Part shown: positions 1 to 64,000 of the stretch, in pieces
Layout: each line of letters begins with the position of its first letter
How positions within the stretch are numbered: the stretch's first letter is position 1
Source of the DNA: Arthrobacter sp. 35W
GTDB taxonomy: Bacteria > Actinomycetota > Actinomycetes > Actinomycetales > Micrococcaceae
NCBI RefSeq assembly: GCF_000482545.1
Contig: NZ_KI519455.1
Coordinates: 620,001-684,000, forward strand
Length of the DNA stretch: 64,000 nucleotides
Direction: 5' to 3'
Notes under the pieces: generated by a model
What the model was told of the DNA's origin: nothing
The model's database searches: none
Seen by the model: only the letters and a program-made list of their open reading frames with translations
Translations under genes and position numbers: made by a program

Positions 1-471
1 GGTGAGCATCTTGCCGCCGTCGGCGCCCATCGATTGCAGGGCGGTGGCGGTGTGGCCGGTGAAGCGGTCGTCAAACTCGTTGACCAGGCCGGCCAGTCCC
101 CCACGGTTCATGGACCCAAAGATCAGCTTGCCTTCGAGGGCACCCATCAGCATGAGGTCGTCCATGATGTCCGGGGAGGCCAGCACACCGTCGACGGCCG
201 GGTTTGCCAGGGCAATCTGCAAACGGTCCAGCAGGGTGCGCCGGTCCGCCATCGCCACCGCGTCCGTGCGGACGGACAGGGCTCCGCGTGCCGGGTGGTC
301 TGCGGCGACGATGAAGTTCTGCTGCCCGTACTTCAGCCCGGGGTGGCGGCGGCGCGCTGCCGCCGCCCGCGCAATGGCCGCCGGATCCTCAAGCCGGATT
401 CTGCTCAGATGCTCGTACCGGCGCGGGTCGTCATTGGCGCCGTCGACGATGCTCAACGTTGGTGTGCTCAC
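1..471 (-). CDS. Aldolase-like protein of the inositol cluster (partial, C-terminus outside window)
   Basis: The first 157 residues are present and the protein runs off the window. It starts at a GTG whose last bases form the iolC stop (GTGA overlap), so the two genes are translationally coupled. The visible sequence contains a QNFIVAADHPARGAL stretch and a later FGSMNRGGLAG motif. These resemble the (beta/alpha)8 Cgl0159/deoxyribose-phosphate-aldolase-like proteins that follow iolC in actinobacterial inositol loci. By context it would act late in myo-inositol breakdown, on 2-deoxy-5-keto-gluconate-6-phosphate or a related aldol substrate. The substrate is inferred from position, not from residues I can see. 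Confidence 0.7.
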   Translation of the reverse strand, partial: MSTPTLSIVDGANDDPRRYEHLSRIRLEDPAAIARAAAARRRHPGLKYGQQNFIVAADHPARGALSVRTDAVAMADRRTLLDRLQIALANPAVDGVLASPDIMDDLMLMGALEGKLIFGSMNRGGLAGLVNEFDDRFTGHTATALQSMGADGGKMLT

Positions 472-1463
472 TGTGCGGCACCTTCCGGGGTCAGCCGGCC
501 GCGTTCGGCCAGCAGTGAATTGACTTCCTCCGGTGTGGGCATGGCATCCGCGCAGGAAAGACGGGAGGCCACAATGGCACCGGCGGCGTTCGCATAGTCC
601 AGAACCCGCTCCAACGGCCAGCCGGAGAGCAGTCCGTGGACGAAGGCTCCACCGAAGGAGTCGCCGGCGCCCAGACCATTGAGCGTCTCCACGGGAACGG
701 GGGCGGAGACGACTCGCTCGGTGCGGGTCTTGGCCATCACGCCCTCGGGCCCCAGCTTGACGACGGCGATCTCCACACCGGCTGCGAGCAGCCTGTCGGC
801 CTGCTCGTCCGGGGTGCCTTCGCCGACGGCCACCGCACATTCCTTGTCATTGCCGATGGCAACGGTGACATGCGGCAGAATCCTGGCGATCTGGGTCCGT
901 GCGGCCTCTTCGGATTCCCAGAACATGGGGCGGTAGTCGAGGTCAAGGATGGTGTACTGGCCGATGCGCAGCTGGTCCCGGTCCCGCGCCTCATGGGCCC
1001 TGAGGTGTGCCCCTCGGCTGGGTTCCTGGCTCAGTCCCGTGACAGTGGACCAGAAGACCCGGGCATCCCTGATGGCGTCGGTGTCCAATTCCGCGGCCCT
1101 GATCTGCAGGTCCGGGGCGGTGGGGAAACGTCCGTAGAAGTACAGCGGAAAGTCATCAGGGGGCATGATGGCGCAAAATGTGACGGGCGTCTGCAGCTTC
1201 GCGACGGGGGTGACGAACTGGTCGTCAACGTTGAACTTTCGCAGTTCGCGGTGCAGGTAGGCGCCGAAGGAGTCGTCCCCGGTGCGGGTGATGACAGCCG
1301 TCCGGCGTCCGTGCCGGGCCGCAGCCACGGCGACGTTGGAGGGGGAACCGCCAAGGTACTTCCCGAAGGAATTGACGTCTTCCAGACCCACGCCAATGTC
1401 GTTGGGGTAGATGTCGACGCTGATGCGCCCGATGGTAAGCAATTCATGTGACACGGTGATCAA
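468..1463 (-). CDS. iolC: 5-dehydro-2-deoxygluconokinase (PfkB family)
   Basis: This cytosolic ribokinase-fold kinase phosphorylates 5-dehydro-2-deoxy-D-gluconate in myo-inositol catabolism. Seen: the N-terminal PfkB glycine motif GGSPSNVAVAAARHG (about residues 38-52) and the C-terminal anion-hole/catalytic motif NGLGAGDSFGGAF (about residues 263-275). The length of 331 aa is normal for IolC. The TTG at 1463 follows an AAAGG ribosome site closely; a GTG nine bases further in is also possible. The gene overlaps the downstream aldolase-like gene by 4 bp. About 216 bp without a gene lie upstream, holding a possible TTGACA box near 1586-1591 on the minus strand. Confidence 0.88.
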   Translation of the reverse strand: MITVSHELLTIGRISVDIYPNDIGVGLEDVNSFGKYLGGSPSNVAVAAARHGRRTAVITRTGDDSFGAYLHRELRKFNVDDQFVTPVAKLQTPVTFCAIMPPDDFPLYFYGRFPTAPDLQIRAAELDTDAIRDARVFWSTVTGLSQEPSRGAHLRAHEARDRDQLRIGQYTILDLDYRPMFWESEEAARTQIARILPHVTVAIGNDKECAVAVGEGTPDEQADRLLAAGVEIAVVKLGPEGVMAKTRTERVVSAPVPVETLNGLGAGDSFGGAFVHGLLSGWPLERVLDYANAAGAIVASRLSCADAMPTPEEVNSLLAERGRLTPEGAAQ

Positions 1464-1679
1464 AAGACCTTTCTGCGACGAACGTTCCCCAGGACTGGTA
1501 GATCATTGATCCGGCGGAGCCTTGATGCTGGCGGCCGCCGTGTGAGCGGGGCCACAAGAACCACTGTGCATCAAAATTCATGTCCTGTCAAAGGTTTGTT
1601 CTGACATATTTACAACTTTATGAATCTGGCTTCGCGCGCCCCGAGGGACAGGTGCGGACCACCCTGCGAGTGGCGCCCC

Positions 1680-2093
1680 CTAGCTCTTGTGTCGGCGGGG
1701 AACGGCCAGCTCTCCGGTCACGTATTGGGCCCGCCCGTAGCCGAAGGACCAGTCGCCGGCGGTGTTTTCCACATAGCCCACAAACACGTCCTCGCCGGCA
1801 ATGCCAACGGCGGCCAAATTCGCCGATATGGCGGCAAAAAGCGATTGCTTGGCCTCCTGCGAACGCCCCTCCTGGGTGAAGATCTGGATCATGACAACGC
1901 CGGCGGTGCGCTCGAACCCCAGCCCGGCATCCTGGGCAACAATCTGCCCCGCACGGTGCTCGGTCAGGATGTGGAAGTAGTCCCTTTCCGGGATGCCATA
2001 TTCGGCCAGAATGGCATCGTGGATGCTGCGACTGAGGCCCTCCACTTCCCGCGCGGTCCGGCCTTCATTGATGTCAATGCGAACGAGTGGCAT
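1680..2093 (-). CDS. Tautomerase family protein
   Basis: The 137-residue protein begins MPLVRID, placing Pro2 as the amino-terminal proline that acts as the catalytic base in the 4-oxalocrotonate tautomerase superfamily. It is about twice the length of classical 4-OT, as in the single-chain two-repeat tautomerases (DUF1904/MIF-like). The ATG at 2093 is chosen because an AAAGGAAG ribosome site sits 5 bases upstream and because it exposes Pro2. The substrate is unknown. It is divergent from the ABC exporter pair and separated from it by about 210 bp containing an inverted repeat. Confidence 0.75.
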   Translation of the reverse strand: MPLVRIDINEGRTAREVEGLSRSIHDAILAEYGIPERDYFHILTEHRAGQIVAQDAGLGFERTAGVVMIQIFTQEGRSQEAKQSLFAAISANLAAVGIAGEDVFVGYVENTAGDWSFGYGRAQYVTGELAVPRRHKS

Positions 2094-2177
2094 GGCACTT
2101 CCTTTGTTGGTTTGTCCTGTCATACTAACAAACATTAAAGACCAAGGCCAGAGGGAGTACTGGGAAGGCCGGCGGCA

Positions 2178-2193
2178 GGTTAACAAATTAACC
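2178..2193. promoter_or_regulatory. Inverted repeat GGTTAA-N4-TTAACC, candidate operator
   Basis: A perfect 6-bp inverted repeat with a CAAA spacer lies in the divergent gap between the tautomerase (start 2093) and the ABC exporter (start 2307). Such AT-rich palindromes in GC-rich intergenic DNA are typical binding sites for TetR- or MarR-type repressors that control exporters. No regulator gene is adjacent, so this role is inference. Confidence 0.4.
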
Positions 2194-2306
2194 AACCTGG
2201 CTTCCGCAAAACCCTGCCGCGACGTCGGATCCGTCCCGTAGGGTAGTTGTTCCGGGCAATTGTTTTCCCCAGCAGCCAATGGATTCGAACGTAACCAAGA
2301 AGTGGC

Positions 2307-4157
2307 ATGGCCGACACATACTCATCGCAGTCCACCCTTTTCTCCTCCATCGCCAGGCTGGTGCCGCATCTGCGGCCCATCCTGCCGCGGCTTTTCCTGG
2401 GCCTCGTCTCGGCCCTCGCCGCCAGCCTCGTGGCCCTTGCCATTCCGCAGGTCTACCGGGTTCTGATCAACTCCGCACTGCACCCGGGAGGCGCCGCATC
2501 CAGCGTCTGGATTGCCGCCGTCGTCGTTCTGGTGCTCGGACTGCTGGAGGCCACCTTCGTGGTGCTGCGCCGGCAGTTTGTGATCGTGCCGGCCACCACC
2601 GTGGAAACGGGGATGCGCACCTCCTTCTACCGCCACCTCCAGCAGTTGTCCGTGGCCTTCCACGACCGGTGGGGCTCCGGCCAGCTGCTCAGCCGCGCCA
2701 TGAGCGATCTGAACTTCATGCGCCGGTGGATGGCCTTTGGCGCCATCATGATGGTGGTGACGACGCTGACCGTCACCATCGGCGTCATCCTGATGTTCTC
2801 CATGAGCTGGCAGCTGGGGCTGATCTTCCTGGGCGCCGCCGTGCCGATCGTCATCTTCGGCTTCCGCTTCCGCCGCACCTACGGCCAGGTCAGCCGCAAG
2901 AGCCAGGACCAGGCCGGGGATCTGGCCACCGCCGTGGAGGAATCCGTCCACGGCATCCGTGTCCTGAAGGCCTTTGGCCGCGGCCGCGAGGCGCTTGACG
3001 CCTTTGCCGAGCAGGCCGCCGAGCTGCAGGAGACGGAGATCCACAAGGCCAAATCGCTGGCCGTGTTCTCCCTGGTGGTCACGCTGCTGCCCGAGCTGGC
3101 GCTGGGCTCCGGTCTGGTGGTCGGCATTCTGCTGGCCACCCAGGGCGAACTGTCGGTGGGCTCCCTGGTCGCCTTCTTCGCCACGGCCGCCGTCGTGGCC
3201 GGTCCGGTGGAGGCCATGGGCCCGCTGATGGCCATGACGCTCGCCGCCAAAACGGCCATCGACCGCCACTACGAGGTCATGGACGCCCAGAACACCATCA
3301 CCGACCCCGAGGAGCCCGTGCACCTGGACAAGGTCCGCGGCGACCTCGTCTTCAAGGACGTCCACTTCCGCTACCCTGACACCGAGGAACGCGCTGCCGA
3401 CATGCTCGACGGCGTGGACCTGGCCCTGCGGGCCGGGGAGACGATGGCCCTGGTGGGCGTCACGGGCTGCGGCAAGAGCACGCTGCTGCAGCTGGTCCCC
3501 CGCCTTTACGACGTCACCGGCGGCTCCATCACCCTCGACGGCGTGGATCTGCGCGATTTCACCGTCCACGAGCTGCGGACCCATGTGGCCGTGGCCTTCG
3601 AGGACACCACCCTGTTCTCCAACTCCGTGCGGGAGAATGTGCTGCTGGGCGCGGCCGAGCACCCCGGCCTCACCCCGGACGAGGTGCTGGACCAGGCGTT
3701 GGAGGTGGCCCAGGCCGGCTTCGCCCACACACTGCCCGATGGCGTTGACACGCTGATCGGCGAGGAGGGGCTCAGCCTCTCGGGTGGGCAGCGCCAGCGG
3801 ATTGCGCTGGCCCGCGCCATCGCCGCCCGGCCCGCCGTGCTGGTGCTGGACGATCCCCTCTCGGCGCTGGACGTCAACACCGAGGAGCGGGTGGAGGCAC
3901 GCCTGCGCTCGGTGCTCTCGGAGACCACCACGCTGATTGTGGCCCACCGGCCCTCCACCGTGGCCATGGCGGACCGCGTGGCGCTGCTGCAGGACGGCCG
4001 GATCACCGCCGTCGGCACCCACGCCGAGCTGCTGGCCGGCAACCACCACTACCGCTACGTCCTGGCCAGCCTCAGCGAGGAGCCCAAGGACCTGGACACC
4101 GATCTGGATGATGAGCTCGACGAGCTCGACGACGACGCCCGGGAGGTGCGCGCATGA
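2307..4157 (+). CDS. ABC exporter half-transporter, subunit 1 (degenerate catalytic site)
   Basis: This type IV ABC exporter half (616 aa) has an N-terminal six-helix membrane domain (about residues 20-310) and a C-terminal ATPase. Visible motifs are Walker [10 protein letters not shown] (about 383-391), signature [10 protein letters not shown] (about 488) and Walker [13 protein letters not shown] (about 510). The residue after the Walker B aspartate is Asp rather than the catalytic Glu, as in the degenerate partner of heterodimeric exporters such as TM287/288 or BmrCD. The acidic C-terminal tail is unusual. The next gene starts in an ATGA overlap, so the two halves are co-translated and probably dimerise. 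The substrate is unknown; drugs or lipids are typical. Confidence 0.88.
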
Positions 4158-6022
4158 GCCAGCCAACGACACCGGCCGACAAGCCCCAGGGCACCGCCAA
4201 CGAGGACAGCGTCCATCTGAGCCAGTCCGACAGCAGGGCCGTGCGGCGCCGCTCCGTGCGGCTGCTCGGCTCGCTGATCCGCCCGGTCCGGCGCCGCTTC
4301 ATCATCACTGTGGTGCTGGTGGTCCTCTCCCAGGCCGCCCGCGTGGCCGGGCCGCTGCTGATCGCCTTTGGCATCGACCACGCCCTGCCCGCCCTGGCCG
4401 GGGGCAGCAAGGATGCCTGGCCGCTGGTGCTCACCGGCGGCGGCTATGTGCTCGCGGCGCTGGCCAGCTCCACGCTGACCGCCGCCTACCTGACCGCCAC
4501 GGCGCGGCTCAGCCAGGCCATGCTGCTGGATCTGCGCATCCGCGTCTTTAGGCACACGCAGCGGCTCAGCCTGGAGTTCCACGAAAACTACACCTCCGGG
4601 CGCATCATCTCCCGGCAGACCTCGGACCTGGAGGCGCTGCGCGAGCTGCTCGATTCCGGCGTTTCCTCGCTTGCCTCCGGCATCGTCTTCATGTTCTTCA
4701 CCGCCATCAGCATCTTCACGCTGGACTGGATCACCGGCGTCATCGTGATGCTGGCCGGCATCCCGATGTTCTTCCTGGCCCGCTGGTACCAGACCCGCTC
4801 GCAGACCGCCTACCGCTCCTCGCGCGTGGTCTCGGCGAAGCTGATCGTGCACTTCATCGAAACCATGACGGGCATCCGCGCCGTCAAGGCCTTCCGGCGC
4901 GAGGAGGACAACGCCGCCCGCTATGACGAGCTGGCCGAGGACTACCGCAAGGTCACGGTGCGCTCGATCAACCTCAACGGCATCTTCCAGCCGGGCCTGG
5001 TGCTGATCGGCAATGTGACGGTGGCGGTGGTGCTGCTGACCGGCGGGTTCCGCGTGCTCGACGGGGGCATCGCCGTCGGCGCGCTGCTGGCCCTGCTGCT
5101 GGCCACCAAGCGCTTCTTCCAGCCGGTGGACCAGATGGCCATGTTCTACAACTCCTTCCAGTCCGCCCAGGCGGCGCTCGAGAAGGTCTCCGGCCTGCTG
5201 GAGGAGGTGCCCACGGTGCGCCCGCCGAAGAATCCGGTGGCTCTGCCGAACCCGCGCGGCGAGATCGACTTCAAGGACGTCGAGTTCGGCTACGGCGACG
5301 GCCCCGTCATCCTGCCCCGGATGTCCCTGCACATCCCCGCCGGGCAGACCATCGCCGTCGTCGGCCAGACAGGCGCGGGCAAATCCACCCTGGCCAAGCT
5401 CATTGCGCGCTTCTATGACGTGAGCTCCGGCTCGCTGACGCTGGACGGCGTGGAACTGCGGGATCTCTCCCCCACGGACCTGCGCCGGGCCATCGTGATG
5501 GTCACCCAGGAGGCCTTCCTATTCTCCGGCACCGTGGCGGACAACATCGCCCTGGGCAACCCCGCCGCCAGCCGTGCGGAGATCGAGGCCGCGGCCAAGT
5601 CCGTGGGTGCGCATACCTTCATCAGCACGCTGCCCGAGGGCTACGACACGGATGTGAACAAGCGCGGCGGGCGCGTCTCGGCCGGCCAGCGGCAGCTGAT
5701 CTCCTTTGCCCGGGCGTTCCTGGCGAATCCGGCGGTGTTGATCCTGGACGAGGCGACATCGTCCCTGGACATTCCCTCCGAGCGCATGGTCCAGCAGGGC
5801 CTGCGCAGGCTGCTGGGCGCCGATCCCGACGCCGCCGGTGGACCGTCCGCGGGCCGCACCGCGTTGATCATCGCGCACCGGCTCTCCACCGTGGAGATCG
5901 CCGACAGGGTGCTGGTGGTGCACGACGGCGCCGTCGTGGAGGATGGCACGCCGGCCGAGCTCATTGCCGGCGGCGGCCGTTTTGCCGACCTCCACGGTGC
6001 CTGGGAGGACTCGCTGGTGTAG
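4154..6022 (+). CDS. ABC exporter half-transporter, subunit 2 (canonical catalytic Glu)
   Basis: The second half-transporter is 622 aa, with a membrane domain at about residues 45-345 and an ATPase domain after about 370. Seen: Walker [10 protein letters not shown] (about 403), signature RVSAGQRQL (about 508, with VSAGQ in place of LSGGQ) and Walker [13 protein letters not shown] (about 526) with the catalytic Glu. The degenerate ATP site of the pair would be formed by the Walker B of subunit 1 and this weakened signature. The intact site would use this Walker B and the canonical signature of subunit 1. It is translationally coupled to subunit 1 and probably ends the operon before the tRNA. 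Confidence 0.88.
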
Positions 6023-6136
6023 CCGGAACCCGCGGTGCACCACGCTCCACAGCCGATTTCGCGTTAGCGCCCCATGTCCGCTATTCTTTAGAGGTTGCTT
6101 TTGCGGAACTGGAAACGGTTCGAAAGGTCAACGGAT

Positions 6137-6213
6137 CGGGGTGTGGCGCAGCTTGGTAGCGCGCGTCGTTCGGGACGACGAGGCCGCAGGTTCAAATCCT
6201 GTCACCCCGACCA
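6137..6213 (+). tRNA. tRNA-Pro (anticodon CGG)
   Basis: A 77-nt cloverleaf can be folded by eye. The acceptor CGGGGTG pairs with CACCCCG, the D arm is GCGC/GCGC, and the anticodon stem is CGTCG/CGACG with loop TTCGGGA. The T arm is GCAGG-TTCAAAT-CCTGT, and the 3' CCA is encoded. The anticodon CGG reads CCG, a very common proline codon in this GC-rich genome. A TATTCT box about 50 bp upstream may be its -10 element, and a strong terminator follows 2 nt after the gene. Confidence 0.96.
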
Positions 6214-6215
6214 AG

Positions 6216-6255
6216 AAAAAGAGAGGGTCTTCCGCAAGGAAGACCCTCTCTTTTT
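6216..6255 (+). terminator. Rho-independent terminator of tRNA-Pro
   Basis: A perfect 18-bp inverted repeat with a GCAA tetraloop ends in a run of five T, directly after the tRNA CCA end. The A-run on the 5' side makes it potentially bidirectional. Confidence 0.93.
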
Positions 6256-6396
6256 GCATGCGCGGTTCCGGTGGCTTCGCCCCCGCCCGGTCGACGACCC
6301 GGTCGAGGACGGCACCCGGGACACGTTTTCCCGCCTAGGACGCGTCCACAATTGCGTCCCAACCGGGGAATGGCATCCGCCCCGGACCAAAAGTGG

Positions 6397-7572
6397 CTAC
6401 ACGCTGTCCAGGGCCCAGTGGCGCAGGGCCATGAGTGCGGCGCCGTCGCTGCCGGACGAGGGCGCGGAGGCGCCCATGCCGACCACTGTGGAGCGGTTGC
6501 CAATGTTCAGCTGGCGGGCGGCCAGTGCGGCGCGCACGGGCTCCAGGAGCCTGTCTCCGCATTGGGAGAGCTCGCCGGCCACCACCACGCGGCTGGGGTC
6601 CACAATCATGGCCGCGGTCGCCATGGCCCGGCCCAGCAGGGTGCCGGCCCAGGCGATCACACCAAGGGCCACCTCGTCGCCGTCGTCGGCTGCCGCGGCC
6701 AGGGCGGCAATCGAGGCGAAGCTGCCGCCACGCGCGGCGGCCTCGGCCAGCACATTCGCCACCCCAAGGTAGCTTTCCAGACAGCCCACACCCCCGCACC
6801 AGCAGGGCTTGCCCTCGAAATCAACGCTGGTGTGCCCCAGCTCGCCGGCCAATCCATTGCCGCCGCGCAGCGGGGAACCCTTCACCACCACGGAGCAGCT
6901 AATGCCGGTGGAGAGCACCACGTACAGCAGATCCTCGGAGGCCAGGGCGTAGCGCGCGGATTCGGCCATGGCGGCCAGGCGGATGTTGTTGTCCCACAGC
7001 AGGGGTGCATCCAGCAGCAGGCGCAGCTCCTCGAAGGAGGCGCCCTGCGGATCGCTTTGGCGGGTGTCGTCGTCGGCCAAGGACGCGGGATCCGCATGCC
7101 GGCTGGCCACGCCCACGCCGATGCCCAGAATGGAATCACCTCGGACCACACCGCTGTCCACCAGGGAGCGCACGATGCCCACGGCCCGGGAAACCTTTGC
7201 GGCCAGCTCCATGGCGGGATCGATGTCGAGAAGTTCGTGGGCCACGGAGCTTCCATCAAAGCCGGCCACGGTGACGCTGATGCGTGCGCGGCCGAGCTCA
7301 ATGCCGACGGCGGCGCCTGCCGTTGGATCCAGGGTGAGCACCTTGGTGGGGCGGCCGTTGCGGCCCTCCCCATAGTGTTCCTTCACGCTTTCGGCCAGCA
7401 CCCCGCGCTGGCGCAGATCGCCCACAATGGCCGAGAGCGTGGTGCGGGACAGCTTGGTGTCCTCTTCCAGTTCGCGGCGGGTGCGCGGCCCGTTCTCCAC
7501 CAGCGCTTCCAGAACGCGCAGCTCGTGGCGCCGGCGCACCGCCTGCAAGGCACCATCTTCCCTGGTGAGCAT
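6397..7572 (-). CDS. ROK family transcriptional regulator
   Basis: An N-terminal winged-helix domain (about residues 10-75, including the LSRTTLSAIVGDLRQRG recognition region) is fused to a ROK sugar-kinase fold. The zinc-binding motif CWCGGVGCLESY is present, as is the ELGHTSVD motif that precedes it in ROK proteins. Such proteins usually repress sugar-uptake genes and respond to a sugar or sugar phosphate. The ATG at 7572 is preferred because GGAGG lies 6-7 bases before it; an in-frame GTG at 7587 overlaps that site. No sugar operon is adjacent, so its regulon cannot be read here. Confidence 0.87.
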   Translation of the reverse strand: MLTREDGALQAVRRRHELRVLEALVENGPRTRRELEEDTKLSRTTLSAIVGDLRQRGVLAESVKEHYGEGRNGRPTKVLTLDPTAGAAVGIELGRARISVTVAGFDGSSVAHELLDIDPAMELAAKVSRAVGIVRSLVDSGVVRGDSILGIGVGVASRHADPASLADDDTRQSDPQGASFEELRLLLDAPLLWDNNIRLAAMAESARYALASEDLLYVVLSTGISCSVVVKGSPLRGGNGLAGELGHTSVDFEGKPCWCGGVGCLESYLGVANVLAEAAARGGSFASIAALAAAADDGDEVALGVIAWAGTLLGRAMATAAMIVDPSRVVVAGELSQCGDRLLEPVRAALAARQLNIGNRSTVVGMGASAPSSGSDGAALMALRHWALDSV

Positions 7573-7692
7573 GACATCCCTCCGCACAGCCGCTGGGCAG
7601 CGGCGCCGGAACAGCGCCGCTGATTTATGTAAAGTCTATTGCCTTAACTGGCGTTCCCGTGCATTGCGACGTGTCGGCATGGCCGGAAAGAC

Positions 7693-7730
7693 AGCTGTGC
7701 CCGGACACCGACCGGTGTCCGGGCACAGCT
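7693..7730. terminator. Strong hairpin downstream of the repeat-peptide gene
   Basis: 17-bp perfect arms (7693-7709 and 7714-7730) enclose a GACC loop. On the minus strand it lies 25 bp after the stop of the 59-aa peptide gene and is followed by a short T-rich stretch. It would isolate the peptide transcript from the ROK gene (start 7572). Confidence 0.8.
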
Positions 7731-7754
7731 TTAAGTCTCTAACCGCAGTCCCTG

Positions 7755-7934
7755 CTAGTACAGCTTGGGAGCGACGGAGTCCGGCCAAATGCCGGGGGCT
7801 GCGCTGACCTTGTCCGGCCAAATGCCGGGAGAGTCCGGCCAAATGCCGGGCGAGTGAGTCCAGCTACCCGCGGAAGAAAAAAGACCCAGGGCCATTACCC
7901 CCGCAAGCATGAGTGACGCTGCAAGCTTCTTCAT
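7755..7934 (-). CDS. Small secreted peptide precursor with three PGIWPD repeats (candidate pheromone)
   Basis: The 59-residue product has a lysine-containing start (MKK), a hydrophobic core at about residues 5-19 and a possible AGS or SSA cleavage site near 21-24. This is a Sec signal peptide. The exported part carries SPGIWPD at 28-34, SPGIWPD at 35-41 and APGIWPD at 46-52, then a short tail ending PKLY. The ATG at 7934 has an AAAGGTGGT ribosome site 4 bases upstream. It is divergent from an XRE-TPR regulator, with 198 bp between the start codons. Tandem copies of one heptapeptide in a secreted precursor suggest proteolytic release of several identical signal peptides, as in yeast alpha-factor. 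A repeat-containing antimicrobial peptide is the main alternative; no modification, maturation or immunity gene lies nearby. I do not recognise a named family. Confidence 0.72.
   Translation of the reverse strand: MKKLAASLMLAGVMALGLFSSAGSWTHSPGIWPDSPGIWPDKVSAAPGIWPDSVAPKLY
7779..7850 (-). repeat. Three identical 18-bp coding repeats encoding the PGIWPD units
   Basis: The 18-bp unit GTCCGGCCAAATGCCGGG occurs without change at 7779-7796, 7812-7829 and 7833-7850. It encodes the PGIWPD core each time. Synonymous positions are identical too, which points to recent duplication or homogenisation. Each unit also contains a short CCGGC/GCCGG inverted repeat. Confidence 0.95.
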
Positions 7935-8022
7935 GACACCACCTTTGTGAATTGGGACGTACTTCGTTCGCACAATCGGCGCCCACGGCGCGCCACAAGC
8001 ACAGAGGCACTTGTTGACAACA

Positions 8023-8053
8023 ATTGTAAAATCTATCCTAGGCAAGGTGTCAA
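8023..8053 (-). promoter_or_regulatory. Candidate sigma70-type promoter of the peptide gene
   Basis: On the minus strand a consensus TTGACA (8053-8048) and TACAAT (8028-8023) are separated by 19 bp, slightly longer than optimal. A long spacer fits a promoter that needs an activator. The predicted leader is about 80 nt. Confidence 0.5.
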
Positions 8054-8058
8054 GATAG

Positions 8059-8073
8059 TTACAGTATCTGTAA
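8059..8073. promoter_or_regulatory. 15-bp palindrome TTACAG-N3-CTGTAA, candidate operator for the XRE-TPR regulator
   Basis: Perfect 6-bp arms flank a 3-bp spacer. The site ends 5 bp upstream of the candidate -35 box of the peptide gene and 60 bp upstream of the regulator's GTG. This is where an activator of the peptide promoter would sit, and binding there could also affect the regulator's own promoter. A second palindrome, TTGTTGACAACAA at 8011-8023, abuts the -10 region. Confidence 0.5.
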
Positions 8074-8132
8074 GTGAATGTCTTTGGCCGCTTTGTTGAT
8101 GGTTGGCGACCCTGGGCGCAGGAGAGGACCTT

Positions 8133-9377
8133 GTGGGCAATAGTTTTGGAGACCGGCTCCGCAACGAGCGGCTGGCCCGCAGCCTGACGCAGGCCGAGCT
8201 GGGCGGGGATTTGTACTCGGCCAGCTACGTTTCGCTGCTGGAAAACGGGCGCCGCGAACCCACCATGGAGGTCATCAAGCAGCTGGCCAAACAGCTCCAA
8301 CTGGCTCCGCACGCCGTCCAGGAATGGACCATGCCCGTCTCTCCCGCCGAAACTGCCTACCTGCTGGCCGCCCTGTACGCCCGCCAGTCGTGGGACATGC
8401 GCGACTACGCCGCTGCCGCCCGCCAGGCCGGCGTTGCCGCGGACAAGGCCCTGGAGAACAAGGATCCCGTCTCCTGGTGGAACATGGCCTACCTGCAGGC
8501 CAATTCCCTGCTGAAGGACGCCGATTTTGCCGGCTGCCGCGCCGTGGTGGCGGAACTGCTCAAGCACCCCTTGTCCGAGGAATCGGTGGGGCTGTCCGTG
8601 CGCGCCCGGCAGTTGATGGCCTCGGCCTCGCTGGGACTGGGCCAGTTGAGCGAGGCCATCGACCAGGCCACCGCCGCCGTCGAGCGGGGCACCGGAATCC
8701 CCGAGGAGTTCGACGCCTACATTGCGGCCCTGCGCACCCTGATCGGTGCACTGGCCGAAACCGGCCGCCTGGATGACGCCTGGAGCCACTGTGTGACGCT
8801 CTCGGCGATGCTGGATGACTCAGTGCCCTCGCAGCTGGCCGGGGAGATCTACTGGGTGATCGGCAACGTCGCGTTCATGCGCCACGACGTCGACCAGGGC
8901 CTGGCCAACCACGCCAAGGCGGGCCGGATGCTCTCCCCCGCCAGCGATCTGGCCCTGTGGGCCCAGTTCAACAAGGCCACCGCCTGGGTCCGCCTCGCCG
9001 CCGGCGTGGTGGAACCGGCCACCATGGAGGCCATCGAACGGGCCGAGCTGGCCCAGTCGGTGGTCGGTGCCAACCTGAGCGACAGGCTTGAAGTTTCGCT
9101 GCTGCGTGCGCGCTGGCTCTACCTCAACGGCTCCATGGACGATGCCCTGGCCCTGCTCCAGGCCATCAACTCCCAGCAGGATGCGCTGGCCAAGCACACC
9201 GCCGGGGACACCGCGCTGCTGCTGGGCAAGGCGCTGAAGGCCCTCGGCCGCACGGCGGAGGCACTGGTGGCCCTGAACGAGGCCAAGGAGCACTTCGCGG
9301 AGGCCGGCGCGGCGGACCGTGTGGCCCTCACAGTGGACAACATCCTGGAGATCCGCGCCGCCGACAGGCAGAAATAG
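8133..9377 (+). CDS. XRE-family HTH regulator with C-terminal TPR array (RRNPP-like candidate receptor)
   Basis: The 414-aa protein has an N-terminal HTH domain (about residues 5-60, with LTQAELGGDLYSASYVSLLE as the core). A long all-alpha region follows, with repeated helix pairs that read as degenerate TPRs from about residue 80 to the end, for example the AALRTLIGALAETGRLDDAW and LLLGKALKALGRTAEALVAL segments. There is no membrane segment. The GTG at 8133 is chosen for its GGAGAGG site 5 bases upstream; an earlier TTG lacks one. HTH plus TPR is the architecture of PlcR, NprR, PrgX and other RRNPP receptors that bind imported peptides. The divergent neighbour encodes a secreted repeat peptide, so a peptide-sensing role is the natural inference. 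A general XRE-TPR regulator without a peptide ligand is the alternative. Confidence 0.82.
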   Translation: MGNSFGDRLRNERLARSLTQAELGGDLYSASYVSLLENGRREPTMEVIKQLAKQLQLAPHAVQEWTMPVSPAETAYLLAALYARQSWDMRDYAAAARQAGVAADKALENKDPVSWWNMAYLQANSLLKDADFAGCRAVVAELLKHPLSEESVGLSVRARQLMASASLGLGQLSEAIDQATAAVERGTGIPEEFDAYIAALRTLIGALAETGRLDDAWSHCVTLSAMLDDSVPSQLAGEIYWVIGNVAFMRHDVDQGLANHAKAGRMLSPASDLALWAQFNKATAWVRLAAGVVEPATMEAIERAELAQSVVGANLSDRLEVSLLRARWLYLNGSMDDALALLQAINSQQDALAKHTAGDTALLLGKALKALGRTAEALVALNEAKEHFAEAGAADRVALTVDNILEIRAADRQK

Positions 9378-9382
9378 CAACG

Positions 9383-9455
9383 CCGCCCAACTGGGTGACA
9401 GTTATCGCACATTCCGGACCGAATTTTGTGCGATAACTGTCACCCAGTTGGGCGG
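9383..9455. repeat. Long intergenic palindrome, copy 1 (29-bp perfect arms)
   Basis: Arms at 9383-9411 and 9427-9455 are perfectly complementary around a 15-nt loop. The outer sequence CCCAACTGGGTGACAG is shared with three other palindromes in this window. It begins 5 bp after the regulator stop and ends 11 bp before the purC stop, so it may serve as a bidirectional terminator between these convergent genes. Confidence 0.93.
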
Positions 9456-9466
9456 CGGGGGACGGT

Positions 9467-10372
9467 CTAGGCGAACGTGCGGCCGGTGAGCTTTTCGTAG
9501 GCCTCTACGTAGCGGGCGCGGGTGCGCTCGACGACGTCGGCCGGCAGGGCGGGCGGCGCGGTGTCCGAGGCCTTGTCCCAGCCGGAGGCGGCGCTGGTGA
9601 GCCAGTCGCGCACATACTGCTTGTCGAAGCTGGGCTGGGCCTTGCCCGGCTCCCAGAGTCCGGCGTCCCAGAAGCGCGAGGAATCCGGCGTCAGAACCTC
9701 ATCGCCCAGGGTGATGGTGCCCGTGGCGGGGTCCACGCCGAACTCCACCTTGGTGTCGGCGAGGATGATGCCGCGGCCGCGGGCCACTTCCTCCGCGCGG
9801 GAGTAGATGTCCAGGGTCAGGCTGCGCAGCGACCCGGCCGCCTCGGCACCGACGGTCGCGACGACGGCGTCGAACGTGATGTTCTCGTCGTGCTCGCCCA
9901 CCTCGGCCTTGGCCGACGGCGTGAAGAGGGCCGGTTCCAGGCGCGATCCGTCCACCAGGCCGGCGGGCAGCGGCAGGCTGCAGACCGTCTGCTGGGCACG
10001 GTACTCGATCAGGCCGGTGCCCGTGAGGTAGCCGCGGGCGATGCACTCGATCGGGAACATCTCCAGCTTCCGGCACACCATGGCCCGGCCGGCGACGGCG
10101 GCGGGGACGCCGTCCTCCACCGTGCTGGCCACCACGTGGTTGGGCACCTCGAGCTGGTCGAACCACCACAGGCTCAGCTGCGTGAGGATGCGGCCCTTGT
10201 CCGGAATTTCGCTGGCCAAGATGTGGTCGAACGCGCTGATGCGGTCGCTTGCCACCACCAGCACGACGTCGGAATTGAACCGTTCATTGCCCGAAGCCGG
10301 TGCGTACAAATCGCGGACCTTGCCGGAGTAGATGTGCTCCCAGCCGGCCAGTTCAAGGGGTGCATGGCTCAT
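9467..10372 (-). CDS. purC: Phosphoribosylaminoimidazole-succinocarboxamide synthase
   Basis: This enzyme catalyses the ATP-dependent joining of CAIR and aspartate to give SAICAR in purine synthesis. The 301-aa sequence has the N-terminal YSGKVRDLY motif (about residues 15-23) and the conserved SDRISAFDHIL segment, and its length is typical for the actinobacterial enzyme. Its ATG overlaps the purD stop (ATGA), so it follows purD in one minus-strand unit. The stop lies just beside long palindrome copy 1. Confidence 0.96.
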   Translation of the reverse strand: MSHAPLELAGWEHIYSGKVRDLYAPASGNERFNSDVVLVVASDRISAFDHILASEIPDKGRILTQLSLWWFDQLEVPNHVVASTVEDGVPAAVAGRAMVCRKLEMFPIECIARGYLTGTGLIEYRAQQTVCSLPLPAGLVDGSRLEPALFTPSAKAEVGEHDENITFDAVVATVGAEAAGSLRSLTLDIYSRAEEVARGRGIILADTKVEFGVDPATGTITLGDEVLTPDSSRFWDAGLWEPGKAQPSFDKQYVRDWLTSAASGWDKASDTAPPALPADVVERTRARYVEAYEKLTGRTFA

Positions 10373-11667
10373 GCTGTGGCCCCCTTGCCCTTGGACTCGA
10401 CAATGATTTCGCCGCGTGCCGCCTTGGCGGCGATGTCGGTGCGGTACTGGCCGCCCTCCAGTTCGATGGCCTCGATGCCCTCGTAGGCCTTCTCGCGGGC
10501 CTCCACCAGATCGGTGCCCAGGGCGACGACGGCGAGCACACGGCCGCCGGCGCTGACCACATTGCCATCCTCGTCCGCTGCCGTGCCGGCGTGCAGCACG
10601 TGCACACCCTCGAGGCGGTTGGCCTTCTTCAGGCCGCGGATGCGGTCCCCCGTGCGCGGAGCCTCGGGGTAGTTGTGGCTGGCGAGCACCACGGCGACGG
10701 CCGTTTCCGGTGCCCAGCGGAGCTCCTCGACGTCCGCCAGGTGGCCCTTGGCCGCGGCCAGCAGCAATCCACCGAGCGGTGTCTTGAGGCGGGCCAGCAC
10801 GGCCTGGGTCTCCGGGTCGCCGAAGCGGGCGTTGAATTCGATGACGCGGGTGCCGCGGCTGGTCAGGGCCAGTCCGCAGTACAGCACGCCGACAAAGGGG
10901 GTGCCGCGGCGGGCCATCTCATCGATGGTCGGCTGGGCCACACGGTCGATGACCTCCTGGACCAGGCCCTCGGGGGCCCACTCCAGCGGGGAGTAGGCGC
11001 CCATGCCGCCGGTGTTGGGGCCCTCGTCGCCGTCGTAGATGCGCTTGAAATCCTGGGCCGGGGCCAGCGGGACCACATTGCGGCCGTCCGCCAGGACGAA
11101 GAGGGAGACCTCGGGGCCGTCCAGGAATTCCTCGATGACCACCTGGCCGCCGACGTCGAAGCAGCTCTGCGCGTGCGCCAGGGCCTCGTCGCGGTCGTTG
11201 GTGACCACCACGCCCTTGCCGGCGGCCAGCCCGTCGTCCTTGACGACATAGGGGGCGCCGAAGGTGTCCAGGGCGTCGGCCGCCTCGGCGGCGTTGACAG
11301 CCACCTTGGCCATCGCCGTCGGCACCTGGGCCTCGGCCATGATGGCCTTGGCGAAGGCCTTGGAGGCCTCCAGCTGGGCGGCCTCCTTGCTGGGGCCGAA
11401 CACCGGGATGCCGGCGGCGCGGACGGCGTCCGAGACGCCGGCGGCCAGCGGGGCCTCGGGGCCGACGACGACGAGGTCGACGTCGAGCTTCAAAGCCAGG
11501 GCTGCCACAGCAGCGGGGTCATTGCCGTTGATCGCATGCGTGGGCACCAGCTCGCTGATTCCGGCATTGCCGGGCGCGGCGTGGACCTCGGAAACGTTCG
11601 GATCGCGGAGCAGGGAGCGGACAATGGCGTGTTCGCGGCCGCCGGGGCCAATCACTAGTACCTTCAC
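10369..11667 (-). CDS. purD: Phosphoribosylamine-glycine ligase
   Basis: This ATP-grasp enzyme makes glycinamide ribonucleotide from phosphoribosylamine and glycine. Seen: the N-terminal KVLVIGPGGREHA motif and the ATP-grasp signature RFGDPETQAVL near residues 285-295. The GTG at 11667 places the conserved KVLVIGPGG at the very start. No clear ribosome site precedes it, so translation may be leaderless; an in-frame GTG 13 codons upstream is less likely. The product is 432 aa. It is cotranscribed with purC and divergent from the asparaginase gene. Confidence 0.95.
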   Translation of the reverse strand: MKVLVIGPGGREHAIVRSLLRDPNVSEVHAAPGNAGISELVPTHAINGNDPAAVAALALKLDVDLVVVGPEAPLAAGVSDAVRAAGIPVFGPSKEAAQLEASKAFAKAIMAEAQVPTAMAKVAVNAAEAADALDTFGAPYVVKDDGLAAGKGVVVTNDRDEALAHAQSCFDVGGQVVIEEFLDGPEVSLFVLADGRNVVPLAPAQDFKRIYDGDEGPNTGGMGAYSPLEWAPEGLVQEVIDRVAQPTIDEMARRGTPFVGVLYCGLALTSRGTRVIEFNARFGDPETQAVLARLKTPLGGLLLAAAKGHLADVEELRWAPETAVAVVLASHNYPEAPRTGDRIRGLKKANRLEGVHVLHAGTAADEDGNVVSAGGRVLAVVALGTDLVEAREKAYEGIEAIELEGGQYRTDIAAKAARGEIIVESKGKGATA

Positions 11668-11784
11668 GGTTTCAAGGGTACTTTGCCGCGGCGCCTGAAC
11701 CGCCACCGCCTGCGCAATTGCTAAGCTGCACGCGCGGCCCCGCGCCTACGGTGATGTCCGGGCCCCAGTGCATAGACTTGGCGC

Positions 11785-12789
11785 ATGCTTGCCACTTTCA
11801 GTGCGGACGACGCCGCCGAACTTGCCGTCATCGAACGCAGCGGCTTCGTGGAATCCCGCCATCTGGGCTCGGCGGTGCTGCTGGCCGCCGATGGAACGGT
11901 TGTGACGTCGCTGGGCACCCCGGATGGGCCCGTCTACCCGCGCTCCAGCCTGAAGCCCCTGCAGGCGCTGGCCGTCATGCAGGCCGGCGTTCCGCTCCGC
12001 GGCGCCCAGGTGGCGCTGGCGGCCGCCAGCCACACCGGCTCGCTGAACCACATGGACGTGGTCTCGGGCATGCTCCGGGCCGCCGGCTGCACCGAAGAGG
12101 ATCTGGGCTGCCCCGCCGTCTGGCCCCGCGACGAGGAGGCCCACGCCTGGTTGGTGCGCACGGACAAGGGCAGAAGCAGGATGGCGATGAACTGCTCCGG
12201 CAAGCACGCCGCGTTCCTGTGGGCGTGCGCGGAAAACGGCTGGAACAAGCACAGCTACCTGGAGCCCAACCACCCCCTGCAGCAGCGGGTGCGCCAGACC
12301 GTGGAGGAGTACGCCCAGGAGAAGATCCTGCACACCGGGATCGACGGCTGCGGCGCCCCCGTCTTCGCCATCACGCTCACCGGCCTCGCCCGCGCCTTCT
12401 CCACCCTGGCCAAGGCCCCCTCGGACAGGCATGCCAACGCCCGCGCCGCCACGGTGGCCACCTCCATGCTGGACTACCCCTGGGCGGTGCAGGGCCGCGG
12501 CACGGCCAACACCATCGTGATGGAAAGCCTCGGTGTGATCGCCAAGTCCGGCGCCGAGGGCGTGCTGGTGATGGCCACGCCGGCCGGGGCCTCCGTGGCC
12601 GTGAAGATGCTGGACGGCAACGGCCGTGCCGCCACGCTGGTGGGCTTGACCATGCTGGCGGCGGCCGGCGCGCTGGACATCCCCGAGGTTGCCTCCGTTC
12701 TGGAGGCCGTGGTGGGTCCGGTGACAGGCGGCGGCCGTCCGGTGGGCAGCCTGCGTCTGGGCGCCGACGTCGGCGCCCTGCTGGACTAG
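11785..12789 (+). CDS. Asparaginase (AnsA/PF06089 type)
   Basis: The 334-aa protein matches the thermolabile L-asparaginase family of actinobacteria, which hydrolyses asparagine to aspartate and ammonia. Visible features are the [13 protein letters not shown] segment near residues 51-63, the AAASHTGS motif and the [14 protein letters not shown] motif near residue 135. A TAGACT box ends 6 bases before the ATG, the arrangement of a leaderless actinobacterial transcript. It reads away from purD, and the small SCP-like gene follows within 8 bp. Confidence 0.87.
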
Positions 12790-12796
12790 GCGCTCC

Positions 12797-13156
12797 GTGG
12801 CCAACCGCCGCATCGACACCGCGCAGGGCTCCGCAGCCCTCACCGCCTGGACCGCGGCGGCCGGCAGCGTGCCCCGCCCCGTGCTGGCCCTGGCGGTGCG
12901 CTACACGCTCGAGGAGGTGGCCGCACGCGCCCCGGGCAACTCCGTGGAGGTGCGCGTCCCACCGTTTGGGGTCGCCCAGTGCATCCCCGGACCCCGGCAC
13001 ACCCGCGGCACCCCGCCGAATGTGGTGGAGTGCGACGCCGCCACCTGGCTGGCGATGGCCACCGGCACCCTGGCCTGGGCCGACGCCGTCGCCGCCGGAT
13101 CCGTGGCCGCCTCCGGTCTGCGCGCGGACCTGTCCGAGCTGCTGCCGCTGCTCTGA
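12797..13156 (+). CDS. Sterol carrier family protein (SCP2-like)
   Basis: A soluble 119-aa protein with the actinobacterial 'sterol carrier family' pattern: an [16 protein letters not shown] segment, a [13 protein letters not shown] strand, a [14 protein letters not shown] segment and an [15 protein letters not shown]-terminus. It starts at GTG 12797, 7 bases after the asparaginase stop, and is probably co-transcribed. Related genes commonly sit between purine genes in actinobacteria. A lipid-binding or maleylpyruvate-isomerase-like role is suggested by the fold; the biochemical function is unknown. Confidence 0.75.
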
Positions 13157-13221
13157 TTCGTTCCCATGGCGCCGCCCGCTTGGGCGGCTGCCGGCGACGG
13201 CGGCGCGGGTAGGGTTAAGGG

Positions 13222-13578
13222 ATGATGTCCCAGCCCTCCCCCGAGTCCAACGGCACCGAATCCACCAGCCCCGAGCCCGCCGGCACCGAACCAGCACCGG
13301 CGCAGCGCCGCGAGATCACCATCCGCCGCGCCCCAAAGCTGGTCCCCTTCCTCGTGCTCGGCGGCCTGCTGGGCATTGCCGCGGCAGGCATCGTGGCCGT
13401 CGCGGCACCGGGCAGCAACGAATTCGACAGGTCCGCCGTCTTCGGCTTCTTCGCCGTGCTGCTGGCCATCCCCGGCGTCGGACTGGGCGCCGTCGCCGCG
13501 CTGACGCTCGATCTGATCGGCCGCCGCCGGAGCACCACCGCCGTCGTCGAGGAAGTCCCCGATTCCGAGGCGGAGTAA
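13222..13578 (+). CDS. Small two-helix membrane protein upstream of purF
   Basis: This 118-aa protein has a Pro/Glu-rich cytoplasmic-like N-terminus, two predicted membrane helices (about residues 43-62 and 74-98) and an acidic tail. I do not recognise a functional family. Its position 52 bp upstream of purF and its plain composition suggest a conserved housekeeping membrane protein of unknown role. The ATG at 13222 is followed at once by a second ATG. Confidence 0.7.
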   Translation: MMSQPSPESNGTESTSPEPAGTEPAPAQRREITIRRAPKLVPFLVLGGLLGIAAAGIVAVAAPGSNEFDRSAVFGFFAVLLAIPGVGLGAVAALTLDLIGRRRSTTAVVEEVPDSEAE

Positions 13579-13630
13579 CCTTCCGGAGGGCGGTGACAGA
13601 GAGCACGCCTCGGCATGAGATAATTTTCCT

Positions 13631-15214
13631 GTGGCACGCGGAGACGGAAAACTATCCCACGATCTTTTACCCGATGAAAAAGGACCCCAGGATGCCTGTG
13701 GCGTCTTTGGTGTTTGGGCACCCGGTGAAGAGGTCGCAAAACTTACCTATTACGGGCTGTATGCACTACAGCACCGTGGACAGGAATCGGCCGGCATCGC
13801 GACAAGCGATGGCGAGCGGATCAATGTCTACAAGGACATGGGGCTCGTGTCCCAGGTCTTTGACGAACCCACCCTGAATACCCTGACCGGGCACATCGCC
13901 GTCGGTCATTGCCGGTATTCGACCACGGGTTCGTCCAACTGGGCCAACGCCCAGCCCACCCTCGGCGCCACCGGCACCGGCACCGTGGCGCTGGCGCACA
14001 ACGGCAACCTGACCAATACGGCTGAGCTGTATGACATGGTCATTGCCCGCGACGGCGTTCCCACCTCGGGCGAGATGGCCCAGGGAAACACGTCCGACAC
14101 AGCCTTGGTCACCACCCTGCTCAAGGGCGAGGAGGGCAGCTCCCTGGAGGAGACGGCCCTGGCGCTGCTGCCGAAGATCCACGGCGCCTTCTCCTTCGTC
14201 TTCATGACCGAGGGCACCCTGTACGCCGCCCGCGACCCGCACGGCGTCCGCCCGCTGGTCCTGGGCCGGCTCAACCGCGGCTGGGTGGTGGCCTCCGAGG
14301 GCGCCGCCCTGGCCACCGTGGGTGCCTCCTTCATCCGCGAAATCGAGCCCGGCGAGTTCATCGCCATCGACGAGGACGGCGTGCGCTCCCAGCGCTTTGC
14401 CGCCGCGACGCCGGCCGGCTGCGTGTTCGAGTACGTCTACCTGGCACGCCCGGATGCGACCATCGCCGGCCGCTCCGTGTACGAGTCCCGCGTGGAGATG
14501 GGCCGCCAGCTGGCCCGCGAGAACAAGTTCGACGCCGACATCGTGATCCCCGTGCCCGAGTCCGGCACCCCCGCCGCCGTCGGCTACGCCGAGGAATCCG
14601 GCATTCCGTTCGCGCACGGCTTCGTGAAGAACGCCTATGTGGGCCGCACCTTCATCCAGCCCTCCGAGACGCTGCGCCAGCTGGGCATCCGGCTCAAGCT
14701 CAATGCCCTGGAATCCGTGATCCGCGGCAAGCGCATCGTGGTGGTGGATGATTCCATCGTCCGCGGCAACACCCAGCGGGCCGTGGTGCGCATGCTCCGC
14801 GAGGCCGGCGCCGCCGAGGTCCACGTCAAGATCTCCTCCCCGCCGGTGCGCTGGCCCTGCTTCTACGGGATCGACTTCGCTTCCCGCGCGGAGCTGATCG
14901 CCAATGGTGCGGCCATCGATGAGATCAGCACCTCCATCGGCGCCGACTCCCTGGCCTACATCTCCGAAGACGGCATGATCGGGGCCACGCACCAGCCGCG
15001 CGAGCGACTGTGCACCGCCTGCTTCACCGGCACCTACCCGATCGAGCTCCCCTCCAGCGACCGGCTGGGCAAGAACCTGCTGGAGCGCACGGTGGCCGGA
15101 AACGACGCGACCTCCACGGGCTGCGACCCGGGTCCGGACGCCGAGTTTGAGAACCTGCTGACCGACGCAGACAAGTCCGCCGCCGCTGCGGCACAGACGA
15201 AAGAGACGCCATGA
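13631..15214 (+). CDS. purF: Amidophosphoribosyltransferase
   Basis: This enzyme catalyses the committed step of purine synthesis, from PRPP and glutamine to phosphoribosylamine. Class II glutaminase features are visible. Cys23 in DACGVFGVW would become the N-terminal nucleophile after propeptide removal, and YYGLYALQHRGQESAG follows. The PRPP-binding loop VVVDDSIVRGNTQ is present in the C-terminal half, as are Cys-containing segments (SSPPVRWPCFYG and LCTACFTGTYP) typical of Fe-S type PurF. GTG start, 527 aa. Its end overlaps the purM start (ATGA). Confidence 0.97.
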   Translation: MARGDGKLSHDLLPDEKGPQDACGVFGVWAPGEEVAKLTYYGLYALQHRGQESAGIATSDGERINVYKDMGLVSQVFDEPTLNTLTGHIAVGHCRYSTTGSSNWANAQPTLGATGTGTVALAHNGNLTNTAELYDMVIARDGVPTSGEMAQGNTSDTALVTTLLKGEEGSSLEETALALLPKIHGAFSFVFMTEGTLYAARDPHGVRPLVLGRLNRGWVVASEGAALATVGASFIREIEPGEFIAIDEDGVRSQRFAAATPAGCVFEYVYLARPDATIAGRSVYESRVEMGRQLARENKFDADIVIPVPESGTPAAVGYAEESGIPFAHGFVKNAYVGRTFIQPSETLRQLGIRLKLNALESVIRGKRIVVVDDSIVRGNTQRAVVRMLREAGAAEVHVKISSPPVRWPCFYGIDFASRAELIANGAAIDEISTSIGADSLAYISEDGMIGATHQPRERLCTACFTGTYPIELPSSDRLGKNLLERTVAGNDATSTGCDPGPDAEFENLLTDADKSAAAAAQTKETP

Positions 15215-16359
15215 CCTCCGCCTCCCAGGAATCTGCACCCGCTGCTGGAATCACCTACGCCTCCGCCGGCGTGGACACCGAAGCCGGCGACAGGGCCGTT
15301 GAGCTGATGAAGGAGGCCGTCAAGGCCACCCACAACTCCTCGGTCATCGGCGGGTTCGGCGGCTTCGCCGGGCTCTACGACGTCTCCAAGCTGCTGACCT
15401 ACAAGAAGCCGCTGCTGGCCACCTCCACCGACGGCGTCGGCACCAAGGTCGCCATCGCCCAGGCCATGGACATCCACGACACCATCGGGTTCGACCTGGT
15501 GGGCATGGTGGTCGATGACATTGTGGTGGTTGGCGCCGAGCCGCTCTTCATGACGGACTACATCGCCACCGGCAAGGTGGTTCCGGAGCGGGTAGCGGAC
15601 ATCGTCCGCGGCATCGCCGCCGCCTGCAAGGTGGCCGGCACGGCTCTCGTCGGCGGCGAGACCGCCGAGCACCCGGGCCTGCTGGCCGAGAACGAGTACG
15701 ACGTCGCCGGTGCCTGCACCGGTGTGGTCGAGGCCGATCTGCTGCTGGGCCCGGAGCGCGTGCGCGCCGGCGACGTCATCATCGGCATGGCCTCCTCCGG
15801 ACTGCACTCCAACGGCTACTCCCTGGTCCGCCGCGTGGTCAACCACGCCGGCTGGGCCCTGGACCGCCAGGTTTCCGAGCTGGGCCGCACGCTGGGCGAG
15901 GAGCTCCTGGAGCCGACCCGCGTCTACGCCGCGGACTGCCTGGATCTGGCGCGCTTCCTGCCCGTCACCTCCGAGAACGCCGTCCACGGTTTCAGCCACG
16001 TCACAGGTGGCGGCCTGGCCGCCAATCTGGCGCGCGTGCTGCCCCAGGGCCTGGTGGCCACGGTGGACCGCTCCACCTGGAGCCTGCCGGCCATCTTCTC
16101 CCTGGTCTCGCAGCTGGGCAATGTCCCGCTGGCCGATCTGGAGCGCACGCTGAACCTCGGTGTGGGCATGGTGGCCGTCGTCTCGGCCTCCGCAGCCGAT
16201 GCCGCCGTCGCGCGTTTGAACGAGCGCGGGCTGCCGTCCTGGATCATGGGCACCGTGTCCGTGGAGGACGCCACCTCGGACAAGACCGGCCCGGACTACG
16301 TCCAGGGTGCCAAGGGTGTCGACGGCGGCGCCGTCCGCCTGGTCAACGCCTACGCCTAG
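15211..16359 (+). CDS. purM: Phosphoribosylformylglycinamidine cyclo-ligase
   Basis: This AIR synthetase cyclises FGAM with ATP. The 382-aa sequence shows the conserved N-terminus (TYASAGVDTEAGDRAVELMK), the DGVGTKVAIA motif and the FSHVTGGGLAANLARVLP motif of the PurM fold. It is translationally coupled to purF. The operon seems to end at palindrome copy 2, which begins 22 bp after the stop. Confidence 0.97.
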   Translation: MTSASQESAPAAGITYASAGVDTEAGDRAVELMKEAVKATHNSSVIGGFGGFAGLYDVSKLLTYKKPLLATSTDGVGTKVAIAQAMDIHDTIGFDLVGMVVDDIVVVGAEPLFMTDYIATGKVVPERVADIVRGIAAACKVAGTALVGGETAEHPGLLAENEYDVAGACTGVVEADLLLGPERVRAGDVIIGMASSGLHSNGYSLVRRVVNHAGWALDRQVSELGRTLGEELLEPTRVYAADCLDLARFLPVTSENAVHGFSHVTGGGLAANLARVLPQGLVATVDRSTWSLPAIFSLVSQLGNVPLADLERTLNLGVGMVAVVSASAADAAVARLNERGLPSWIMGTVSVEDATSDKTGPDYVQGAKGVDGGAVRLVNAYA

Positions 16360-16381
16360 ACCGCCGTCCTTCGCTGTTTAA

Positions 16382-16448
16382 CCCAACTGAGTGACAGTTG
16401 TCGCACGTTTTCCAGCGATTTATGTGCGATAACTGTCACTCAGTTGGG
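16382..16448. repeat. Long intergenic palindrome, copy 2
   Basis: 25-bp arms (16382-16406 and 16424-16448) have one mismatch and a 17-nt loop. They share the CCCAACTGxGTGACAGTT outer sequence and the TCGCAC inner block of copy 1. It lies between the convergent purM and aldehyde dehydrogenase stops, 5 bp from the latter. Confidence 0.9.
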
Positions 16449-16453
16449 CGGGG

Positions 16454-17920
16454 TCAGAGGGCGAGGGTGCCGTCCACGCGCTGCGGGATGCCCAGCGGAT
16501 TGTCGTCCCGCAGGGCCGCGGGCAGCAGATGGGCGGGCAGCCCCTGGTAGGCGACGGGGCGCAGGAAGCGGGCAATCCCCGCAGTGCCGACGGAGGTCGA
16601 CGCCGGTGCCGTGGTGGCCGGGTAGGGGCCGCCGTGCTGCTGCGCGTAGGTCACCGAAACGCCCGTGGGCCACTGGTTCCACAGCACCCGGCCGGCCTTG
16701 CCCGCCAGGATGCGCACCAGCTCCGGGGCGAGGGCATCGCCGTCCTCGCCCTGGATGGTGGCCGTCAGCTGGCCGTCCAGGGCCTCCGCGACGGCCAGCA
16801 GTTCGCCGTCGTTTTCATAGGCCACCACGAGCGCCGCGGGGCCGAAGCACTCCGTGATGAGCGCCTCCGGGTCTGCCAGCAGGGCCGCGGCAGTGGTGGC
16901 GGCCAGCGACGGCGCGGGCGGGGCGGCCAAGGCATCCTCCGTGCCGCCCAGCGGACGGACGTCCGGGTGCTCCAGCAGTTCCTGGAGCGCGTCCACATAG
17001 CCGGATTGGATCCGCTCGTTGAGCAGCAGCGCCGGGGCCGGGCGGGCCGCCGCGGCCAGGTCCTGGACCATGCCGGAACCGGCCGGGACCAGCAGAATGC
17101 CGGGTTTGGTGCAGAACTGGCCGGCCCCCAGGGTGTAGGAGGCCATGAACCCGTCCACGATCTCCGCGCCCCGGGCCGCGGCCGCCTCCGCCATGACGAA
17201 CACGGGGTTGACGCTGCCCAGCTCGCCGAAGAATGGGATGGGGTCCGGGCGGGAATTCGCCAGGTCGAACAGGGCCCTGCCGCCGGGGATGGACCCCGTG
17301 AACGCGCCGGCCTTGATGCGCGGATCCAGCAGGGCATCCCTGCCGGACTGGGTGCCGTAGATGAGCGCCAGAAGCCCTGCCGGTGCACCGGCAGCCGCCA
17401 GGGCCGCTGTGGCCACGCGTCCGACGGCGGCCGACAGGCGCGGGTGCCCGGAGTGGACCTTGACCACCACCGGACATCCGGCGGCCAGGGCGGAGCAGCT
17501 GTCGCCGCCCAACACGCTGAAGGCAAAGGGGAAATTGCTCGCGGCAAACACCAGCACGGGTCCCAGGGGTTCCAGTACGCGGCGGATGTCGGGCCGCGCG
17601 CCCATCGGCCAGGCCTCGTCGGCGTGGTCGATGCGCGCATCCAAGTAGCCACCGTCCACCAGCAGCTCCGCGAACAGCCGCAGTTGGAAGGTGGTGCGTT
17701 TGAGCTCGCCGCCAAGCCGCGCGGGGGCCAGGTTGGTCTCCTCCTGCGCCAGCGGGATGAGCTCCTCCGCGGCGGCGTCGAGGGCATCGGCGATGGCCAG
17801 CAGGGCCTGGGCCCGCACTCTCGCCGGGGTCTGGGCCCATGCGGCTGCGGCGCCGTGGGCGGCGGACAGGACGTCCTCGAGGGCCGCCGCGGACGTGGGT
17901 GCAATCTCGGTAACAGTCAT
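16454..17920 (-). CDS. 2,5-dioxovalerate (alpha-ketoglutaric semialdehyde) dehydrogenase
   Basis: This NAD(P)-dependent aldehyde dehydrogenase (488 aa) would oxidise alpha-ketoglutaric semialdehyde to 2-oxoglutarate, the last step of hydroxyproline degradation. Seen: ASNFPFAFS with the catalytic-site Asn129, Lys154 in the cofactor pocket, Glu233 in GELGSVNPV and the nucleophile Cys270 in GAGQFCTKPG. The GELGSVNP and QFCTKPG versions are characteristic of the KGSADH subfamily. It is coupled by an ATGA overlap to the upstream flavoprotein gene. Confidence 0.88.
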   Translation of the reverse strand: MTVTEIAPTSAAALEDVLSAAHGAAAAWAQTPARVRAQALLAIADALDAAAEELIPLAQEETNLAPARLGGELKRTTFQLRLFAELLVDGGYLDARIDHADEAWPMGARPDIRRVLEPLGPVLVFAASNFPFAFSVLGGDSCSALAAGCPVVVKVHSGHPRLSAAVGRVATAALAAAGAPAGLLALIYGTQSGRDALLDPRIKAGAFTGSIPGGRALFDLANSRPDPIPFFGELGSVNPVFVMAEAAAARGAEIVDGFMASYTLGAGQFCTKPGILLVPAGSGMVQDLAAAARPAPALLLNERIQSGYVDALQELLEHPDVRPLGGTEDALAAPPAPSLAATTAAALLADPEALITECFGPAALVVAYENDGELLAVAEALDGQLTATIQGEDGDALAPELVRILAGKAGRVLWNQWPTGVSVTYAQQHGGPYPATTAPASTSVGTAGIARFLRPVAYQGLPAHLLPAALRDDNPLGIPQRVDGTLAL

Positions 17921-19452
17921 TCTTGGGATCCCTTGTCTGCAGAAATGTCGTCAAAATCGTCAAATTCCAGGGCGGCCAGCTGCCCCAGGGACACCGGTGC
18001 GGCCAGGGTTCGCTTGGACATGGCGCGCAGGTCCGCCTCCGACACCGGCCGGGAGGCAAAGTCCGCGGCAATGCTTGCCGTGGCGTATCCGCACACCCGG
18101 CCTTGGCACCACCCCATGCCGGGGCGGGCAAAGGACTTCAGGCTGCGCGCGTCGTCGGCGCCCAGCTCCTCGTGGGCCCGGCACAGGGTGCCGTAGTCCA
18201 CCTCCTCGCAGCGGCAGACGAGTGTTTCGGGGGCCAGCCAGCCGTGCCAGCGCGCCGGAACCGGATTGGCCCGGTGCATCGCCAGGGCGAACTCCCGCAG
18301 CCGCGCGCGCTCCCTTTGCAGCCGTGCAATGCGGCGGTCCAACTCGGGCTGCGCGGCCGTGGGCCGTGCGGTTTCGGCCGCGCCGGCCCCGGCCGCCACG
18401 CACAACGCCGCAAGCTCTCCCTCCACCACGGCCATGGCCGCACCGCCCACGCCCGTCGCCTCACCTGCCACGCTGATGCCGGGAACGGAGGAGGCCATTC
18501 TGTTGTCGACTACGGCGATGAGCGAGCCGTCCGCGTCGACGGCCGTCTGGGCACCGGCGGCCAGGACCAGTTCAAGCTGGGCCGTAAACCCCCAGCCGAG
18601 GGCGACGAGGTCGCAGGCAATCCGCCGCCCGGTCCCCGCCAGCACCGAGCCGTCCGGGCTCAGGCGCGAGATGGTCACGGCCTCCACCCTGTCGGTGCCG
18701 TGGATCTCCGTGACGGCCGTGCGCACCTTGTAGGGAATCCTGTGCCTGGCCAAGGCGGCCGCGTAGGCCAGCCCCTCGCCGGCCTTCTCGGGAGCCCGCA
18801 CGGCGCCGGCCAGGTTCCCCAGCCAGCCGGTGGGGCTGTTGGCCTCGCAGATGGCGGCCACCTTCACACCAGCTCCGGCCAGGCCCGTGGCCACCGGCAG
18901 CAGGAAGGGCCCGGTTCCGCCGATGACGGCGACGGTTCCCGCCGTCGTCCGATTGCCCTTCAGCAGGGCCTGGGCGCCGCCGGCGGCCATCACGCCGGGC
19001 AGGTCCCAGCCGGGGACGGGAAGCTGCCGGTCGTACCCACCGGGGCACAGGATGACGTGCGCGGCACGCACCTGCCCGGGTTCGGCGGCGTCGGACCCCG
19101 GCACGTCAACCGCCGGAGCCAGCCGGAGCGTGGCCGCGCCGCCGTGTCCGCCGGGCTCGATGAGCCACACCTGCCGACCGGGCAGGTACACCAGCCTTCC
19201 GGCACCCCGGTGGCGGTTCAGGCGGGTGCGCAGGTCAGTGAAACGCTTCCAGTCGTGCTGGCCGGCGCCTTCCCGGAACTGGTCCGGGTTGGCGGCCGCG
19301 GCGGCTTCATCCGGATGGCGCCAGAACTGCCCGCCCGGCTGGCTGCCCGCATCCACCAGCGCCACGCCCAGGCCGGCGTCGGCAGCGTGCACGGCGGCGG
19401 CCAGCCCGGCCGGCCCCGCCCCCACCACTGCTACATCGAAGACCTCAAGCAT
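17917..19452 (-). CDS. Hydroxyproline/proline dehydrogenase, FAD-NAD(P) subunit with C-terminal BFD-like Fe-S domain
   Basis: The 511-aa flavoprotein has an N-terminal GxGxxG fold (VAVVGAGPAGLAAA, residues 7-20) and a second dinucleotide site (VAVIGGTGPFLLPVA). The last ~100 residues form a BFD-like domain with CRCEE and a later GWCQGRVC, a C-x-C plus C-x4-C set for a [2Fe-2S] cluster. It resembles HcnB and the alpha subunit of heteromeric D-hydroxyproline dehydrogenases. With the next two genes it would form a three-subunit enzyme oxidising cis-4-hydroxy-D-proline. The ATG at 19452 overlaps the 2Fe-2S gene by 8 bp. Confidence 0.85.
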   Translation of the reverse strand: MLEVFDVAVVGAGPAGLAAAVHAADAGLGVALVDAGSQPGGQFWRHPDEAAAAANPDQFREGAGQHDWKRFTDLRTRLNRHRGAGRLVYLPGRQVWLIEPGGHGGAATLRLAPAVDVPGSDAAEPGQVRAAHVILCPGGYDRQLPVPGWDLPGVMAAGGAQALLKGNRTTAGTVAVIGGTGPFLLPVATGLAGAGVKVAAICEANSPTGWLGNLAGAVRAPEKAGEGLAYAAALARHRIPYKVRTAVTEIHGTDRVEAVTISRLSPDGSVLAGTGRRIACDLVALGWGFTAQLELVLAAGAQTAVDADGSLIAVVDNRMASSVPGISVAGEATGVGGAAMAVVEGELAALCVAAGAGAAETARPTAAQPELDRRIARLQRERARLREFALAMHRANPVPARWHGWLAPETLVCRCEEVDYGTLCRAHEELGADDARSLKSFARPGMGWCQGRVCGYATASIAADFASRPVSEADLRAMSKRTLAAPVSLGQLAALEFDDFDDISADKGSQE

Positions 19453-19711
19453 CGGGACGTTCCCCCATGCCGGTTTCCAAGACCATGCCATCGCGCATGG
19501 GCATGGCACAGGCGCGCTGGTTCGGGACGCCGTCGGCGGTGACCAGGCAGTCGAAGCAGACGCCGATCCCGCAAAACAGTCCGCGCGGGCGCGACGTCTT
19601 CGCCGTGCTGCGCCAGCTCGTGATGCCGGCCGCCACCAGGGCCGCGCCGACCGTCTGGCCCGCGCGGGCGGTGATGGGCATCCCGTTGAGGGTGCCGTTG
19701 ATCTCAGACAT
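19445..19711 (-). CDS. (2Fe-2S) subunit of hydroxyproline dehydrogenase (HcnA-like)
   Basis: This 88-aa ferredoxin-like protein carries Cys47, Cys52, Cys55 and Cys68 in LFCGIGVCFDC and RACAMPM, the plant-type [2Fe-2S] pattern. It is the usual small subunit between the FAD-NAD(P) subunit and the DadA-like subunit in HcnABC-type dehydrogenases and would pass electrons between flavins. Both ends overlap its neighbours (8 bp each), which supports fixed stoichiometry. Confidence 0.87.
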   Translation of the reverse strand: MSEINGTLNGMPITARAGQTVGAALVAAGITSWRSTAKTSRPRGLFCGIGVCFDCLVTADGVPNQRACAMPMRDGMVLETGMGERPDA

Positions 19712-20879
19712 GGGCGCTCTCCGTGGCTAGGTGGGCATCGAATCGTTCCGGGGCGAAGGCCGTGGCGTCCATGCCGAGCGCGGTTCCGGCCAAGGATGCG
19801 GCAATCAGGGCCCCCGTGCCCGCGCTGAGCCCGATGCCCGCACCTTCGTGCCCGCAGGCATGCCACAGCCCGGGGGCGCGGGGGTCCGGCCCAATGACGG
19901 GCAGGTGGTCAGGACAGTAGGGGCGGAAGCCGAAATAGCCGCGGAGGGCCTTGACCTGCGCCAGGAACGGGAACAGGCCGATGGCCTTGCCGGCCATCGC
20001 CGAGAGCACCCGGGGATCGAAGGACCTGTCGAAGCCCACCCGCTCGCGGCTGGAACCGATCAGGATGGTGCCCCCGCCGGTCCCTTCCACAACCGGCGAG
20101 GTCTGCAGCCCGGCGTCGGAGCTGGCCACATTGTCCACATATTCGGCCGCGTACACCTTGTGCCGGACCATCACCGGCAGGGGCTCGGTGACCATCACGT
20201 ACCCCTTGCGCGGCAGCACCGGAACGCTCACCCGGGCCAGGTCCGCGATGGCACCGCCCCAAGTGCCGGCAGCGTTCACCACGGCGGGTGCGTCGATGCT
20301 GCCCCGGCTGGTGGCCACACCCGTGACGGCATCTCCGCGGCGCAGAAATCCCGTGACGGTGGTGTGGGGTTCGACGACGGCGCCCATCCCCCGGGCCAGG
20401 CGGAGCAGATGTGCCACCACCAGCATGGGCTGCACCTGGGCGTCCTGGGGGTAGTACGCTCCGCCGGCCATCCGCGGGTTGAGGTGCGGCTCCAGGCCCA
20501 GGAGCTCCCCACCGGGGACCAGCTCGACGTCGATGCCGGCGGCGCGCTGGCGCTGGGCCAGCTTCGCCAGATTGTCCTGGGTTCCGGGCCGGGCGGAGAC
20601 GACCAGCCCGCCCTTGGACTCGAATTCCCACAGGTGGCCGAACTCGGCCAGCTCGCCGCGCCACAGCTGCTGTGAATACTGGGCCAGCGAGAGTTCGGGG
20701 CCCGCCTCCTTGTCGGAGACCAGGATGTTGCCCTCGCAGGCGCTGGAGGTGCCAGAGGCGATGGCCCCCTGCTCCAGCACCACCACGGAGAGGCCGGCGC
20801 GCGCGGCATAGAACGCACAGGCGGCGCCGACGGCACCACCTCCGATGACCACAACGTCAGCAACCCGGGGGAAACTCAT
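19704..20879 (-). CDS. DadA-like FAD-dependent oxidoreductase, catalytic subunit of hydroxyproline dehydrogenase
   Basis: This 391-aa D-amino-acid-oxidase-fold protein has an N-terminal VVVIGGGAVGAACAFYAA dinucleotide motif and the C-terminal HACGHEGAGIGLSAGTG segment typical of DadA/glycine oxidase relatives. It is the expected substrate-oxidising subunit, taking cis-4-hydroxy-D-proline to pyrroline-4-hydroxy-2-carboxylate. It leads the four-gene unit that ends with the semialdehyde dehydrogenase. A TATGTCACACA stretch lies just upstream of its start and recurs upstream of two other genes in this block. Confidence 0.85.
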   Translation of the reverse strand: MSFPRVADVVVIGGGAVGAACAFYAARAGLSVVVLEQGAIASGTSSACEGNILVSDKEAGPELSLAQYSQQLWRGELAEFGHLWEFESKGGLVVSARPGTQDNLAKLAQRQRAAGIDVELVPGGELLGLEPHLNPRMAGGAYYPQDAQVQPMLVVAHLLRLARGMGAVVEPHTTVTGFLRRGDAVTGVATSRGSIDAPAVVNAAGTWGGAIADLARVSVPVLPRKGYVMVTEPLPVMVRHKVYAAEYVDNVASSDAGLQTSPVVEGTGGGTILIGSSRERVGFDRSFDPRVLSAMAGKAIGLFPFLAQVKALRGYFGFRPYCPDHLPVIGPDPRAPGLWHACGHEGAGIGLSAGTGALIAASLAGTALGMDATAFAPERFDAHLATESAHV

Positions 20880-20942
20880 GACAGTAGTATGTCACACAGC
20901 ACAGCTCGTTTGAAGGGTTTCCGAAGGGCAAATCCGGGCCGG

Positions 20943-21614
20943 TTAGCCCCCCTGGGCCCAGTCCGTCCGCACGTGGCCGATATGGTCCCGCATGAGCCGC
21001 TCGGCGTCCTCCGCCTTGCCGGCCGCCATCAGGTCCACCAGCTCCACATGCTCCATCGCCGTTTCGCGCAGCGTGCCGTTCGCGGCCAGCGGCGCCAGGC
21101 CCAGCAGGCGGGTTTGCCCGCGCAGTTCGGACACGAGGGTGACCAGGCGCTTGTTGCCGGTGTAGCCCAGGATCTCGATGTGGAACTTCCTGTCGGCCTC
21201 GGTGTAGGCGATCAGATCTCCGGTTCCCGCGAACGCCACGATGTCCCCCGCCATCCCGCGCAGGCGGTCCAGGCCGGCGTCGTCGATCAGAGGCGTGACG
21301 GCGCGGACGGTGGGCGGCTCGATCAACAGGCGCAGGGCGGTGATTTCATCCAGGTCCTCGTCGGAGACCTCCGTGACACGGAACCCCTTGTTGGGCATGG
21401 AGGTCACCAGACCCTCCTTGGCCAGATCCAGCATGGCCTCGCGGACGGGCGTGGGGGAAACCCCGAAGCGCTTGCCCAGAGTGGGTGCGGAGTAGACCTC
21501 CCCCGGCTTCATTTCGCCGGAAATGACCGCCGCCCGGAGGGCCTGGGTCACGGTTTCGCGCAGGCTGACACTCTTGGTGACCATGGTCAGATGGGATGCC
21601 CCTTCAATGCTCAC
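20943..21614 (-). CDS. GntR family regulator, FadR/FCD subfamily
   Basis: The 223-aa protein has an N-terminal winged helix (about residues 12-75, with the ALRAAVISGEMKPGEVYS and VSPTPVREAMLDLAKEGLV segments) and an all-helical FCD ligand domain after about residue 85. FCD domains often bind carboxylic acids through metal-binding histidines. The GTG at 21614 is selected for GGAG 5 bases upstream. Set between the dehydrogenase genes and the epimerase genes, it is the likely local regulator of hydroxyproline catabolism. The operator family is discussed in the findings. Confidence 0.88.
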   Translation of the reverse strand: MSIEGASHLTMVTKSVSLRETVTQALRAAVISGEMKPGEVYSAPTLGKRFGVSPTPVREAMLDLAKEGLVTSMPNKGFRVTEVSDEDLDEITALRLLIEPPTVRAVTPLIDDAGLDRLRGMAGDIVAFAGTGDLIAYTEADRKFHIEILGYTGNKRLVTLVSELRGQTRLLGLAPLAANGTLRETAMEHVELVDLMAAGKAEDAERLMRDHIGHVRTDWAQGG

Positions 21615-21646
21615 AGCCACTCCTTTCCCGAGGCAAAACACTCAGA

Positions 21647-21662
21647 TGGACCAAGCGGTCCA
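21647..21662. promoter_or_regulatory. Inverted repeat TGGACC-N4-GGTCCA upstream of the GntR gene
   Basis: Perfect 6-bp arms with an AAGC spacer lie 33 bp before the GntR start codon and 16 bp after the stop of the preceding gene. The position suits autoregulation by the GntR protein, although the sequence does not match the GTATAC-type sites found elsewhere in this block. Confidence 0.4.
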
Positions 21663-21677
21663 CTGCAATATGAAATT

Positions 21678-22631
21678 TTAGTCCACAGGTGCCGCGGCGC
21701 CGCGAAAAACGTCATACGCGCTTCCGGCCACCACCAGATCCTCCCAGGCCATGCCCACGCCCGTGTACAGCAGCGGCCTGCCGGCGGCCGGGGCAAAGCG
21801 CCCCGCCACCAGATCGGCCAGGGTTGCCAGCCCCCGCTGCTCCCACTCGGCCGCGGACCGGGCCGGGATCAGATCGCCCGCCTCCCGGAAGGCCGAGGCA
21901 CGCCCCTCCACCACCACCTCGGAGCGGAGAGCCAGTGCAGGGTCGATTTCCCGGGCGTCCAGGCCGTGCGAACCAATCGCCGCCACTATTGCAGCGTCCC
22001 CCACAAGGCCCCCGTCAAACACGGGCAGCGCCGAGGACGTCGCACAGACAATGACGTCGGCGCTGGCCAGGTCTGCCACCGTGCCGGCGCGGGCCGCCAT
22101 CCCCCGGCCGTCCCACGTCCCGGCCAGGGCTTCGGCTGCTTCGCGCCGGCGCCCCACCACCACCAGGTCATCAATGCCGCACACCTGGGCCAGCGCTTCA
22201 ATGTGCCTGTCGGCCTGCAGCGAGGTCCCCACCACCGCCACGGTCCCGGCCGAGGATGCCCCGCGCAGCGCCAGCAGGTGTTTGATGGCCAGGGTGGTGG
22301 CGGCGGGGGTGCGGATCAGCGTGAGTTCGGCCCCGTCCATGGCGGCCAGCGGCGCCAGCGTTGACTTGTCCAGCAGCAGGTAGGTGCCCTGGATCTTGGG
22401 ATGCCCCTTCGCCGGATTCCCGGGCGCCACCGTCGCCACCTTGATCCCCGCGTAGCTGGCGGTCTGCGCGGGCATGAGCAGGAATTCACCCGCCTCGAGC
22501 GGCGAGGTCAGCCGGGGCTGGTCCAGCTCCGGGTCCAACCCGCCCAGCAGGGCCGCCTCGAGGGCTGCCACCGTCCGGGCGGGGGTGGCAAGTGAGCGCA
22601 GCAGCGCCGCGTCCAGGTAGGGCAGCGTCAC
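21678..22631 (-). CDS. Ornithine cyclodeaminase/mu-crystallin family protein, probable pyrroline-2-carboxylate reductase (copy 1)
   Basis: The 317-aa OCD-fold protein has a nucleotide-binding segment TVAVVGTSLQADRHIEAL in which the usual GxGxQ is GTSLQ, and a conserved AIGSHGLDAREID stretch in place of the common AxGSxxPxxREL. In hydroxyproline loci, OCD-fold enzymes reduce pyrroline-2-carboxylate to L-proline, mostly on the trans-3-hydroxyproline branch. The GTG start overlaps the epimerase stop (GTGA), coupling the two. The role is inferred from family and context; another imine reductase activity is possible. Confidence 0.75.
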   Translation of the reverse strand: MTLPYLDAALLRSLATPARTVAALEAALLGGLDPELDQPRLTSPLEAGEFLLMPAQTASYAGIKVATVAPGNPAKGHPKIQGTYLLLDKSTLAPLAAMDGAELTLIRTPAATTLAIKHLLALRGASSAGTVAVVGTSLQADRHIEALAQVCGIDDLVVVGRRREAAEALAGTWDGRGMAARAGTVADLASADVIVCATSSALPVFDGGLVGDAAIVAAIGSHGLDAREIDPALALRSEVVVEGRASAFREAGDLIPARSAAEWEQRGLATLADLVAGRFAPAAGRPLLYTGVGMAWEDLVVAGSAYDVFRGAAAPVD

Positions 22632-23629
22632 AGCAGGAATCCGGCCTGGAATGGGTCGTCGGGGTCCAGCATGTACTGGGCCGTCCCCGTCACCCAGGCC
22701 CGGCCCGTGATGGTCGGAATGACGGCCGGCAGCCCACCTACCGTGGTTTCCTCCACCAGCCGGCCAACGAACTGGGTGCCGATGAAGGACTCGTTGACAA
22801 AGTCGGTGTCCAGCGCCAGCTCGCCGCGCGCATGCAGCTGCGCCATGCGTGCGCTGGTGCCCGTCCCGCACGGGGACCTGTCGAACCAGCCCGGGTGGAT
22901 GGCCATGGCGTGGCGCGAGTGGGCGGCCGTGGATCCGGGCGCCTTCAGGTAGACGTGGTGGCAGCCGTTGATGTCGGCCCGCTCCGGGTGCACCGGCGGG
23001 TTGGTGGAGTTGATGGCGTCCATGATGGCCAGCCCGGCGGCCAGCAGCTGGTCCTTGGCCGCCCGCTCGAACGGCAGCCCCAGTTCCGCCAGCTCGACAA
23101 CGGCGTAGAAGTTCCCGCCGAAGGCCAAGTCGTAGTGCACCTCGCCGAAGCCGGGCACATCCACCGTCTGGTCCAGGGCCAGGGAGAACGAGGGGACGTT
23201 GCGGATGGTGACCGACTTCGCCGCCCCGTTCTCCACCGCCACCTCGGCCACCACCAATCCGGCCGGGGTGTCCAGCCGGATGGTGGTGACGGGCTCCACC
23301 ACGGGGACCATGCCGGTTTCCACCAGCACCGTTGCCACGCCAATGGTGCCGTGGCCGCACATCGGCAGCAGGCCGGAGACCTCGATGAACAGCACCCCGT
23401 AGTCGGCGTCGTCCCGGGTGGGCGGCTGCAGGATGGCGCCGCTCATGGAGGCATGCCCCCGCGGTTCATACATCAGCAGCGTGCGGACATCATCGCTGTT
23501 GTCCATGAACCACTGCCGGCGCTCGGCCATGGTGCGCCCCGGTATGGTCCCCACGCCGCCGGTGATGACGCGTGTCGGCATCCCCTCGGTGTGTGAATCC
23601 ACGGCATGAAATACCCGCTTTGAGCGCAT
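22628..23629 (-). CDS. 4-hydroxyproline 2-epimerase (proline racemase family, copy 1)
   Basis: This 333-aa enzyme of the proline racemase fold has both catalytic cysteines: Cys91 in LPMCGHGTIG and Cys254 in RSPCGTGTSARMA. Two cysteines indicate an epimerase or racemase rather than a trans-3-hydroxyproline dehydratase, which replaces them by Ser and Thr. It would convert trans-4-hydroxy-L-proline to cis-4-hydroxy-D-proline, the substrate of the neighbouring dehydrogenase. It lies between OCD copy 1 and the DapA-like deaminase in one minus-strand run. Confidence 0.87.
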   Translation of the reverse strand: MRSKRVFHAVDSHTEGMPTRVITGGVGTIPGRTMAERRQWFMDNSDDVRTLLMYEPRGHASMSGAILQPPTRDDADYGVLFIEVSGLLPMCGHGTIGVATVLVETGMVPVVEPVTTIRLDTPAGLVVAEVAVENGAAKSVTIRNVPSFSLALDQTVDVPGFGEVHYDLAFGGNFYAVVELAELGLPFERAAKDQLLAAGLAIMDAINSTNPPVHPERADINGCHHVYLKAPGSTAAHSRHAMAIHPGWFDRSPCGTGTSARMAQLHARGELALDTDFVNESFIGTQFVGRLVEETTVGGLPAVIPTITGRAWVTGTAQYMLDPDDPFQAGFLL

Positions 23630-23655
23630 CGCGCAGTCCCTCCCTGGGTGGATGG

Positions 23656-24561
23656 TTACTTGTAGCCCTTGGCCAGCACGGCCTCGGTGTCCGCGGCGAT
23701 GCGTGCGGCCAGTTCGGCGGACAGGGGTCCACGCGGCTGGCGGCAGACGCCGCCCTTGCGTCCAGCGATGTCCATGGAGAGCTTAATGGACTGCACAAAC
23801 TCGGTCTTTGAATCCCAGCGCAGCAGCGGGTGCAGGTCGCGGTAGATGGGCAGCGCCGTGGCGATGTCGTCCATGCTGCCGCTGGTGACCAGATTGTAGA
23901 GTTCCACGGTGCTCTGCGGGATGGCGTTGGGGTAGCCGGCAATCCAGCCGACGGCGCCGGCCAGGCCCAGCTCCAGCAGCACGTCGTCTGAGCCCACCAG
24001 CAGGTCCAGTTCCGGTGCCAGCTCGGCAATTTCGTAGGCGCGGCGCACGTCGCCGGTGAATTCCTTCACCGCCACGATGAGCCCCTCGCCGTGGAGGCGG
24101 GCGAGCAGCGGCGGCGTCAGGTCGACCTTCGTGTCGATGGGATTGTTGTAGGCCACCACGGGGATGCCGGCCTTGGCCAGCTCGCGGTAGTGGGCCATCA
24201 CCGTTTCCTCGTCGGCCCGGAAGGTGTTGGGCGGCAGTGCCAGTACGGAGGCCGCGCCGGCATCCCTGGCCTGCTCGGCCCAGCGGCGGGACTCGGCGGC
24301 ACCGTAGGCGGCAACGCCGGGCATTACGGTGAATCCCTCGGGGGACGCGGCGACGGCGGTTTCGACAACCTTGGCCCGCTCCGCATCGGTGAGGGTCTGG
24401 TACTCGCCCAGGGAGCCGTTGGGGCAGACGCCGTCGCACCCATTGTCGGCCAGCCAGGCAACGTGCTCGCCAAAGGCCGCATAGTCAACACTGAGATCGT
24501 CGTTGAACGGCAAGGCCGTAGCAACGTGGATGCCACGCCAGGGCTGGTTCCGGGTTGTCAT
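23656..24561 (-). CDS. DapA-family lyase, probable pyrroline-4-hydroxy-2-carboxylate deaminase
   Basis: This 301-aa (beta/alpha)8 Schiff-base enzyme belongs to the dihydrodipicolinate synthase/NAL superfamily. Tyr138 in VVAYNNP and the Schiff-base Lys166 in VAVKEFTGD are in the standard positions, and the NGSLGEYQTLT loop replaces the GTTGE of DapA. In hydroxyproline clusters this branch deaminates pyrroline-4-hydroxy-2-carboxylate to alpha-ketoglutaric semialdehyde, linking the dehydrogenase to the aldehyde dehydrogenase. It probably begins a transcription unit: about 140 bp without a gene precede it. Confidence 0.85.
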   Translation of the reverse strand: MTTRNQPWRGIHVATALPFNDDLSVDYAAFGEHVAWLADNGCDGVCPNGSLGEYQTLTDAERAKVVETAVAASPEGFTVMPGVAAYGAAESRRWAEQARDAGAASVLALPPNTFRADEETVMAHYRELAKAGIPVVAYNNPIDTKVDLTPPLLARLHGEGLIVAVKEFTGDVRRAYEIAELAPELDLLVGSDDVLLELGLAGAVGWIAGYPNAIPQSTVELYNLVTSGSMDDIATALPIYRDLHPLLRWDSKTEFVQSIKLSMDIAGRKGGVCRQPRGPLSAELAARIAADTEAVLAKGYK

Positions 24562-24700
24562 AAGAGTCTCCTTGCAATGGTTCGCGTGCCATGTCCGGTT
24601 GGCGGCGCCGCCCGCACAGGAGCGTTGGCAGCGCCGCCAACCATGGATTACATACTTAGCCTACTAGTACAATGTCACATAACACTAGAGTTTTTGGCGC

Positions 24701-26164
24701 CTATTTCTGCACCAGTGCCATCCACTGTTCGATGCCCAGCGCATCAAGCGGCAGCGCGTCGGAAAGAACCTCTGAGCCCGACGCCGTCACCACGATGCCG
24801 TCCTCCAACCGGACGCCGATGCCGCGCAGTTCCGGCGGCACCGTCAGGTCGTGCTCGTGGAAGTACAGTCCGGGCTCCACCGTCAGGACCATGCCGGGGG
24901 CCATCGGGGACCCTTGGTAGGTTTCATAGCTCGACTGGGCGCAGTCGTGCACGTCCAGGCCCAGGTGGTGCCCCACACCGCACACCAGGTAGCGGCGGTG
25001 GTGCTGGCCGTGCGGGGACAGCGCCTCATCGACGGAGACCGGCAGCAGCCCCCAGTCGTTGAGGCCATTGGCGATGACCTCCATGCAGGCCTGGTGGAAG
25101 TCGGCAAAGTACTTGCCCGGCCCCACCTGTGCCAGCCCGGCCCGGTGCGATTTCTCGACCAGATCGTGCACCTGGCGCTGGATGGGGCTGAAGGTGCCCG
25201 AGCCGGGGAAGGTGCGCGTGACATCGGCGGTGTAGAAGCTGTTGGTTTCCACACCCATGTCCAGCAGCAGCACCTTGTCCTCAAGCACCGGCCCGTCGCA
25301 GCGGACCCAGTGCAGGGTGGGCGCATGCTTGCCGCTGCCCACGATGGTCGCGTAGCCGGCGCCGTTGCCGTGGGTGCGGGCGTGGCGGTCGAAGGTTCCC
25401 TGCAGCCAGCGCTCCCCGCCGCGCGCGATGGCAGTGGGGACCTCGCGGAGCACGGCGGCAAAGCCATCCACCGTGTGGTCGACGGCCTGGCGCAGCTGCT
25501 CGATCTCCCACTCGTCCTTGATCATGCGCAGTCCGCCCAACGCCTGTCCCAGCTCATCCGGGCCGGCAATCGAGTGGCGGCTGCGGACATCGGCCGGGAC
25601 CAGGCCGGCCGAGAGGGCGCCGGAGCCGGCGCGCGTGGCCGCGGCGATGCCGGCGTCGAGCTCCGTCAACGGCTTGACAGCCAGGGACAGCGCCTGCGCC
25701 CAGTCGGAGAAGTCCGGGGCCGAGCCCACCCACATCTCACCGTGGGCGGCATTGGCGAAGAACTGCGGGTCCCCGGCAAAGAACGGCGTCGGGATGTACA
25801 CGGTGGCGTCGTGCGAGGAGCCCGACGGCGTCATCACCAGGATGGCGCCGTCGATGGCCGCGCCGGCCAGCCAGTAGAAGTCGGAGTCGGGGCGGAAGTC
25901 ATAGAACGTGTCGTTGCTGCGCACCGGGGCCGTCCCGGCACCCACCACCAGCGCCCGGCCGTGAAACAGCTCGGAGACGCGCGCCCGGTGGCGCCCCGCG
26001 GCTTCCGCCGCACCGGCCACCACGGGCGGCGTCCTGTCCGGCGTCCCCCACCCCGTGGCCATGTAGTCGGTGAACGCCGGCACAGCGGCCAGGCGCGGCA
26101 GGCGCGGATCCGGGGTCTCCGGAATTGGCATCGAACGGGTGGCTAATGCTTCTGTTGCAGTCAT
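24701..26164 (-). CDS. M24B Xaa-Pro aminopeptidase/prolidase
   Basis: This 487-aa cytosolic metallopeptidase has an N-terminal creatinase-like domain (to about residue 200) and a pita-bread catalytic domain. The dinuclear-metal ligands are visible in order: Asp in LLLDMG, Asp in YTADVTRTF, His in GVGHHLGLDVHD, Glu in LTVEPGLY and Glu in RLEDGIVV. It would cleave X-Pro or X-Hyp bonds, releasing free imino acid from imported peptides. The ATG at 26164 has GGAGGG 8 bases upstream. Its place among the Hyp genes supports a role in collagen-type peptide use. Confidence 0.88.
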   Translation of the reverse strand: MTATEALATRSMPIPETPDPRLPRLAAVPAFTDYMATGWGTPDRTPPVVAGAAEAAGRHRARVSELFHGRALVVGAGTAPVRSNDTFYDFRPDSDFYWLAGAAIDGAILVMTPSGSSHDATVYIPTPFFAGDPQFFANAAHGEMWVGSAPDFSDWAQALSLAVKPLTELDAGIAAATRAGSGALSAGLVPADVRSRHSIAGPDELGQALGGLRMIKDEWEIEQLRQAVDHTVDGFAAVLREVPTAIARGGERWLQGTFDRHARTHGNGAGYATIVGSGKHAPTLHWVRCDGPVLEDKVLLLDMGVETNSFYTADVTRTFPGSGTFSPIQRQVHDLVEKSHRAGLAQVGPGKYFADFHQACMEVIANGLNDWGLLPVSVDEALSPHGQHHRRYLVCGVGHHLGLDVHDCAQSSYETYQGSPMAPGMVLTVEPGLYFHEHDLTVPPELRGIGVRLEDGIVVTASGSEVLSDALPLDALGIEQWMALVQK

Positions 26165-26284
26165 CGTGGGGTCCCTCCGCCCATCATGGGCACTGGTTGA
26201 GCTGTCAATGGGTCTAGAAATCTTATGGGCCGGGGCGCCGGGGTCCACACGCCGCCGGGGGCGTGGTTCAGGACATCGGACAGT

Positions 26285-27295
26285 TCATCGAAGCACAAAC
26301 CCCAGGCCCAGCTCGTCGCGGGGGTCAAGGGCGAAGGAGCATTCGCCCACCTTGTGAGCTGTTCCGCGCACGCCCACCTCGACGCCGTCGTCGCCGCGCC
26401 CGATCACCGACGCCGAAAAGTGCGAGTCGACAATGGAGTAGTGCTCCAGCACGGCCCCGTCGGCCAGCTCCCCCGACGCGTCCAGGGAGGCGACGCGCGC
26501 CGCCGTCCCGGAGCCGCAGGGGGACCTGTCCACCTGCCCGTCGGCGAAGATCGTGACATTGCGCTGGGCGAGCCGCCCGTTGCCTGCATCGGCGTCCTCG
26601 TGGAAGATCGTGCCGTAGATGCCGTCCAGCCGTGGGTCGCTGGGGTGCCGGGCGGCGGGGTGGTCCGCGAGCGCGGCCTTGATCTGCCGGCCGGCGTCGA
26701 TGAGCTGGTTCAGGCACGACGGCGTGACGTCCAGTCCCGCGGCCCGCGCCGGCAGCGAGGCGTACAGTGCCCCGCCCCAGAGGACGTCGACCTCCAGGGG
26801 GCCAAAGCCGGCCGTCTCCACGGGAATGGTCCGCACCATCACCGCGGAGGGGACGTTGCAGAAGGTGATGGAGTCGATGTTCCCGGCCACGGTGGCCACC
26901 TTGGCCGTGACGCGCCCGGAGGGGACGTCGATGACCACGTCCGTTTCGCCGTCGTCCGGCGCGGGCACCAGACCGCTCTCCACGGCCCAGGCCCCCAGTG
27001 CGATGGTGCCGTGGCCGCAGGCGGTGGAGAAGCCGTCCTTGTGCCAAAACAACACGCCAAAGTGCGCGCCTGAATCATTGGGCGGGACGATGAAGCCGCC
27101 GTACATGTCGGCATGTCCGCGGGGCTCGTTCACCAGCAGCTGGCGCAGCGTGTCCGCACGGCTGGTCGTGGCGTTTTGGCGACGCTCCAGCACCGTGGCC
27201 CCCGGGATCTCGCAGGGCGGCTCCGGCACGATGCGGAACGGCTCCCCCGCCGTGTGGTAATCGATGGTGTTGACCGTCCAGCCGGTGGCGTCCAT
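26285..27295 (-). CDS. Proline racemase family protein (copy 2)
   Basis: A second proline-racemase-fold enzyme of 336 aa. Cys93 in STACGHGTIAL and Cys260 in RSPCGSGTAARVA are both kept, so it should be an epimerase or racemase rather than a Ser/Thr-type dehydratase. It differs clearly from copy 1, and its substrate may be another proline derivative such as a 3-hydroxyproline or proline itself. The ATG at 27295 is favoured by an AGGGTGG site; an upstream in-frame ATG lacks one. It is preceded by about 200 bp containing palindrome copy 3. Confidence 0.83.
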   Translation of the reverse strand: MDATGWTVNTIDYHTAGEPFRIVPEPPCEIPGATVLERRQNATTSRADTLRQLLVNEPRGHADMYGGFIVPPNDSGAHFGVLFWHKDGFSTACGHGTIALGAWAVESGLVPAPDDGETDVVIDVPSGRVTAKVATVAGNIDSITFCNVPSAVMVRTIPVETAGFGPLEVDVLWGGALYASLPARAAGLDVTPSCLNQLIDAGRQIKAALADHPAARHPSDPRLDGIYGTIFHEDADAGNGRLAQRNVTIFADGQVDRSPCGSGTAARVASLDASGELADGAVLEHYSIVDSHFSASVIGRGDDGVEVGVRGTAHKVGECSFALDPRDELGLGFVLR

Positions 27296-27406
27296 GCCCA
27301 CCCTTTCCATTGGTTCGCAGTGATGAGTGCCACGCGGCCAGGGTCTCCGGTGGACTTCAGTAAAATATGACATGCCACACACCGAGGGTCAAGCACACCC
27401 CTGCGG

Positions 27407-27475
27407 CCCCAACTGGGTGACAGTTATGACACGTTCCGGGGCCCGGAACGTGTCATAACTGTCACCCAGTTGGGG
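27407..27475. repeat. Long intergenic palindrome, copy 3 (34-bp perfect arms)
   Basis: Arms at 27407-27440 and 27442-27475 are perfectly complementary around one central base. The outer block CCCAACTGGGTGACAGTTA is that of copy 1, but the inner block is TGACACGTTCC rather than TCGCAC. It ends 22 bp before the stop of the following OCD gene and may terminate it. Confidence 0.95.
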
Positions 27476-27497
27476 GGGGTGGGCGGGGGCAAGGTGG

Positions 27498-28484
27498 TCA
27501 GCGGCTGAGGTCCACGGTCGTCCCAATGTCCTGGGCCACGGCCTTGTCGTAAAGCAGCCGCCCAATGGCCAGATCCTGCAGCCCGATGCCTACGGAATTG
27601 AACAACGTGATGTCGTCATCGGCAGTCCGGCCCGGATGGAAGCCGGCCGCTACGTCGCCGATTTCCGCCACGATGTCGTCGAAGGACAGGGCGCCTTCCT
27701 TGACCGGGATGATGATCCCGCCGGATTTTTCCGCGGCGGTTGGGCGGCTGTCCACGAAGATCCGTGAGCGGACCATGCCTTCCGTGTCGATTTCGCGGTG
27801 GTCCGGGCGGGGCCGGGAACCGACAGCATTGACGTGCAGCCCGGGCCTGAACCAGCTTCCCCGGACGAACGCTTCCGTGGCGGGCGTCAGGGTGCACAGC
27901 ACATCCGCGGACCGGACGACCTCCTCGGCGGAGGCCGCCTGGACAACGCTCACGCCATGGTGCTCAATCGCCTGGCGGAATTTCAGGCCGGTGCCGGGGG
28001 TCCTCGACCAGAACACGATCTTCGTAAACGGCAGGACCGCCAGCATGGCCTCCACATGGGCCACCGCGAGGGCGCCGGCGCCCACCAGGCCCAGCGTGGT
28101 GCTGTCCTCACGGGCCAGCAGCCTCGTCGCCACGGCGCTGGCGGCTGCCGTCCGGACCCTCGTCGGGACCATGCCGTCGAGAATGGCCAGGGTCTCGCCG
28201 GTGGCTTGGGAGACCAGCATGATGGTGGACCTCTGGGTGGGCAGCCCCGCGTCCTTGTTCCCCGGAATGTCGGAGAGCAGCTTGACCGCGGCGAGCTGCT
28301 CGACGTCCGACAGGGCGCTCATCGGCAGAAAACGTGCATCGGATGAGGCCAGGTGAAGCGAGCTTGGCGCCGGCTGGCAGGCGGTGCCGCGCGCAATGTC
28401 GCCGAATGCGCGCTCGACGGCGGCGATGGTGGCGGGCATGTCGGCCAGCGAACCGATCTGGGAGGCGCTGAGGATGAGTGTCAT
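27498..28484 (-). CDS. Ornithine cyclodeaminase family protein (copy 2)
   Basis: The 328-aa OCD/mu-crystallin protein has the NAD-binding motif LGLVGAGALAVAHVEAM (about residues 127-143) and the HVNAVGSRPRPDHREID segment, close to the family consensus. It may reduce pyrroline-2-carboxylate or a related cyclic imine. The ATG at 28484 has AAGGA 7 bases upstream. It lies 96 bp after the dipeptide-importer genes on the same strand and could share their transcript. It pairs with racemase copy 2, mirroring the copy 1 pair. Confidence 0.78.
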   Translation of the reverse strand: MTLILSASQIGSLADMPATIAAVERAFGDIARGTACQPAPSSLHLASSDARFLPMSALSDVEQLAAVKLLSDIPGNKDAGLPTQRSTIMLVSQATGETLAILDGMVPTRVRTAAASAVATRLLAREDSTTLGLVGAGALAVAHVEAMLAVLPFTKIVFWSRTPGTGLKFRQAIEHHGVSVVQAASAEEVVRSADVLCTLTPATEAFVRGSWFRPGLHVNAVGSRPRPDHREIDTEGMVRSRIFVDSRPTAAEKSGGIIIPVKEGALSFDDIVAEIGDVAAGFHPGRTADDDITLFNSVGIGLQDLAIGRLLYDKAVAQDIGTTVDLSR

Positions 28485-28580
28485 GGGCAGTCCTTCGGGG
28501 TGTGGCAGCGGATAAGGTCCTGGGCTGCGCGTCGTCGTCGGTGGTCTGGGTGCCGTGGTCCGTGCAAGGACCACGGCGTC

Positions 28581-29573
28581 CTAGGATGCAGCGGCGCGGA
28601 TGGGAATCTCTGGGAAGAAGCAGGCACGGCTGTGCCCGGGATCGGACTCCCGCAGCTGGGGCAGCTGTTCGGCACAACGGTCCTGCGCCTGCGGGCAGCG
28701 TGAGCGGAAGGCGCAGCCGCTGGGCGGATTCGCGGCGTCCGGCGGCTCGCCCGCAAGCGTTCGGGGTGGGCGCTGGCGGGACCGCGTTGGATCGGCGATC
28801 GGCGCCGAGGCCAGCAGGGAGCGGGTGTAGGGATGCTCGGGGCCGCGGAACACGGCATCCGCCGCTCCCCGTTCGACGATCCGCCCGAGGTACATGACGG
28901 CGATCTCGTCGGCGATGTGGCGGACCACTGACAGGTCATGGGAGACGAACAGGTAGGCGAGGCCGAATTCCTGCTGCAGGTCGCCCAGCAGATTGAGCAC
29001 CTGGGCCTGGATCGAAACATCCAGGGCGGACACCGGTTCGTCAAGGATCAGCACCCGCGGGCGCAGGGCCAGCGCCCGGGCGATGCCGACCCGCTGGCGT
29101 TGGCCGCCGGAGAATTCCGAGGGCCGGCGCGTGGACATCTCGGCACTGACACCGACGCGGTCGAGCAGCTCCTCAACCTCGCGGCTGTTGTACCTTCCGG
29201 CGACCCGCAGCGGCTCGGCGACGATCTCATGCACAGTCATCCGTGGATCCAGCGCAGAATACGGATCTTGGAAGACCATCTGCATATGGTTGCTGAGCAT
29301 CCGGCGCTCGCGGCGGCCGGCGTGGGTCACATCCTTGCCGGCCACCGTGATCTTGCCTCCCGCCACGGGGGAAAGGCCAAACAGGGCACGCAGCAGCGTG
29401 GATTTTCCACAGCCGGATTCGCCCACAAGGCCGAGGGTCTGCCCGCTGTGCAGGGACAGGCTCACGCCGTCGACGGCTTTGACCACCTTTTTCGCCCCGA
29501 ACCCCGAGCCCACCTGGAACTGGACCCTGAGGTCGTCAATGTCCAGCAGCGGTTCACCGCGTACATCCATCAT
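28581..29573 (-). CDS. dppF: Peptide ABC transporter ATP-binding protein, DppF type
   Basis: This 330-aa ATPase has Walker A GESGCGKST, Q-loop VFQDPYSALDP, signature FSGGQRQRVGIARAL and Walker B VLILDEPVSALD. The C-terminal oligopeptide-transporter extension carries its cysteines in PPSGCAFRSRCPQAQDRC, a [4Fe-4S] or structural motif common in Opp/Dpp ATPases. It overlaps dppD by 4 bp and ends the five-gene importer unit. Confidence 0.9.
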   Translation of the reverse strand: MMDVRGEPLLDIDDLRVQFQVGSGFGAKKVVKAVDGVSLSLHSGQTLGLVGESGCGKSTLLRALFGLSPVAGGKITVAGKDVTHAGRRERRMLSNHMQMVFQDPYSALDPRMTVHEIVAEPLRVAGRYNSREVEELLDRVGVSAEMSTRRPSEFSGGQRQRVGIARALALRPRVLILDEPVSALDVSIQAQVLNLLGDLQQEFGLAYLFVSHDLSVVRHIADEIAVMYLGRIVERGAADAVFRGPEHPYTRSLLASAPIADPTRSRQRPPRTLAGEPPDAANPPSGCAFRSRCPQAQDRCAEQLPQLRESDPGHSRACFFPEIPIRAAAS

Positions 29574-30595
29574 GAGCTCAGCTCCAGCATCGATTCGTTC
29601 GCGAGCAATTCCTCGGCGAAATGGCAGGCCGCGAGCGTTCCGTTGGCAAGCGGCCGCAGCACGGGCACCTCTTCCTGGCACCGGGTCCGGCCCTGGGCCA
29701 GCGGGCAGCGCGGCGCAAAGGCACAGCCCCCGGGACGATCCCGTGGGGACGGCGGGCTGCCGGGGATGGCATAGGCCCGCTCCCGGGACCCGGTGAGCAC
29801 GCTGGCCAGCAGGCCCTTGGTGTAGGCGTGCCCCGGCTGGCGGAAGACGTCGGCCACATCGCCGGTTTCAACGAGCCGCCCGCTGTACATGATGGCGATC
29901 CGTGAGGCGTTTTCGGCGGCGAGCCCGAGGTCGTGGGTGATCAGCACCATGGCCGAGCCGATCTTCTCGCGCGTGGAGGCCAGGGAATCCATCACCTGGG
30001 ATTGGATGGTCACGTCCAGCGCCGTCGTCGGCTCATCCGCGATCAGCAGCACCGGGTCGTTCGCTGTTGCCATGGCGATCATGGCGCGCTGCCGCATGCC
30101 CCCGGACCACTGGTGCGGGAAGGCCTTGGCCCTCGTCTCAGGCTGCGGTACGCCGACGCTGCGGAGCAGTTCATACACGCGGGCCAGTGCGTCCCTGCGG
30201 GAGAGCCCGCGCTGATGCAGCCGCACCGCCTCCGCCAGCTGCGAGCCGACCCGGCGCAGCGGATTCATCGAGGTCATGGGGTCTTGGAAGATCATGCCGA
30301 TCTCCCGGCCCCGCACCGCACGGAGTTCGTTCTCGGAGAGCTTCAGCAGATCGCGCCCCCGCAGCTCGATCGACCCGCTGTCGACGCGCAGGCCCGCAGG
30401 CAGCAGTCCCATGACGGCCAGCATGGTCAGGCTCTTGCCGGACCCGGACTCCCCGACAATGCACAGCACTTCGCCGAGCCGCACCTCGAACGAGACGTCG
30501 TCGACAATGACGACGTCGCCGTCCGGCCCTTCGGAGACGATCACCAGGTTCTTCACCCGCAGCAGGACGCCGTCGTCGGCACTTTTGTCAAACAT
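29570..30595 (-). CDS. dppD: Peptide ABC transporter ATP-binding protein, DppD type
   Basis: This 341-aa ATPase has Walker [11 protein letters not shown], signature [14 protein letters not shown], Walker [14 protein letters not shown] and the C-terminal cysteine motif [19 protein letters not shown]. The A-D-E-P Walker B and WSGGM signature are characteristic of the DppD/OppD branch. It overlaps dppC by 8 bp and dppF by 4 bp. Confidence 0.9.
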
Positions 30596-31487
30596 TTGCT
30601 CGCCTGGCCTTTCTCAGTGGTGTGGATGATTCGGCCGTCAGCAACTGGCTGACAAACTGCGTGCCGACCACCAACATAAAGATCGCGGTGCCGGGAATGA
30701 TGGCCTGCCACGGCGAGAGCCGCAGCATCTTTTGGCCTTCGAGGATCATGCCGCCCCAGGTGGGCGACGGCGGTTGGACGCCGAGGCCCAGGAAGTCCAG
30801 ACCCGCCTGCACCAGCATCACGACGCCGATGTCCGTGACCGCGAGGATGAGCATCTGCGGCAGAACATGCGGCAGGATGTGTTTCCGTATGGTCCAGGCG
30901 GCCCCGGCGCCAAGGATCTGCGGTGCCACAACGAAGTCCCGGCCGCGCAGGGAGATCGCGATGGCCCGGGCCACCCGGGCGTACCCCATCCAGAACGTGC
31001 ACCCGAGGACGACGATCATGAGGGTTGCGCTGGGGCCGGTGACAGAGGAAATGGCGATGAGCAGGAGCACCACGGGCATGGCCAGATTGGCGTCGCTGAC
31101 CAGGCCAATCACGTTGTCGATCCAGCCGCCGAAGAATCCGGCGCAGAGGCCCAGGATGATGCCCAGAACCACGTTGATTGCCACCACTGCCAGCGTAATG
31201 GACATCGTGATCCGCCCACCCTCCGCCAGCCGGCTGAGCAGGTCGCGACCGATGGAGTCGGTTCCAAGCGGATGGGCCGCGTCGGTGAAGGGTGCGAGCC
31301 GGGCCATCGACAGGTTCTGGGTCAGTGGATCGAAACCCGGGAGCATCGGCACCACGACAATGAAGACGGCCATCACAGCCAGCAGGACGGCCCCAATGAA
31401 CGGGAGCAGGGGCAGCCTCCCGATGCGGCGGCGGGTGCGGGCCGTCCGCCGGACGGCCGGTCGCCTCGAACTCGCCAACTGGCTCAT
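30588..31487 (-). CDS. dppC: Peptide ABC transporter permease, DppC type
   Basis: This 299-aa inner-membrane permease has an N-terminal helix after a basic start, the [13 protein letters not shown] motif before the transporter domain, and the [20 protein letters not shown] coupling helix (EAA loop), which is followed by further helices. DppC-type proteins pair with DppB to form the channel. It is coupled to dppB by an ATGA overlap. Confidence 0.9.
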
Positions 31488-32404
31488 GAAAGCCTCACTC
31501 TCGGGTCAAGTACTGAGTACAAAACATCGACGACGATGTTCACGACGACGAACATGAGGGCAACCACCAGCAGACCTGCCTGGACGATGGCGAAATCGCG
31601 CTGGCTGACCGCGTTGATGAGCACTTCGCCGACGCCCGGCCAAGCGAAGACCTGCTCCACGATCACGGCCCCGCCCAGCAGCCCTGCGAGGTTCAGACCC
31701 GCCATTGTCATGACCGGCAGCAACGCGTTCGGGAGCATCTCGGTGGCGACCACCGCCCCGTGGCTCTTTCCGCGCGCATAGGCCGTGCGGACGTAGTCCT
31801 GGCTCGATTGCTCGGTGAGGGCCGAGTCCAGCAGCCTGACGTAGAGGACGAATTGGCCGGTGGCAATTGTCATCACCGGCAGCACATAGGAGGCCGGCCC
31901 AGTGAAGCCCAGGGACGGCAGTGCCCCAAGGACCACGGAAAAGACGAGGACCGCCAGGACGCCGAAGAAGAAATCGGGCACCGATTGGCGCAGCGACCCG
32001 CCCCAGATGAAGAGGGCACGCAGCTTCCGGCTCCGGAAAACATGGATCGACAGGGCAGCGGCAAGGGCCAGCACGACGCCGATCACGAAGGACGTGAGCG
32101 CCAGCGACACTGTCGCCGGGAGCCGTTCGGCCACCAGCTCGATGGCGGGAATGCTCGGGTTCCGATAGGACGAACCGAAGTCTCCCCGGAACACGCCCAG
32201 GGCGAAGTCGACGTATTGGGCCAGAAGGGGCCGGTTGAACCCAAGCGTCTCATTGAGCTGGTCGATCTGCTCCGCAGTCGCGCCATCGGTGAGCAGCAGC
32301 GCCCCCGGCTTCCCGCTGGCCCGGCCCAGGAAGAACGCGATGGTGAGCACGCACAACACCGTCGCTGCCGCCTGGACCAGGCGTCGTATCAGGAATTTCA
32401 ACAT
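31484..32404 (-). CDS. dppB: Peptide ABC transporter permease, DppB type
   Basis: This 306-aa permease starts MLKFLIRRLVQAA, the typical DppB N-terminus. A periplasmic loop follows the first helix, then five helices with an EAA-type coupling loop (SSQDYVRTAYARGKSHGAVV). It forms the channel with DppC. A 74-bp gap without notable features separates it from the solute-binding-protein gene. Confidence 0.9.
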   Translation of the reverse strand: MLKFLIRRLVQAAATVLCVLTIAFFLGRASGKPGALLLTDGATAEQIDQLNETLGFNRPLLAQYVDFALGVFRGDFGSSYRNPSIPAIELVAERLPATVSLALTSFVIGVVLALAAALSIHVFRSRKLRALFIWGGSLRQSVPDFFFGVLAVLVFSVVLGALPSLGFTGPASYVLPVMTIATGQFVLYVRLLDSALTEQSSQDYVRTAYARGKSHGAVVATEMLPNALLPVMTMAGLNLAGLLGGAVIVEQVFAWPGVGEVLINAVSQRDFAIVQAGLLVVALMFVVVNIVVDVLYSVLDPRVRLS

Positions 32405-32478
32405 GTGGATCCCACGTCATTGGGTTGGTCGTCGTTCACTGGCGTCTTGCCTTCCGGCTCCGTGGCAGTCATCGGGAT

Positions 32479-33987
32479 CTACTTGAAGGCCACGCCGGTG
32501 GCCCGGTAGATGCCATCGACCGACGGCGTCCAGGCCAGGTTCGGGCTTGCCGCGTAGGAGTTGCTCGGCGTGAAGAGCGGCACGGTGTAGGCCTGGTCCC
32601 GGTTGAGCTCCCAGATCTTCTTGAAAACGTCGCTCCGCTGGTTCTCCGGGGCCGCCTGCTGCTCGAGGTAGAGCTTGGCCATGGCCGGATCCTTGGCATA
32701 GTCCTCGGGCCCGCCGGCCAGGATCTGGTTGACGACGACGTCGCCGTCCATGCTGGAAGGCGTCCACATGTTCAGGTACAGGCCCGTGATCTTGTGGTTG
32801 GCCATCTTCAGGCTCAGGCTCGCCTGCTCGGTGCCGACAAGCTTGATGGTGATGCCGGCCTTGGAAAGGTATCCCTCCACAGCCTGGGCAATTTCGGCGC
32901 TCATGGGGAAGCCGCCGACCGTCGCGTACTCCAAGGTGATCGGCTCACCCGTGTATCCGGCCTCGGACAGCAGCTTCTTGGCCCGTTCGATGTCCGTCGT
33001 CGGCACCGGGAAGTTCTCCACGAAGCCGGTGACGCCCTTGGCGACCAGTTGGCCGTTGGGGGTCGCCAGGCCGCCCATCAGGCCCTTAATGATCTCGTCC
33101 CGGTCAATGGCCAGGGAGATGGCCTGCCGGACGCGGACATCCTCAAGACCTGCGGCCTTGGAATTCATGCCCAGGAAGACCGAGCCGTTGGACGGGCTCG
33201 AGATCACCGTGGCCTGCGTCGAGTTCTTCAGCACGGGCACCTGGTTGGGCGGAATGGCTCCGGCATTCAGCGTGCCGGATTCGACGCCCGAGACACGGGC
33301 ATCCTCCGCACCGACGAACGAGAAGGTGACCTTGTCCAGAGCGGGCTTGTCACCCCAGTAGTCGCCATTGCGCTCCAGCGAGTAGCTCACCCCGCGCTGC
33401 CAGGCGCTGAATTTGAACGGGCCCGTCCCCACGGGGGCGTTGACGAAGTTGTCGCCCTCCTTGGTGTAGACATCCTGCGGCACGATGCCGATGGTGGCGA
33501 CCTGGTTCAGCCATGCACTGAACGGATTCTTCAGCGTGAACTTCACGACGTTGTCCGCTTCCGCCGTGACCGACTTGACCATCGCGACGGCGGGCCGGTT
33601 GGTGGACTTCTCCGAGCCCAGGATCGTGCTGTACGTGTACACGATGTCGGAGGGCTTCAGTTCTTCACCGTTGTGGAATTTGACCCCGGGACGGATCGTG
33701 AACTCCCACTCGCTCAGGTCGGCGTTGTGCTTCCAGTCCGTGGCCAGGCCGGGCACCACCTTGCCGTCGGCCGTGATCCGGGTCAGCCCGTCGTACATGG
33801 CGTAGTACATGTTCCATGCGGCTATCGAGCGGGTCATGATCGGGTCGGTGTTGCTCGGCTCGGCCGGCAGCGCGATGGTCGCCTGGGAGTCCTTTGCCGA
33901 GCCGGACGTTGTTGCGGGCATGCATCCTGTCAGCAGGCCGCCGACCAGCGCCAGCAGTGCGAGGGTACCCGTGTATCTGAGCTTCAT
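32479..33987 (-). CDS. Peptide ABC transporter substrate-binding lipoprotein (SBP family 5)
   Basis: This 502-aa extracytoplasmic protein begins with a short lysine/arginine start, a hydrophobic core and the lipobox LLTGC (Cys22). The mature domain has the family-5 pattern: MYDGLTRITADGKVVPGLAT, then FTIRPGVKFHNGEEL. With DppBCDF it would capture short peptides, and by context probably Pro/Hyp-containing ones. The ATG at 33987 has GGAGGAAG 3-4 bases upstream. A perfect 16-bp GTATAC palindrome lies about 80 bp upstream of the start. Confidence 0.9.
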   Translation of the reverse strand: MKLRYTGTLALLALVGGLLTGCMPATTSGSAKDSQATIALPAEPSNTDPIMTRSIAAWNMYYAMYDGLTRITADGKVVPGLATDWKHNADLSEWEFTIRPGVKFHNGEELKPSDIVYTYSTILGSEKSTNRPAVAMVKSVTAEADNVVKFTLKNPFSAWLNQVATIGIVPQDVYTKEGDNFVNAPVGTGPFKFSAWQRGVSYSLERNGDYWGDKPALDKVTFSFVGAEDARVSGVESGTLNAGAIPPNQVPVLKNSTQATVISSPSNGSVFLGMNSKAAGLEDVRVRQAISLAIDRDEIIKGLMGGLATPNGQLVAKGVTGFVENFPVPTTDIERAKKLLSEAGYTGEPITLEYATVGGFPMSAEIAQAVEGYLSKAGITIKLVGTEQASLSLKMANHKITGLYLNMWTPSSMDGDVVVNQILAGGPEDYAKDPAMAKLYLEQQAAPENQRSDVFKKIWELNRDQAYTVPLFTPSNSYAASPNLAWTPSVDGIYRATGVAFK

Positions 33988-34063
33988 GTCTTCCTCCATT
34001 GGAATCATTTCGCGGCATCAAGGTGTCGGCCGTGCCCGCATGCATCTTGGGCCAGTCAACTCT

Positions 34064-34079
34064 TTTTGGTATACCAAAA
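34064..34079. promoter_or_regulatory. 16-bp perfect palindrome TTTTGGTATACCAAAA, FadR-type GntR operator candidate
   Basis: It lies about 80 bp upstream of the peptide-binding lipoprotein gene. The core TGGTATACCA fits the FadR-subfamily GntR consensus (t.GTM-N0-1-KACy.a). A near copy lies at 35361-35375 upstream of the beta-propeller gene. Confidence 0.65.
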
Positions 34080-34191
34080 CTAGCTGCCACTCATTGTGCA
34101 GAACTGCGGAGTGTGATGTCAAGCACAGTCGGCGGATGAACCGTTGATGAAGCGCCAATGGCTTCGGGGGCCATGAAAAAGGGCATGGAAA

Positions 34192-34229
34192 GGCCGCCGC
34201 CGCCGGTCGGTGGACCGGCGGCGGCGGCC
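34192..34229 (-). terminator. Terminator of the beta-propeller gene
   Basis: 17-bp perfect arms (34192-34208 and 34213-34229) with a GGTG loop begin 11 bp after the stop at 34241 on the minus strand. A CCCTTTTTC stretch follows. Confidence 0.8.
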
Positions 34230-34240
34230 TGGGGAAGCTG

Positions 34241-35284
34241 CTACACGTGCAGCACTACGCCCGCCTGCGGCCGCCCCGCAACGGGAACCTCGTAACGCTC
34301 AAAGGTGTCCAGGTCGATGACCGTCAGCCCGTCCCAGGGGCCGCGGCTGGTCGAGCCACCCATGAGCACTGCCTTGCTGCGGCCACCCGGCGCCTCGACC
34401 CACTCCAGAACACCCTCGTGCCCCTTGTCCAGCGGCACCAGGGTCTCCTCGCCCGTGGCTAGTTCGCGCACCGTCAGGCTCGGGCCCTGGGTCGCACCGC
34501 CGATGGCGCCGACACCCACCACCAGCAGTCTCCCGTCCGAGGTCAGGGCAACGCCATGCTGGTGCGTATCCCCCGTCATCTCCGCCGTCGTGTACTTCTG
34601 GGTGCGCGGGTCGAAGGCCACCAGCCCCCGGCCCTGGTACGGCATGTAGAGCAGTCCGTCGAGGGAAACGGCAGCATAGTGCGGCTTCTGGTGCGACATG
34701 AGGCCGCCCTCGGTGCCGAACGGGGCAACCTCGGCGCGCACGACACTCTGGTCGGCGAGCGTAATGGTGTGCACGGTGAATGAATCGTGGTCGATGGTGT
34801 AGATCTCGCTGCCGTCCCGGGAGATCTGCACGTCGAACGGCCGCGCACCAACCTCGACGGATCCGACAAACTTCCCCTCCGCGACGTCGAACTGCTCCAC
34901 CGTGGAGACCCTGCCAACCCGCGTCACAGCAACATAGACCGATCCGCCGTCGGGCGTGACGACGACGCCGGTTCCGCCCGGGCGCTCCTCGCCAAACTCG
35001 AATACATCGGGCTGGTCAAGATAGGGAACGAGGGCCAGAGACGAGCGGGAGGCCAGGTCGACGACGGCAAGCCCCTGCGCGGTTGCCACATAGGCCCGTT
35101 CCGACGGCGCATGGACAGCAATCCCCCAGGGCGCCTTCCCAACTTCAGTGCGGGCTATGACTGCGCCGTCACCCCGGACCGCGGGATCCACCCAGGCAAT
35201 TCCATCCGACCAGCCTTCCGTCACCAGCACCACCGGGCGCCCCTTGGCGTCTCCACTGGCTGCACCACTCAATTCATCGTTCAC
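34241..35284 (-). CDS. YVTN-type beta-propeller protein
   Basis: The 347-aa protein is built of repeated blade motifs, for example GKAPWGIAVHAPSERAYVAT, TPDGGSVYVAVT, ISRDGSEIYTID and LTSDGRLLVVG, as in YVTN/lactonase-like propellers. No signal peptide is visible with the chosen start, so it is probably cytosolic. The GTG at 35284 is preferred because AGGAG is 8 bases upstream; a GTG two codons earlier is too close to it. The ligand or enzymatic role is unknown. Its operator matches that of the peptide-binding lipoprotein, so it is probably part of the same regulon. Confidence 0.75.
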   Translation of the reverse strand: MNDELSGAASGDAKGRPVVLVTEGWSDGIAWVDPAVRGDGAVIARTEVGKAPWGIAVHAPSERAYVATAQGLAVVDLASRSSLALVPYLDQPDVFEFGEERPGGTGVVVTPDGGSVYVAVTRVGRVSTVEQFDVAEGKFVGSVEVGARPFDVQISRDGSEIYTIDHDSFTVHTITLADQSVVRAEVAPFGTEGGLMSHQKPHYAAVSLDGLLYMPYQGRGLVAFDPRTQKYTTAEMTGDTHQHGVALTSDGRLLVVGVGAIGGATQGPSLTVRELATGEETLVPLDKGHEGVLEWVEAPGGRSKAVLMGGSTSRGPWDGLTVIDLDTFERYEVPVAGRPQAGVVLHV

Positions 35285-35360
35285 GTTCACCGTCTCCTCG
35301 TTGCGCTGGCATGGCACCGGCGCCGTCCGAATCGACGCGCCGCTGAGACGAAGGTAGCAG

Positions 35361-35375
35361 TTTGGTATACAAATT
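35361..35375. promoter_or_regulatory. GGTATAC operator candidate, second copy
   Basis: TTTGGTATACAAATT lies about 80 bp upstream of the beta-propeller gene start. It shares TTTGGTATAC with the site at 34064-34079, at nearly the same distance from the start codon, but is imperfect on one arm. Confidence 0.6.
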
Positions 35376-35411
35376 CCTAGAGTGCCGGTCGGGTCCAACC
35401 CCTCCCGCGCC

Positions 35412-35478
35412 CCCAACTAGGTGACAGTTATGACACGTTCCGGGCCTCGGAACGTGCGATAACTGTCACTCAGTTGGG
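35412..35478. repeat. Long intergenic palindrome, copy 4 (mosaic arms)
   Basis: The left arm carries the TGACACGTTCC inner block of copy 3. The right arm carries the GTGCGATAACTGTCACTCAG block of copies 1 and 2, so the two arms pair with several mismatches in the middle. It ends 5 bp before the stop of the VOC gene. Confidence 0.9.
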
Positions 35479-35483
35479 CGGGG

Positions 35484-36257
35484 CTAGTGGGACATGAGGC
35501 AGAAGACGGCGCCCTGGGGATCCGCCATGACGGCGAGGCGGCCGATGCTGGGAACGTCGAAGGCGGGCGCGAGGACCGAGCCGCCGAGTTTGACGGCGCT
35601 GGCCACCGCAGCGTCCGCATCGGTGACGTTGAAGTACAGCACCCAGGAGTTGGGCATCTCGGGCATCGGCTTCACGAGGGCGCCGGCAACGCTTTTCCCG
35701 GCGGCAAAGAACTCCGTGTACTCCCCCAGGTCGCCCGCCGGCCCGGTGTTGGCCTCCAGCGACGCAACGGCCTTGTAGAAGGGCTTGACGGCCTCGACGT
35801 CGTCCACTTGTAGTTCGTACCAGCTCACGGCCCCTGGTTGGTCGACGACGGCGGAGCCCACCAGACCCTTGCCCTCCCAAAAGCCGATGGCCGTTCCCTG
35901 GTTGTCGGCGGCCAGCACAAAGCGGCCCACGCCGGGGATTTCATCCACAGGAAATTTCAACGTTCCACCCGCGCGGGTGACGGCGACGGCGGCCGCATCG
36001 GCGCTGTCGACGGCGATGTAGGCGTTCCAGCCGGTCGGCAGCCCGGCGTCGGCCATCGTGGCGTCCTGTTGCATCACCCCGGCGATCACCGCGCCGTCGA
36101 GCGACACCGTGTAGTAGGTCATGCCGGGCGCCATCTCGTTGGCCTCGTACTCCCAGCCGAACAGGCCGCCGTAGAAGGTCCGTGCTGCCGCTTCATCGGC
36201 GCTGAGCAGCTCCGCCCAGCATGGAGTTCCCTGTACATAACCAGCCACTGTTGCCAT
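35484..36257 (-). CDS. VOC family protein with two glyoxalase-like domains
   Basis: The 257-aa protein has two similar halves. The first starts around GTPCWAELLSADEAAARTFYGGLFGW and the second around PGAVSWYELQVDDVEAVKPFYK. Each is a vicinal-oxygen-chelate domain of the type annotated as hydroxylase or bleomycin-resistance-like. The metal ligands are not clearly conserved, so the activity is unknown. The ATG at 36257 follows a strong AGGAGG site. It is a single-gene unit that ends at palindrome copy 4. Confidence 0.83.
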   Translation of the reverse strand: MATVAGYVQGTPCWAELLSADEAAARTFYGGLFGWEYEANEMAPGMTYYTVSLDGAVIAGVMQQDATMADAGLPTGWNAYIAVDSADAAAVAVTRAGGTLKFPVDEIPGVGRFVLAADNQGTAIGFWEGKGLVGSAVVDQPGAVSWYELQVDDVEAVKPFYKAVASLEANTGPAGDLGEYTEFFAAGKSVAGALVKPMPEMPNSWVLYFNVTDADAAVASAVKLGGSVLAPAFDVPSIGRLAVMADPQGAVFCLMSH

Positions 36258-36400
36258 GGAAGAACCTCCTGCCGCCGGGGGCGGCTGCGGTAGTTGGAAC
36301 GGTTGGACTCCAAAGCGGGGCCACTGGATCGCCGGTCCCAGACACATCCAACCACCCCCGGGCCGCACACGCCATAGCCGGTTGAAAAGTACCCGGACAC

Positions 36401-36433
36401 AACAAAATCCCCGCCCGCAGGGCAGGGTTTGTT
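36401..36433 (-). terminator. Probable terminator after the DUF3073 gene
   Basis: An imperfect hairpin (AACAAA…CCCGCCC against GGGCAGGGTTTGTT) with A/T-rich outer arms lies 27 bp after the DUF3073 stop on the minus strand. Confidence 0.5.
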
Positions 36434-36459
36434 GCGTATTATATTGCGGCAGTGTGGAG

Positions 36460-36690
36460 CTAGCCGATGCGGCGGGTGTCTACCTCGTCGTCATCGTCAA
36501 ACTGATCCGCATATTTGTCCTCATAGGCTGAGTAATCCGGCTCTGCCGGGACCTCGCTGTGATGGCTCGGGGCTCGCCTAGTAGGGGCACCCAGCTCACG
36601 CTGCAGTGCCGAGTAGTCAGTGTTCGGGGAGTAGTACTTGATGTCCCGAGCCTGCTTGGTTGCCTTCGCCTTTTGACGGCCGCGCCCCAT
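36460..36690 (-). CDS. DUF3073 domain-containing protein
   Basis: This 76-aa protein starts MGRGRQKAKATKQARDIKY and has a conserved YSPNTDYSALQREL block and an acidic C-terminus (DDDDEVDTRRIG). It is a small conserved actinobacterial protein of unknown function. The basic N-terminus and acidic tail suggest nucleic-acid or protein interaction. The ATG at 36690 has AAAGGGGGT 8 bases upstream. Confidence 0.9.
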   Translation of the reverse strand: MGRGRQKAKATKQARDIKYYSPNTDYSALQRELGAPTRRAPSHHSEVPAEPDYSAYEDKYADQFDDDDEVDTRRIG

Positions 36691-37014
36691 GGCGTGACCC
36701 CCTTTTGCACTTGGACCGGAGGTGGTCGCTTGGGCTGCAAGCGAGGCTCCGGAATATTCGGTCAATTTGTCGTAGCTCTAGATTACATGGTTTCCTCCGC
36801 CACCGCTTGCCGACCCGCTGGACCGGCTCTTCCAAGGGAGGCCCCAGCCCCTGACCGTCAGGCTTTCATTGGGTAGAGTCGCCTGTGGGGAGAAAAGATG
36901 ACTCCTTCGGGGAGGGGCTCCGAAGGCCGGAAACCGGCCACGCAGCGTCCCACCCCGTTCCGAGCAACCGGCCGCATGGGGCGCACGCAGCGGCAACCGA
37001 AGGTGGATCCATCG
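36691..37014. other. Divergent intergenic region, 324 bp
   Basis: This gap separates the divergent DUF3073 gene and the Pro/Gly-rich membrane protein gene, so it should hold both promoters. I see a TTGACC box on the minus strand near 36760-36765 and a TAGAGT box near 36876 on the plus strand. There is no convincing ORF, RNA or repeat. Confidence 0.4.
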
Positions 37015-38154
37015 ATGAGCGACGAGGACAAGACCACGGCACCCGGTGGCGAGCCGGCACAGCCAGGCGCACAGGACGACGCCGCACTGGCCGCCGATGC
37101 AGCACTGGACCTGCCCGAGCCGGAGCTGGGATCGGCCGAGATCAGCCCGGAGGTAGCCGCCAGCCTGTCCCTGGACCAGGTGGAGGAGGAAGCCGCCACG
37201 CTGGCGCGCGAAGCCGAGTCCACGGGCACCCTCGTTGCCGGTTCGCCGTTTGCCCACGACGGCGCCCCCGCCACGGAGCCGACGACCCAGGTTCCGCCCA
37301 GCCAGCCCTGGGCGCCGCCCACGCCCCAGACTCCCGCCCAGGCGCCGGCCCCCGCGTCGGGCATGGATTCCGGCGTGCCGCCCGTGCCTCCGCTCCCGGG
37401 CGGACCGCTCCCGGGCGGGCCCTTCCCGGGCGCTCCGGGCACCAACGGCGCTCCAGTGGCGGGTGGGCCCACCCCGTCCTACCCGGGTGGACCCGGACAG
37501 CCGCCCGCAGGCTGGGCCGGTGGACCCGGCATGCCCGCCGGACCGGGTGGACCCGGCATGCCCGGCGCACCCGGTGGAAAGCCGAAGAACACCAAACTTC
37601 CCTTCATCATTGGCGCTGCCGTCCTCGTGGCCCTGGTGCTGGCCGGCCTCGTCATCTGGCTTGCCATCTCGGCCATCGGCGGTCTGGTGCGCAACAGCAC
37701 CCCGGCCTCGGACGGCACGTCCTCGCATGCCGCCACGTCCCGGTCGACCAGTTCCACCACGGACGGCTCCACGGGCGGCGGAGCCTCGGACGATGGCCTG
37801 GTCCTCGCCGATGTCACACCGCTGGATTGGATCCAGGGCGACTGCCTGCGCGGTTTCAAGGACGCCGCGACCAGTGCCGACGTGGTGCTCTGCGAAACCC
37901 CGCACAGCGCCCAGCTGGTGGCCACGTCCTTCTACAGTGACTCGGACAGCTACCCCGGCGTCGACGCGCTCAAGGCCAAGGCCACCGCAACCTGCGACAG
38001 CGTGGAACTGGTCAGCGCCGCCGACAACTACAACCTCAAGACCGCCACCGCCTACCCCTCGGAGAACAGCTGGGGCCAGGGCGACCGCCGCGTGGACTGC
38101 CTGGTCTTCGACCCCACCGGTGACAACATCACCGAGACCCTGGTGAAGCAGTAG
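37015..38154 (+). CDS. Septum-formation-like membrane protein with Pro/Gly-rich N-terminal domain
   Basis: The 379-aa protein has an acidic, Ala-rich N-terminus (to about residue 80). A Pro/Gly-rich stretch (about 95-190) follows, with repeats such as GGPLPGGP and GGPGMP, then one membrane helix (about 196-220) and a Ser/Thr linker. The extracellular domain starts near GLVLADVTPLDWIQGDCL and resembles the septum-formation family (PF13845): paired cysteines in WIQGDCL, VLCETPHSAQLV and RVDCLVF. It is therefore likely a type II surface protein of cell division or envelope. The ATG at 37015 is chosen for GAAGGTGG upstream; the open frame begins earlier without a ribosome site. Confidence 0.72.
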   Translation: MSDEDKTTAPGGEPAQPGAQDDAALAADAALDLPEPELGSAEISPEVAASLSLDQVEEEAATLAREAESTGTLVAGSPFAHDGAPATEPTTQVPPSQPWAPPTPQTPAQAPAPASGMDSGVPPVPPLPGGPLPGGPFPGAPGTNGAPVAGGPTPSYPGGPGQPPAGWAGGPGMPAGPGGPGMPGAPGGKPKNTKLPFIIGAAVLVALVLAGLVIWLAISAIGGLVRNSTPASDGTSSHAATSRSTSSTTDGSTGGGASDDGLVLADVTPLDWIQGDCLRGFKDAATSADVVLCETPHSAQLVATSFYSDSDSYPGVDALKAKATATCDSVELVSAADNYNLKTATAYPSENSWGQGDRRVDCLVFDPTGDNITETLVKQ

Positions 38155-38193
38155 CGGCCCCGCCGGCCCGCAAAACCGGCCACCAAGCCGGCA

Positions 38194-38251
38194 CAGCGGA
38201 GCGGCCCGGTGCGGCGGACCACATGGTCCGCAGCCCCGGGCCGCTTCGCTG
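38194..38251. terminator. Bidirectional hairpin between convergent genes
   Basis: A long imperfect hairpin (CAGCG-AGCGGCCCGG … CCGGGCCGCT-CGCTG with an inner GCGGACCA/TGGTCCGC stem) lies between the stops at 38154 and 38273. Confidence 0.65.
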
Positions 38252-38272
38252 CTTCAAACGACGTGCCGCAGA

Positions 38273-40897
38273 CTACTTGCGCGTCACCACCAGGCCGGCC
38301 GACTGGCCGCCAGCGAGGGCGTCAACGGTCAACTCGTCCACATCGGCGGCGGTGTCCACCAGGACCGTGTCACCGTCGGCGATGGTGCCGGCCAGGATCT
38401 CCCGGGCCAGCCTGTCGCCGATCTCGCGCTGCACCAGTCGGCGCAGCGGCCGGGCACCGTAGGCGGGGTCGTAGCCCGTCATCGCCAGCCAGGCGCGGGC
38501 GCCGTCCGTGACCTCCAGCGTCAGCCGGCGGCTGTGCAGGCGCGAGGCCAGCGACTGGACCTGCAGGTCCACGATGTGGGTCAGCTGGTCCACCGTCAGC
38601 GCATCGAACATCACAATGTCGTCGAGGCGGTTCAGAAACTCCGGCTTGAAGGAGGAGTTCACCACATTCATGACCGCGGCGTGCTTGGTCTTCTCATCCA
38701 GCGACGGATCCACCAGGAACTGCGAGCCCAGGTTGGACGTCAGCACCAGGATCACATTGCGGAAGTCCACCGTGCGGCCCTGGCCGTCGGTGAGCCGTCC
38801 GTCGTCGAACACCTGCAGCAGGATGTCGAAGACCTCCGGGTGCGCCTTCTCCACCTCGTCCAGCAGCACCACCGAGTACGGGCGGCGGCGGACGGCCTCG
38901 GTCAGCTGGCCGCCCTCCTCGTAGCCCACGTATCCGGGCGGGGCGCCGACCAGGCGGGCCACCGAGTGCTTCTCCGAGTACTCGCTCATGTCGATGCGCA
39001 CCATGGCACGCTCGTCATCGAACAGGAAGTCCGCCAGAGCCTTGGCCAGCTCCGTCTTGCCCACACCCGTGGGGCCCAGGAACAGGAAGGATCCGGTGGG
39101 CCGGTCCGGGTCGCTGATGCCGGCCCGGGCGCGCCGGACGGCGTCGGAGACGGCCGCGACGGCGGTGGACTGGCCAATCAGGCGCGAGCCCAGCACCTGC
39201 TCCATCTGGAGCAGCTTCTGGCTTTCGCCCTGCAGCATGCGCCCGGCCGGAATGCCGGTCCAGGCCGAAATCACCTCGGCGATGTCGTCCGCGGTGACCT
39301 CCTCGGCCACCATCAGATCGGCCTTGTCCACGGATTCCTCTTCGGCAGCCGCGGCGTCGAGCTCGCGCTGCAGGGCCGGAATCTCGCCGTAAAGGACCCG
39401 TGAGGCCTGCTCCAGATCGCCGTCGCGCTGGGCCTTGTCGGCCACCGAGCGCAGCTCATCCAGCTTGGCCTTGAGCTCGCCCACCCGGTTCAGGCCGGCC
39501 TTCTCCGCCTCCCAGCGCGCGTTCAACGCACCCAGCTGCTCCTTTTTGTCGGCCATGTCCGCGCGCAGCGCCTCGAGGCGCTCCACGGAGGCCGGGTCGG
39601 TTTCGCCGGCGAGCGCCAGCTCCTCCATGGTCAGGCGGTCGACGGCGCGGCGCAGCTGGTCGATCTCCTCCGGGGCGGAGTCGATCTCCATGCGCAGCCG
39701 GGACGCCGCCTCATCCATCAGGTCGATGGCCTTGTCCGGCAGCCGCCGGCCGGGAATGTAGCGGTTGGAGAGCGTCGCGGCGGCCACCAGCGCGGAGTCC
39801 GCGATGGCCACCTTGTGGTGCGCCTCGTAGCGCTCCTTGAGGCCGCGCAGGATGCCGATGGTGTCATCCACGCTCGGCTCCCCCACGAAGACCTGCTGGA
39901 AGCGGCGCTCCAGCGCGGGGTCCTTTTCAATGCGTTCGCGGTACTCGTCCAGCGTGGTGGCGCCAATCAGGCGCAGCTCGCCGCGGGCCAGCATGGGCTT
40001 GAGCATATTGCCCGCATCCATGGCCCCCTCGGAGGCGCCGGCACCCACCACCGTGTGGATCTCGTCGATGAACGTGACGATCTGGCCGTTGGAATTCTTG
40101 ATCTCCTCCAGCACCGCCTTGAGCCGCTCCTCGAACTCGCCGCGGTACTTGGCGCCGGCCACCATGGCGGCCAGGTCCAGGCTGATCAAGGTCTTGCCGC
40201 GCAGGGACTCGGGGACGTCGCCGGCCACCATCCGCTGGGCCAGACCCTCGACGACGGCGGTCTTGCCGACGCCGGGCTCGCCAATGAGCACGGGGTTGTT
40301 CTTGGTGCGGCGGCTGAGCACCTGCACCACGCGGCGGATCTCCGCGTCGCGGCCGATCACAGGGTCCAGCTTTCCGCTGCGGGCGACGGCCGTCATGTCC
40401 ACGCCGTACTTTTCCAGCGCCTGGAAGGTGTTCTCGGGGTCCGGGGTGTTGACCTTGCCGTCGCCGCGGACGGCCGGCAGCGAGGATTCCAGGGCCTGGC
40501 GGGTGGCACCGGCCTTGCGCAGGGCATCGCCGGCGGCACCGGCGTCGTCGGCCAGGCCCAGCAGCAGGTGTTCGGTGGAGACGTAGCTGTCCCCCATGCG
40601 CTCGGCGGCCTGCTGGGCGTTCTGGACCACCATCAGGGTGCTGCGGCCCAGCTGGGCCTGCGCCACAGAGGTGCCGGAGGAGGCCGGCAGGGCGCGGATG
40701 GCGGTGCTGGCCGCGACGCTGACGGCGTCGGGGTCGACGCCGGAGGCCTTCAGCAGGGCCACGGCCACGCCGTCGCGCTGGTCCATCAGCGCCTTGAGCA
40801 GGTGGGCCGGCTCCACAGTGGGATTGCCAGCCGTGGAGGCATTCATGGCGGCCGATGAGAGGGCTTCCTGGCTCTTGGTGGTGAATTTGGCGTCCAA
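38273..40897 (-). CDS. clpB: ATP-dependent disaggregase ClpB
   Basis: This hexameric AAA+ chaperone of 874 aa works with DnaK to dissolve aggregates. Seen in order: an N-terminal Clp repeat domain (about 1-140), NBD1 with Walker A GEPGVGKT, a coiled middle domain (about 400-530, rich in Glu/Arg/Lys), and NBD2 with Walker [16 protein letters not shown] and the [14 protein letters not shown] segment. The length is normal for ClpB. The TTG at 40897, with GGAG 5-7 bases upstream, gives the expected [13 protein letters not shown] start. A HAIR element lies 43 bp upstream, so it is probably repressed by HspR. Confidence 0.96.
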
Positions 40898-40940
40898 GAG
40901 GGCTCCTTTCCGAGCAGTCGAGGTAACGGATGCTTTCAAA

Positions 40941-40961
40941 GTTGAGTCTACTACGCTCAAG
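40941..40961. promoter_or_regulatory. HAIR element (HspR operator) of clpB
   Basis: TTGAG and CTCAA arms are separated by 9 bp (GTTGAGT-N7-GCTCAAG). This matches the CTTGAGT-N7-ACTCAAG consensus of HspR-associated inverted repeats with one mismatch per outer arm. It lies 43 bp before the clpB TTG, consistent with heat-shock control of the ClpB/DnaK regulon. Confidence 0.85.
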
Positions 40962-41067
40962 TTTGTAAATGAAGGTCTTTTTCCATTGTTTGCCGTGGGC
41001 TGAACCCTGTCTACGGCACCATGCCTGCGTCTAGGGCGTCTGCGGCTGGGTGTTCACGGCTGGATGT

Positions 41068-41724
41068 CTACGGCTGGAGCCGGTCTTTGTGTTCGATGAA
41101 GTTGATGATGAACTGGTCCCGGTTGGGCACCAGCTCCACGTACCACTGCTGCAGCACGTCAAAGCCGGACCAATCCGTGCCGGCGGCGGCATGCGCCGGG
41201 GGCGAATAGCGGGCCTCGAACTTGATGAAGGTGCCGTTGGCGGTGGAGCTGCCCTCGCGGAAGGAGGCCATTTCCAGGGTTCCGGCGGTGGCTGCCGGAT
41301 TTTCCCTGGCGAGGCCAAGGTTGGCGGCATCTACGGCCTGCACGGCATCAAAGTACCCGTTCCACGACGGGTGCGCCGTCGCCGTCGTGAACAGCAGCGA
41401 GGCGAAGGCTGTGCGGTTGGCTGTTGCCAGCTGGTCCAGACAGGCCTGCGGGAGCTGCGCGTCCTGCCAGGGTGCCGTGCGCACCACGTCCATGCCGGCC
41501 CGCCACCAGGCGTTGTAGGCGGCCACCACCGAATCGGCCACGTCCTCCGGCGTCGCGCCTTCAAGGGCCGGCACCTCCACCGGCTTCTGCGCGTCCGCCG
41601 GGCACTGCGGGCCGCTGGGAGCCGGCGACGGCGCCGGTTCCGGCCCCTGATCGGGCGTACAGCCCGAGAGTGCCAACGCCAATGCCATCACTGCGGCCGC
41701 AGCCGCGGCCCGAATCGTCCCCAT
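41068..41724 (-). CDS. Hypothetical lipoprotein
   Basis: This 218-aa exported protein has a signal peptide with the lipobox ALSGC (Cys22) and a Pro/Ser/Ala linker. A domain follows with ALEGATPEDVADSVVAAYNAWW and a C-terminal QQWYVELVPNRDQFIINFIEHKDRL segment. I do not recognise a family. It looks like a surface-anchored ligand-binding or envelope protein and is convergent with nothing obvious. It lies downstream of clpB's promoter region and reads in the same direction. Confidence 0.72.
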   Translation of the reverse strand: MGTIRAAAAAAVMALALALSGCTPDQGPEPAPSPAPSGPQCPADAQKPVEVPALEGATPEDVADSVVAAYNAWWRAGMDVVRTAPWQDAQLPQACLDQLATANRTAFASLLFTTATAHPSWNGYFDAVQAVDAANLGLARENPAATAGTLEMASFREGSSTANGTFIKFEARYSPPAHAAAGTDWSGFDVLQQWYVELVPNRDQFIINFIEHKDRLQP

Positions 41725-41867
41725 CCGGCCAGCCTAACGGCGCCGAAGCCGGCAACCCAGCCATTCACCCTCCGGCTGCCGGCCCCTCACCCAATGTCCC
41801 CACAACATTCACGGCATTCTGGCTGAATGTGTGGTTGACCAAACCGGGCCAATCACTTGGAGTTTGC

Positions 41868-43163
41868 ATGCGCCGCCTTCTGATGTTTCTCGTTGCCCTT
41901 GTGGTGGCGTTCGGCCCTGCCGCGGCGGCGCAGGCCCATCCGGTGGGCACGACCGGCGTGCTCATCGACTTCGAGGGCGGCCACCTGGGACTGACCCTCC
42001 AGCTTCAACTGGACCAGTTGAACAAGGCCACCGGCCTGGGATTGGTGCCCGGCGGGCTCCTTCCGACGGCGGACATCGAACGGCTCGTGGCTGAAAAGGT
42101 GTCCCTCACCTCCGACGGGGCCGCCTACGCCACCGAGACCACCGGCATCCGCTACGACTCCATCAACGGCACCGATGCCCTCGTTGTGGACCTGGCCGCG
42201 GCACCTGGGGCCGGGCACGGCCCCTTCACCCTGGCCTATTCGCTGCTGACGGACACGCTCAGTGGCCACAAGGTCTATGTCTCACGCGTCGTCGACGGCA
42301 GTGAGGCCGAACTGCTGGGCGTCATCACCGCCACCCAGCCGACGCTGGCCATCGACCCGCGCTCCCAGAAGGCCAGCGTCGGGTCGATGATCGAGCACGG
42401 CATGGCCCACATCGCCGACGGCTACGACCACCTGTTGTTCCTGGCGGTGCTGCTGCTGTCGGCCCCGCTGGTGGCGAAGCGGACCTCCGCCGGGTGGCGT
42501 TGGAGCCCGCGGGCAGACAGCCTGGGCTCGTCGGTGAAGCGCATCCTCACCATCGTCACCGCTTTCACGGCCGGACATTCCATCACGCTGCTGGTCGTCA
42601 GCCTGGGCTGGTTCACACCTCCGGTCCGCTACATCGAAACCATCGTCGCCGTCTCGATTGCCGTCGCGGCCTGGAACCTCGTCCGCCCGATGTTCGCACA
42701 CGGCGAGGTGGTGCTGGCGGGTGTCTTCGGGCTGGTGCACGGCATGGCCTTCGCGACGACGATCCTGGAAATGAAGCTGGACACGGCCGACACGCTGCTG
42801 GCGGTGCTCGGCTTCAACATCGGCATCGAGCTGGCCCAGCTGATCGGCGTCGTGCTGACCGTCCCGTTGATCCACGTCGCGGCCACCGGGAACCACTACC
42901 GGCGTTTCTGCATGGTCTTCGCAGTGTTTGGGATTGTGGCTTCGGCGGCCTGGACAGTGGGCATCTGGACAGGTTCGGATTCGGTGCTGACTCCGCTGTT
43001 CGACGCCGTCGCCGGGCAACCGCTTTTGTCCTACGCCGTGTTCGCGGCGGCCATGCTCACGCTGGGATTCATCCGACCAAAGACAACCGGCAAGGTGGCG
43101 TTGGAAAGGCCAACCGGCGGGACCAAGGCCAGATCCAGCGTCGCGCCTCCTGCCAGGAGATAG
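41868..43163 (+). CDS. HupE/UreJ family membrane protein
   Basis: The 431-aa protein has a signal peptide ending AAAAQAHP. An extracytoplasmic domain (about 25-175) is followed by a seven-helix HupE/UreJ_2 membrane domain, in which the HGMAHIADGYDHLLFL, TAFTAGHSITL and GLVHGMAFA histidine motifs are conserved. These histidines suggest transport of a transition metal such as nickel, cobalt or copper. The ATG at 41868 has a TTGGAG site 5 bases upstream. The next gene starts 6 bp after its stop and its N-terminal domain has a similar secreted layout, so the two are probably one operon. Confidence 0.82.
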   Translation: MRRLLMFLVALVVAFGPAAAAQAHPVGTTGVLIDFEGGHLGLTLQLQLDQLNKATGLGLVPGGLLPTADIERLVAEKVSLTSDGAAYATETTGIRYDSINGTDALVVDLAAAPGAGHGPFTLAYSLLTDTLSGHKVYVSRVVDGSEAELLGVITATQPTLAIDPRSQKASVGSMIEHGMAHIADGYDHLLFLAVLLLSAPLVAKRTSAGWRWSPRADSLGSSVKRILTIVTAFTAGHSITLLVVSLGWFTPPVRYIETIVAVSIAVAAWNLVRPMFAHGEVVLAGVFGLVHGMAFATTILEMKLDTADTLLAVLGFNIGIELAQLIGVVLTVPLIHVAATGNHYRRFCMVFAVFGIVASAAWTVGIWTGSDSVLTPLFDAVAGQPLLSYAVFAAAMLTLGFIRPKTTGKVALERPTGGTKARSSVAPPARR

Positions 43164-43169
43164 TTCCGT

Positions 43170-46100
43170 GTGATCCGTAACATCAGACGTTGGTCATCCC
43201 TCGTTGTTCTTCGGTCCACCAAGGCGTCACATCGGCTCGCTACGTTTCTCAGCGTGAATCATCAATCGCACCGAAGAACACTGACCTATCGTTCCGTTGT
43301 CGCCGTCGTGCTGGCGACAATGGCAGTCCTCCTATCCTCCGTGGGTGCCGCCTCGGCCCACGAAAGCCGTGAACACGGCGAACTTGTCCTCTCCACAACC
43401 AACGGTTCAACCAGCGGCCGCCTGATGGTGTCCAAAGAGGCCGTGTCCGTCGATGCGGCCGGCGCCTGGACCCAGGGCGTCCTGTCCGCAGGGTGCCCCC
43501 TCACCGCACGGGGCATGGACGGCGAGGACGGCGGCGCACCCGGCCTCGCCGTCGTCGAACTGGCCTTCAGCTGCGAGCTCAGCCAGGTGAACGTCGCCCC
43601 CCTGCTGAAGGCAGCCGGCATGACGACGCTGGTGGTCGAATTCGATGGCAACACCGTTGTCGCCCGGGACTCGACTCCCATCGTTGACGCGTCCGGGGCA
43701 CACGCCCCGGAGTCCGCCGGCCTGGGCGGCATGCTGCCGATGGCACTGGCTTCCGCTGCAGCACTGCTCACGGCGGCCGTGGTTCTGTCCCGCAGGAAGA
43801 AGACGCCGGCAGCCGCCGCCGCGCAGACCACGCGGGCACTGCAGCCCAAGCGGTCTGGATGGGCGCGTACGGCAGTGGGCGCAGGCCTGGCCATCGTGGC
43901 CCTGGCACCGGCACTTGTCGTTCTGGCGCCCGCCCCCGCCATGGCCGCAGCACCGGGCCTGAGCCTGGCCACCGTCAACCCCAAGGTCGGGCAGCAGCTC
44001 ACCTTCCACTACTCCACCGATGCCCCGGCATCCAACAACTGGGTCGGCATCTACGGCCCCAACGACACTCCCGGCCCCATCTCGGCACGGACCTGGGGCT
44101 ACGCCCCCAAGGACGACGGAACGATCAACCTGGGCAGCGGCGGATTGAGCGCCGGCACCTGGAAGGCGCACTTCCTGGCCAAGGACGGCTACGCGCCGCT
44201 GACCGCACCGATCACCTTCACCCTCGCCTCCTCCACCACCACTGAACTCGTGGTCGTCAAGGGCTCGGTGTACACGGACCTCAACTCCAACGGCGTCCGC
44301 GACGCCGGCGAGCCGGGCATGGCCGACGTGTCCGTCACCGACGGCGCCAGCTGGTCCAAGAGCGGCGCCGACGGCACGTACAGCATGGAAATGGACAGGT
44401 CGCGCCGCGAGACGGACCTGGTCTCGATCGTGTCGCCGAACGGCTTCACGCCCACCCTGCGCGCCGACTCCATCCCGCAGTACTTCCGCACGGTCCCCGC
44501 CGGCCCCTCCCCCCTCACCGGGCTGGACTTCCCCCTGGTGCCGGACAAGAACGCTGCCAACCCGACCGAGAAATGGTCGATGGTCTCCGACGTCGAGGTC
44601 AGCAACACGACAGACCAGGCTGCAGCCTCTGGCCTGCCGCAGTGGACCGGGCATGTGAAGGCCATGGCTGAAAACGCCGAGACCACCATGACGATGACCA
44701 CCGGCGACCTGACCGTCACCGACTACGCCGCAGAGCCCCGCCGCCAGGCCGGCTACGAGATCCTGACCAACGGCCTGAAGGACGGCCAGCTGGGCCACCC
44801 CTTCTACCCGGTGGTGGGCAACCACGACGTCGGCGGCACCGCCACGTCGGTGGGCTACGGCGGCAGCATGGAGTACTGGCGCCGGAACCTGGGACCGGAG
44901 TGGTACAGCTTCGACCGCAACGGCCGCCACGTCGTCGTCCTGGAGGACAACTACGACTCCGCCGGCCTCGCACCCCAGCTGCAGTGGCTCAAGGAAGACC
45001 TGGCCCGCCACGCCGTCGGCAAGCAGGTGCTCGTCTTCGCCCACCGCTCGCTGTTCACCAAGTGGGGTCCGGGAGCCGGCATGCAGCCGACAGTGGACGA
45101 GCTGGCCAAGTACGATGTACGACTGCTCGCCGCCGGCCACAACCAGCAGGCCGAGTTCCGCCGCGGCGCCTTTGCCCGCTCGGTTGAGATCAACAACATG
45201 GGCACCTACGGCCTCGACTCGGCCCGGCCTGACTACAAGATCCTCGACTTCTCCACCATCTATGACGACCCGGCCACGGCCGTCAACGAGGACATCGGCT
45301 ACGTCGGCGGAACGCACCGCCAGTTCGGCGTGTACGACGACGTCGCCATGGTCAGCCCCGCCGCGGGCAGCACCCACGGCTTCAAGGCCGGTGTTCCGGT
45401 GCAGCTGTTCGTTGAGGATGACGGACGCACCCCGGCCACGGCGTCGGTGGTTGTCACCAAGAAGGAGAACGGCAAGGTCGTCTGGAAGAACGACACCCTC
45501 GCCTTCGGCAAGAACACGGCGCCGACCGGCATCGTCAATTGCTACACGCCCCCGGGCGGCACGCCCGAGCCCTGCCCTGCGGTCAAGACCTCCTGGACGC
45601 AGGCCGGCACCATCATCGACTCGATGACGCCGGGCAACTACATCGCGACCATGACGGCCGTCGACACCGCCGGCAAGGAGTTCCAGAAGGTCGTCAACGA
45701 GTTCGAAGTTCTCGCCGACGCCCGCGTTTCCAAGGCCATGCCCGGCCAGGACTGGCTGCGCCAAGGTGGCGGCGAGACCGGAGCATCCGCCAGCACGGAC
45801 AACCCCGGCGCAAAGCTTGATCTGCGCTGGTCGGCCAACACCGGCGAGCAGTTCCACCTCAACGGGGCAGCAGTTGTCGACGGCAAGGTCATTGTCGCCT
45901 CCCGCGCACTGGATTCCGTGTACAGCATGATGCTGGCCTACGATGCCCGCACGGGCGCCGAAATCTGGCGCACCTACCTCGACGGCGACGCCGAGTCCGC
46001 TCCGACGGTCAACGGCGGCAAGGTCTACCTGACCACCGGTGTGGGACGCGTGTACGCGCTGGACACCACCACCGGCGCCGTGTCCTGGGAGGCCATCGCC

Positions 46101-47003
46101 AGCGAGGAGATCCACGGCAGCACCGTCCGCCGCTACGGCCGCGCGGGAGGACCGGTGAGCGTGTTCAACCTGCCCAACCGTCCCGCCGTCGCGGTCTACC
46201 AGGAATGGGACCAGGTCAAGTGCCGCAACGCCGACACCGGCGAAGTGCTGCCCGGCGGCTTCTCGGCTCCGGCCGGATGGGGCCAGTTCCACAGCGCCGC
46301 CATCCGCCAGCCCGGATCCACCACCGCCTACCTGCACTCCGGCTCCAGCCAGAGCCTGATCGGCATGGATCTGGCCACCTGTGGACGCCTGTCCTCGGTG
46401 GACACCGCGGGTGACCTGTTCAGCGATTCCACGCCGGCCTTCACGAAGCCCTCCAGCGGTGAGCCGCAGCTGGTGACGGCAACGTCCTCCGGCGTCCGGG
46501 GCCACAACCCGGCCGCCGGCGGTGCCACGACCTGGTTCGCGAAGCTGGGCACCTCCAGCGCCTGCGAGGCCGGCCCGCCGCCGGTGACCAGCCCCGCCAC
46601 CTGGGGAAACATTGCCTACGTGGCAAGCATGGACGGCGCCGTGCGTGCCTACGACACGACGTCGGCCACCCCGGCAACCCCCCTCTGGGAGACCCCGCTG
46701 GGGTACCTGCCGGGCGCCAGCCCGATGGATGACCCGTGGAATGTTGCCAGCGGCTGCAAGGGCGCCGGACCGGGCTCCCCTGCCGGGCACGCACTGGCCA
46801 CCGAAACCGTCGTCTACGCGGGAACGCGTGACGGTCGAGTGGTGGCCCTGGACCGCGCCACGGGCAAGCTCCTCGCCGAGTACAACCTCGGCGCGGCTGT
46901 CACCTCCGCGATGTCGGTCAGCGGCAACACGCTGTTCGCCCTCACGGACAATGGCACCCTGAACGCCCTTGTCGCCACCAAGCCCACCGGCGGCAAGAGC
47001 TAG
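43170..47003 (+). CDS. Large multidomain secreted calcineurin-like phosphoesterase with PQQ-type propeller
   Basis: The 1277-aa protein has an extended N-region and signal peptide (hydrophobic 42-60, ASA-H cleavage near 63). A Cys-containing secreted domain (64-185) and a membrane helix with RRKK stop (189-211) follow. A second signal-peptide-like segment ends PAMAA near 260. Next come an Ig-like domain (262-352), a SdrD-B-like domain with the calcium-site motif [12 protein letters not shown] (370-381), a metallophosphoesterase domain (about 465-700) and a C-terminal PQQ-like beta-propeller (about 830-1270). Phosphoesterase motifs: TGDL 511-514, GNHD 550-553 and AHRS 624-627 are intact, but the first motif reads SDVEV instead of D-x-H and the last GHNQ instead of GHxH. 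The GTG at 43170 has AGGAG 8 bases upstream. The substrate is unknown. Confidence 0.8.
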
Positions 47004-47040
47004 CACCTAGGCAGCACCGCACCCTTTCGAGGGTGCGCGA

Positions 47041-47075
47041 GGACGGCCTCCACCAGCAGTGGTGGGGGCCGTTCC
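47041..47075 (+). terminator. Hairpin after the phosphoesterase gene
   Basis: GGACGGCCTCCACCA pairs with TGGTGGGGGCCGTTCC around a GCAG loop (G-T pairs included), 37 bp after the stop. A smaller GCACCC/GGGTGC hairpin precedes it. Confidence 0.6.
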
Positions 47076-47159
47076 GTGCATCTGGGGCCGACACTGGTAG
47101 GAGGGCGCCGGAGCCGGTAATGTTCGACGACGGCGTCCGCTCCGTCCAGAAAGGTGCCC

Positions 47160-48098
47160 ATGATCTACATCGACCCACCCTTCTGGCCGGCCCACGGCAC
47201 GGTGTTCTCGCATCTGGTCTCGGACACATCCCTGGCCGAATTGCACGCCTTTGCCGCCGCGGCGGGCATCCCGGACCGGGCCTTCGACCGCGACCACTAT
47301 GACGTTCCGGAGCGCCGCTACGCGGATCTGGTGGCTGCCGGGGCCATCGAGGTGTCAGGCAGGGATCTGGTGCGCGTACTGGTGGCCTCCGGGCTGCGCG
47401 TACGCGCCCGGCACCGCAATGCCAAGGTCCGCGCGGCACTGGTGCACCGCTGGGATTCCCTGCTGGCGGGGGCCGGCCTGCCCGGCGCTGCATCGCTGCC
47501 CGGAGCCGCGGCGCTGCGCGACAGACTGCTGGAGCGCTGGTGCGAACCCCACCGGCACTACCACGGGGCCACCCACCTGCTCGCGGTGCTGGAGGCCCTG
47601 GATCTGCTGGACCCTGCCACTCCGCCTGAGGTGGTGCTGGCGGCCTGGTTCCACGATGCCGTCTACGACGGCGTTCCCGGTGCCGATGAGGAGGCCTCGG
47701 CCGCCCTGGCCGAAGCCGCCCTGGATACAGCACTGGGGCCCTGGGGCCGGCGGCACGCCGCCGAGGTGGCCCGCCTGGTCCGGCTCACCACCACCCACTC
47801 CCCCGCCCCGGGCGACGACGGCGGCGCACTGCTCTGCGATGCCGATCTGTCGGTGCTGGGCGGCACTGACGCAGACTATGCCCGCTACCGCTCCGCAGTC
47901 CGGGCAGACTACTCCCACGTCCCCGACGACCAGTTCGCCACCGGGCGCGCCGCCGTCGTGCGCCATCTTCTGGCCCTGGACCCGCTGTTCCACACGACCC
48001 GCGGGCGGGAGCTGTGGGCCGCGGCCGCCGGGCGCAATCTGCGCGGCGAACTCCAGGAGCCGGAACTAGACTGGCCGGATGCGCCAGCCACGGATTGA
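47160..48098 (+). CDS. DUF4031 domain fused to HD-type hydrolase
   Basis: The 312-aa soluble protein has an N-terminal DUF4031 module (1-95: MIYIDPPFWPAHGTVFSHLVSD and FDRDHYDVPERRY). An HD-domain-like region follows in which HRHYHGATHLL (His131-His139) and WFHDAVYD (His165-Asp166) supply metal ligands, with a later CDADLSVLG carrying another Asp. Predicted metal-dependent phosphohydrolase activity acts on an unknown nucleotide. The ATG at 47160 follows AAAGG by 6 bases. The 3' end overlaps the pentapeptide gene by 20 bp. Confidence 0.8.
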   Translation: MIYIDPPFWPAHGTVFSHLVSDTSLAELHAFAAAAGIPDRAFDRDHYDVPERRYADLVAAGAIEVSGRDLVRVLVASGLRVRARHRNAKVRAALVHRWDSLLAGAGLPGAASLPGAAALRDRLLERWCEPHRHYHGATHLLAVLEALDLLDPATPPEVVLAAWFHDAVYDGVPGADEEASAALAEAALDTALGPWGRRHAAEVARLVRLTTTHSPAPGDDGGALLCDADLSVLGGTDADYARYRSAVRADYSHVPDDQFATGRAAVVRHLLALDPLFHTTRGRELWAAAAGRNLRGELQEPELDWPDAPATD

Positions 48099-48735
48099 AG
48101 CCCCACGCCTGCCCACCATCAACCTCGCCGAACTGGTCGAGAACACGGATGAAGAGTTCGAGTCCGGCAGCCATTTCGACGGCGTACGGTTCACCTCCAC
48201 GGCCTTCGATGGCGCAGATCTGACCTCCACCGACTTCGCCGAGTGCGAGCTCATCAACGCCACCTTCCACGAGGCCGTGCTCCGTGGCGTGCGCTTCCGG
48301 GACTCGGTCCTCACCAACAGCTTCGCCCCTGTGTTCACGGCTCCGCGCAGCAGCTGGCGGGACGTGGAAATCACCGCTCCGCGCTGGGGGTCGGCGGAGG
48401 TCTACGACAGCGTCTGGCAGTCCGCCCGGATCGACGGCGGCAAGATCGATTTCCTGAATCTGCGTGGTTCCAAGATCACCGACCTGCAGATCAGCGATTG
48501 CATCATCGATGAGCTGGACCTCGGCGGCGCCACGGCAACCCGGGTGTCTCTGGTGAACTGCCGCATCGGCACACTGGACATCAACTCTGCCACGCTGAAG
48601 AACGTAGATCTGCGCAGCAGCGAGTTCCGCACCATCAACGGCCTGCAGTCCCTGGCCGGCGTCATCATCGACGACTACCAGCTGTCCCTGCTTGCCCCGC
48701 TGCTGGCCGCCCACCTGGGGCTGACCGTCATCTAG
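48079..48735 (+). CDS. Pentapeptide-repeat-like protein
   Basis: The 218-aa protein shows A(D/N)LxX-type repeats such as FDGADLTSTDF, AVLRGVRFRDS, GGKIDFLNLRGSKI and ATLKNVDLRSSEF, consistent with a right-handed quadrilateral beta-helix. It ends with a helical LSLLAPLLAAHLGLTVI segment. Some family members mimic DNA and protect gyrase, but that function cannot be assigned from sequence alone. It starts inside the end of the DUF4031-HD gene and is probably translated with it. Confidence 0.8.
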   Translation: MRQPRIEAPRLPTINLAELVENTDEEFESGSHFDGVRFTSTAFDGADLTSTDFAECELINATFHEAVLRGVRFRDSVLTNSFAPVFTAPRSSWRDVEITAPRWGSAEVYDSVWQSARIDGGKIDFLNLRGSKITDLQISDCIIDELDLGGATATRVSLVNCRIGTLDINSATLKNVDLRSSEFRTINGLQSLAGVIIDDYQLSLLAPLLAAHLGLTVI

Positions 48736-48782
48736 GCGTACCGAGGCCCGGGTGCACAGAGGCCACGGCCTAAGCTGGTGGC

Positions 48783-50411
48783 ATGACTGAGGGCATTTTT
48801 GAACAGGTTTTGGCACGACGCGGCACGGCGGGCTACCGGCAGTACCGGATCCCTGCATTGGCCGTCAGCACCCACGGGACCATTCTGGCCGCCTACGACG
48901 GCCGGCCGAATCTGGACGATCTGCCCAATCCGATCGATCTACTGCTTCGCCGAAGCACCGACGGCGGCCGCACCTGGGGTGCCCAGCAGGTGGTCCGCAC
49001 CGGGACCGGGCTGGACGGTTATGGGGATCCCAGTCTGCTGGTGGACGCCCAGACCGGGCGCATCTTCCTCTTCCACGCCGCCGGCACCCAGGCCGGATTC
49101 TTCGAGGCCGTGGAGGGCCTCTACCCGGACGACGCCGTCCAGCACACCGATGTCAGCTTCTCCGACGACGACGGCGGGACGTGGACGCACCGCCGTCTGA
49201 CCGCCGGCTTCAAGCGCGAGGGCATCACCGGCCTGTTCGCCGCCGCCGGGCAGGGCATCCAGATCCACACCGGCCCATTCACCGGCCGGCTGGTGCAGCA
49301 GATGGTGGTCCTGTTCCACGGCGAGATCCACTGTGCCTCCGCCTACAGCGACGACCACGGCGAGACCTGGACGCTGGGCGAACTGGTGCCCGGCGGCAAT
49401 GAGAACAAGGTGGCCTGCCGCGACGACGGCACGCTGCTGCTGCACACCCGCGCCACCCCCTTCCGGATGGCCACCGTCTCCTACGACGGCGGGCACAGCT
49501 ACGGAACCCTCGCGCCGGTGCCCGAACTGCCGGACCCCAGCGACAACGGATCGCTGTCCCGTTGGGACGGGCTCCCCACCGTGCGTGCCTTCGCCGCCCC
49601 GGAGACGGCCGGCTGGCTGCTCGCGGCCAACAACCAGGACGCCGATCTGCGCCGCAACACCGTGCTGAGCCTGTCCACCGACCACGGCGCCAGCTGGGGG
49701 CGGAAGCTGGTGCTGTGCGAGGGCAGCTCCGCCTACTCCTCCGCGGCCCGGCTGCCCAATGGGAACATCGGCGTACTGTACGAGCGCCAGGGCTACCAGG
49801 AGATCGTCTTCGCCAGCGTGGACCCGGCCCTGCTGGCCGGCATCCCGGTGGCTGCCGACGCGGTGGCGTCCGAGACGCAGGCATCCGGCGAAGAGCCAGA
49901 GGGGGCGTTGGCCCTGGATGTGGTGCTGCGCTCGATCACCCCTGGCCGCCCGGCCACGTGGGCCACCGTGGGCGAAAGCGTTGCCCTGGTGCCGGCCGAC
50001 GGCGAGTGGGACGCCTCGGTGTTCAAGGAAATGGGCCAGGCATACTCCGCCGCCCAGCCGCAGATCCTCTCCAACCGCGAGTCCCAGGATCTGAACTACG
50101 GCCCCGTGGTGCCCGGCTTCAAGGCCGGCGACATCCTCGCCTTCAGCGGGCGCGTGGCCAACACCAACAGCCAGCCGGTGGAGGCAGTGGTGGCCCTGAT
50201 GGGCGCGGAGGGGCCGCTGGCCGCACCCCAGGATCTGGCGTCCGGCGCCAAGTGGCTGTTCACCGCCAACTACACCGTGACCGAGGACGACGCCGCCGCC
50301 GCCGAGTTCGCGGTGCCGTTCAGCGTGGGTGCCCAGCACGACGGCGCCACCATCGGCAGCCGCCGCACCTTCACCTTCGCCACGGACAGCGGGGACGTGC
50401 GGGAAAGCTGA
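48783..50411 (+). CDS. Sialidase-family glycosidase (GH33-like, no signal peptide)
   Basis: The 542-aa protein has the sialidase RIP motif YRIP (Arg22) near the N-terminus. Four Asp boxes follow: STDGGRTWG (58-66), SDDDGGTWT (127-135), SDDHGETWT (189-197) and STDHGASWG (298-306). Further Arg residues (for example Arg223) could complete the arginine triad, and the C-terminus adds a beta-rich domain (about 360-540). It would hydrolyse terminal sialic acids. There is no secretion signal, so it would act inside the cell on imported sugars, or else export is non-classical. It is convergent with pspA. Confidence 0.83.
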   Translation: MTEGIFEQVLARRGTAGYRQYRIPALAVSTHGTILAAYDGRPNLDDLPNPIDLLLRRSTDGGRTWGAQQVVRTGTGLDGYGDPSLLVDAQTGRIFLFHAAGTQAGFFEAVEGLYPDDAVQHTDVSFSDDDGGTWTHRRLTAGFKREGITGLFAAAGQGIQIHTGPFTGRLVQQMVVLFHGEIHCASAYSDDHGETWTLGELVPGGNENKVACRDDGTLLLHTRATPFRMATVSYDGGHSYGTLAPVPELPDPSDNGSLSRWDGLPTVRAFAAPETAGWLLAANNQDADLRRNTVLSLSTDHGASWGRKLVLCEGSSAYSSAARLPNGNIGVLYERQGYQEIVFASVDPALLAGIPVAADAVASETQASGEEPEGALALDVVLRSITPGRPATWATVGESVALVPADGEWDASVFKEMGQAYSAAQPQILSNRESQDLNYGPVVPGFKAGDILAFSGRVANTNSQPVEAVVALMGAEGPLAAPQDLASGAKWLFTANYTVTEDDAAAAEFAVPFSVGAQHDGATIGSRRTFTFATDSGDVRES

Positions 50412-50423
50412 GGAGGGCCGGGC

Positions 50424-50442
50424 GGGCGCCGACGCGGCGCCC
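50424..50442. terminator. GC-rich hairpin between convergent sialidase and pspA-like genes
   Basis: GGGCGCC pairs with GGCGCCC around a GACGC loop between the two stops (50411 and 50446). No T-run is present, so terminator strength is uncertain. Confidence 0.45.
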
Positions 50443-50445
50443 GGA

Positions 50446-51156
50446 TCAGCCCTCGGTGATCTGGCGCTCCTGTTTCATGCGGGCCAGCTCAAGCTCCACC
50501 TGCTGCTCGGCCATGAGCTGGTTCAGGTGCCGCTCGGTGGGATCCTGCATCGGCCGGCTGGGGTCCTCCAGGACACCTGAGGAGTAGAGCTCATCCAGCG
50601 CCGTGGACCGCGCCTGCATGCGCGCCGCATGGTCCTCGGCCCGCCGCATGGCATCCCCCACGGCGGCCATCTCGCTGCCCAGCCCGCCCAGGGATTCGCT
50701 GATCCGGCTCTGCGCCTCGGCGGCGGAGTAGCTGGCCTTGATGGTCTCGGCCTTGGTCCTGAACCCCTCCACGCGGGTCTGCAGCTGCCCCAGCCCCACC
50801 GTCAGGCGGGTCTCCTGGGCCAGCAGCGCGTCCCGCTGGGCCACGATGTCCTCCAGCTGGCCGCCGATGCCTGCCCGCCGGGCCAGGGCCGCGCGGGCCA
50901 GATCCTCGCGGTTGAGCGAGAGCGCCTGCTTGGCCTGGCCCTGCAGCCGTGCCATCGAGGCGTGCAGGTCATTGGCCTGCAGCTCCAGCCGCGCCCGGCT
51001 GGTGGCCACATCGGCTATGCCGCGGCGGACGTCCTGCAGGGCCTGCAGCTGCTTTTGGTAGGAGTAGTCCATGATCTGGGCCGGATCTTCGAACTTGTCC
51101 GCGGCGGCGTTGGCCTTGGACCGGAAGATCATGGTGAAGCGTTTGGTGATTTTCAT
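50446..51156 (-). CDS. PspA/IM30 family protein
   Basis: The 236-aa protein is almost entirely helical and coiled-coil after an amphipathic start (MKITKRFTMIFRSKANAAAD). It has the PspA pattern DPAQIMDYSYQKQLQALQDVRRGIADV and a Glu/Gln/Arg-rich C-terminal half. Such proteins form ESCRT-III-like assemblies that protect the cytoplasmic membrane. The ATG at 51156 follows GGAG. The upstream same-strand gene, 44 bp away, encodes a one-helix membrane protein that may be its partner. Confidence 0.85.
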   Translation of the reverse strand: MKITKRFTMIFRSKANAAADKFEDPAQIMDYSYQKQLQALQDVRRGIADVATSRARLELQANDLHASMARLQGQAKQALSLNREDLARAALARRAGIGGQLEDIVAQRDALLAQETRLTVGLGQLQTRVEGFRTKAETIKASYSAAEAQSRISESLGGLGSEMAAVGDAMRRAEDHAARMQARSTALDELYSSGVLEDPSRPMQDPTERHLNQLMAEQQVELELARMKQERQITEG

Positions 51157-51200
51157 GCCAACTCCATCTATTGAAACAGCCCAGCTGCCCGGCCCGGCCG

Positions 51201-51776
51201 CTAGTCCCGGCCCAGCTGCGTGTACGTTGCGGACCAGTTGTCCAGCATCTTGGCCTCGATGTCCAGACGCCGGGCCAGATCGCCCAGATCCGCATCCCCG
51301 GCGGGCTGGGCGGCGCGGGCCAGGGCCGTCCGGACACCGGTGGCCGTCGCGGCGATCTGCTCCACCTGCACACCCAGTGTCTGCGCGTAGACCTTCTGGA
51401 TTGCCGGGTCCGGGTCCTTGGCCGCCACGGCCAGCTGGCGTTCGACGACGGCGCCGGCACTGCGCAGGGTTCCAACGATGGCGGGCAGGTTGCCGGTGTG
51501 CTGGCGGGCGCCGGCGGCAGCGGCCAGGCTGCGGTCGGTCGACTCCAGCGCCTCGAGCAGCTTCACGCGCATCGCGGCCAGCTCGCGGGCGGGGCCGGCA
51601 CCGGTCGTGGCGCGCACCTTCAGGGCCTGGCGGCGCAGCTTGTCGACACCTGGCTTGGAGGCCCGGGCGACCGAGTACAGCCCGCGGGACACCAGCACCG
51701 CAAGCGTGATGGCCACTCCGCCGGCCATGGCGACTATGGCCAGGAGCACAATCAAGAGCACCGTTCCCGGATCCAT
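51201..51776 (-). CDS. Single-helix membrane protein upstream of the PspA gene
   Basis: The 191-aa protein starts with one membrane helix (about residues 5-28, LLIVLLAIVAMAGGVAITLAVLVS). A long helical cytoplasmic region follows, with heptad-like Leu/Ala spacing. I do not recognise a named family. It is 44 bp from the PspA gene in the same direction, and by analogy to Psp systems it may anchor or regulate PspA at the membrane. The ATG at 51776 has GGGAGG upstream. Confidence 0.68.
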   Translation of the reverse strand: MDPGTVLLIVLLAIVAMAGGVAITLAVLVSRGLYSVARASKPGVDKLRRQALKVRATTGAGPARELAAMRVKLLEALESTDRSLAAAAGARQHTGNLPAIVGTLRSAGAVVERQLAVAAKDPDPAIQKVYAQTLGVQVEQIAATATGVRTALARAAQPAGDADLGDLARRLDIEAKMLDNWSATYTQLGRD

Positions 51777-51979
51777 GCGGCCGCCTCCCGTGCGCCGTCC
51801 GGCCGCTGCGGTCCGCAGGGCCGTTCTGCTGAAATCGTAGCACCGGGCACCGTCCCTGAAGAGTGCCTCGTCTGGGCACAGACGGGTGCAGTCCGGTGCA
51901 GTCCTGGCCCCGCAGACCAGGGGCGAATCAGGGGCATCCCGGATGGCCACAACCCCCAGTCCGGGGGCAGGATGGAAGC

Positions 51980-52381
51980 ATGAAGACCATTCTGAATGTC
52001 ATCTGGCTCGTGTTCGGCGGCATCTGGCTGGCCTTGGGCTACATGCTGGCCGGCATCATCTGCTGCCTGCTCATCGTCACGATCCCCTGGGGCATCGCCT
52101 CCTTCCGCATCGCCGGCTACGCCCTCTGGCCCTTCGGCCGCACCGTCGTGGACAAGCCCGGCGGACCCTCCGTCGGAGCCACACTGGGCAACGTCATCTG
52201 GCTGCTGGTGGCCGGGATCTGGATCGTCATCGGCCACGTGACCACCGCCGTCGCGATGGCCATCACCATCATTGGAATTCCGCTGGCCATCGCCAACCTG
52301 AAGATGATCCCCGTCTCGCTGATGCCCCTGGGCAAGGAGATCGTGCCCACCAACGCCCCGTTCGTTGCCATGTACCGCTGA
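51980..52381 (+). CDS. YccF domain-containing membrane protein
   Basis: The 133-aa inner-membrane protein has two copies of the YccF pattern, each a helix pair: NVIWLVFGGIWLALGYMLAG with IPWGIASFRIAGYALWPFG, and NVIWLLVAGIWIVIGHVTTA with IIGIPLAIANLKMIPVSLMPLGKEI. Its function is unknown; it is widespread in bacteria. The internal duplication is visible from the repeated NVIWLL and LWPFG/LMPLG motifs. Confidence 0.88.
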   Translation: MKTILNVIWLVFGGIWLALGYMLAGIICCLLIVTIPWGIASFRIAGYALWPFGRTVVDKPGGPSVGATLGNVIWLLVAGIWIVIGHVTTAVAMAITIIGIPLAIANLKMIPVSLMPLGKEIVPTNAPFVAMYR

Positions 52382-52440
52382 TAGGCGGCGGGTCTAAACT
52401 CACTTGCAACAGAAGAAGCCGCAGTGTTTCGGAGGTTGCC

Positions 52441-53904
52441 ATGAGCCAGACGTCCAGATCGGCCAATCCCTATTCCGTTTTGCGGCGAAAGCCGATCGAG
52501 GGCGACGACGAGGAGGGCCCCAGCGGCCTCTTCAAAAGCCTGGGCCTGTGGCAGCTGACGGCCATCGGCGTCGGCGGCATCATCGGCGTCGGCATCTTCA
52601 CGCTGGCCGGCGTGGTGGCCCACGGTGACGCCAACAATCCCGGCGTCGGGCCCGCCGTCATCATTTCCTTCCTGATTGCCGGCCTGGCCAGCGGCGCCGC
52701 GGCGCTGTCCTATGCCGAGTTTGCCGGCATGATTCCGCGCGCCGGCTCCGCCTACACCTATGGCTACGTGGCCCTGGGTGAACTGGTGGGGTGGTTCATC
52801 GGCTGGGACCTGCTGCTGGAATACATCGCCATTGTCTCGGTGGTGGCCATCGGCATTTCCGGCTACTTCGGCGCCTTCATGTCCGGCATCGGCATCACCG
52901 TGCCGGACTGGATGAACAGCGCCTGGACGCCTGAAACACCGCACGGCATCATCAACATCCCCGCCATCGCCATCTGCCTGCTGGTGACCTGGATCCTGAG
53001 CCGCGGCTCCAAGAGCTTTGGCCGCTTTGAATTGGTGGCGGTGGGGCTGAAGGTGCTGCTGATCCTGGGCATCATCGGCATCGGCATCTTCCACATCCAG
53101 GGCGAGAACTTCGTCCCCTTCATGCCCACCAGCCTGGGACCGGTGATGGCCGGCGCGGCCACGGTCTTCTTTGCGGTGTTCGGCTACGACGCCATGAGCA
53201 CCGCGGCGGAGGAGGCCACGGACGGCAAGAAGCACATGCCCAAGGCGATCATCCTCTCCCTGGTCATCGCCATGGCGCTGTATGTGTTGGCAACACTGGT
53301 GCTCACCGGCATGCAGAACTACACCAAGATCGACCCCACCAGCGCCTTCGCCTCGGCCTTTGATTCCGTCGGCATGCCCACCATCGCCACCATCATCTCC
53401 GCCTTCGCCGTCATCTCCATCCTCACCGTGATGCTGACCTTCCTGCTGGGCGTCACCCGCGTCTGGTTCTCGATGAGCCGCGACGGGCTGCTGCCCAAGT
53501 GGTTCGCCAAGACAGATGCCAAGCGCGGCGTCCCCCAGCGCGTCACCTGGATCGCCGGCATCGCCTCGGCCCTCCTCGCCGGGGTGCTGCCCATCCGGCT
53601 GGTGGCGGACCTGACCAACATCGGCATCCTGGCGGCCTTCGTCGTCGTCTGCGCCGCGGTGATTGTCCTGCGCCGCACGCGTCCGGAGGTGCCGCGGACC
53701 TTTCGGCTTCCGTTCATGCCCATCGTGCCCGCGTTCGGCGTGCTGGCCTCGTTCTTCCTGATGACCCAGCTGCACTGGGAGACCTGGCTGCGCTTCGGCA
53801 TCTGGCTGGCCATCGGGCTCGTCATCTACTTCAGCTACAGCCGGCGGCATTCCCTGATGAATCCGGACAGCCCCCGTCATCTGGCCGCCCACCAGGAGAA
53901 CTAA
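52441..53904 (+). CDS. APC superfamily amino acid permease (CAT-like)
   Basis: This 487-aa transporter has about 12 membrane helices. The first contains the IGVGGIIGVGIFTLAG motif of APC substrate binding (unwound GIG region), and the long EFAGMIPRAGSAYTYGYV segment is typical of the cationic-amino-acid/APC branch. The AVFGYDAMSTAAEEATDGKKHMPKAI loop is conserved in that branch too. It probably imports an amino acid such as lysine or arginine by proton symport. The ATG at 52441 has GGAGG 5-6 bases upstream. Confidence 0.88.
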   Translation: MSQTSRSANPYSVLRRKPIEGDDEEGPSGLFKSLGLWQLTAIGVGGIIGVGIFTLAGVVAHGDANNPGVGPAVIISFLIAGLASGAAALSYAEFAGMIPRAGSAYTYGYVALGELVGWFIGWDLLLEYIAIVSVVAIGISGYFGAFMSGIGITVPDWMNSAWTPETPHGIINIPAIAICLLVTWILSRGSKSFGRFELVAVGLKVLLILGIIGIGIFHIQGENFVPFMPTSLGPVMAGAATVFFAVFGYDAMSTAAEEATDGKKHMPKAIILSLVIAMALYVLATLVLTGMQNYTKIDPTSAFASAFDSVGMPTIATIISAFAVISILTVMLTFLLGVTRVWFSMSRDGLLPKWFAKTDAKRGVPQRVTWIAGIASALLAGVLPIRLVADLTNIGILAAFVVVCAAVIVLRRTRPEVPRTFRLPFMPIVPAFGVLASFFLMTQLHWETWLRFGIWLAIGLVIYFSYSRRHSLMNPDSPRHLAAHQEN

Positions 53905-53938
53905 CGGCCGCGGACCCGGCGGCCGGTACGCTGGGGGC

Positions 53939-54169
53939 ATGCGCAAAAAGGCCGATTGGCTCGACATCACCTTCCAGTTCACCAGTTTCGCGCTGGTGTG
54001 CCTGCTCCTCTCCGTGGCCCGGTGGCCGTTTCTGGTGAACATCGTGCTGGCCTTCGGCGTCTCGATGGGCCTGTCCTGGGCCTACGGACGCTTCCGCCAG
54101 GTCCGTGCCGCGCGCAAGGCCGAGCCGAAGCGCATGCGCGTCATCAGCGTGCAGAACGTGGAGGACTAG
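53939..54169 (+). CDS. Small two-helix membrane protein
   Basis: A 76-aa protein with two hydrophobic stretches (about 11-27 and 31-48) and a basic C-terminal tail (RFRQVRAARKAEPKRMRV). No family is recognised. It sits 34 bp after the permease and 3 bp before the HutD-like gene in the same direction, so it may be translated with both. Confidence 0.62.
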   Translation: MRKKADWLDITFQFTSFALVCLLLSVARWPFLVNIVLAFGVSMGLSWAYGRFRQVRAARKAEPKRMRVISVQNVED

Positions 54170-54172
54170 CCC

Positions 54173-54766
54173 GTGGAGATCATCCGCTACGCACCGCTGA
54201 AGCCGGCGCGCTGGGCCAACGGCGGCGGCACCACGCGCCAGGTGGCCGCGGGGACAGCCCCGGGCAGCACCGAGCCGTGGGACTGGCGGATCAGCATCGC
54301 CGAGGTGGCCTCGGCCGGCCCGTTCTCCCCCCTGCCGGGCATCGATCGGATTCTCACCGTCATCGACGGCGAGCTGATCGCCCTGACGGTGGACGGCGTC
54401 GAGCACGCACTGGAAAAGCACCGCCCGTACCGGTTCTCCGGGGATGCGGACACCAGCGCCACACTGCCCACGGGCAATCTGATGGACCTGAACCTGATGA
54501 CCCGCCGCGGAGTGTTCAAGGGCTACATGGCCATCGTGGAGCTGTCCAAGAAGCGGCCGCACCCGGTGTTTGAGGGCCAGTACGCCGTGCTGCTGCAGGG
54601 CTCGGCGACCGTCAGCGACGCCGCGTCCGACGCCGCTGGCCCCGCTGCCGAAGCCGTGGAGCTGGGCCGCTACGACACCGTGGCCGGGGCCGAACGGGCA
54701 CCGGAGATCTCCGGGCGCGGCTTCCTGGCCGTGCTGAGCATCGACCCCGTCGAGGCGGACCACTAG
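54173..54766 (+). CDS. HutD/Ves family cupin-like protein
   Basis: This 197-aa protein starts at GTG and has the HutD N-terminal motif KPARWANGGGTTRQVA, then WRISIAEVASAGPFSPLPGIDRIL, a bicupin fold typical of HutD/Ves. HutD is linked to histidine utilisation in other bacteria, and Ves to cold stress in E. coli, but no hut genes lie here. The molecular role is unknown. Its stop is followed at once by the 63-bp tandem repeats. Confidence 0.83.
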   Translation: MEIIRYAPLKPARWANGGGTTRQVAAGTAPGSTEPWDWRISIAEVASAGPFSPLPGIDRILTVIDGELIALTVDGVEHALEKHRPYRFSGDADTSATLPTGNLMDLNLMTRRGVFKGYMAIVELSKKRPHPVFEGQYAVLLQGSATVSDAASDAAGPAAEAVELGRYDTVAGAERAPEISGRGFLAVLSIDPVEADH

Positions 54767-54768
54767 TC

Positions 54769-54911
54769 CCCACTTGCCGGCCCGGACATTCGCTGGCGCG
54801 ATTTTCCGGGAACCTGGCAAGCGTGGGCCCACCCACTTGCCGGCCCGGACATTCGCTGGCGCGATTTTCCGGGAACCTGGCAAGCGTGGGCCCACCCACT
54901 TGCCGGCCCGG
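54769..54911. repeat. 63-bp tandem repeat, 2.3 copies
   Basis: Units at 54769-54831 and 54832-54894 are identical, with a 17-bp partial third copy at 54895-54911. Each unit has hairpin-like ends (CCCACTTGCC against GGCAAGCGTGGG, and CCCGG against CCGGG). It sits between the HutD stop and the terminator of the DEAD helicase gene and resembles a REP/BIME-type array unrelated in sequence to the CCCAACTG palindromes. Confidence 0.92.
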
Positions 54912-54926
54912 CGTTAGGTCTTAAAC

Positions 54927-54969
54927 GACGACGGCGCCCGTCCCCTGTGTGGGGACGGGCGCCGTCGTC
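54927..54969 (-). terminator. Terminator of the DEAD-box helicase gene
   Basis: A 19-bp perfect stem (54927-54945 and 54951-54969) with a TGTGT loop lies 15 bp after the helicase stop on the minus strand and is followed by TTTAAG. Confidence 0.85.
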
Positions 54970-54984
54970 TATAGCGTGCCTGGC

Positions 54985-56757
54985 TTAGCGGCCGCGGCGC
55001 TGGTTGGAGGCCGGGGCCGACGCGCGGCGGGGGCCGCCCGAACCCTGTCCGCCGGAGCGCGGTGCACCGGAGCGGGATCCGCCGCCGTTGCCCGAGCCGG
55101 AGCCGAAGCTGCCGCCGGAGGTGCCGCCCGTGTTGGAGGACCACACGGCAGCGGAGCCACCCTTGGAGGCCGGAGCCGCGCTCGAGTTGCCGCCGCGGCC
55201 ACCGCTGCGCGGGACGTCGTTGCGGTGCGAGGCACCCTCGGGGGCGCGCTTGGGGCCGCGTGCCACATCGGAGCGGCCCTCGCCGCGGGGGGCTTCGCTG
55301 CGGCCCTCGCCGCGTGCGGGGCGGCGGGACTCGGCGCCGAAGCGCGGGGCCTGCGGCTGCTCCTTGCGGCGCTCGGTGCGGTTGGCACCGACCGAGGCAA
55401 CAATCTCGGAGGCCGGGTTGGAGGAGACGCGTCCACGTCCACCGCGGCCGCCACGGCCACCTGCCACCGGTGCTGCACCGGTGCGGCGGGCGCGCTTGCG
55501 CTCGGCGTTGGCGCCGGTGGACTGGCCACCACCCTGCTGCGAAGCCTTGGCGGCCAGCAGTGCGGCGCGGGTGCGGGGATCGATCTTCTCGGCAACCTCG
55601 CCCACCAGCTTGCCCACCAGCGGGGAGTTGGCGCTGACGCGCTCGAAGGAGACGTCCACGCCGGCAGCCTTCATCAGCTTCTTCACGTCGCTCTGCTGCT
55701 CGGGCAGGGTGATCGTGACAACCGTCCCATCGGAACCGGCGCGGGCCGTACGGCCGGAGCGGTGCAGGTAGGCCTTGTGCTCCGTGGGCGGGTCGACGTG
55801 GATGACCAGCTCGACGTCGTCGACGTGGACACCGCGGGCGGCGACGTCGGTGGCCACCAGGACGCGGACGTCACCGGTGGAGAACTCGGCCAGGTTGCGG
55901 TCGCGGGCGTTCTGCGACAGGTTTCCGTGCAGATCCACGGCGGGGATGCCGGCGTCGGTCAGCGTCTTGGCCAGCTTGCGGGCGTGGTGCTTGGTGCGCA
56001 TGAACAGCACGCGGCGGCCGGCTCCGGAGGCCAGCTCAACGATCAGCTGCTTCTTGACGGTCTGGTCGTTGACCACCAGCACGTGGTGCTCCATGGTGGT
56101 CACAGCGGCCTGCGGATCGTCCACGGAGTGGGTCAGCGGGTTGGAGAGGTAGCGCTGGACCAGCTTGTCCACGCCGTTGTCCAAGGTGGCGGAGAAGAGC
56201 AGTCGCTGGCCCTGGGTGGGGGTGGTGTCCAGCAGCTTCTTCACGACGGGCAGGAAGCCCAGGTCGGCCATGTGGTCGGCCTCGTCCAGAACCGTGATCT
56301 CCACGGATTCCAGGGTGATGATCTTCTGCTTCATCAGGTCTTCGAGGCGGCCCGGGCAGGCGATGACGATGTCGACGCCGGCGCGCAGCGCCTTCTCCTG
56401 GCGGGCCTGGGGCACGCCGCCATAGATCACGGTGGTGTTCAGGCCCATTTCCTTGGCCAGCGGCTCAACCGTGTTGTTGATCTGGGTGGCGAGCTCGCGC
56501 GTCGGGGCCAGGATCAGACCCAGCGGGCGGCCGGGCTTGCGGAAGTAGGCTGCCTCGCGCTCGGCCAGACGGGCCACCAGCGGAAGGGCGAAGGCGATGG
56601 TCTTGCCGGAGCCGGTGCGGCCGCGGCCCAGGACGTCGCGGCCGGCCAGGGTGTCCGGCAGGGTCTTGACCTGGATGGGGAAGGCTTCTTCGATGCCGTT
56701 GGAGGCGAGGGAATCAGCAAGTGCCTTGGGCACACCAAGGGAGGAAAACGTAGTCAT
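54985..56757 (-). CDS. DEAD-box RNA helicase with RG-rich C-terminal tail
   Basis: The 590-aa helicase has a Q-motif region (EAFPIQVKTLP), motif I GRTGSGKT (46-53), PTRELATQI, DEAD (about 157), SAT and HRSGRTARAG. After about residue 400 the tail is rich in Arg, Gly, Ser and Pro, a typical RNA-binding extension that can aid condensation. It probably acts in ribosome assembly or cold adaptation. The gene is single, with a long (299 bp) divergent upstream region toward trmB that may carry a regulated leader. Confidence 0.9.
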   Translation of the reverse strand: MTTFSSLGVPKALADSLASNGIEEAFPIQVKTLPDTLAGRDVLGRGRTGSGKTIAFALPLVARLAEREAAYFRKPGRPLGLILAPTRELATQINNTVEPLAKEMGLNTTVIYGGVPQARQEKALRAGVDIVIACPGRLEDLMKQKIITLESVEITVLDEADHMADLGFLPVVKKLLDTTPTQGQRLLFSATLDNGVDKLVQRYLSNPLTHSVDDPQAAVTTMEHHVLVVNDQTVKKQLIVELASGAGRRVLFMRTKHHARKLAKTLTDAGIPAVDLHGNLSQNARDRNLAEFSTGDVRVLVATDVAARGVHVDDVELVIHVDPPTEHKAYLHRSGRTARAGSDGTVVTITLPEQQSDVKKLMKAAGVDVSFERVSANSPLVGKLVGEVAEKIDPRTRAALLAAKASQQGGGQSTGANAERKRARRTGAAPVAGGRGGRGGRGRVSSNPASEIVASVGANRTERRKEQPQAPRFGAESRRPARGEGRSEAPRGEGRSDVARGPKRAPEGASHRNDVPRSGGRGGNSSAAPASKGGSAAVWSSNTGGTSGGSFGSGSGNGGGSRSGAPRSGGQGSGGPRRASAPASNQRRGR

Positions 56758-57056
56758 GTAGAGAAGACTTTCTTACGGCGTATGGCTCGTCCCGCCACCA
56801 GTTTTGGCCACGGGTTCGCCGATTCAATGCCAGACATTGTCAACCGCTGGTGCGCCTGCCCGGCTTACCGGACTGCCCTGTGCGGGCGAGGCTGCACCCC
56901 AAAATGCGGGACAGATTGAATGCGTTCATCGACGCAGGATGCGCAACTTTACGCATCAAGTACCTTCATTCTACCAGCAGCACGCACCCGGCCGCCGTCG
57001 AACGTGCGCGGGATCACCGCCGCTGCGCCTCCACGGGGGCCGGTATTCTGGAAGGG

Positions 57057-57953
57057 ATGAGCGAATCCCCAGCCTCCACCACCCCCGAATCCAGCGACAC
57101 CGGCACGGACGGCAGCACCGAGTTCCCCCGCCCCGTGACGCCCGGCAGCCAGGCAGCGCACGGCACCTACCGCGTCCAGCCGGTGTCCTTCGTCCGCCGC
57201 GGCACGCGCCTGCAAGGCCGCCGCCAGAAGGCCTGGGAGGACCACTCCGAGGACTACGTGATCGACGTGCCCCGGCAGGTGTCCGACACCTCGGTGCACC
57301 CCGACTACCTCTTCGACGCCGAGGCCGTCTACGGACGCACGGCACCCCTGGTGGTGGAGATCGGCTCCGGACTGGGCGAGGCCATCGTCAACGCCGCCGA
57401 GGCGAACCCGGAGAAGAACTTCCTCGCGGTGGAGGTCTACAAGCCGGGCCTGGCACAGACGCTGCTGAAGGTGGCGTCCCGCGAACTCACCAACGTCCGC
57501 GTGGTGCAGGCCAACGCCCCCGAGGTCCTGAGCACCATGCTGCCGGCCGGCTCCGTCAGCGAGGTCTGGGTGTTCTTCCCGGATCCGTGGCACAAGACCA
57601 AGCACAACAAGCGCCGCATGGTGAAGGACGCCTTCGCCCCTCTGGTGTCCCGGGTGCTGGCCGAGGGCGGTCTGTGGCGCCTGGCCACGGACTGGTCCGG
57701 CTACGCGGAGCAGATGCGCGCCGTCGGCACGGACTCGGACGTGTTCGCCAATGTGCACGACGGCGAGCGCACGGGTTCCGAAAGCCCGCTCACCGAGGCA
57801 CGGACCTCCGGTGCCGACTGCGAGGTCTCCGATGAGCCGGACGCCATCGGCGGCTGGGCGCCGCGCTTTGACGGGCGCATCCTGACCAGCTTTGAGAACA
57901 AGGCCCACAAGGCCGGCCGCACCATCTTCGACCTGACCTTCCGCCGGCTGTAG
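57057..57953 (+). CDS. trmB: tRNA (guanine-N7-)-methyltransferase
   Basis: This SAM-dependent enzyme methylates G46 of tRNAs. It has the SAM-binding motif EIGSGLGEAIVNAAE and the family motif VWVFFPDPWHKTKHNKRRMV. At 298 aa it carries an extra N-terminal segment of about 60 residues rich in Ser, Thr and Pro. The ATG at 57057 has only GGAAGG directly before it and a TATTCT box 9 bases upstream, which suggests a leaderless mRNA. Confidence 0.93.
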   Translation: MSESPASTTPESSDTGTDGSTEFPRPVTPGSQAAHGTYRVQPVSFVRRGTRLQGRRQKAWEDHSEDYVIDVPRQVSDTSVHPDYLFDAEAVYGRTAPLVVEIGSGLGEAIVNAAEANPEKNFLAVEVYKPGLAQTLLKVASRELTNVRVVQANAPEVLSTMLPAGSVSEVWVFFPDPWHKTKHNKRRMVKDAFAPLVSRVLAEGGLWRLATDWSGYAEQMRAVGTDSDVFANVHDGERTGSESPLTEARTSGADCEVSDEPDAIGGWAPRFDGRILTSFENKAHKAGRTIFDLTFRRL

Positions 57954-57979
57954 GCCGCCCGGCGCTAGGCTGGGGCCGC

Positions 57980-59467
57980 TCAGCCGCCGAAGCCGCCCGC
58001 CAGCCGGGCGCGCATCTTTTCCGAGGCCTCGTTGAGTCCGGTGATCTCCACCGTTTTCCCGTGCCGGGCATACTTGTCCGTGATGGCATCCAGCGTGGCA
58101 ATGGTGGAGGCATCCCACAGATGGGACGCGGACATGTCCACCACCACCTTCTGGGGATCCGCGGCGTAGTGGAACTGCGTGTAGAGGTCGTTGGAGGAGG
58201 CGAAGAAGAGCTCGCCGTCCACCACATAGGTGGCCGCGGCGCCGTCGTCGGCCAGGCTCCGGGTGACAGTCACAAAGTGCGCCACCCGGCGCGCGAACAG
58301 GACCATCGCCACCAGCACGCCCACTGCGACGCCGATGGCCAGGTTGTGCGTGGCGACCACCAGGGCCACGGTGGAGACCATCACCGCCGTCTCGCTCTTG
58401 GGCATCCGGCGCAGGGTGGACGGCGCAATGCTGTGCCAGTCAAAGGTGGCGGCACAGACAAAGATCATCACGGCCACCAGGGCGGCCATCGGAATCATCG
58501 CCACCAGATCGCCCAGCAGCAGCACCAGGGCCAGCAGGAAGGCACCGGCCAGGAACGTGGAGATGCGGGTGCGGGCCCCGGCCACCTTGACGTTCATCAT
58601 GGTCTGGCCGATCATCGCGCAGCCACCCATGCCGCCGAAGAAACCGGTGATGATGTTGGCCCCGCCCTGCCCGATGGCCTCGCGGGTTTTGGAGGAGCGC
58701 GTGTCGGTGACGTCGTCCACCAGCTTGGCCGTCATCAGCGATTCCAGCAGGCCCACGCAGGCCATGGCCAGGGCGAACGGGGCAATGATCGACAGTGTGT
58801 CCCAGGTCAGCGGGACGTCGGGGAACAGCAGACCGGGCAGCGAATCCGGCAGAGCGCCCTTGTCCCCCACCGTCGGGACGCGGATGGCCGCAAGGGCCGT
58901 GACGGCCGTCAGCACCACGATCGCCACCAGCGGCGCAGGGATGGCGGTGGTCAGCTTTGGCAGCCCAAAGACAATCACCAGCGCCAGCGCCAGCAGCGGA
59001 TAGACCAGCCACGGGACGTTGATGAGCTCGGGCAGCTGGGCCAGGAACACCAGGATGGAGAGCCCGTTGACGAAGCCCACCATCACGGAGCGTGGGATGA
59101 AACGAAGCAATTTGGCCACACCCAGCACACCGAAGAGGATCTGGATGATCCCGGCGAGGATCACCGCCGCGATGAAGTAGTGGCCGCCATGCTCCTTGAC
59201 CAGCGGGGCGATCACCAGCGCCACGGCACCCGTGGCGGCGGAGATCATCGCCGGGCGCCCGCCCAGGAACGCGATGGAGACGGCCATGGTGAAGGCGCTG
59301 AACAGCCCCACCCGGGGGTCGACGCCGGCAATCACGGAGAATGCGAGGGCCTCCGGGATCAGGGCCAGGGCCACCACCAGGCCGCCGAGCACCTCGGTCT
59401 TGAGCCGGCGCGGCGAGGCAAGGGTGGCCAGCACCGTGGGGGCCTGGGGGAAATCGGTGGCGTTCAT
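57980..59467 (-). CDS. SulP family anion transporter with STAS domain
   Basis: The 495-aa protein has about 12-14 membrane helices, with the EALAFSVIAGVDPRVGLFSAF motif in the first part and GGCAMIGQTMMNVKVAGARTR near the middle. A C-terminal STAS domain (about 400-490) carries VVVDMSASHLWDASTIATLD. SulP proteins transport sulfate, bicarbonate or dicarboxylates; the substrate cannot be told here. An alternative start two codons earlier (59473) exists. It is convergent with trmB, 26 bp apart. Confidence 0.87.
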   Translation of the reverse strand: MNATDFPQAPTVLATLASPRRLKTEVLGGLVVALALIPEALAFSVIAGVDPRVGLFSAFTMAVSIAFLGGRPAMISAATGAVALVIAPLVKEHGGHYFIAAVILAGIIQILFGVLGVAKLLRFIPRSVMVGFVNGLSILVFLAQLPELINVPWLVYPLLALALVIVFGLPKLTTAIPAPLVAIVVLTAVTALAAIRVPTVGDKGALPDSLPGLLFPDVPLTWDTLSIIAPFALAMACVGLLESLMTAKLVDDVTDTRSSKTREAIGQGGANIITGFFGGMGGCAMIGQTMMNVKVAGARTRISTFLAGAFLLALVLLLGDLVAMIPMAALVAVMIFVCAATFDWHSIAPSTLRRMPKSETAVMVSTVALVVATHNLAIGVAVGVLVAMVLFARRVAHFVTVTRSLADDGAAATYVVDGELFFASSNDLYTQFHYAADPQKVVVDMSASHLWDASTIATLDAITDKYARHGKTVEITGLNEASEKMRARLAGGFGG

Positions 59468-59641
59468 GTACATCCAATTCGCGGGGTGTGGCCTGCCGCT
59501 GTGTTGTCGGCGGCCCCGGGGCCGCCGCGGGGGCGCTCTCAGGATAGTCCAGACCCTGCACAGGGCCGTCTCCGGAACCACTGCTGCACAGCCAGCCCCG
59601 GGCGCGTGGCGGGCGCCCCCGCCCGCTCCTAGCGTGGATCC

Positions 59642-60031
59642 ATGGACAACAACATGCCCGGCCGGACGCCGGAAACCACCGAAACCGCCGGGCCGCAGGT
59701 GGACACCGCCCACACGGCCATTGCCGACATGGAGCCCTCCGACCGCCCCCGCGAGCGGCTGGTGGCACTGGGCGCGGAGCGGATGCGCGACGCCGAGCTT
59801 CTCGCCGTCGTCATCGGCTCCGGCACCCCGGCGCTCAGCAGCGTGGAGCTGGCCCGGCTGGTGTTGAAAACCACCGGCGGCCTGCCCGGACTGGCGCGCT
59901 GCACCCCTGCCCAATTGCAGGCGCTCCCGGGCGTGGGACAGGCCGTGGCGCTGCGGATCGTGGCCTCACTGGCGCTGGGCAGCCGCGCCGCGGCACGGGG
60001 CCGTGCGGCCCCAAAGGTGCCCGAGGGGTAG
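59642..60031 (+). CDS. RadC N-terminal (UPF0758) domain protein lacking the JAB/MPN domain
   Basis: The 129-aa protein has the RadC N-terminal pattern RPRERLVALGAERMRDAELLAVVIGSGT, then a helix-hairpin-helix segment LPGVGQAVALRIVAS. Full RadC proteins continue with a JAB metallopeptidase-like domain (HxHxxxx...D). Here the frame stops at 60031, and the following DNA encodes the start of the SNF2 gene with no JAB motif in any frame I checked. It could be a natural short DNA-binding form or a truncation relic. Confidence 0.78.
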   Translation: MDNNMPGRTPETTETAGPQVDTAHTAIADMEPSDRPRERLVALGAERMRDAELLAVVIGSGTPALSSVELARLVLKTTGGLPGLARCTPAQLQALPGVGQAVALRIVASLALGSRAAARGRAAPKVPEG

Positions 60032-60103
60032 GCGCCGCCTAAGATTGATCAGATGTGGTTCCATCCGAGGTGCCACGCCCAAGAACCTCAGGAAGTTGCA
60101 ACT

Positions 60104-63100
60104 GTGACGCAGTCCCCCACCAGTCCGTCCGGCCTGGACATCCGCATCGCCGGATTCACGGACAACGCGGTGGCCGCCGGGCGTGAATATGCCGCCGAGG
60201 GGCGCGTTTCCGCCCTGGCGTTCGAGCCGTCCACCGGGCTGCTGACCGGCAAGGTGGAGGGCACCACGCGCTACGGCGCCACCGCCAAGCTGATCCGCGA
60301 GCACGACGACATCTGGGCCTGCCGGGTGGGTGTGTGCAGCTGCCCGGTGCGGCAGAACTGCAAGCACGTCATCGCCCTGCTCTTCGCCGCCCAGGAGGAC
60401 CCCGTCACCGGCCCGGCGATCGCCGCCCGCCCGGCCACTGTGCTGGAGACCATGTTGGCGAAGGCTGCCGGCGCCAAGGCCGCCCGTGCCACCAGCGATT
60501 GGGAGTCCGAGCTGGCGGATCTGCTGCCTGCAGCCCCGGGCAGCCAGTCAAAGGATGTCCCGCCGCTGGGGCTGCAGTTTGAGATCGAGATGCCGGTGCA
60601 GCGGTTCAGCTACAGCGGCCGCAAGTCCCCCGCCCCCAGCATCCCCACCCTCCATGTGCGCCCGGTGCTGATGGGCGCCAAGGGCAAGTGGGTGCGCACG
60701 GGCATCGCCTGGAACACGCTGAACTACCTGAACTTCGGGCGCAAATACAACGAGGAACACCTCGATTGGCTGATTGACTTCCTCGCCTCGCATTCGGCCT
60801 CAAATTTCCGCGCCCAGGCCGCCTCCCCATGGCTGGCGCTGAACGACTATGCCGGGCGCAATCTGTGGCTGCTGCTGCAGGAAGCCCCGAAGATCGGGCT
60901 GTCCCTGGTGCACAGCGGCACCTCGGACCCCATCCGGGTCCTGCCGGCGGCGGCCGATGTGCACCTGAATGTGGTCCGCGCCGAGGCCGGCGGGCTGGAT
61001 GTGGACGCCCGGCTCGGTGTCGACGGCACCGAGCTGGCCGCACGTGTCATGGCCTCCATTGGGTCTCCGGCGCACGGGCTCTTCTACGCCGAGCCCACCC
61101 CACTCCCCGGCGCACCCACACTCCCGGGGCTGGGCGCCGCCGTCGAGCCCGGAACCATCACCCTGGTGCCGCTGGAGGCCGCAGCCTCGCCCCAGCTGGT
61201 GGGCTTCGCGCTGGCCCAGCACACCGTCCACGTGCCACCGAGCGGTGAGGACAAGTTCCTGACGCAGTTCTACCCCCGGCTCAAGCGCGCCGCCCCTGTG
61301 GTGTCTCCGGATGCCTCCGTGGAGCTGCCCACCTACTCCGCCCCCGTGCTGTCGCTGCTGGCCAGCTACGGCGAGGACCATGTGGTGCGCCTGCACTGGG
61401 AGTGGCACTACTTGGCGGGCGAGAAGGTCAGTGCCCAACCGCTCTGGGCCGACCCTTCCGAGACGGCCCTGCGGGATTCGGCGGCTGAGGCCGCCGTGCT
61501 GCGCTCCATCGGCACACCGTGGAAGGTGGTTGCAGCACTGGGCGAATCCCCCCATGAGGCGTGGGGCGAGCCCCATCTGGCCGCCGCCGCCACGTTGAAG
61601 GGCCTGGACACCATGGCCTTCACCGAGGAGGTGCTGCCCGCCCTGCGGCAGATCTCCGGCGTCGAGGTGGAAACCGTGGGCGACATCGCCAGCTACCGCG
61701 AAGCCAGCGAGGCCCCCGTCGTCACGATCTCCACCCAGGCCACCTCGGACCGGGACTGGTTCGATCTGGGCATCATCATCACCCTCGAGGGCGAGCCGGT
61801 GTCCTTCGCCGCCGTCTTCTCCGCACTGGCCGCCGGGCATTCGCGCATGCTGCTGCCCTCCGGCGCGCACTTCTCGCTGGACCTGCCCGAGCTGCACCAG
61901 CTGCGGGAGCTCATCGACGAGGCCCGCGAGCTGCAGGACAACAAGGACGGCGGGCTGCGGATCAGCCGCTTCCAGGCCGGTCTGTGGGACGAGCTGGCCC
62001 AGCTGGGCATCGTGGATGCGCAGGCCGCCGAATGGCGCGCTGCCGTCACGGGGCTGCTGCAGGCCGCGGACCACAAGCCGCTGGCGGCTCCCGAGGGGCT
62101 CGATGCCACCCTGCGCCCCTACCAGCTGCAGGGGTTCAACTGGCTGCACTTCCTGTACAGCAACCACATGGGCGGCGTGCTGGCGGACGACATGGGCCTG
62201 GGAAAGACGGTGCAGACGCTGGCGCTGATGTGCCAGGCCAAGGCTGACACGCCCGACGGCGCCCCCTTCCTGGTGGTCGCCCCCACCTCCGTGGTGGGCA
62301 ACTGGGCGGCGGAGACGGCCCGTTTCGCACCGGGCCTGCGCGTGGCCACGGTGTCGGAGACCTTCGCCAAAAGCGGTCTGGCCGCCGAGGACGTCTTCGC
62401 CGGGGCCGACGTCGTCATCACCTCCTACGCCCTGTTCCGCATCGATTTCGCCGAGTACGGGCTGCACCAATGGTCCGGGCTGATCCTCGATGAGGCGCAG
62501 TTCGTGAAGAACCACCAGTCCAAGGCGTACCAGTGTGCCCGCAAGCTGGAGACGTCCTTCAAACTGGCCATCACCGGCACCCCGCTGGAGAACAACCTGA
62601 TGGAGCTGTGGACCCTGACGTCCATCGTGGCGCCGGGGCTGTTCCCCAGCCCGAAGCGCTTCGCGGAGTTCTACCAGAAGCCGATCGAGAAGCAGGGCGA
62701 TTCCAAGCTCTTGGCGAAGCTGCGCGGCCGGGTGAAGCCGCTGATGCTGCGCCGCACCAAGGAACAGGTCATCAAGGATCTGCCGCCCAAGCAGGAGCAG
62801 ATCCTTGAGGTGGTGCTGAATCCGCGCCACCAGAAGGTCTACCAGACGCATCTGCAGCGCGAACGCCAGAAGATCCTGGGCCTGCTGGCGGATGTGAACA
62901 AGAACCGCTTCACGATCTTCCAGTCGCTCACCCTGCTGCGCCAGCTCAGCCTGGACGCCTCGCTGGTGGATGAGAAGCTGCACGCCATTCGCTCCTCCAA
63001 GCTGGACGTGCTCTTCGAGCAGCTGGACGACGTCATCGAGGAGGGCCACCGCGCCCTGATCTTCAGCCAGTTCACCGGTTTCCTGGGCAAGGTGAAGGGG

Positions 63101-63499
63101 CGCCTGGACGAGGCCGGCATCGAGTACTGCTACCTCGACGGCGCCACCCGCAACCGCGCCGCCGTCGTCGACGAATTCAAGACGGGCAAGGCCCCGGTGT
63201 TCCTGATCAGCCTCAAGGCCGGCGGCTTTGGCCTGAACCTGACCGAGGCGGACTACGTGTTCATCCTGGACCCGTGGTGGAACCCGGCATCGGAGGCGCA
63301 GGCAGTGGACCGCACGCACCGCATCGGCCAGAAGAAGAATGTGATGGTCTACCGGCTGGTCGCCAAGGACACCATCGAGGAGAAGGTCATGGCCCTGAAG
63401 GCCAAGAAGTCGGCCCTGTTCTCCGACGTCATGAGCGGGGACGCCCTGTCCTCCGGCGCGCTCACCGCCGCGGACCTCGCCGGCCTCTTCACCGAATAG
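60104..63499 (+). CDS. SNF2/SWI2-family DNA translocase with SWIM zinc finger
   Basis: The 1131-aa protein has an N-terminal SWIM zinc finger (CSCP-x4-NCKH, about residues 78-90) and a middle SNF2-associated region. The two-lobe helicase core follows: Walker A DDMGLGKT (about 695-702), DEAQ (about 795), SPKRFAEFYQKPIEKQG, LISLKAGGFGLNLTEADYVF and VDRTHRIGQ. Its length matches the actinobacterial SWIM-SNF2 family. It likely moves on DNA or remodels protein-DNA complexes. The GTG at 60104 has AGGAAG 8 bases upstream. Confidence 0.9.
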   Translation: MTQSPTSPSGLDIRIAGFTDNAVAAGREYAAEGRVSALAFEPSTGLLTGKVEGTTRYGATAKLIREHDDIWACRVGVCSCPVRQNCKHVIALLFAAQEDPVTGPAIAARPATVLETMLAKAAGAKAARATSDWESELADLLPAAPGSQSKDVPPLGLQFEIEMPVQRFSYSGRKSPAPSIPTLHVRPVLMGAKGKWVRTGIAWNTLNYLNFGRKYNEEHLDWLIDFLASHSASNFRAQAASPWLALNDYAGRNLWLLLQEAPKIGLSLVHSGTSDPIRVLPAAADVHLNVVRAEAGGLDVDARLGVDGTELAARVMASIGSPAHGLFYAEPTPLPGAPTLPGLGAAVEPGTITLVPLEAAASPQLVGFALAQHTVHVPPSGEDKFLTQFYPRLKRAAPVVSPDASVELPTYSAPVLSLLASYGEDHVVRLHWEWHYLAGEKVSAQPLWADPSETALRDSAAEAAVLRSIGTPWKVVAALGESPHEAWGEPHLAAAATLKGLDTMAFTEEVLPALRQISGVEVETVGDIASYREASEAPVVTISTQATSDRDWFDLGIIITLEGEPVSFAAVFSALAAGHSRMLLPSGAHFSLDLPELHQLRELIDEARELQDNKDGGLRISRFQAGLWDELAQLGIVDAQAAEWRAAVTGLLQAADHKPLAAPEGLDATLRPYQLQGFNWLHFLYSNHMGGVLADDMGLGKTVQTLALMCQAKADTPDGAPFLVVAPTSVVGNWAAETARFAPGLRVATVSETFAKSGLAAEDVFAGADVVITSYALFRIDFAEYGLHQWSGLILDEAQFVKNHQSKAYQCARKLETSFKLAITGTPLENNLMELWTLTSIVAPGLFPSPKRFAEFYQKPIEKQGDSKLLAKLRGRVKPLMLRRTKEQVIKDLPPKQEQILEVVLNPRHQKVYQTHLQRERQKILGLLADVNKNRFTIFQSLTLLRQLSLDASLVDEKLHAIRSSKLDVLFEQLDDVIEEGHRALIFSQFTGFLGKVKGRLDEAGIEYCYLDGATRNRAAVVDEFKTGKAPVFLISLKAGGFGLNLTEADYVFILDPWWNPASEAQAVDRTHRIGQKKNVMVYRLVAKDTIEEKVMALKAKKSALFSDVMSGDALSSGALTAADLAGLFTE

Positions 63500-63502
63500 C
63501 AA

Positions 63503-63558
63503 CTGTGCGACAGTTGACGCTCCCATGAGGCTTCATGGGAGCGTCAACTGTCGCACAG
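63503..63558. repeat. Long intergenic palindrome, copy 5 (variant, 26-bp perfect arms)
   Basis: Arms 63503-63528 and 63533-63558 pair perfectly around a GGCT loop. It shares the GTGCGACAGTT-like part with the others but lacks CCCAACTG and has a distinct inner ACGCTCCCATGA block. It starts 3 bp after the SNF2 stop and ends 7 bp before the next gene's stop. Confidence 0.92.
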
Positions 63559-63565
63559 ATGGGGG

Positions 63566-64000
63566 TTAGGCGGTGGCGAACTCTTCGTCGTCGTCGAACT
63601 CGACGGCGGCGATGATCTCCGTGGTCTCCGGGTTGATCATGAAGGCCTCGTCGTCCTCCTCAACCATCAGGTAGTCGCCGTGGTCCGTGGTGAAGTGCCA
63701 GGCCAGCGTCTTCTCGCCGTCGTGGATGTAGTTGGGGTCGCCCATGGTGATCTTCTCCAGCGTGTAGCCGGCCACGTCGCACAGCTCGCGGATGATGAGC
63801 TCAAACGTCGGGGCGTTGGCCAGCGCCTCCTCCTCGGCGTCGGCCTGGCGCTGGGCCAGGTCCGGGACCAGTGCCACGCGCCCGGCAATGTGGGCGGCCA
63901 GGGCCTCCTCGCCGTCCAGCAGCAGCACGTTGTCCAGGCTGCGGAGCCAGGCGGCGTTGAGGGCGATGAGATCCTCGGTTTCCAGCAGCGACTCGAAGTC
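63566..64000 (-). CDS. Conserved acidic hypothetical protein (partial, N-terminus outside window)
   Basis: The visible 144 residues are the C-terminal part; the frame stays open to the window edge, with codons for LIALNAAWLRSLDNVLLLDG before the first internal GTG. The sequence is Glu/Asp-rich with EDDEAFMINPETTEIIAAVEF near the end. No known fold or motif is recognised. A lone start at GTG 63928 is less likely because the coding pattern continues upstream. Confidence 0.7.
   Translation of the reverse strand, partial: DFESLLETEDLIALNAAWLRSLDNVLLLDGEEALAAHIAGRVALVPDLAQRQADAEEEALANAPTFELIIRELCDVAGYTLEKITMGDPNYIHDGEKTLAWHFTTDHGDYLMVEEDDEAFMINPETTEIIAAVEFDDDEEFATA

Follow-up and report, generated by a model that had tools for sequence, protein, structure and literature searches.

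A divergent gene pair in Arthrobacter sp. 35W represents, with a probability that we put at about 0.85, a two-gene peptide signaling unit of the RRNPP type in the phylum Actinomycetota. The pair lies in the 64,000-nucleotide stretch of DNA that was analyzed (referred to as the window) and comprises a small gene for a secreted-type pro-peptide and a gene for an XRE helix-turn-helix (HTH) protein with a TPR superhelix. The idea that a secreted pro-peptide is paired with a neighboring HTH-TPR receptor in bacteria other than Firmicutes, as proposed in a preliminary description of this DNA, survived tests of co-occurrence, gene position, dN/dS, and receptor-peptide covariation. Judged from these sequence comparisons, the observed pair is more than a chance arrangement.

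The pro-peptide gene (positions 7755..7934, minus strand) encodes 59 amino acids (MKKLAASLMLAGVMALGLFSSAGSWTHSPGIWPDSPGIWPDKVSAAPGIWPDSVAPKLY) and is present as originally described, with three copies of PGIWPD (7833..7850, 7812..7829, and 7779..7796, all on the minus strand) and a Sec-type signal-like start (MKKLAASLMLAGVMALGLFSS) that has MKK and a hydrophobic stretch. The signal peptides of this and other small open reading frames (ORFs) were judged from composition. The 18-nt cores of the three copies are identical in DNA, and thus the duplication looks recent in this gene. A good ribosome-binding site had also been noted and can be read from the sequence as AAAGGTGG (7939..7946, minus strand), four bases 5' of the ATG. 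The claim that the small ORF has its own terminator holds in part: a perfect 18-bp hairpin (7693-7710/7713-7730, minus strand; fold z of -6.3) is located 3' of the gene and is likely to be the end of its transcript, although it was not among the calls of the terminator scan. In an NCBIfam search, the pro-peptide matched Phr_nterm at an E value of 0.43, below the cutoff of that model.

The receptor gene (8133..9377, plus strand; GTG start) encodes 414 amino acids. An XRE HTH domain at residues 5 to 64 (8145..8324, plus strand) was detected with the Pfam models HTH_31 (E value, 6.9e-10) and HTH_3 (7.4e-9). The Pfam TPR models gave weak matches below the Pfam cutoffs, but an AlphaFold model based on 21 homologs is an all-helical repeat superhelix (mean pLDDT, 90.5), with regular helix pairs after residue 70. 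The divergent HTH-TPR gene of the preliminary description is thereby borne out by Pfam for the HTH and by AlphaFold for the superhelix. The predicted TPR superhelix (residues about 71 to 412; 8343..9368, plus strand) would provide a peptide-binding groove, and this region holds F132, a position that covaries with the peptide, and A163, E209, L235, E238, and W285, which may covary.

RRNPP receptors consist of a TPR domain with an N-terminal XRE HTH, the latter being absent in Rap. Two features of RRNPP/RRNPPA systems were found at the locus: a cytoplasmic TPR receptor with an N-terminal XRE HTH (from the Pfam HTH match, the AlphaFold superhelix, and the TPR proteins matched by its fold) and an adjacent small Sec-type pro-peptide gene (with signals judged by composition). 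A profile of 21 receptors searched against the PDB matched PlcR (2qfc; E value, 3.4e-8; positions 4 to 217), which is the PDB entry with the longest match over HTH and TPR; ComR was matched over the HTH alone (4.1e-4). Designed repeat proteins and an immunity repressor scored above PlcR in this search, and other XRE proteins were matched too. With the single receptor sequence, PlcR was the sole PDB match (E value, 0.0039; HTH), and Foldseek with the receptor model ranked PlcR-PapR third (1.4e-5). A second structural aligner gave scores of up to 24.9 for Rap, 22.9 for NprR, and about 21 for AimR, together with 26.6 for APPBP2 and 25.9 for MalT (both higher than Rap) and about 21 for LGN. The fold matches of the modeled receptor are partly generic and common to unrelated TPR proteins. 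NCBIfam and PHROGs searches with the regulator returned weak HTH-level matches. Given the PlcR profile match and the generic fold matches, we propose that the pair functions in the manner of RRNPP systems and regard the receptor as a candidate, and likely a member, of this group by descent. The genome also carries 16 genes for OppA-type (SBP_bac_5) binding proteins, which are candidate peptide importers.

Scanning genome contigs with the regulator led to 137 confirmed loci, of which the best 80 (named loci) come from Arthrobacter, Pseudarthrobacter, Paenarthrobacter, and Specibacter, with some from a small number of metagenome-assembled records. Among these best 80 of 137 loci, 71 have some divergent W-P pro-peptide (at least two W-P copies in 67 and a single copy in four) and nine have none; the flag on L097, one of 68 flagged as multicopy, was spurious, which gives the 67. 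We then applied a fixed filter (a short divergent ORF that begins like a signal peptide and has W-P after residue 20) to 214 distinct receptors, i.e., those among the matches listed in the family search plus rows of other searches, leaving out receptors below 90 bits, with less than 350 nt of upstream sequence, or identical in protein. Among the matches listed, 151 of the 214 receptors were positive, including 114 of 176 HTH-TPR receptors and 37 of 38 receptors consisting of the TPR part only. The chance expectation of the filter was 0.016 per region searched, a figure derived from 1.08 Mb of other sequence (counting both strands) in the 80 named loci, with the divergent region left aside. Within the HTH-TPR class, again among the matches listed, a peptide accompanied 7/8 receptors at identities of at least 65%, 73/92 at 55 to 65%, 29/33 at 45 to 55%, 3/37 at 35 to 45%, and 2/6 under 35%; of the three positive paralogs at 35 to 45%, one is really TPR-only and one is doubtful. 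The position of the ORF is also specific: for the 199 receptors among the matches listed with enough downstream sequence, filter-positive ORFs were divergent upstream in 137, convergent downstream in 8, on the same strand downstream in 6, and on the same strand upstream in 1.

Conservation of the small ORF with coding-type substitution, which the preliminary description had made a point of, was confirmed. The pro-peptide family shows a dN/dS of 0.19 (168 equal-length pairs, 70 to 99.5% identical), 244 GNWPDPM motifs vary synonymously at every degenerate codon, and the 15-nt cores differ in DNA in 95 of 112 multicopy genes (silent and other differences taken together). From these substitution patterns, the pro-peptide ORF is a real gene under purifying selection. 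A search of proteins led to three relatives whose repeats read PGIWPD and PGKWPD, including one from Pseudarthrobacter sp. P1, and a family-wide peptide search added more, with a receptor homolog at all eleven loci picked by eye.

The preliminary description had also let the pairing depend on whether the regulator occurs mostly without the peptide, and here the answer differs with the range considered. It does not in the family, as seen from the named loci and the receptor set above, but it does in the window's own genus: all 23 genomes have the receptor, and only 2 of them (the window's own and one other, with a precursor containing VWIWPD twice) have an adjacent peptide, leaving 21/23 with a receptor and no peptide beside it. 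By this narrow count, the test goes against the pairing.

Across the family, the peptide cores follow the pattern [VI]-G-[N, W, D, I...]-W-P-[D, N, H, Y, F...], with P or T at the first position too, and precursors contain one to eight copies of [VIPT]GxWP[DNHYF]. Because the conserved core is of this form, SPGIWPD, the heptapeptide originally put forward, is a candidate for the exact mature form. HTH-type precursors end three residues past the last WP (e.g., WPDPM) in 78 of 111 distinct cases, and TPR-only precursors end one residue past it in 32 of 37. The variation at the end of GNWPDP[MA] was accompanied by no fixed receptor difference between 81 M-type and 8 A-type receptors. The suggestion that three copies per precursor are unusual for RRNPP systems does not hold, and the related idea that repeat precursors are rare in bacteria was dropped: two reports describe multicopy precursors in Bacillota with up to six copies (PMC9765709) and Phr precursors with up to eight pheromone copies (PMC11343458).

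The predicted covariation of peptide repeats with TPR residues was found at receptor residue 132, which predicts I or V at the peptide position three before W in 134/134 pairs. V peptides occur with W, M, F, Y, or H at this residue (72 pairs) and I peptides with L, I, or V (62 pairs). This test used precursors with purely I or purely V copies, excluding 16 of 150 rows as mixed or other and leaving out one locus (L190); the window's own pair (P with F132) is outside the tested rows. The I/V and residue 132 traits change nine times each on the tree, and independent pairs on well-supported branches agree in 7/7 cases (sign test, P = 0.016). Because column 132 is the best of 344 columns, the null was built from 600 random nine-change traits with the best column taken for each; on the tree of the 132-row version (the observed count being on 134 rows), the mean accuracy was 0.865, the maximum was 0.947, and none of the 600 traits reached 1.0. 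At L162 and L163, where two receptors lie in tandem and each has a peptide of its own, the same rule is followed, with F or Y132 in the V-peptide receptor and L132 in the I-peptide receptor. A mixed precursor (VVVI; L145) beside an L132 receptor gives no clean fit.

Other peptide positions show associations in 72 representative rows. For the residue before W, N occurs with A or S285 (39/41), S with D285 (5/5), Y with Q285 (3/3), and I with W285 (3/5); N two before W occurs with S163 (8/9) and D209 (8/9); after WP, D occurs with L235 (29/34) and E238 (28/34), and F with Y235 and Q238 (7/7). These associations at receptor residues 163, 209, 235, 238, and 285 are suggestive only. When receptor columns were ranked against the residue before W, columns 285 and 286 came out on top by mutual information, and columns 324, 282, 193, and 286 by pairwise partial correlation; independent-pair tests for column 285 never went in the wrong direction and contained too few pairs. 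We therefore claim only the residue 132 result firmly. W241, N245, W276, and R287 are invariant in 151/151 peptide-bearing receptors. W285, which is found with GIWPD-type peptides, is kept in 20/20 peptide-less receptors at identities of at least 55%, suggesting that these receptors may still read the GIWPD-type peptide of neighbors.

The two genes share a putative divergent promoter/operator element, TTGACA-N3-ATTGTAAAAT-N15-TGTCAA (8014..8053, assigned to neither strand), that is conserved across loci. On the minus strand, it presents TTGACA (8053-8048), a 19-nt spacer, and TACAAT (8028-8023) before the pro-peptide gene, which reads as a candidate pro-peptide promoter with a long spacer. At up to 3 mismatches, TTGACA-N3-ATTGTAAAAT was found upstream of the receptor in 109 of 113 loci with HTH and peptide (83 exact), in 1 of 62 HTH loci without a peptide, and in none of 38 TPR-only loci with a peptide, with shuffled sequences giving about 7 mismatches. 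As the pattern was derived from the HTH-plus-peptide loci, the contrast between classes, not the 109/113 count, is the evidence. The second arm, TGTCAA, follows 28 nt behind TTGACA in 107/109 loci. Because TPR-only loci are devoid of the element, it is best read as the putative site of the HTH. Of 149 family genomes, 11 carry an exact site, always a single one and at the pair, with none for the reversed pattern. When seven genomes were scanned for a wider regulon, using the 22-nt element and allowing up to 3 mismatches, 6 of 7 had one site, at the pair, and the seventh had none; with no second site in these seven genomes, no wider regulon is visible. A perfect palindrome of the intergenic region, TTACAGTATCTGTAA, was considered as an operator and then abandoned, being present at 1 of 81 loci.

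The TPR-only proteins form a distinct branch of the receptor family. They are about 345 amino acids long, have no HTH, and align to residues 71 to 410 of the regulator family (E value, 6e-102). On the tree, they form one clade (SH-aLRT, 98) together with L303, which was scored as HTH and was counted with the TPR-only loci for the promoter element and GGDEF counts. The exception is L180, which aligns in two pieces (residues 1 to 44 and 47 to 398), falls among the HTH receptors, and probably represents an HTH receptor that has been broken; the counts keep it as TPR-only without a peptide. The divergent peptides of this branch have cores such as IGWWPN, VGSWPF, VNNWPY, and KVGNWPD. A GGDEF gene lies downstream on the same strand in 25 of 37 TPR-only loci, compared with 0 of 100 HTH-plus-peptide loci, and one such neighbor matched both GGDEF (E value, 8.6e-42) and EAL (1.2e-8) in Pfam. 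From this linkage, we infer a connection from the peptide to c-di-GMP: a TPR-only receptor, with its own peptide, probably acts on the neighboring c-di-GMP enzyme by protein contact. Rap acts on its partners by protein contact. Compared with Rap-Phr of Bacillus and its phages, the pro-peptide here is divergent and the receptor is followed by the GGDEF gene, and in the structure search the generic TPR protein LGN fits the TPR-only model better than Rap.

In the order, 13 of 198 genomes match at an E value of ≤1e-20, all from the same family except two of another (f17), in which one locus (L205) encodes three GGSWPT copies next to a receptor with 28% identity; two loci with the same genus code (L206 and L215) have no such peptide. 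In the class, 16 of 345 genomes match at ≤1e-25. The best named homologs of one of the loci (L224) are Streptomyces proteins, and its genus (code g115) was thus taken as Streptomyces. Under a laxer filter with no control of its own, 20 of 37 outer-family loci (the partial loci L332, L336, and L337 being left out) have a small divergent secreted ORF, 11 of them, Streptomyces included, with W-P (e.g., two copies of DIEWP, three of IDWP, two of DIGWP, or the forms TLDWPWI and YGWGWPG); two of the 11 (L229 and L319) are doubtful as secreted peptides, and 26 of the 37 loci show no W-P peptide. Searches for receptor relatives in mobile elements gave 12 stretches in viral contigs, none confirmed, and no matches on plasmids (E value, ≤1e-10) or in phages (≤1e-5).

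We propose that the pro-peptide is exported by Sec and cut by signal peptidase and extracellular proteases into a short W-P peptide of about 5 to 8 residues, which in the window would lie around PGIWPD. This peptide would accumulate, enter the cell through an oligopeptide ABC importer, and bind in the concave groove of the TPR superhelix, where receptor residue 132 would be close to the residue three before W. Binding would change the action of the HTH on the shared element and so feed back on the pro-peptide gene. As the element covers the pro-peptide promoter from -35 to about +1, we lean toward repression by the apo-receptor that is relieved by the peptide; the alternative is activation by the loaded receptor. 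Several observations count against the model: most own-genus genomes and most HTH paralogs at 35 to 45% identity have no peptide beside the receptor, 26 of 37 outer-family loci have no W-P peptide, the fold matches are partly generic, no wider regulon is visible, and the mixed L145 precursor does not fit cleanly.

Other explanations of the pair were weighed against this signaling model. The peptide might bind the receptor and yet report the secretion or proteolysis state of its own cell, or act intracellularly before export, without being a population signal. Covariation requires binding rather than density sensing, and the promoter element suggests a self-contained loop, both in keeping with such a role; signal-like N termini in a gene under purifying selection argue against it, as do multicopy precursors, which require proteolysis, and the retention of W285 in peptide-less receptors, as expected of listeners to neighbors. 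We regard this explanation as improbable. Still less probable, and in our view very unlikely, is a secreted antimicrobial or RiPP-like peptide with the HTH-TPR protein as a local regulator or immunity factor. A secreted-type, repetitive, tryptophan-rich small protein beside a regulator would suit this explanation, as would the ABC exporter homolog near 68 of the named loci (best 80 of 137). The other neighbor, however, is purC (77/80; ROK, 0/80), and no maturation or immunity gene was noticed in this neighbor search, which covered homologs of purC, the ABC exporter, and ROK. TPR-only paralogs without a DNA-binding domain keep the peptide, and the lock between I/V and a receptor residue fits a ligand better than a toxin.

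A chance ORF, or repeats that are only a DNA feature, would be compatible with the identity of the window's three 18-nt cores, as after a recent tandem duplication. Against this stand the dN/dS of 0.19, the synonymous variation in GNWPDPM codons, and the excess of W-P ORFs over the expectation of the filter among the matches listed. We give this explanation practically no weight, and for the family a chance ORF is refuted by the co-occurrence control and dN/dS.

Among known systems, PlcR-PapR of the Bacillus cereus group resembles the window's pair in that a small secreted pro-peptide is encoded next to a receptor with an XRE HTH and a TPR part. The window's system differs in its phylum, its 414-amino-acid receptor with a longer TPR superhelix, its divergent and mostly multicopy pro-peptide, and its W-P core. 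NprR-NprX likewise belongs to another phylum and has another peptide core. The tandem Phr pro-peptides of phages phi3T and phi105 (PMC11343458) share the presence of several pheromone copies per precursor; they belong to Bacillota and their phages and have a different core, and the window's receptor had no relatives in the phage and viral searches at the cutoffs used. In the available portions of the literature, a survey of 13,513 complete RefSeq genomes placed seven RRNPPA families in Firmicutes genera (PMC9765709), RRNPP_detector was illustrated on Firmicutes and viruses (PMC10075063), a review of Actinobacteria listed for Arthrobacter no domains beyond LuxR-like and related ones (PMC4748050), and two 2026 reviews named no actinobacterial RRNPP system (PMC13220807 and PMC13419125). 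No paper on an actinobacterial RRNPP-type system was among the matches listed in the open-access literature, a scope that leaves subscription journals and preprints outside. As far as this search reaches, an actinobacterial RRNPP-like system is new.

A broader reading, to which we assign even odds, is that Actinomycetota have a pheromone language of their own, with a W-P core from Arthrobacter to Streptomyces, two receptor branches, a residue 132 code, and a signal-less, possibly eavesdropping clade. This reading would have the HTH-less TPR branch wired to c-di-GMP enzymes and the clade of the window's genus as one that lost the signal and kept the receptor.

Quorum sensing in which peptides are read by intracellular TPR receptors has been described in Bacillota. 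If our interpretation is true, common soil actinobacteria and some Streptomyces, which are antibiotic makers, would carry a peptide signal that can be read genetically and synthesized, in a phylum whose better-known signals are small molecules. The covariation provides a specificity code open to single-substitution tests, and the TPR-only branch suggests that peptides feed directly into c-di-GMP signaling.

Beyond the pro-peptide gene and the divergent HTH-TPR regulator, the window carries an inverted repeat (9381-9457) that separates the regulator from purC; its 31-bp arms match perfectly around a 15-nt loop, and it perhaps serves as a two-way transcript end. A ROK-family regulator gene (6397-7587) has the ABC exporter on one side and the pro-peptide gene on the other; no homologue of it was detected in the stretch examined at each of the 80 named loci (the best 80 of 137). 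The sole tRNA of the whole window, a tRNA-Pro (CGG; 6137-6213), is near the locus.

TPR receptors lacking the HTH domain occur at L154-L168 and L286-L307, and they have small divergent peptides of their own, probably secreted, with a W-P core. GGDEF motifs follow these TPR-only receptors in 25 of 37 loci; in 5, a gene intervenes before GGDEF, and the single example checked was DUF7793. A GH18-like gene faces the receptor in 4 of the 37; the one example checked gave an E value of 0.0045, below the cut-off. The loci L162 and L163 each hold two TPR-only receptors in tandem. Every receptor there is paired with its own divergent peptide, the two peptides of a locus differ in core, and the receptors differ at residue 132 in accord with these cores.

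P0002 combines PGIWPD and PGKWPD within one precursor, which possibly encodes two signals. The divergent repeat peptides beside Streptomyces-group receptors (L224, L226, and L311-L313) carry DIEWP, DIGWP, IDWP, or DIDWP. A short DVGVPD repeat, which is without W-P, lies immediately downstream of a peptide-less own-genus receptor (L019, near 2758).

Several receptors (L003, L005, L080, L081, L083, L091, L097, and further own-genus loci) have no adjacent peptide. In these, W285, the residue seen with GIWPD-type peptides, is kept and the TTGACA-based promoter element is mostly missing. These receptors are candidates for eavesdropping.
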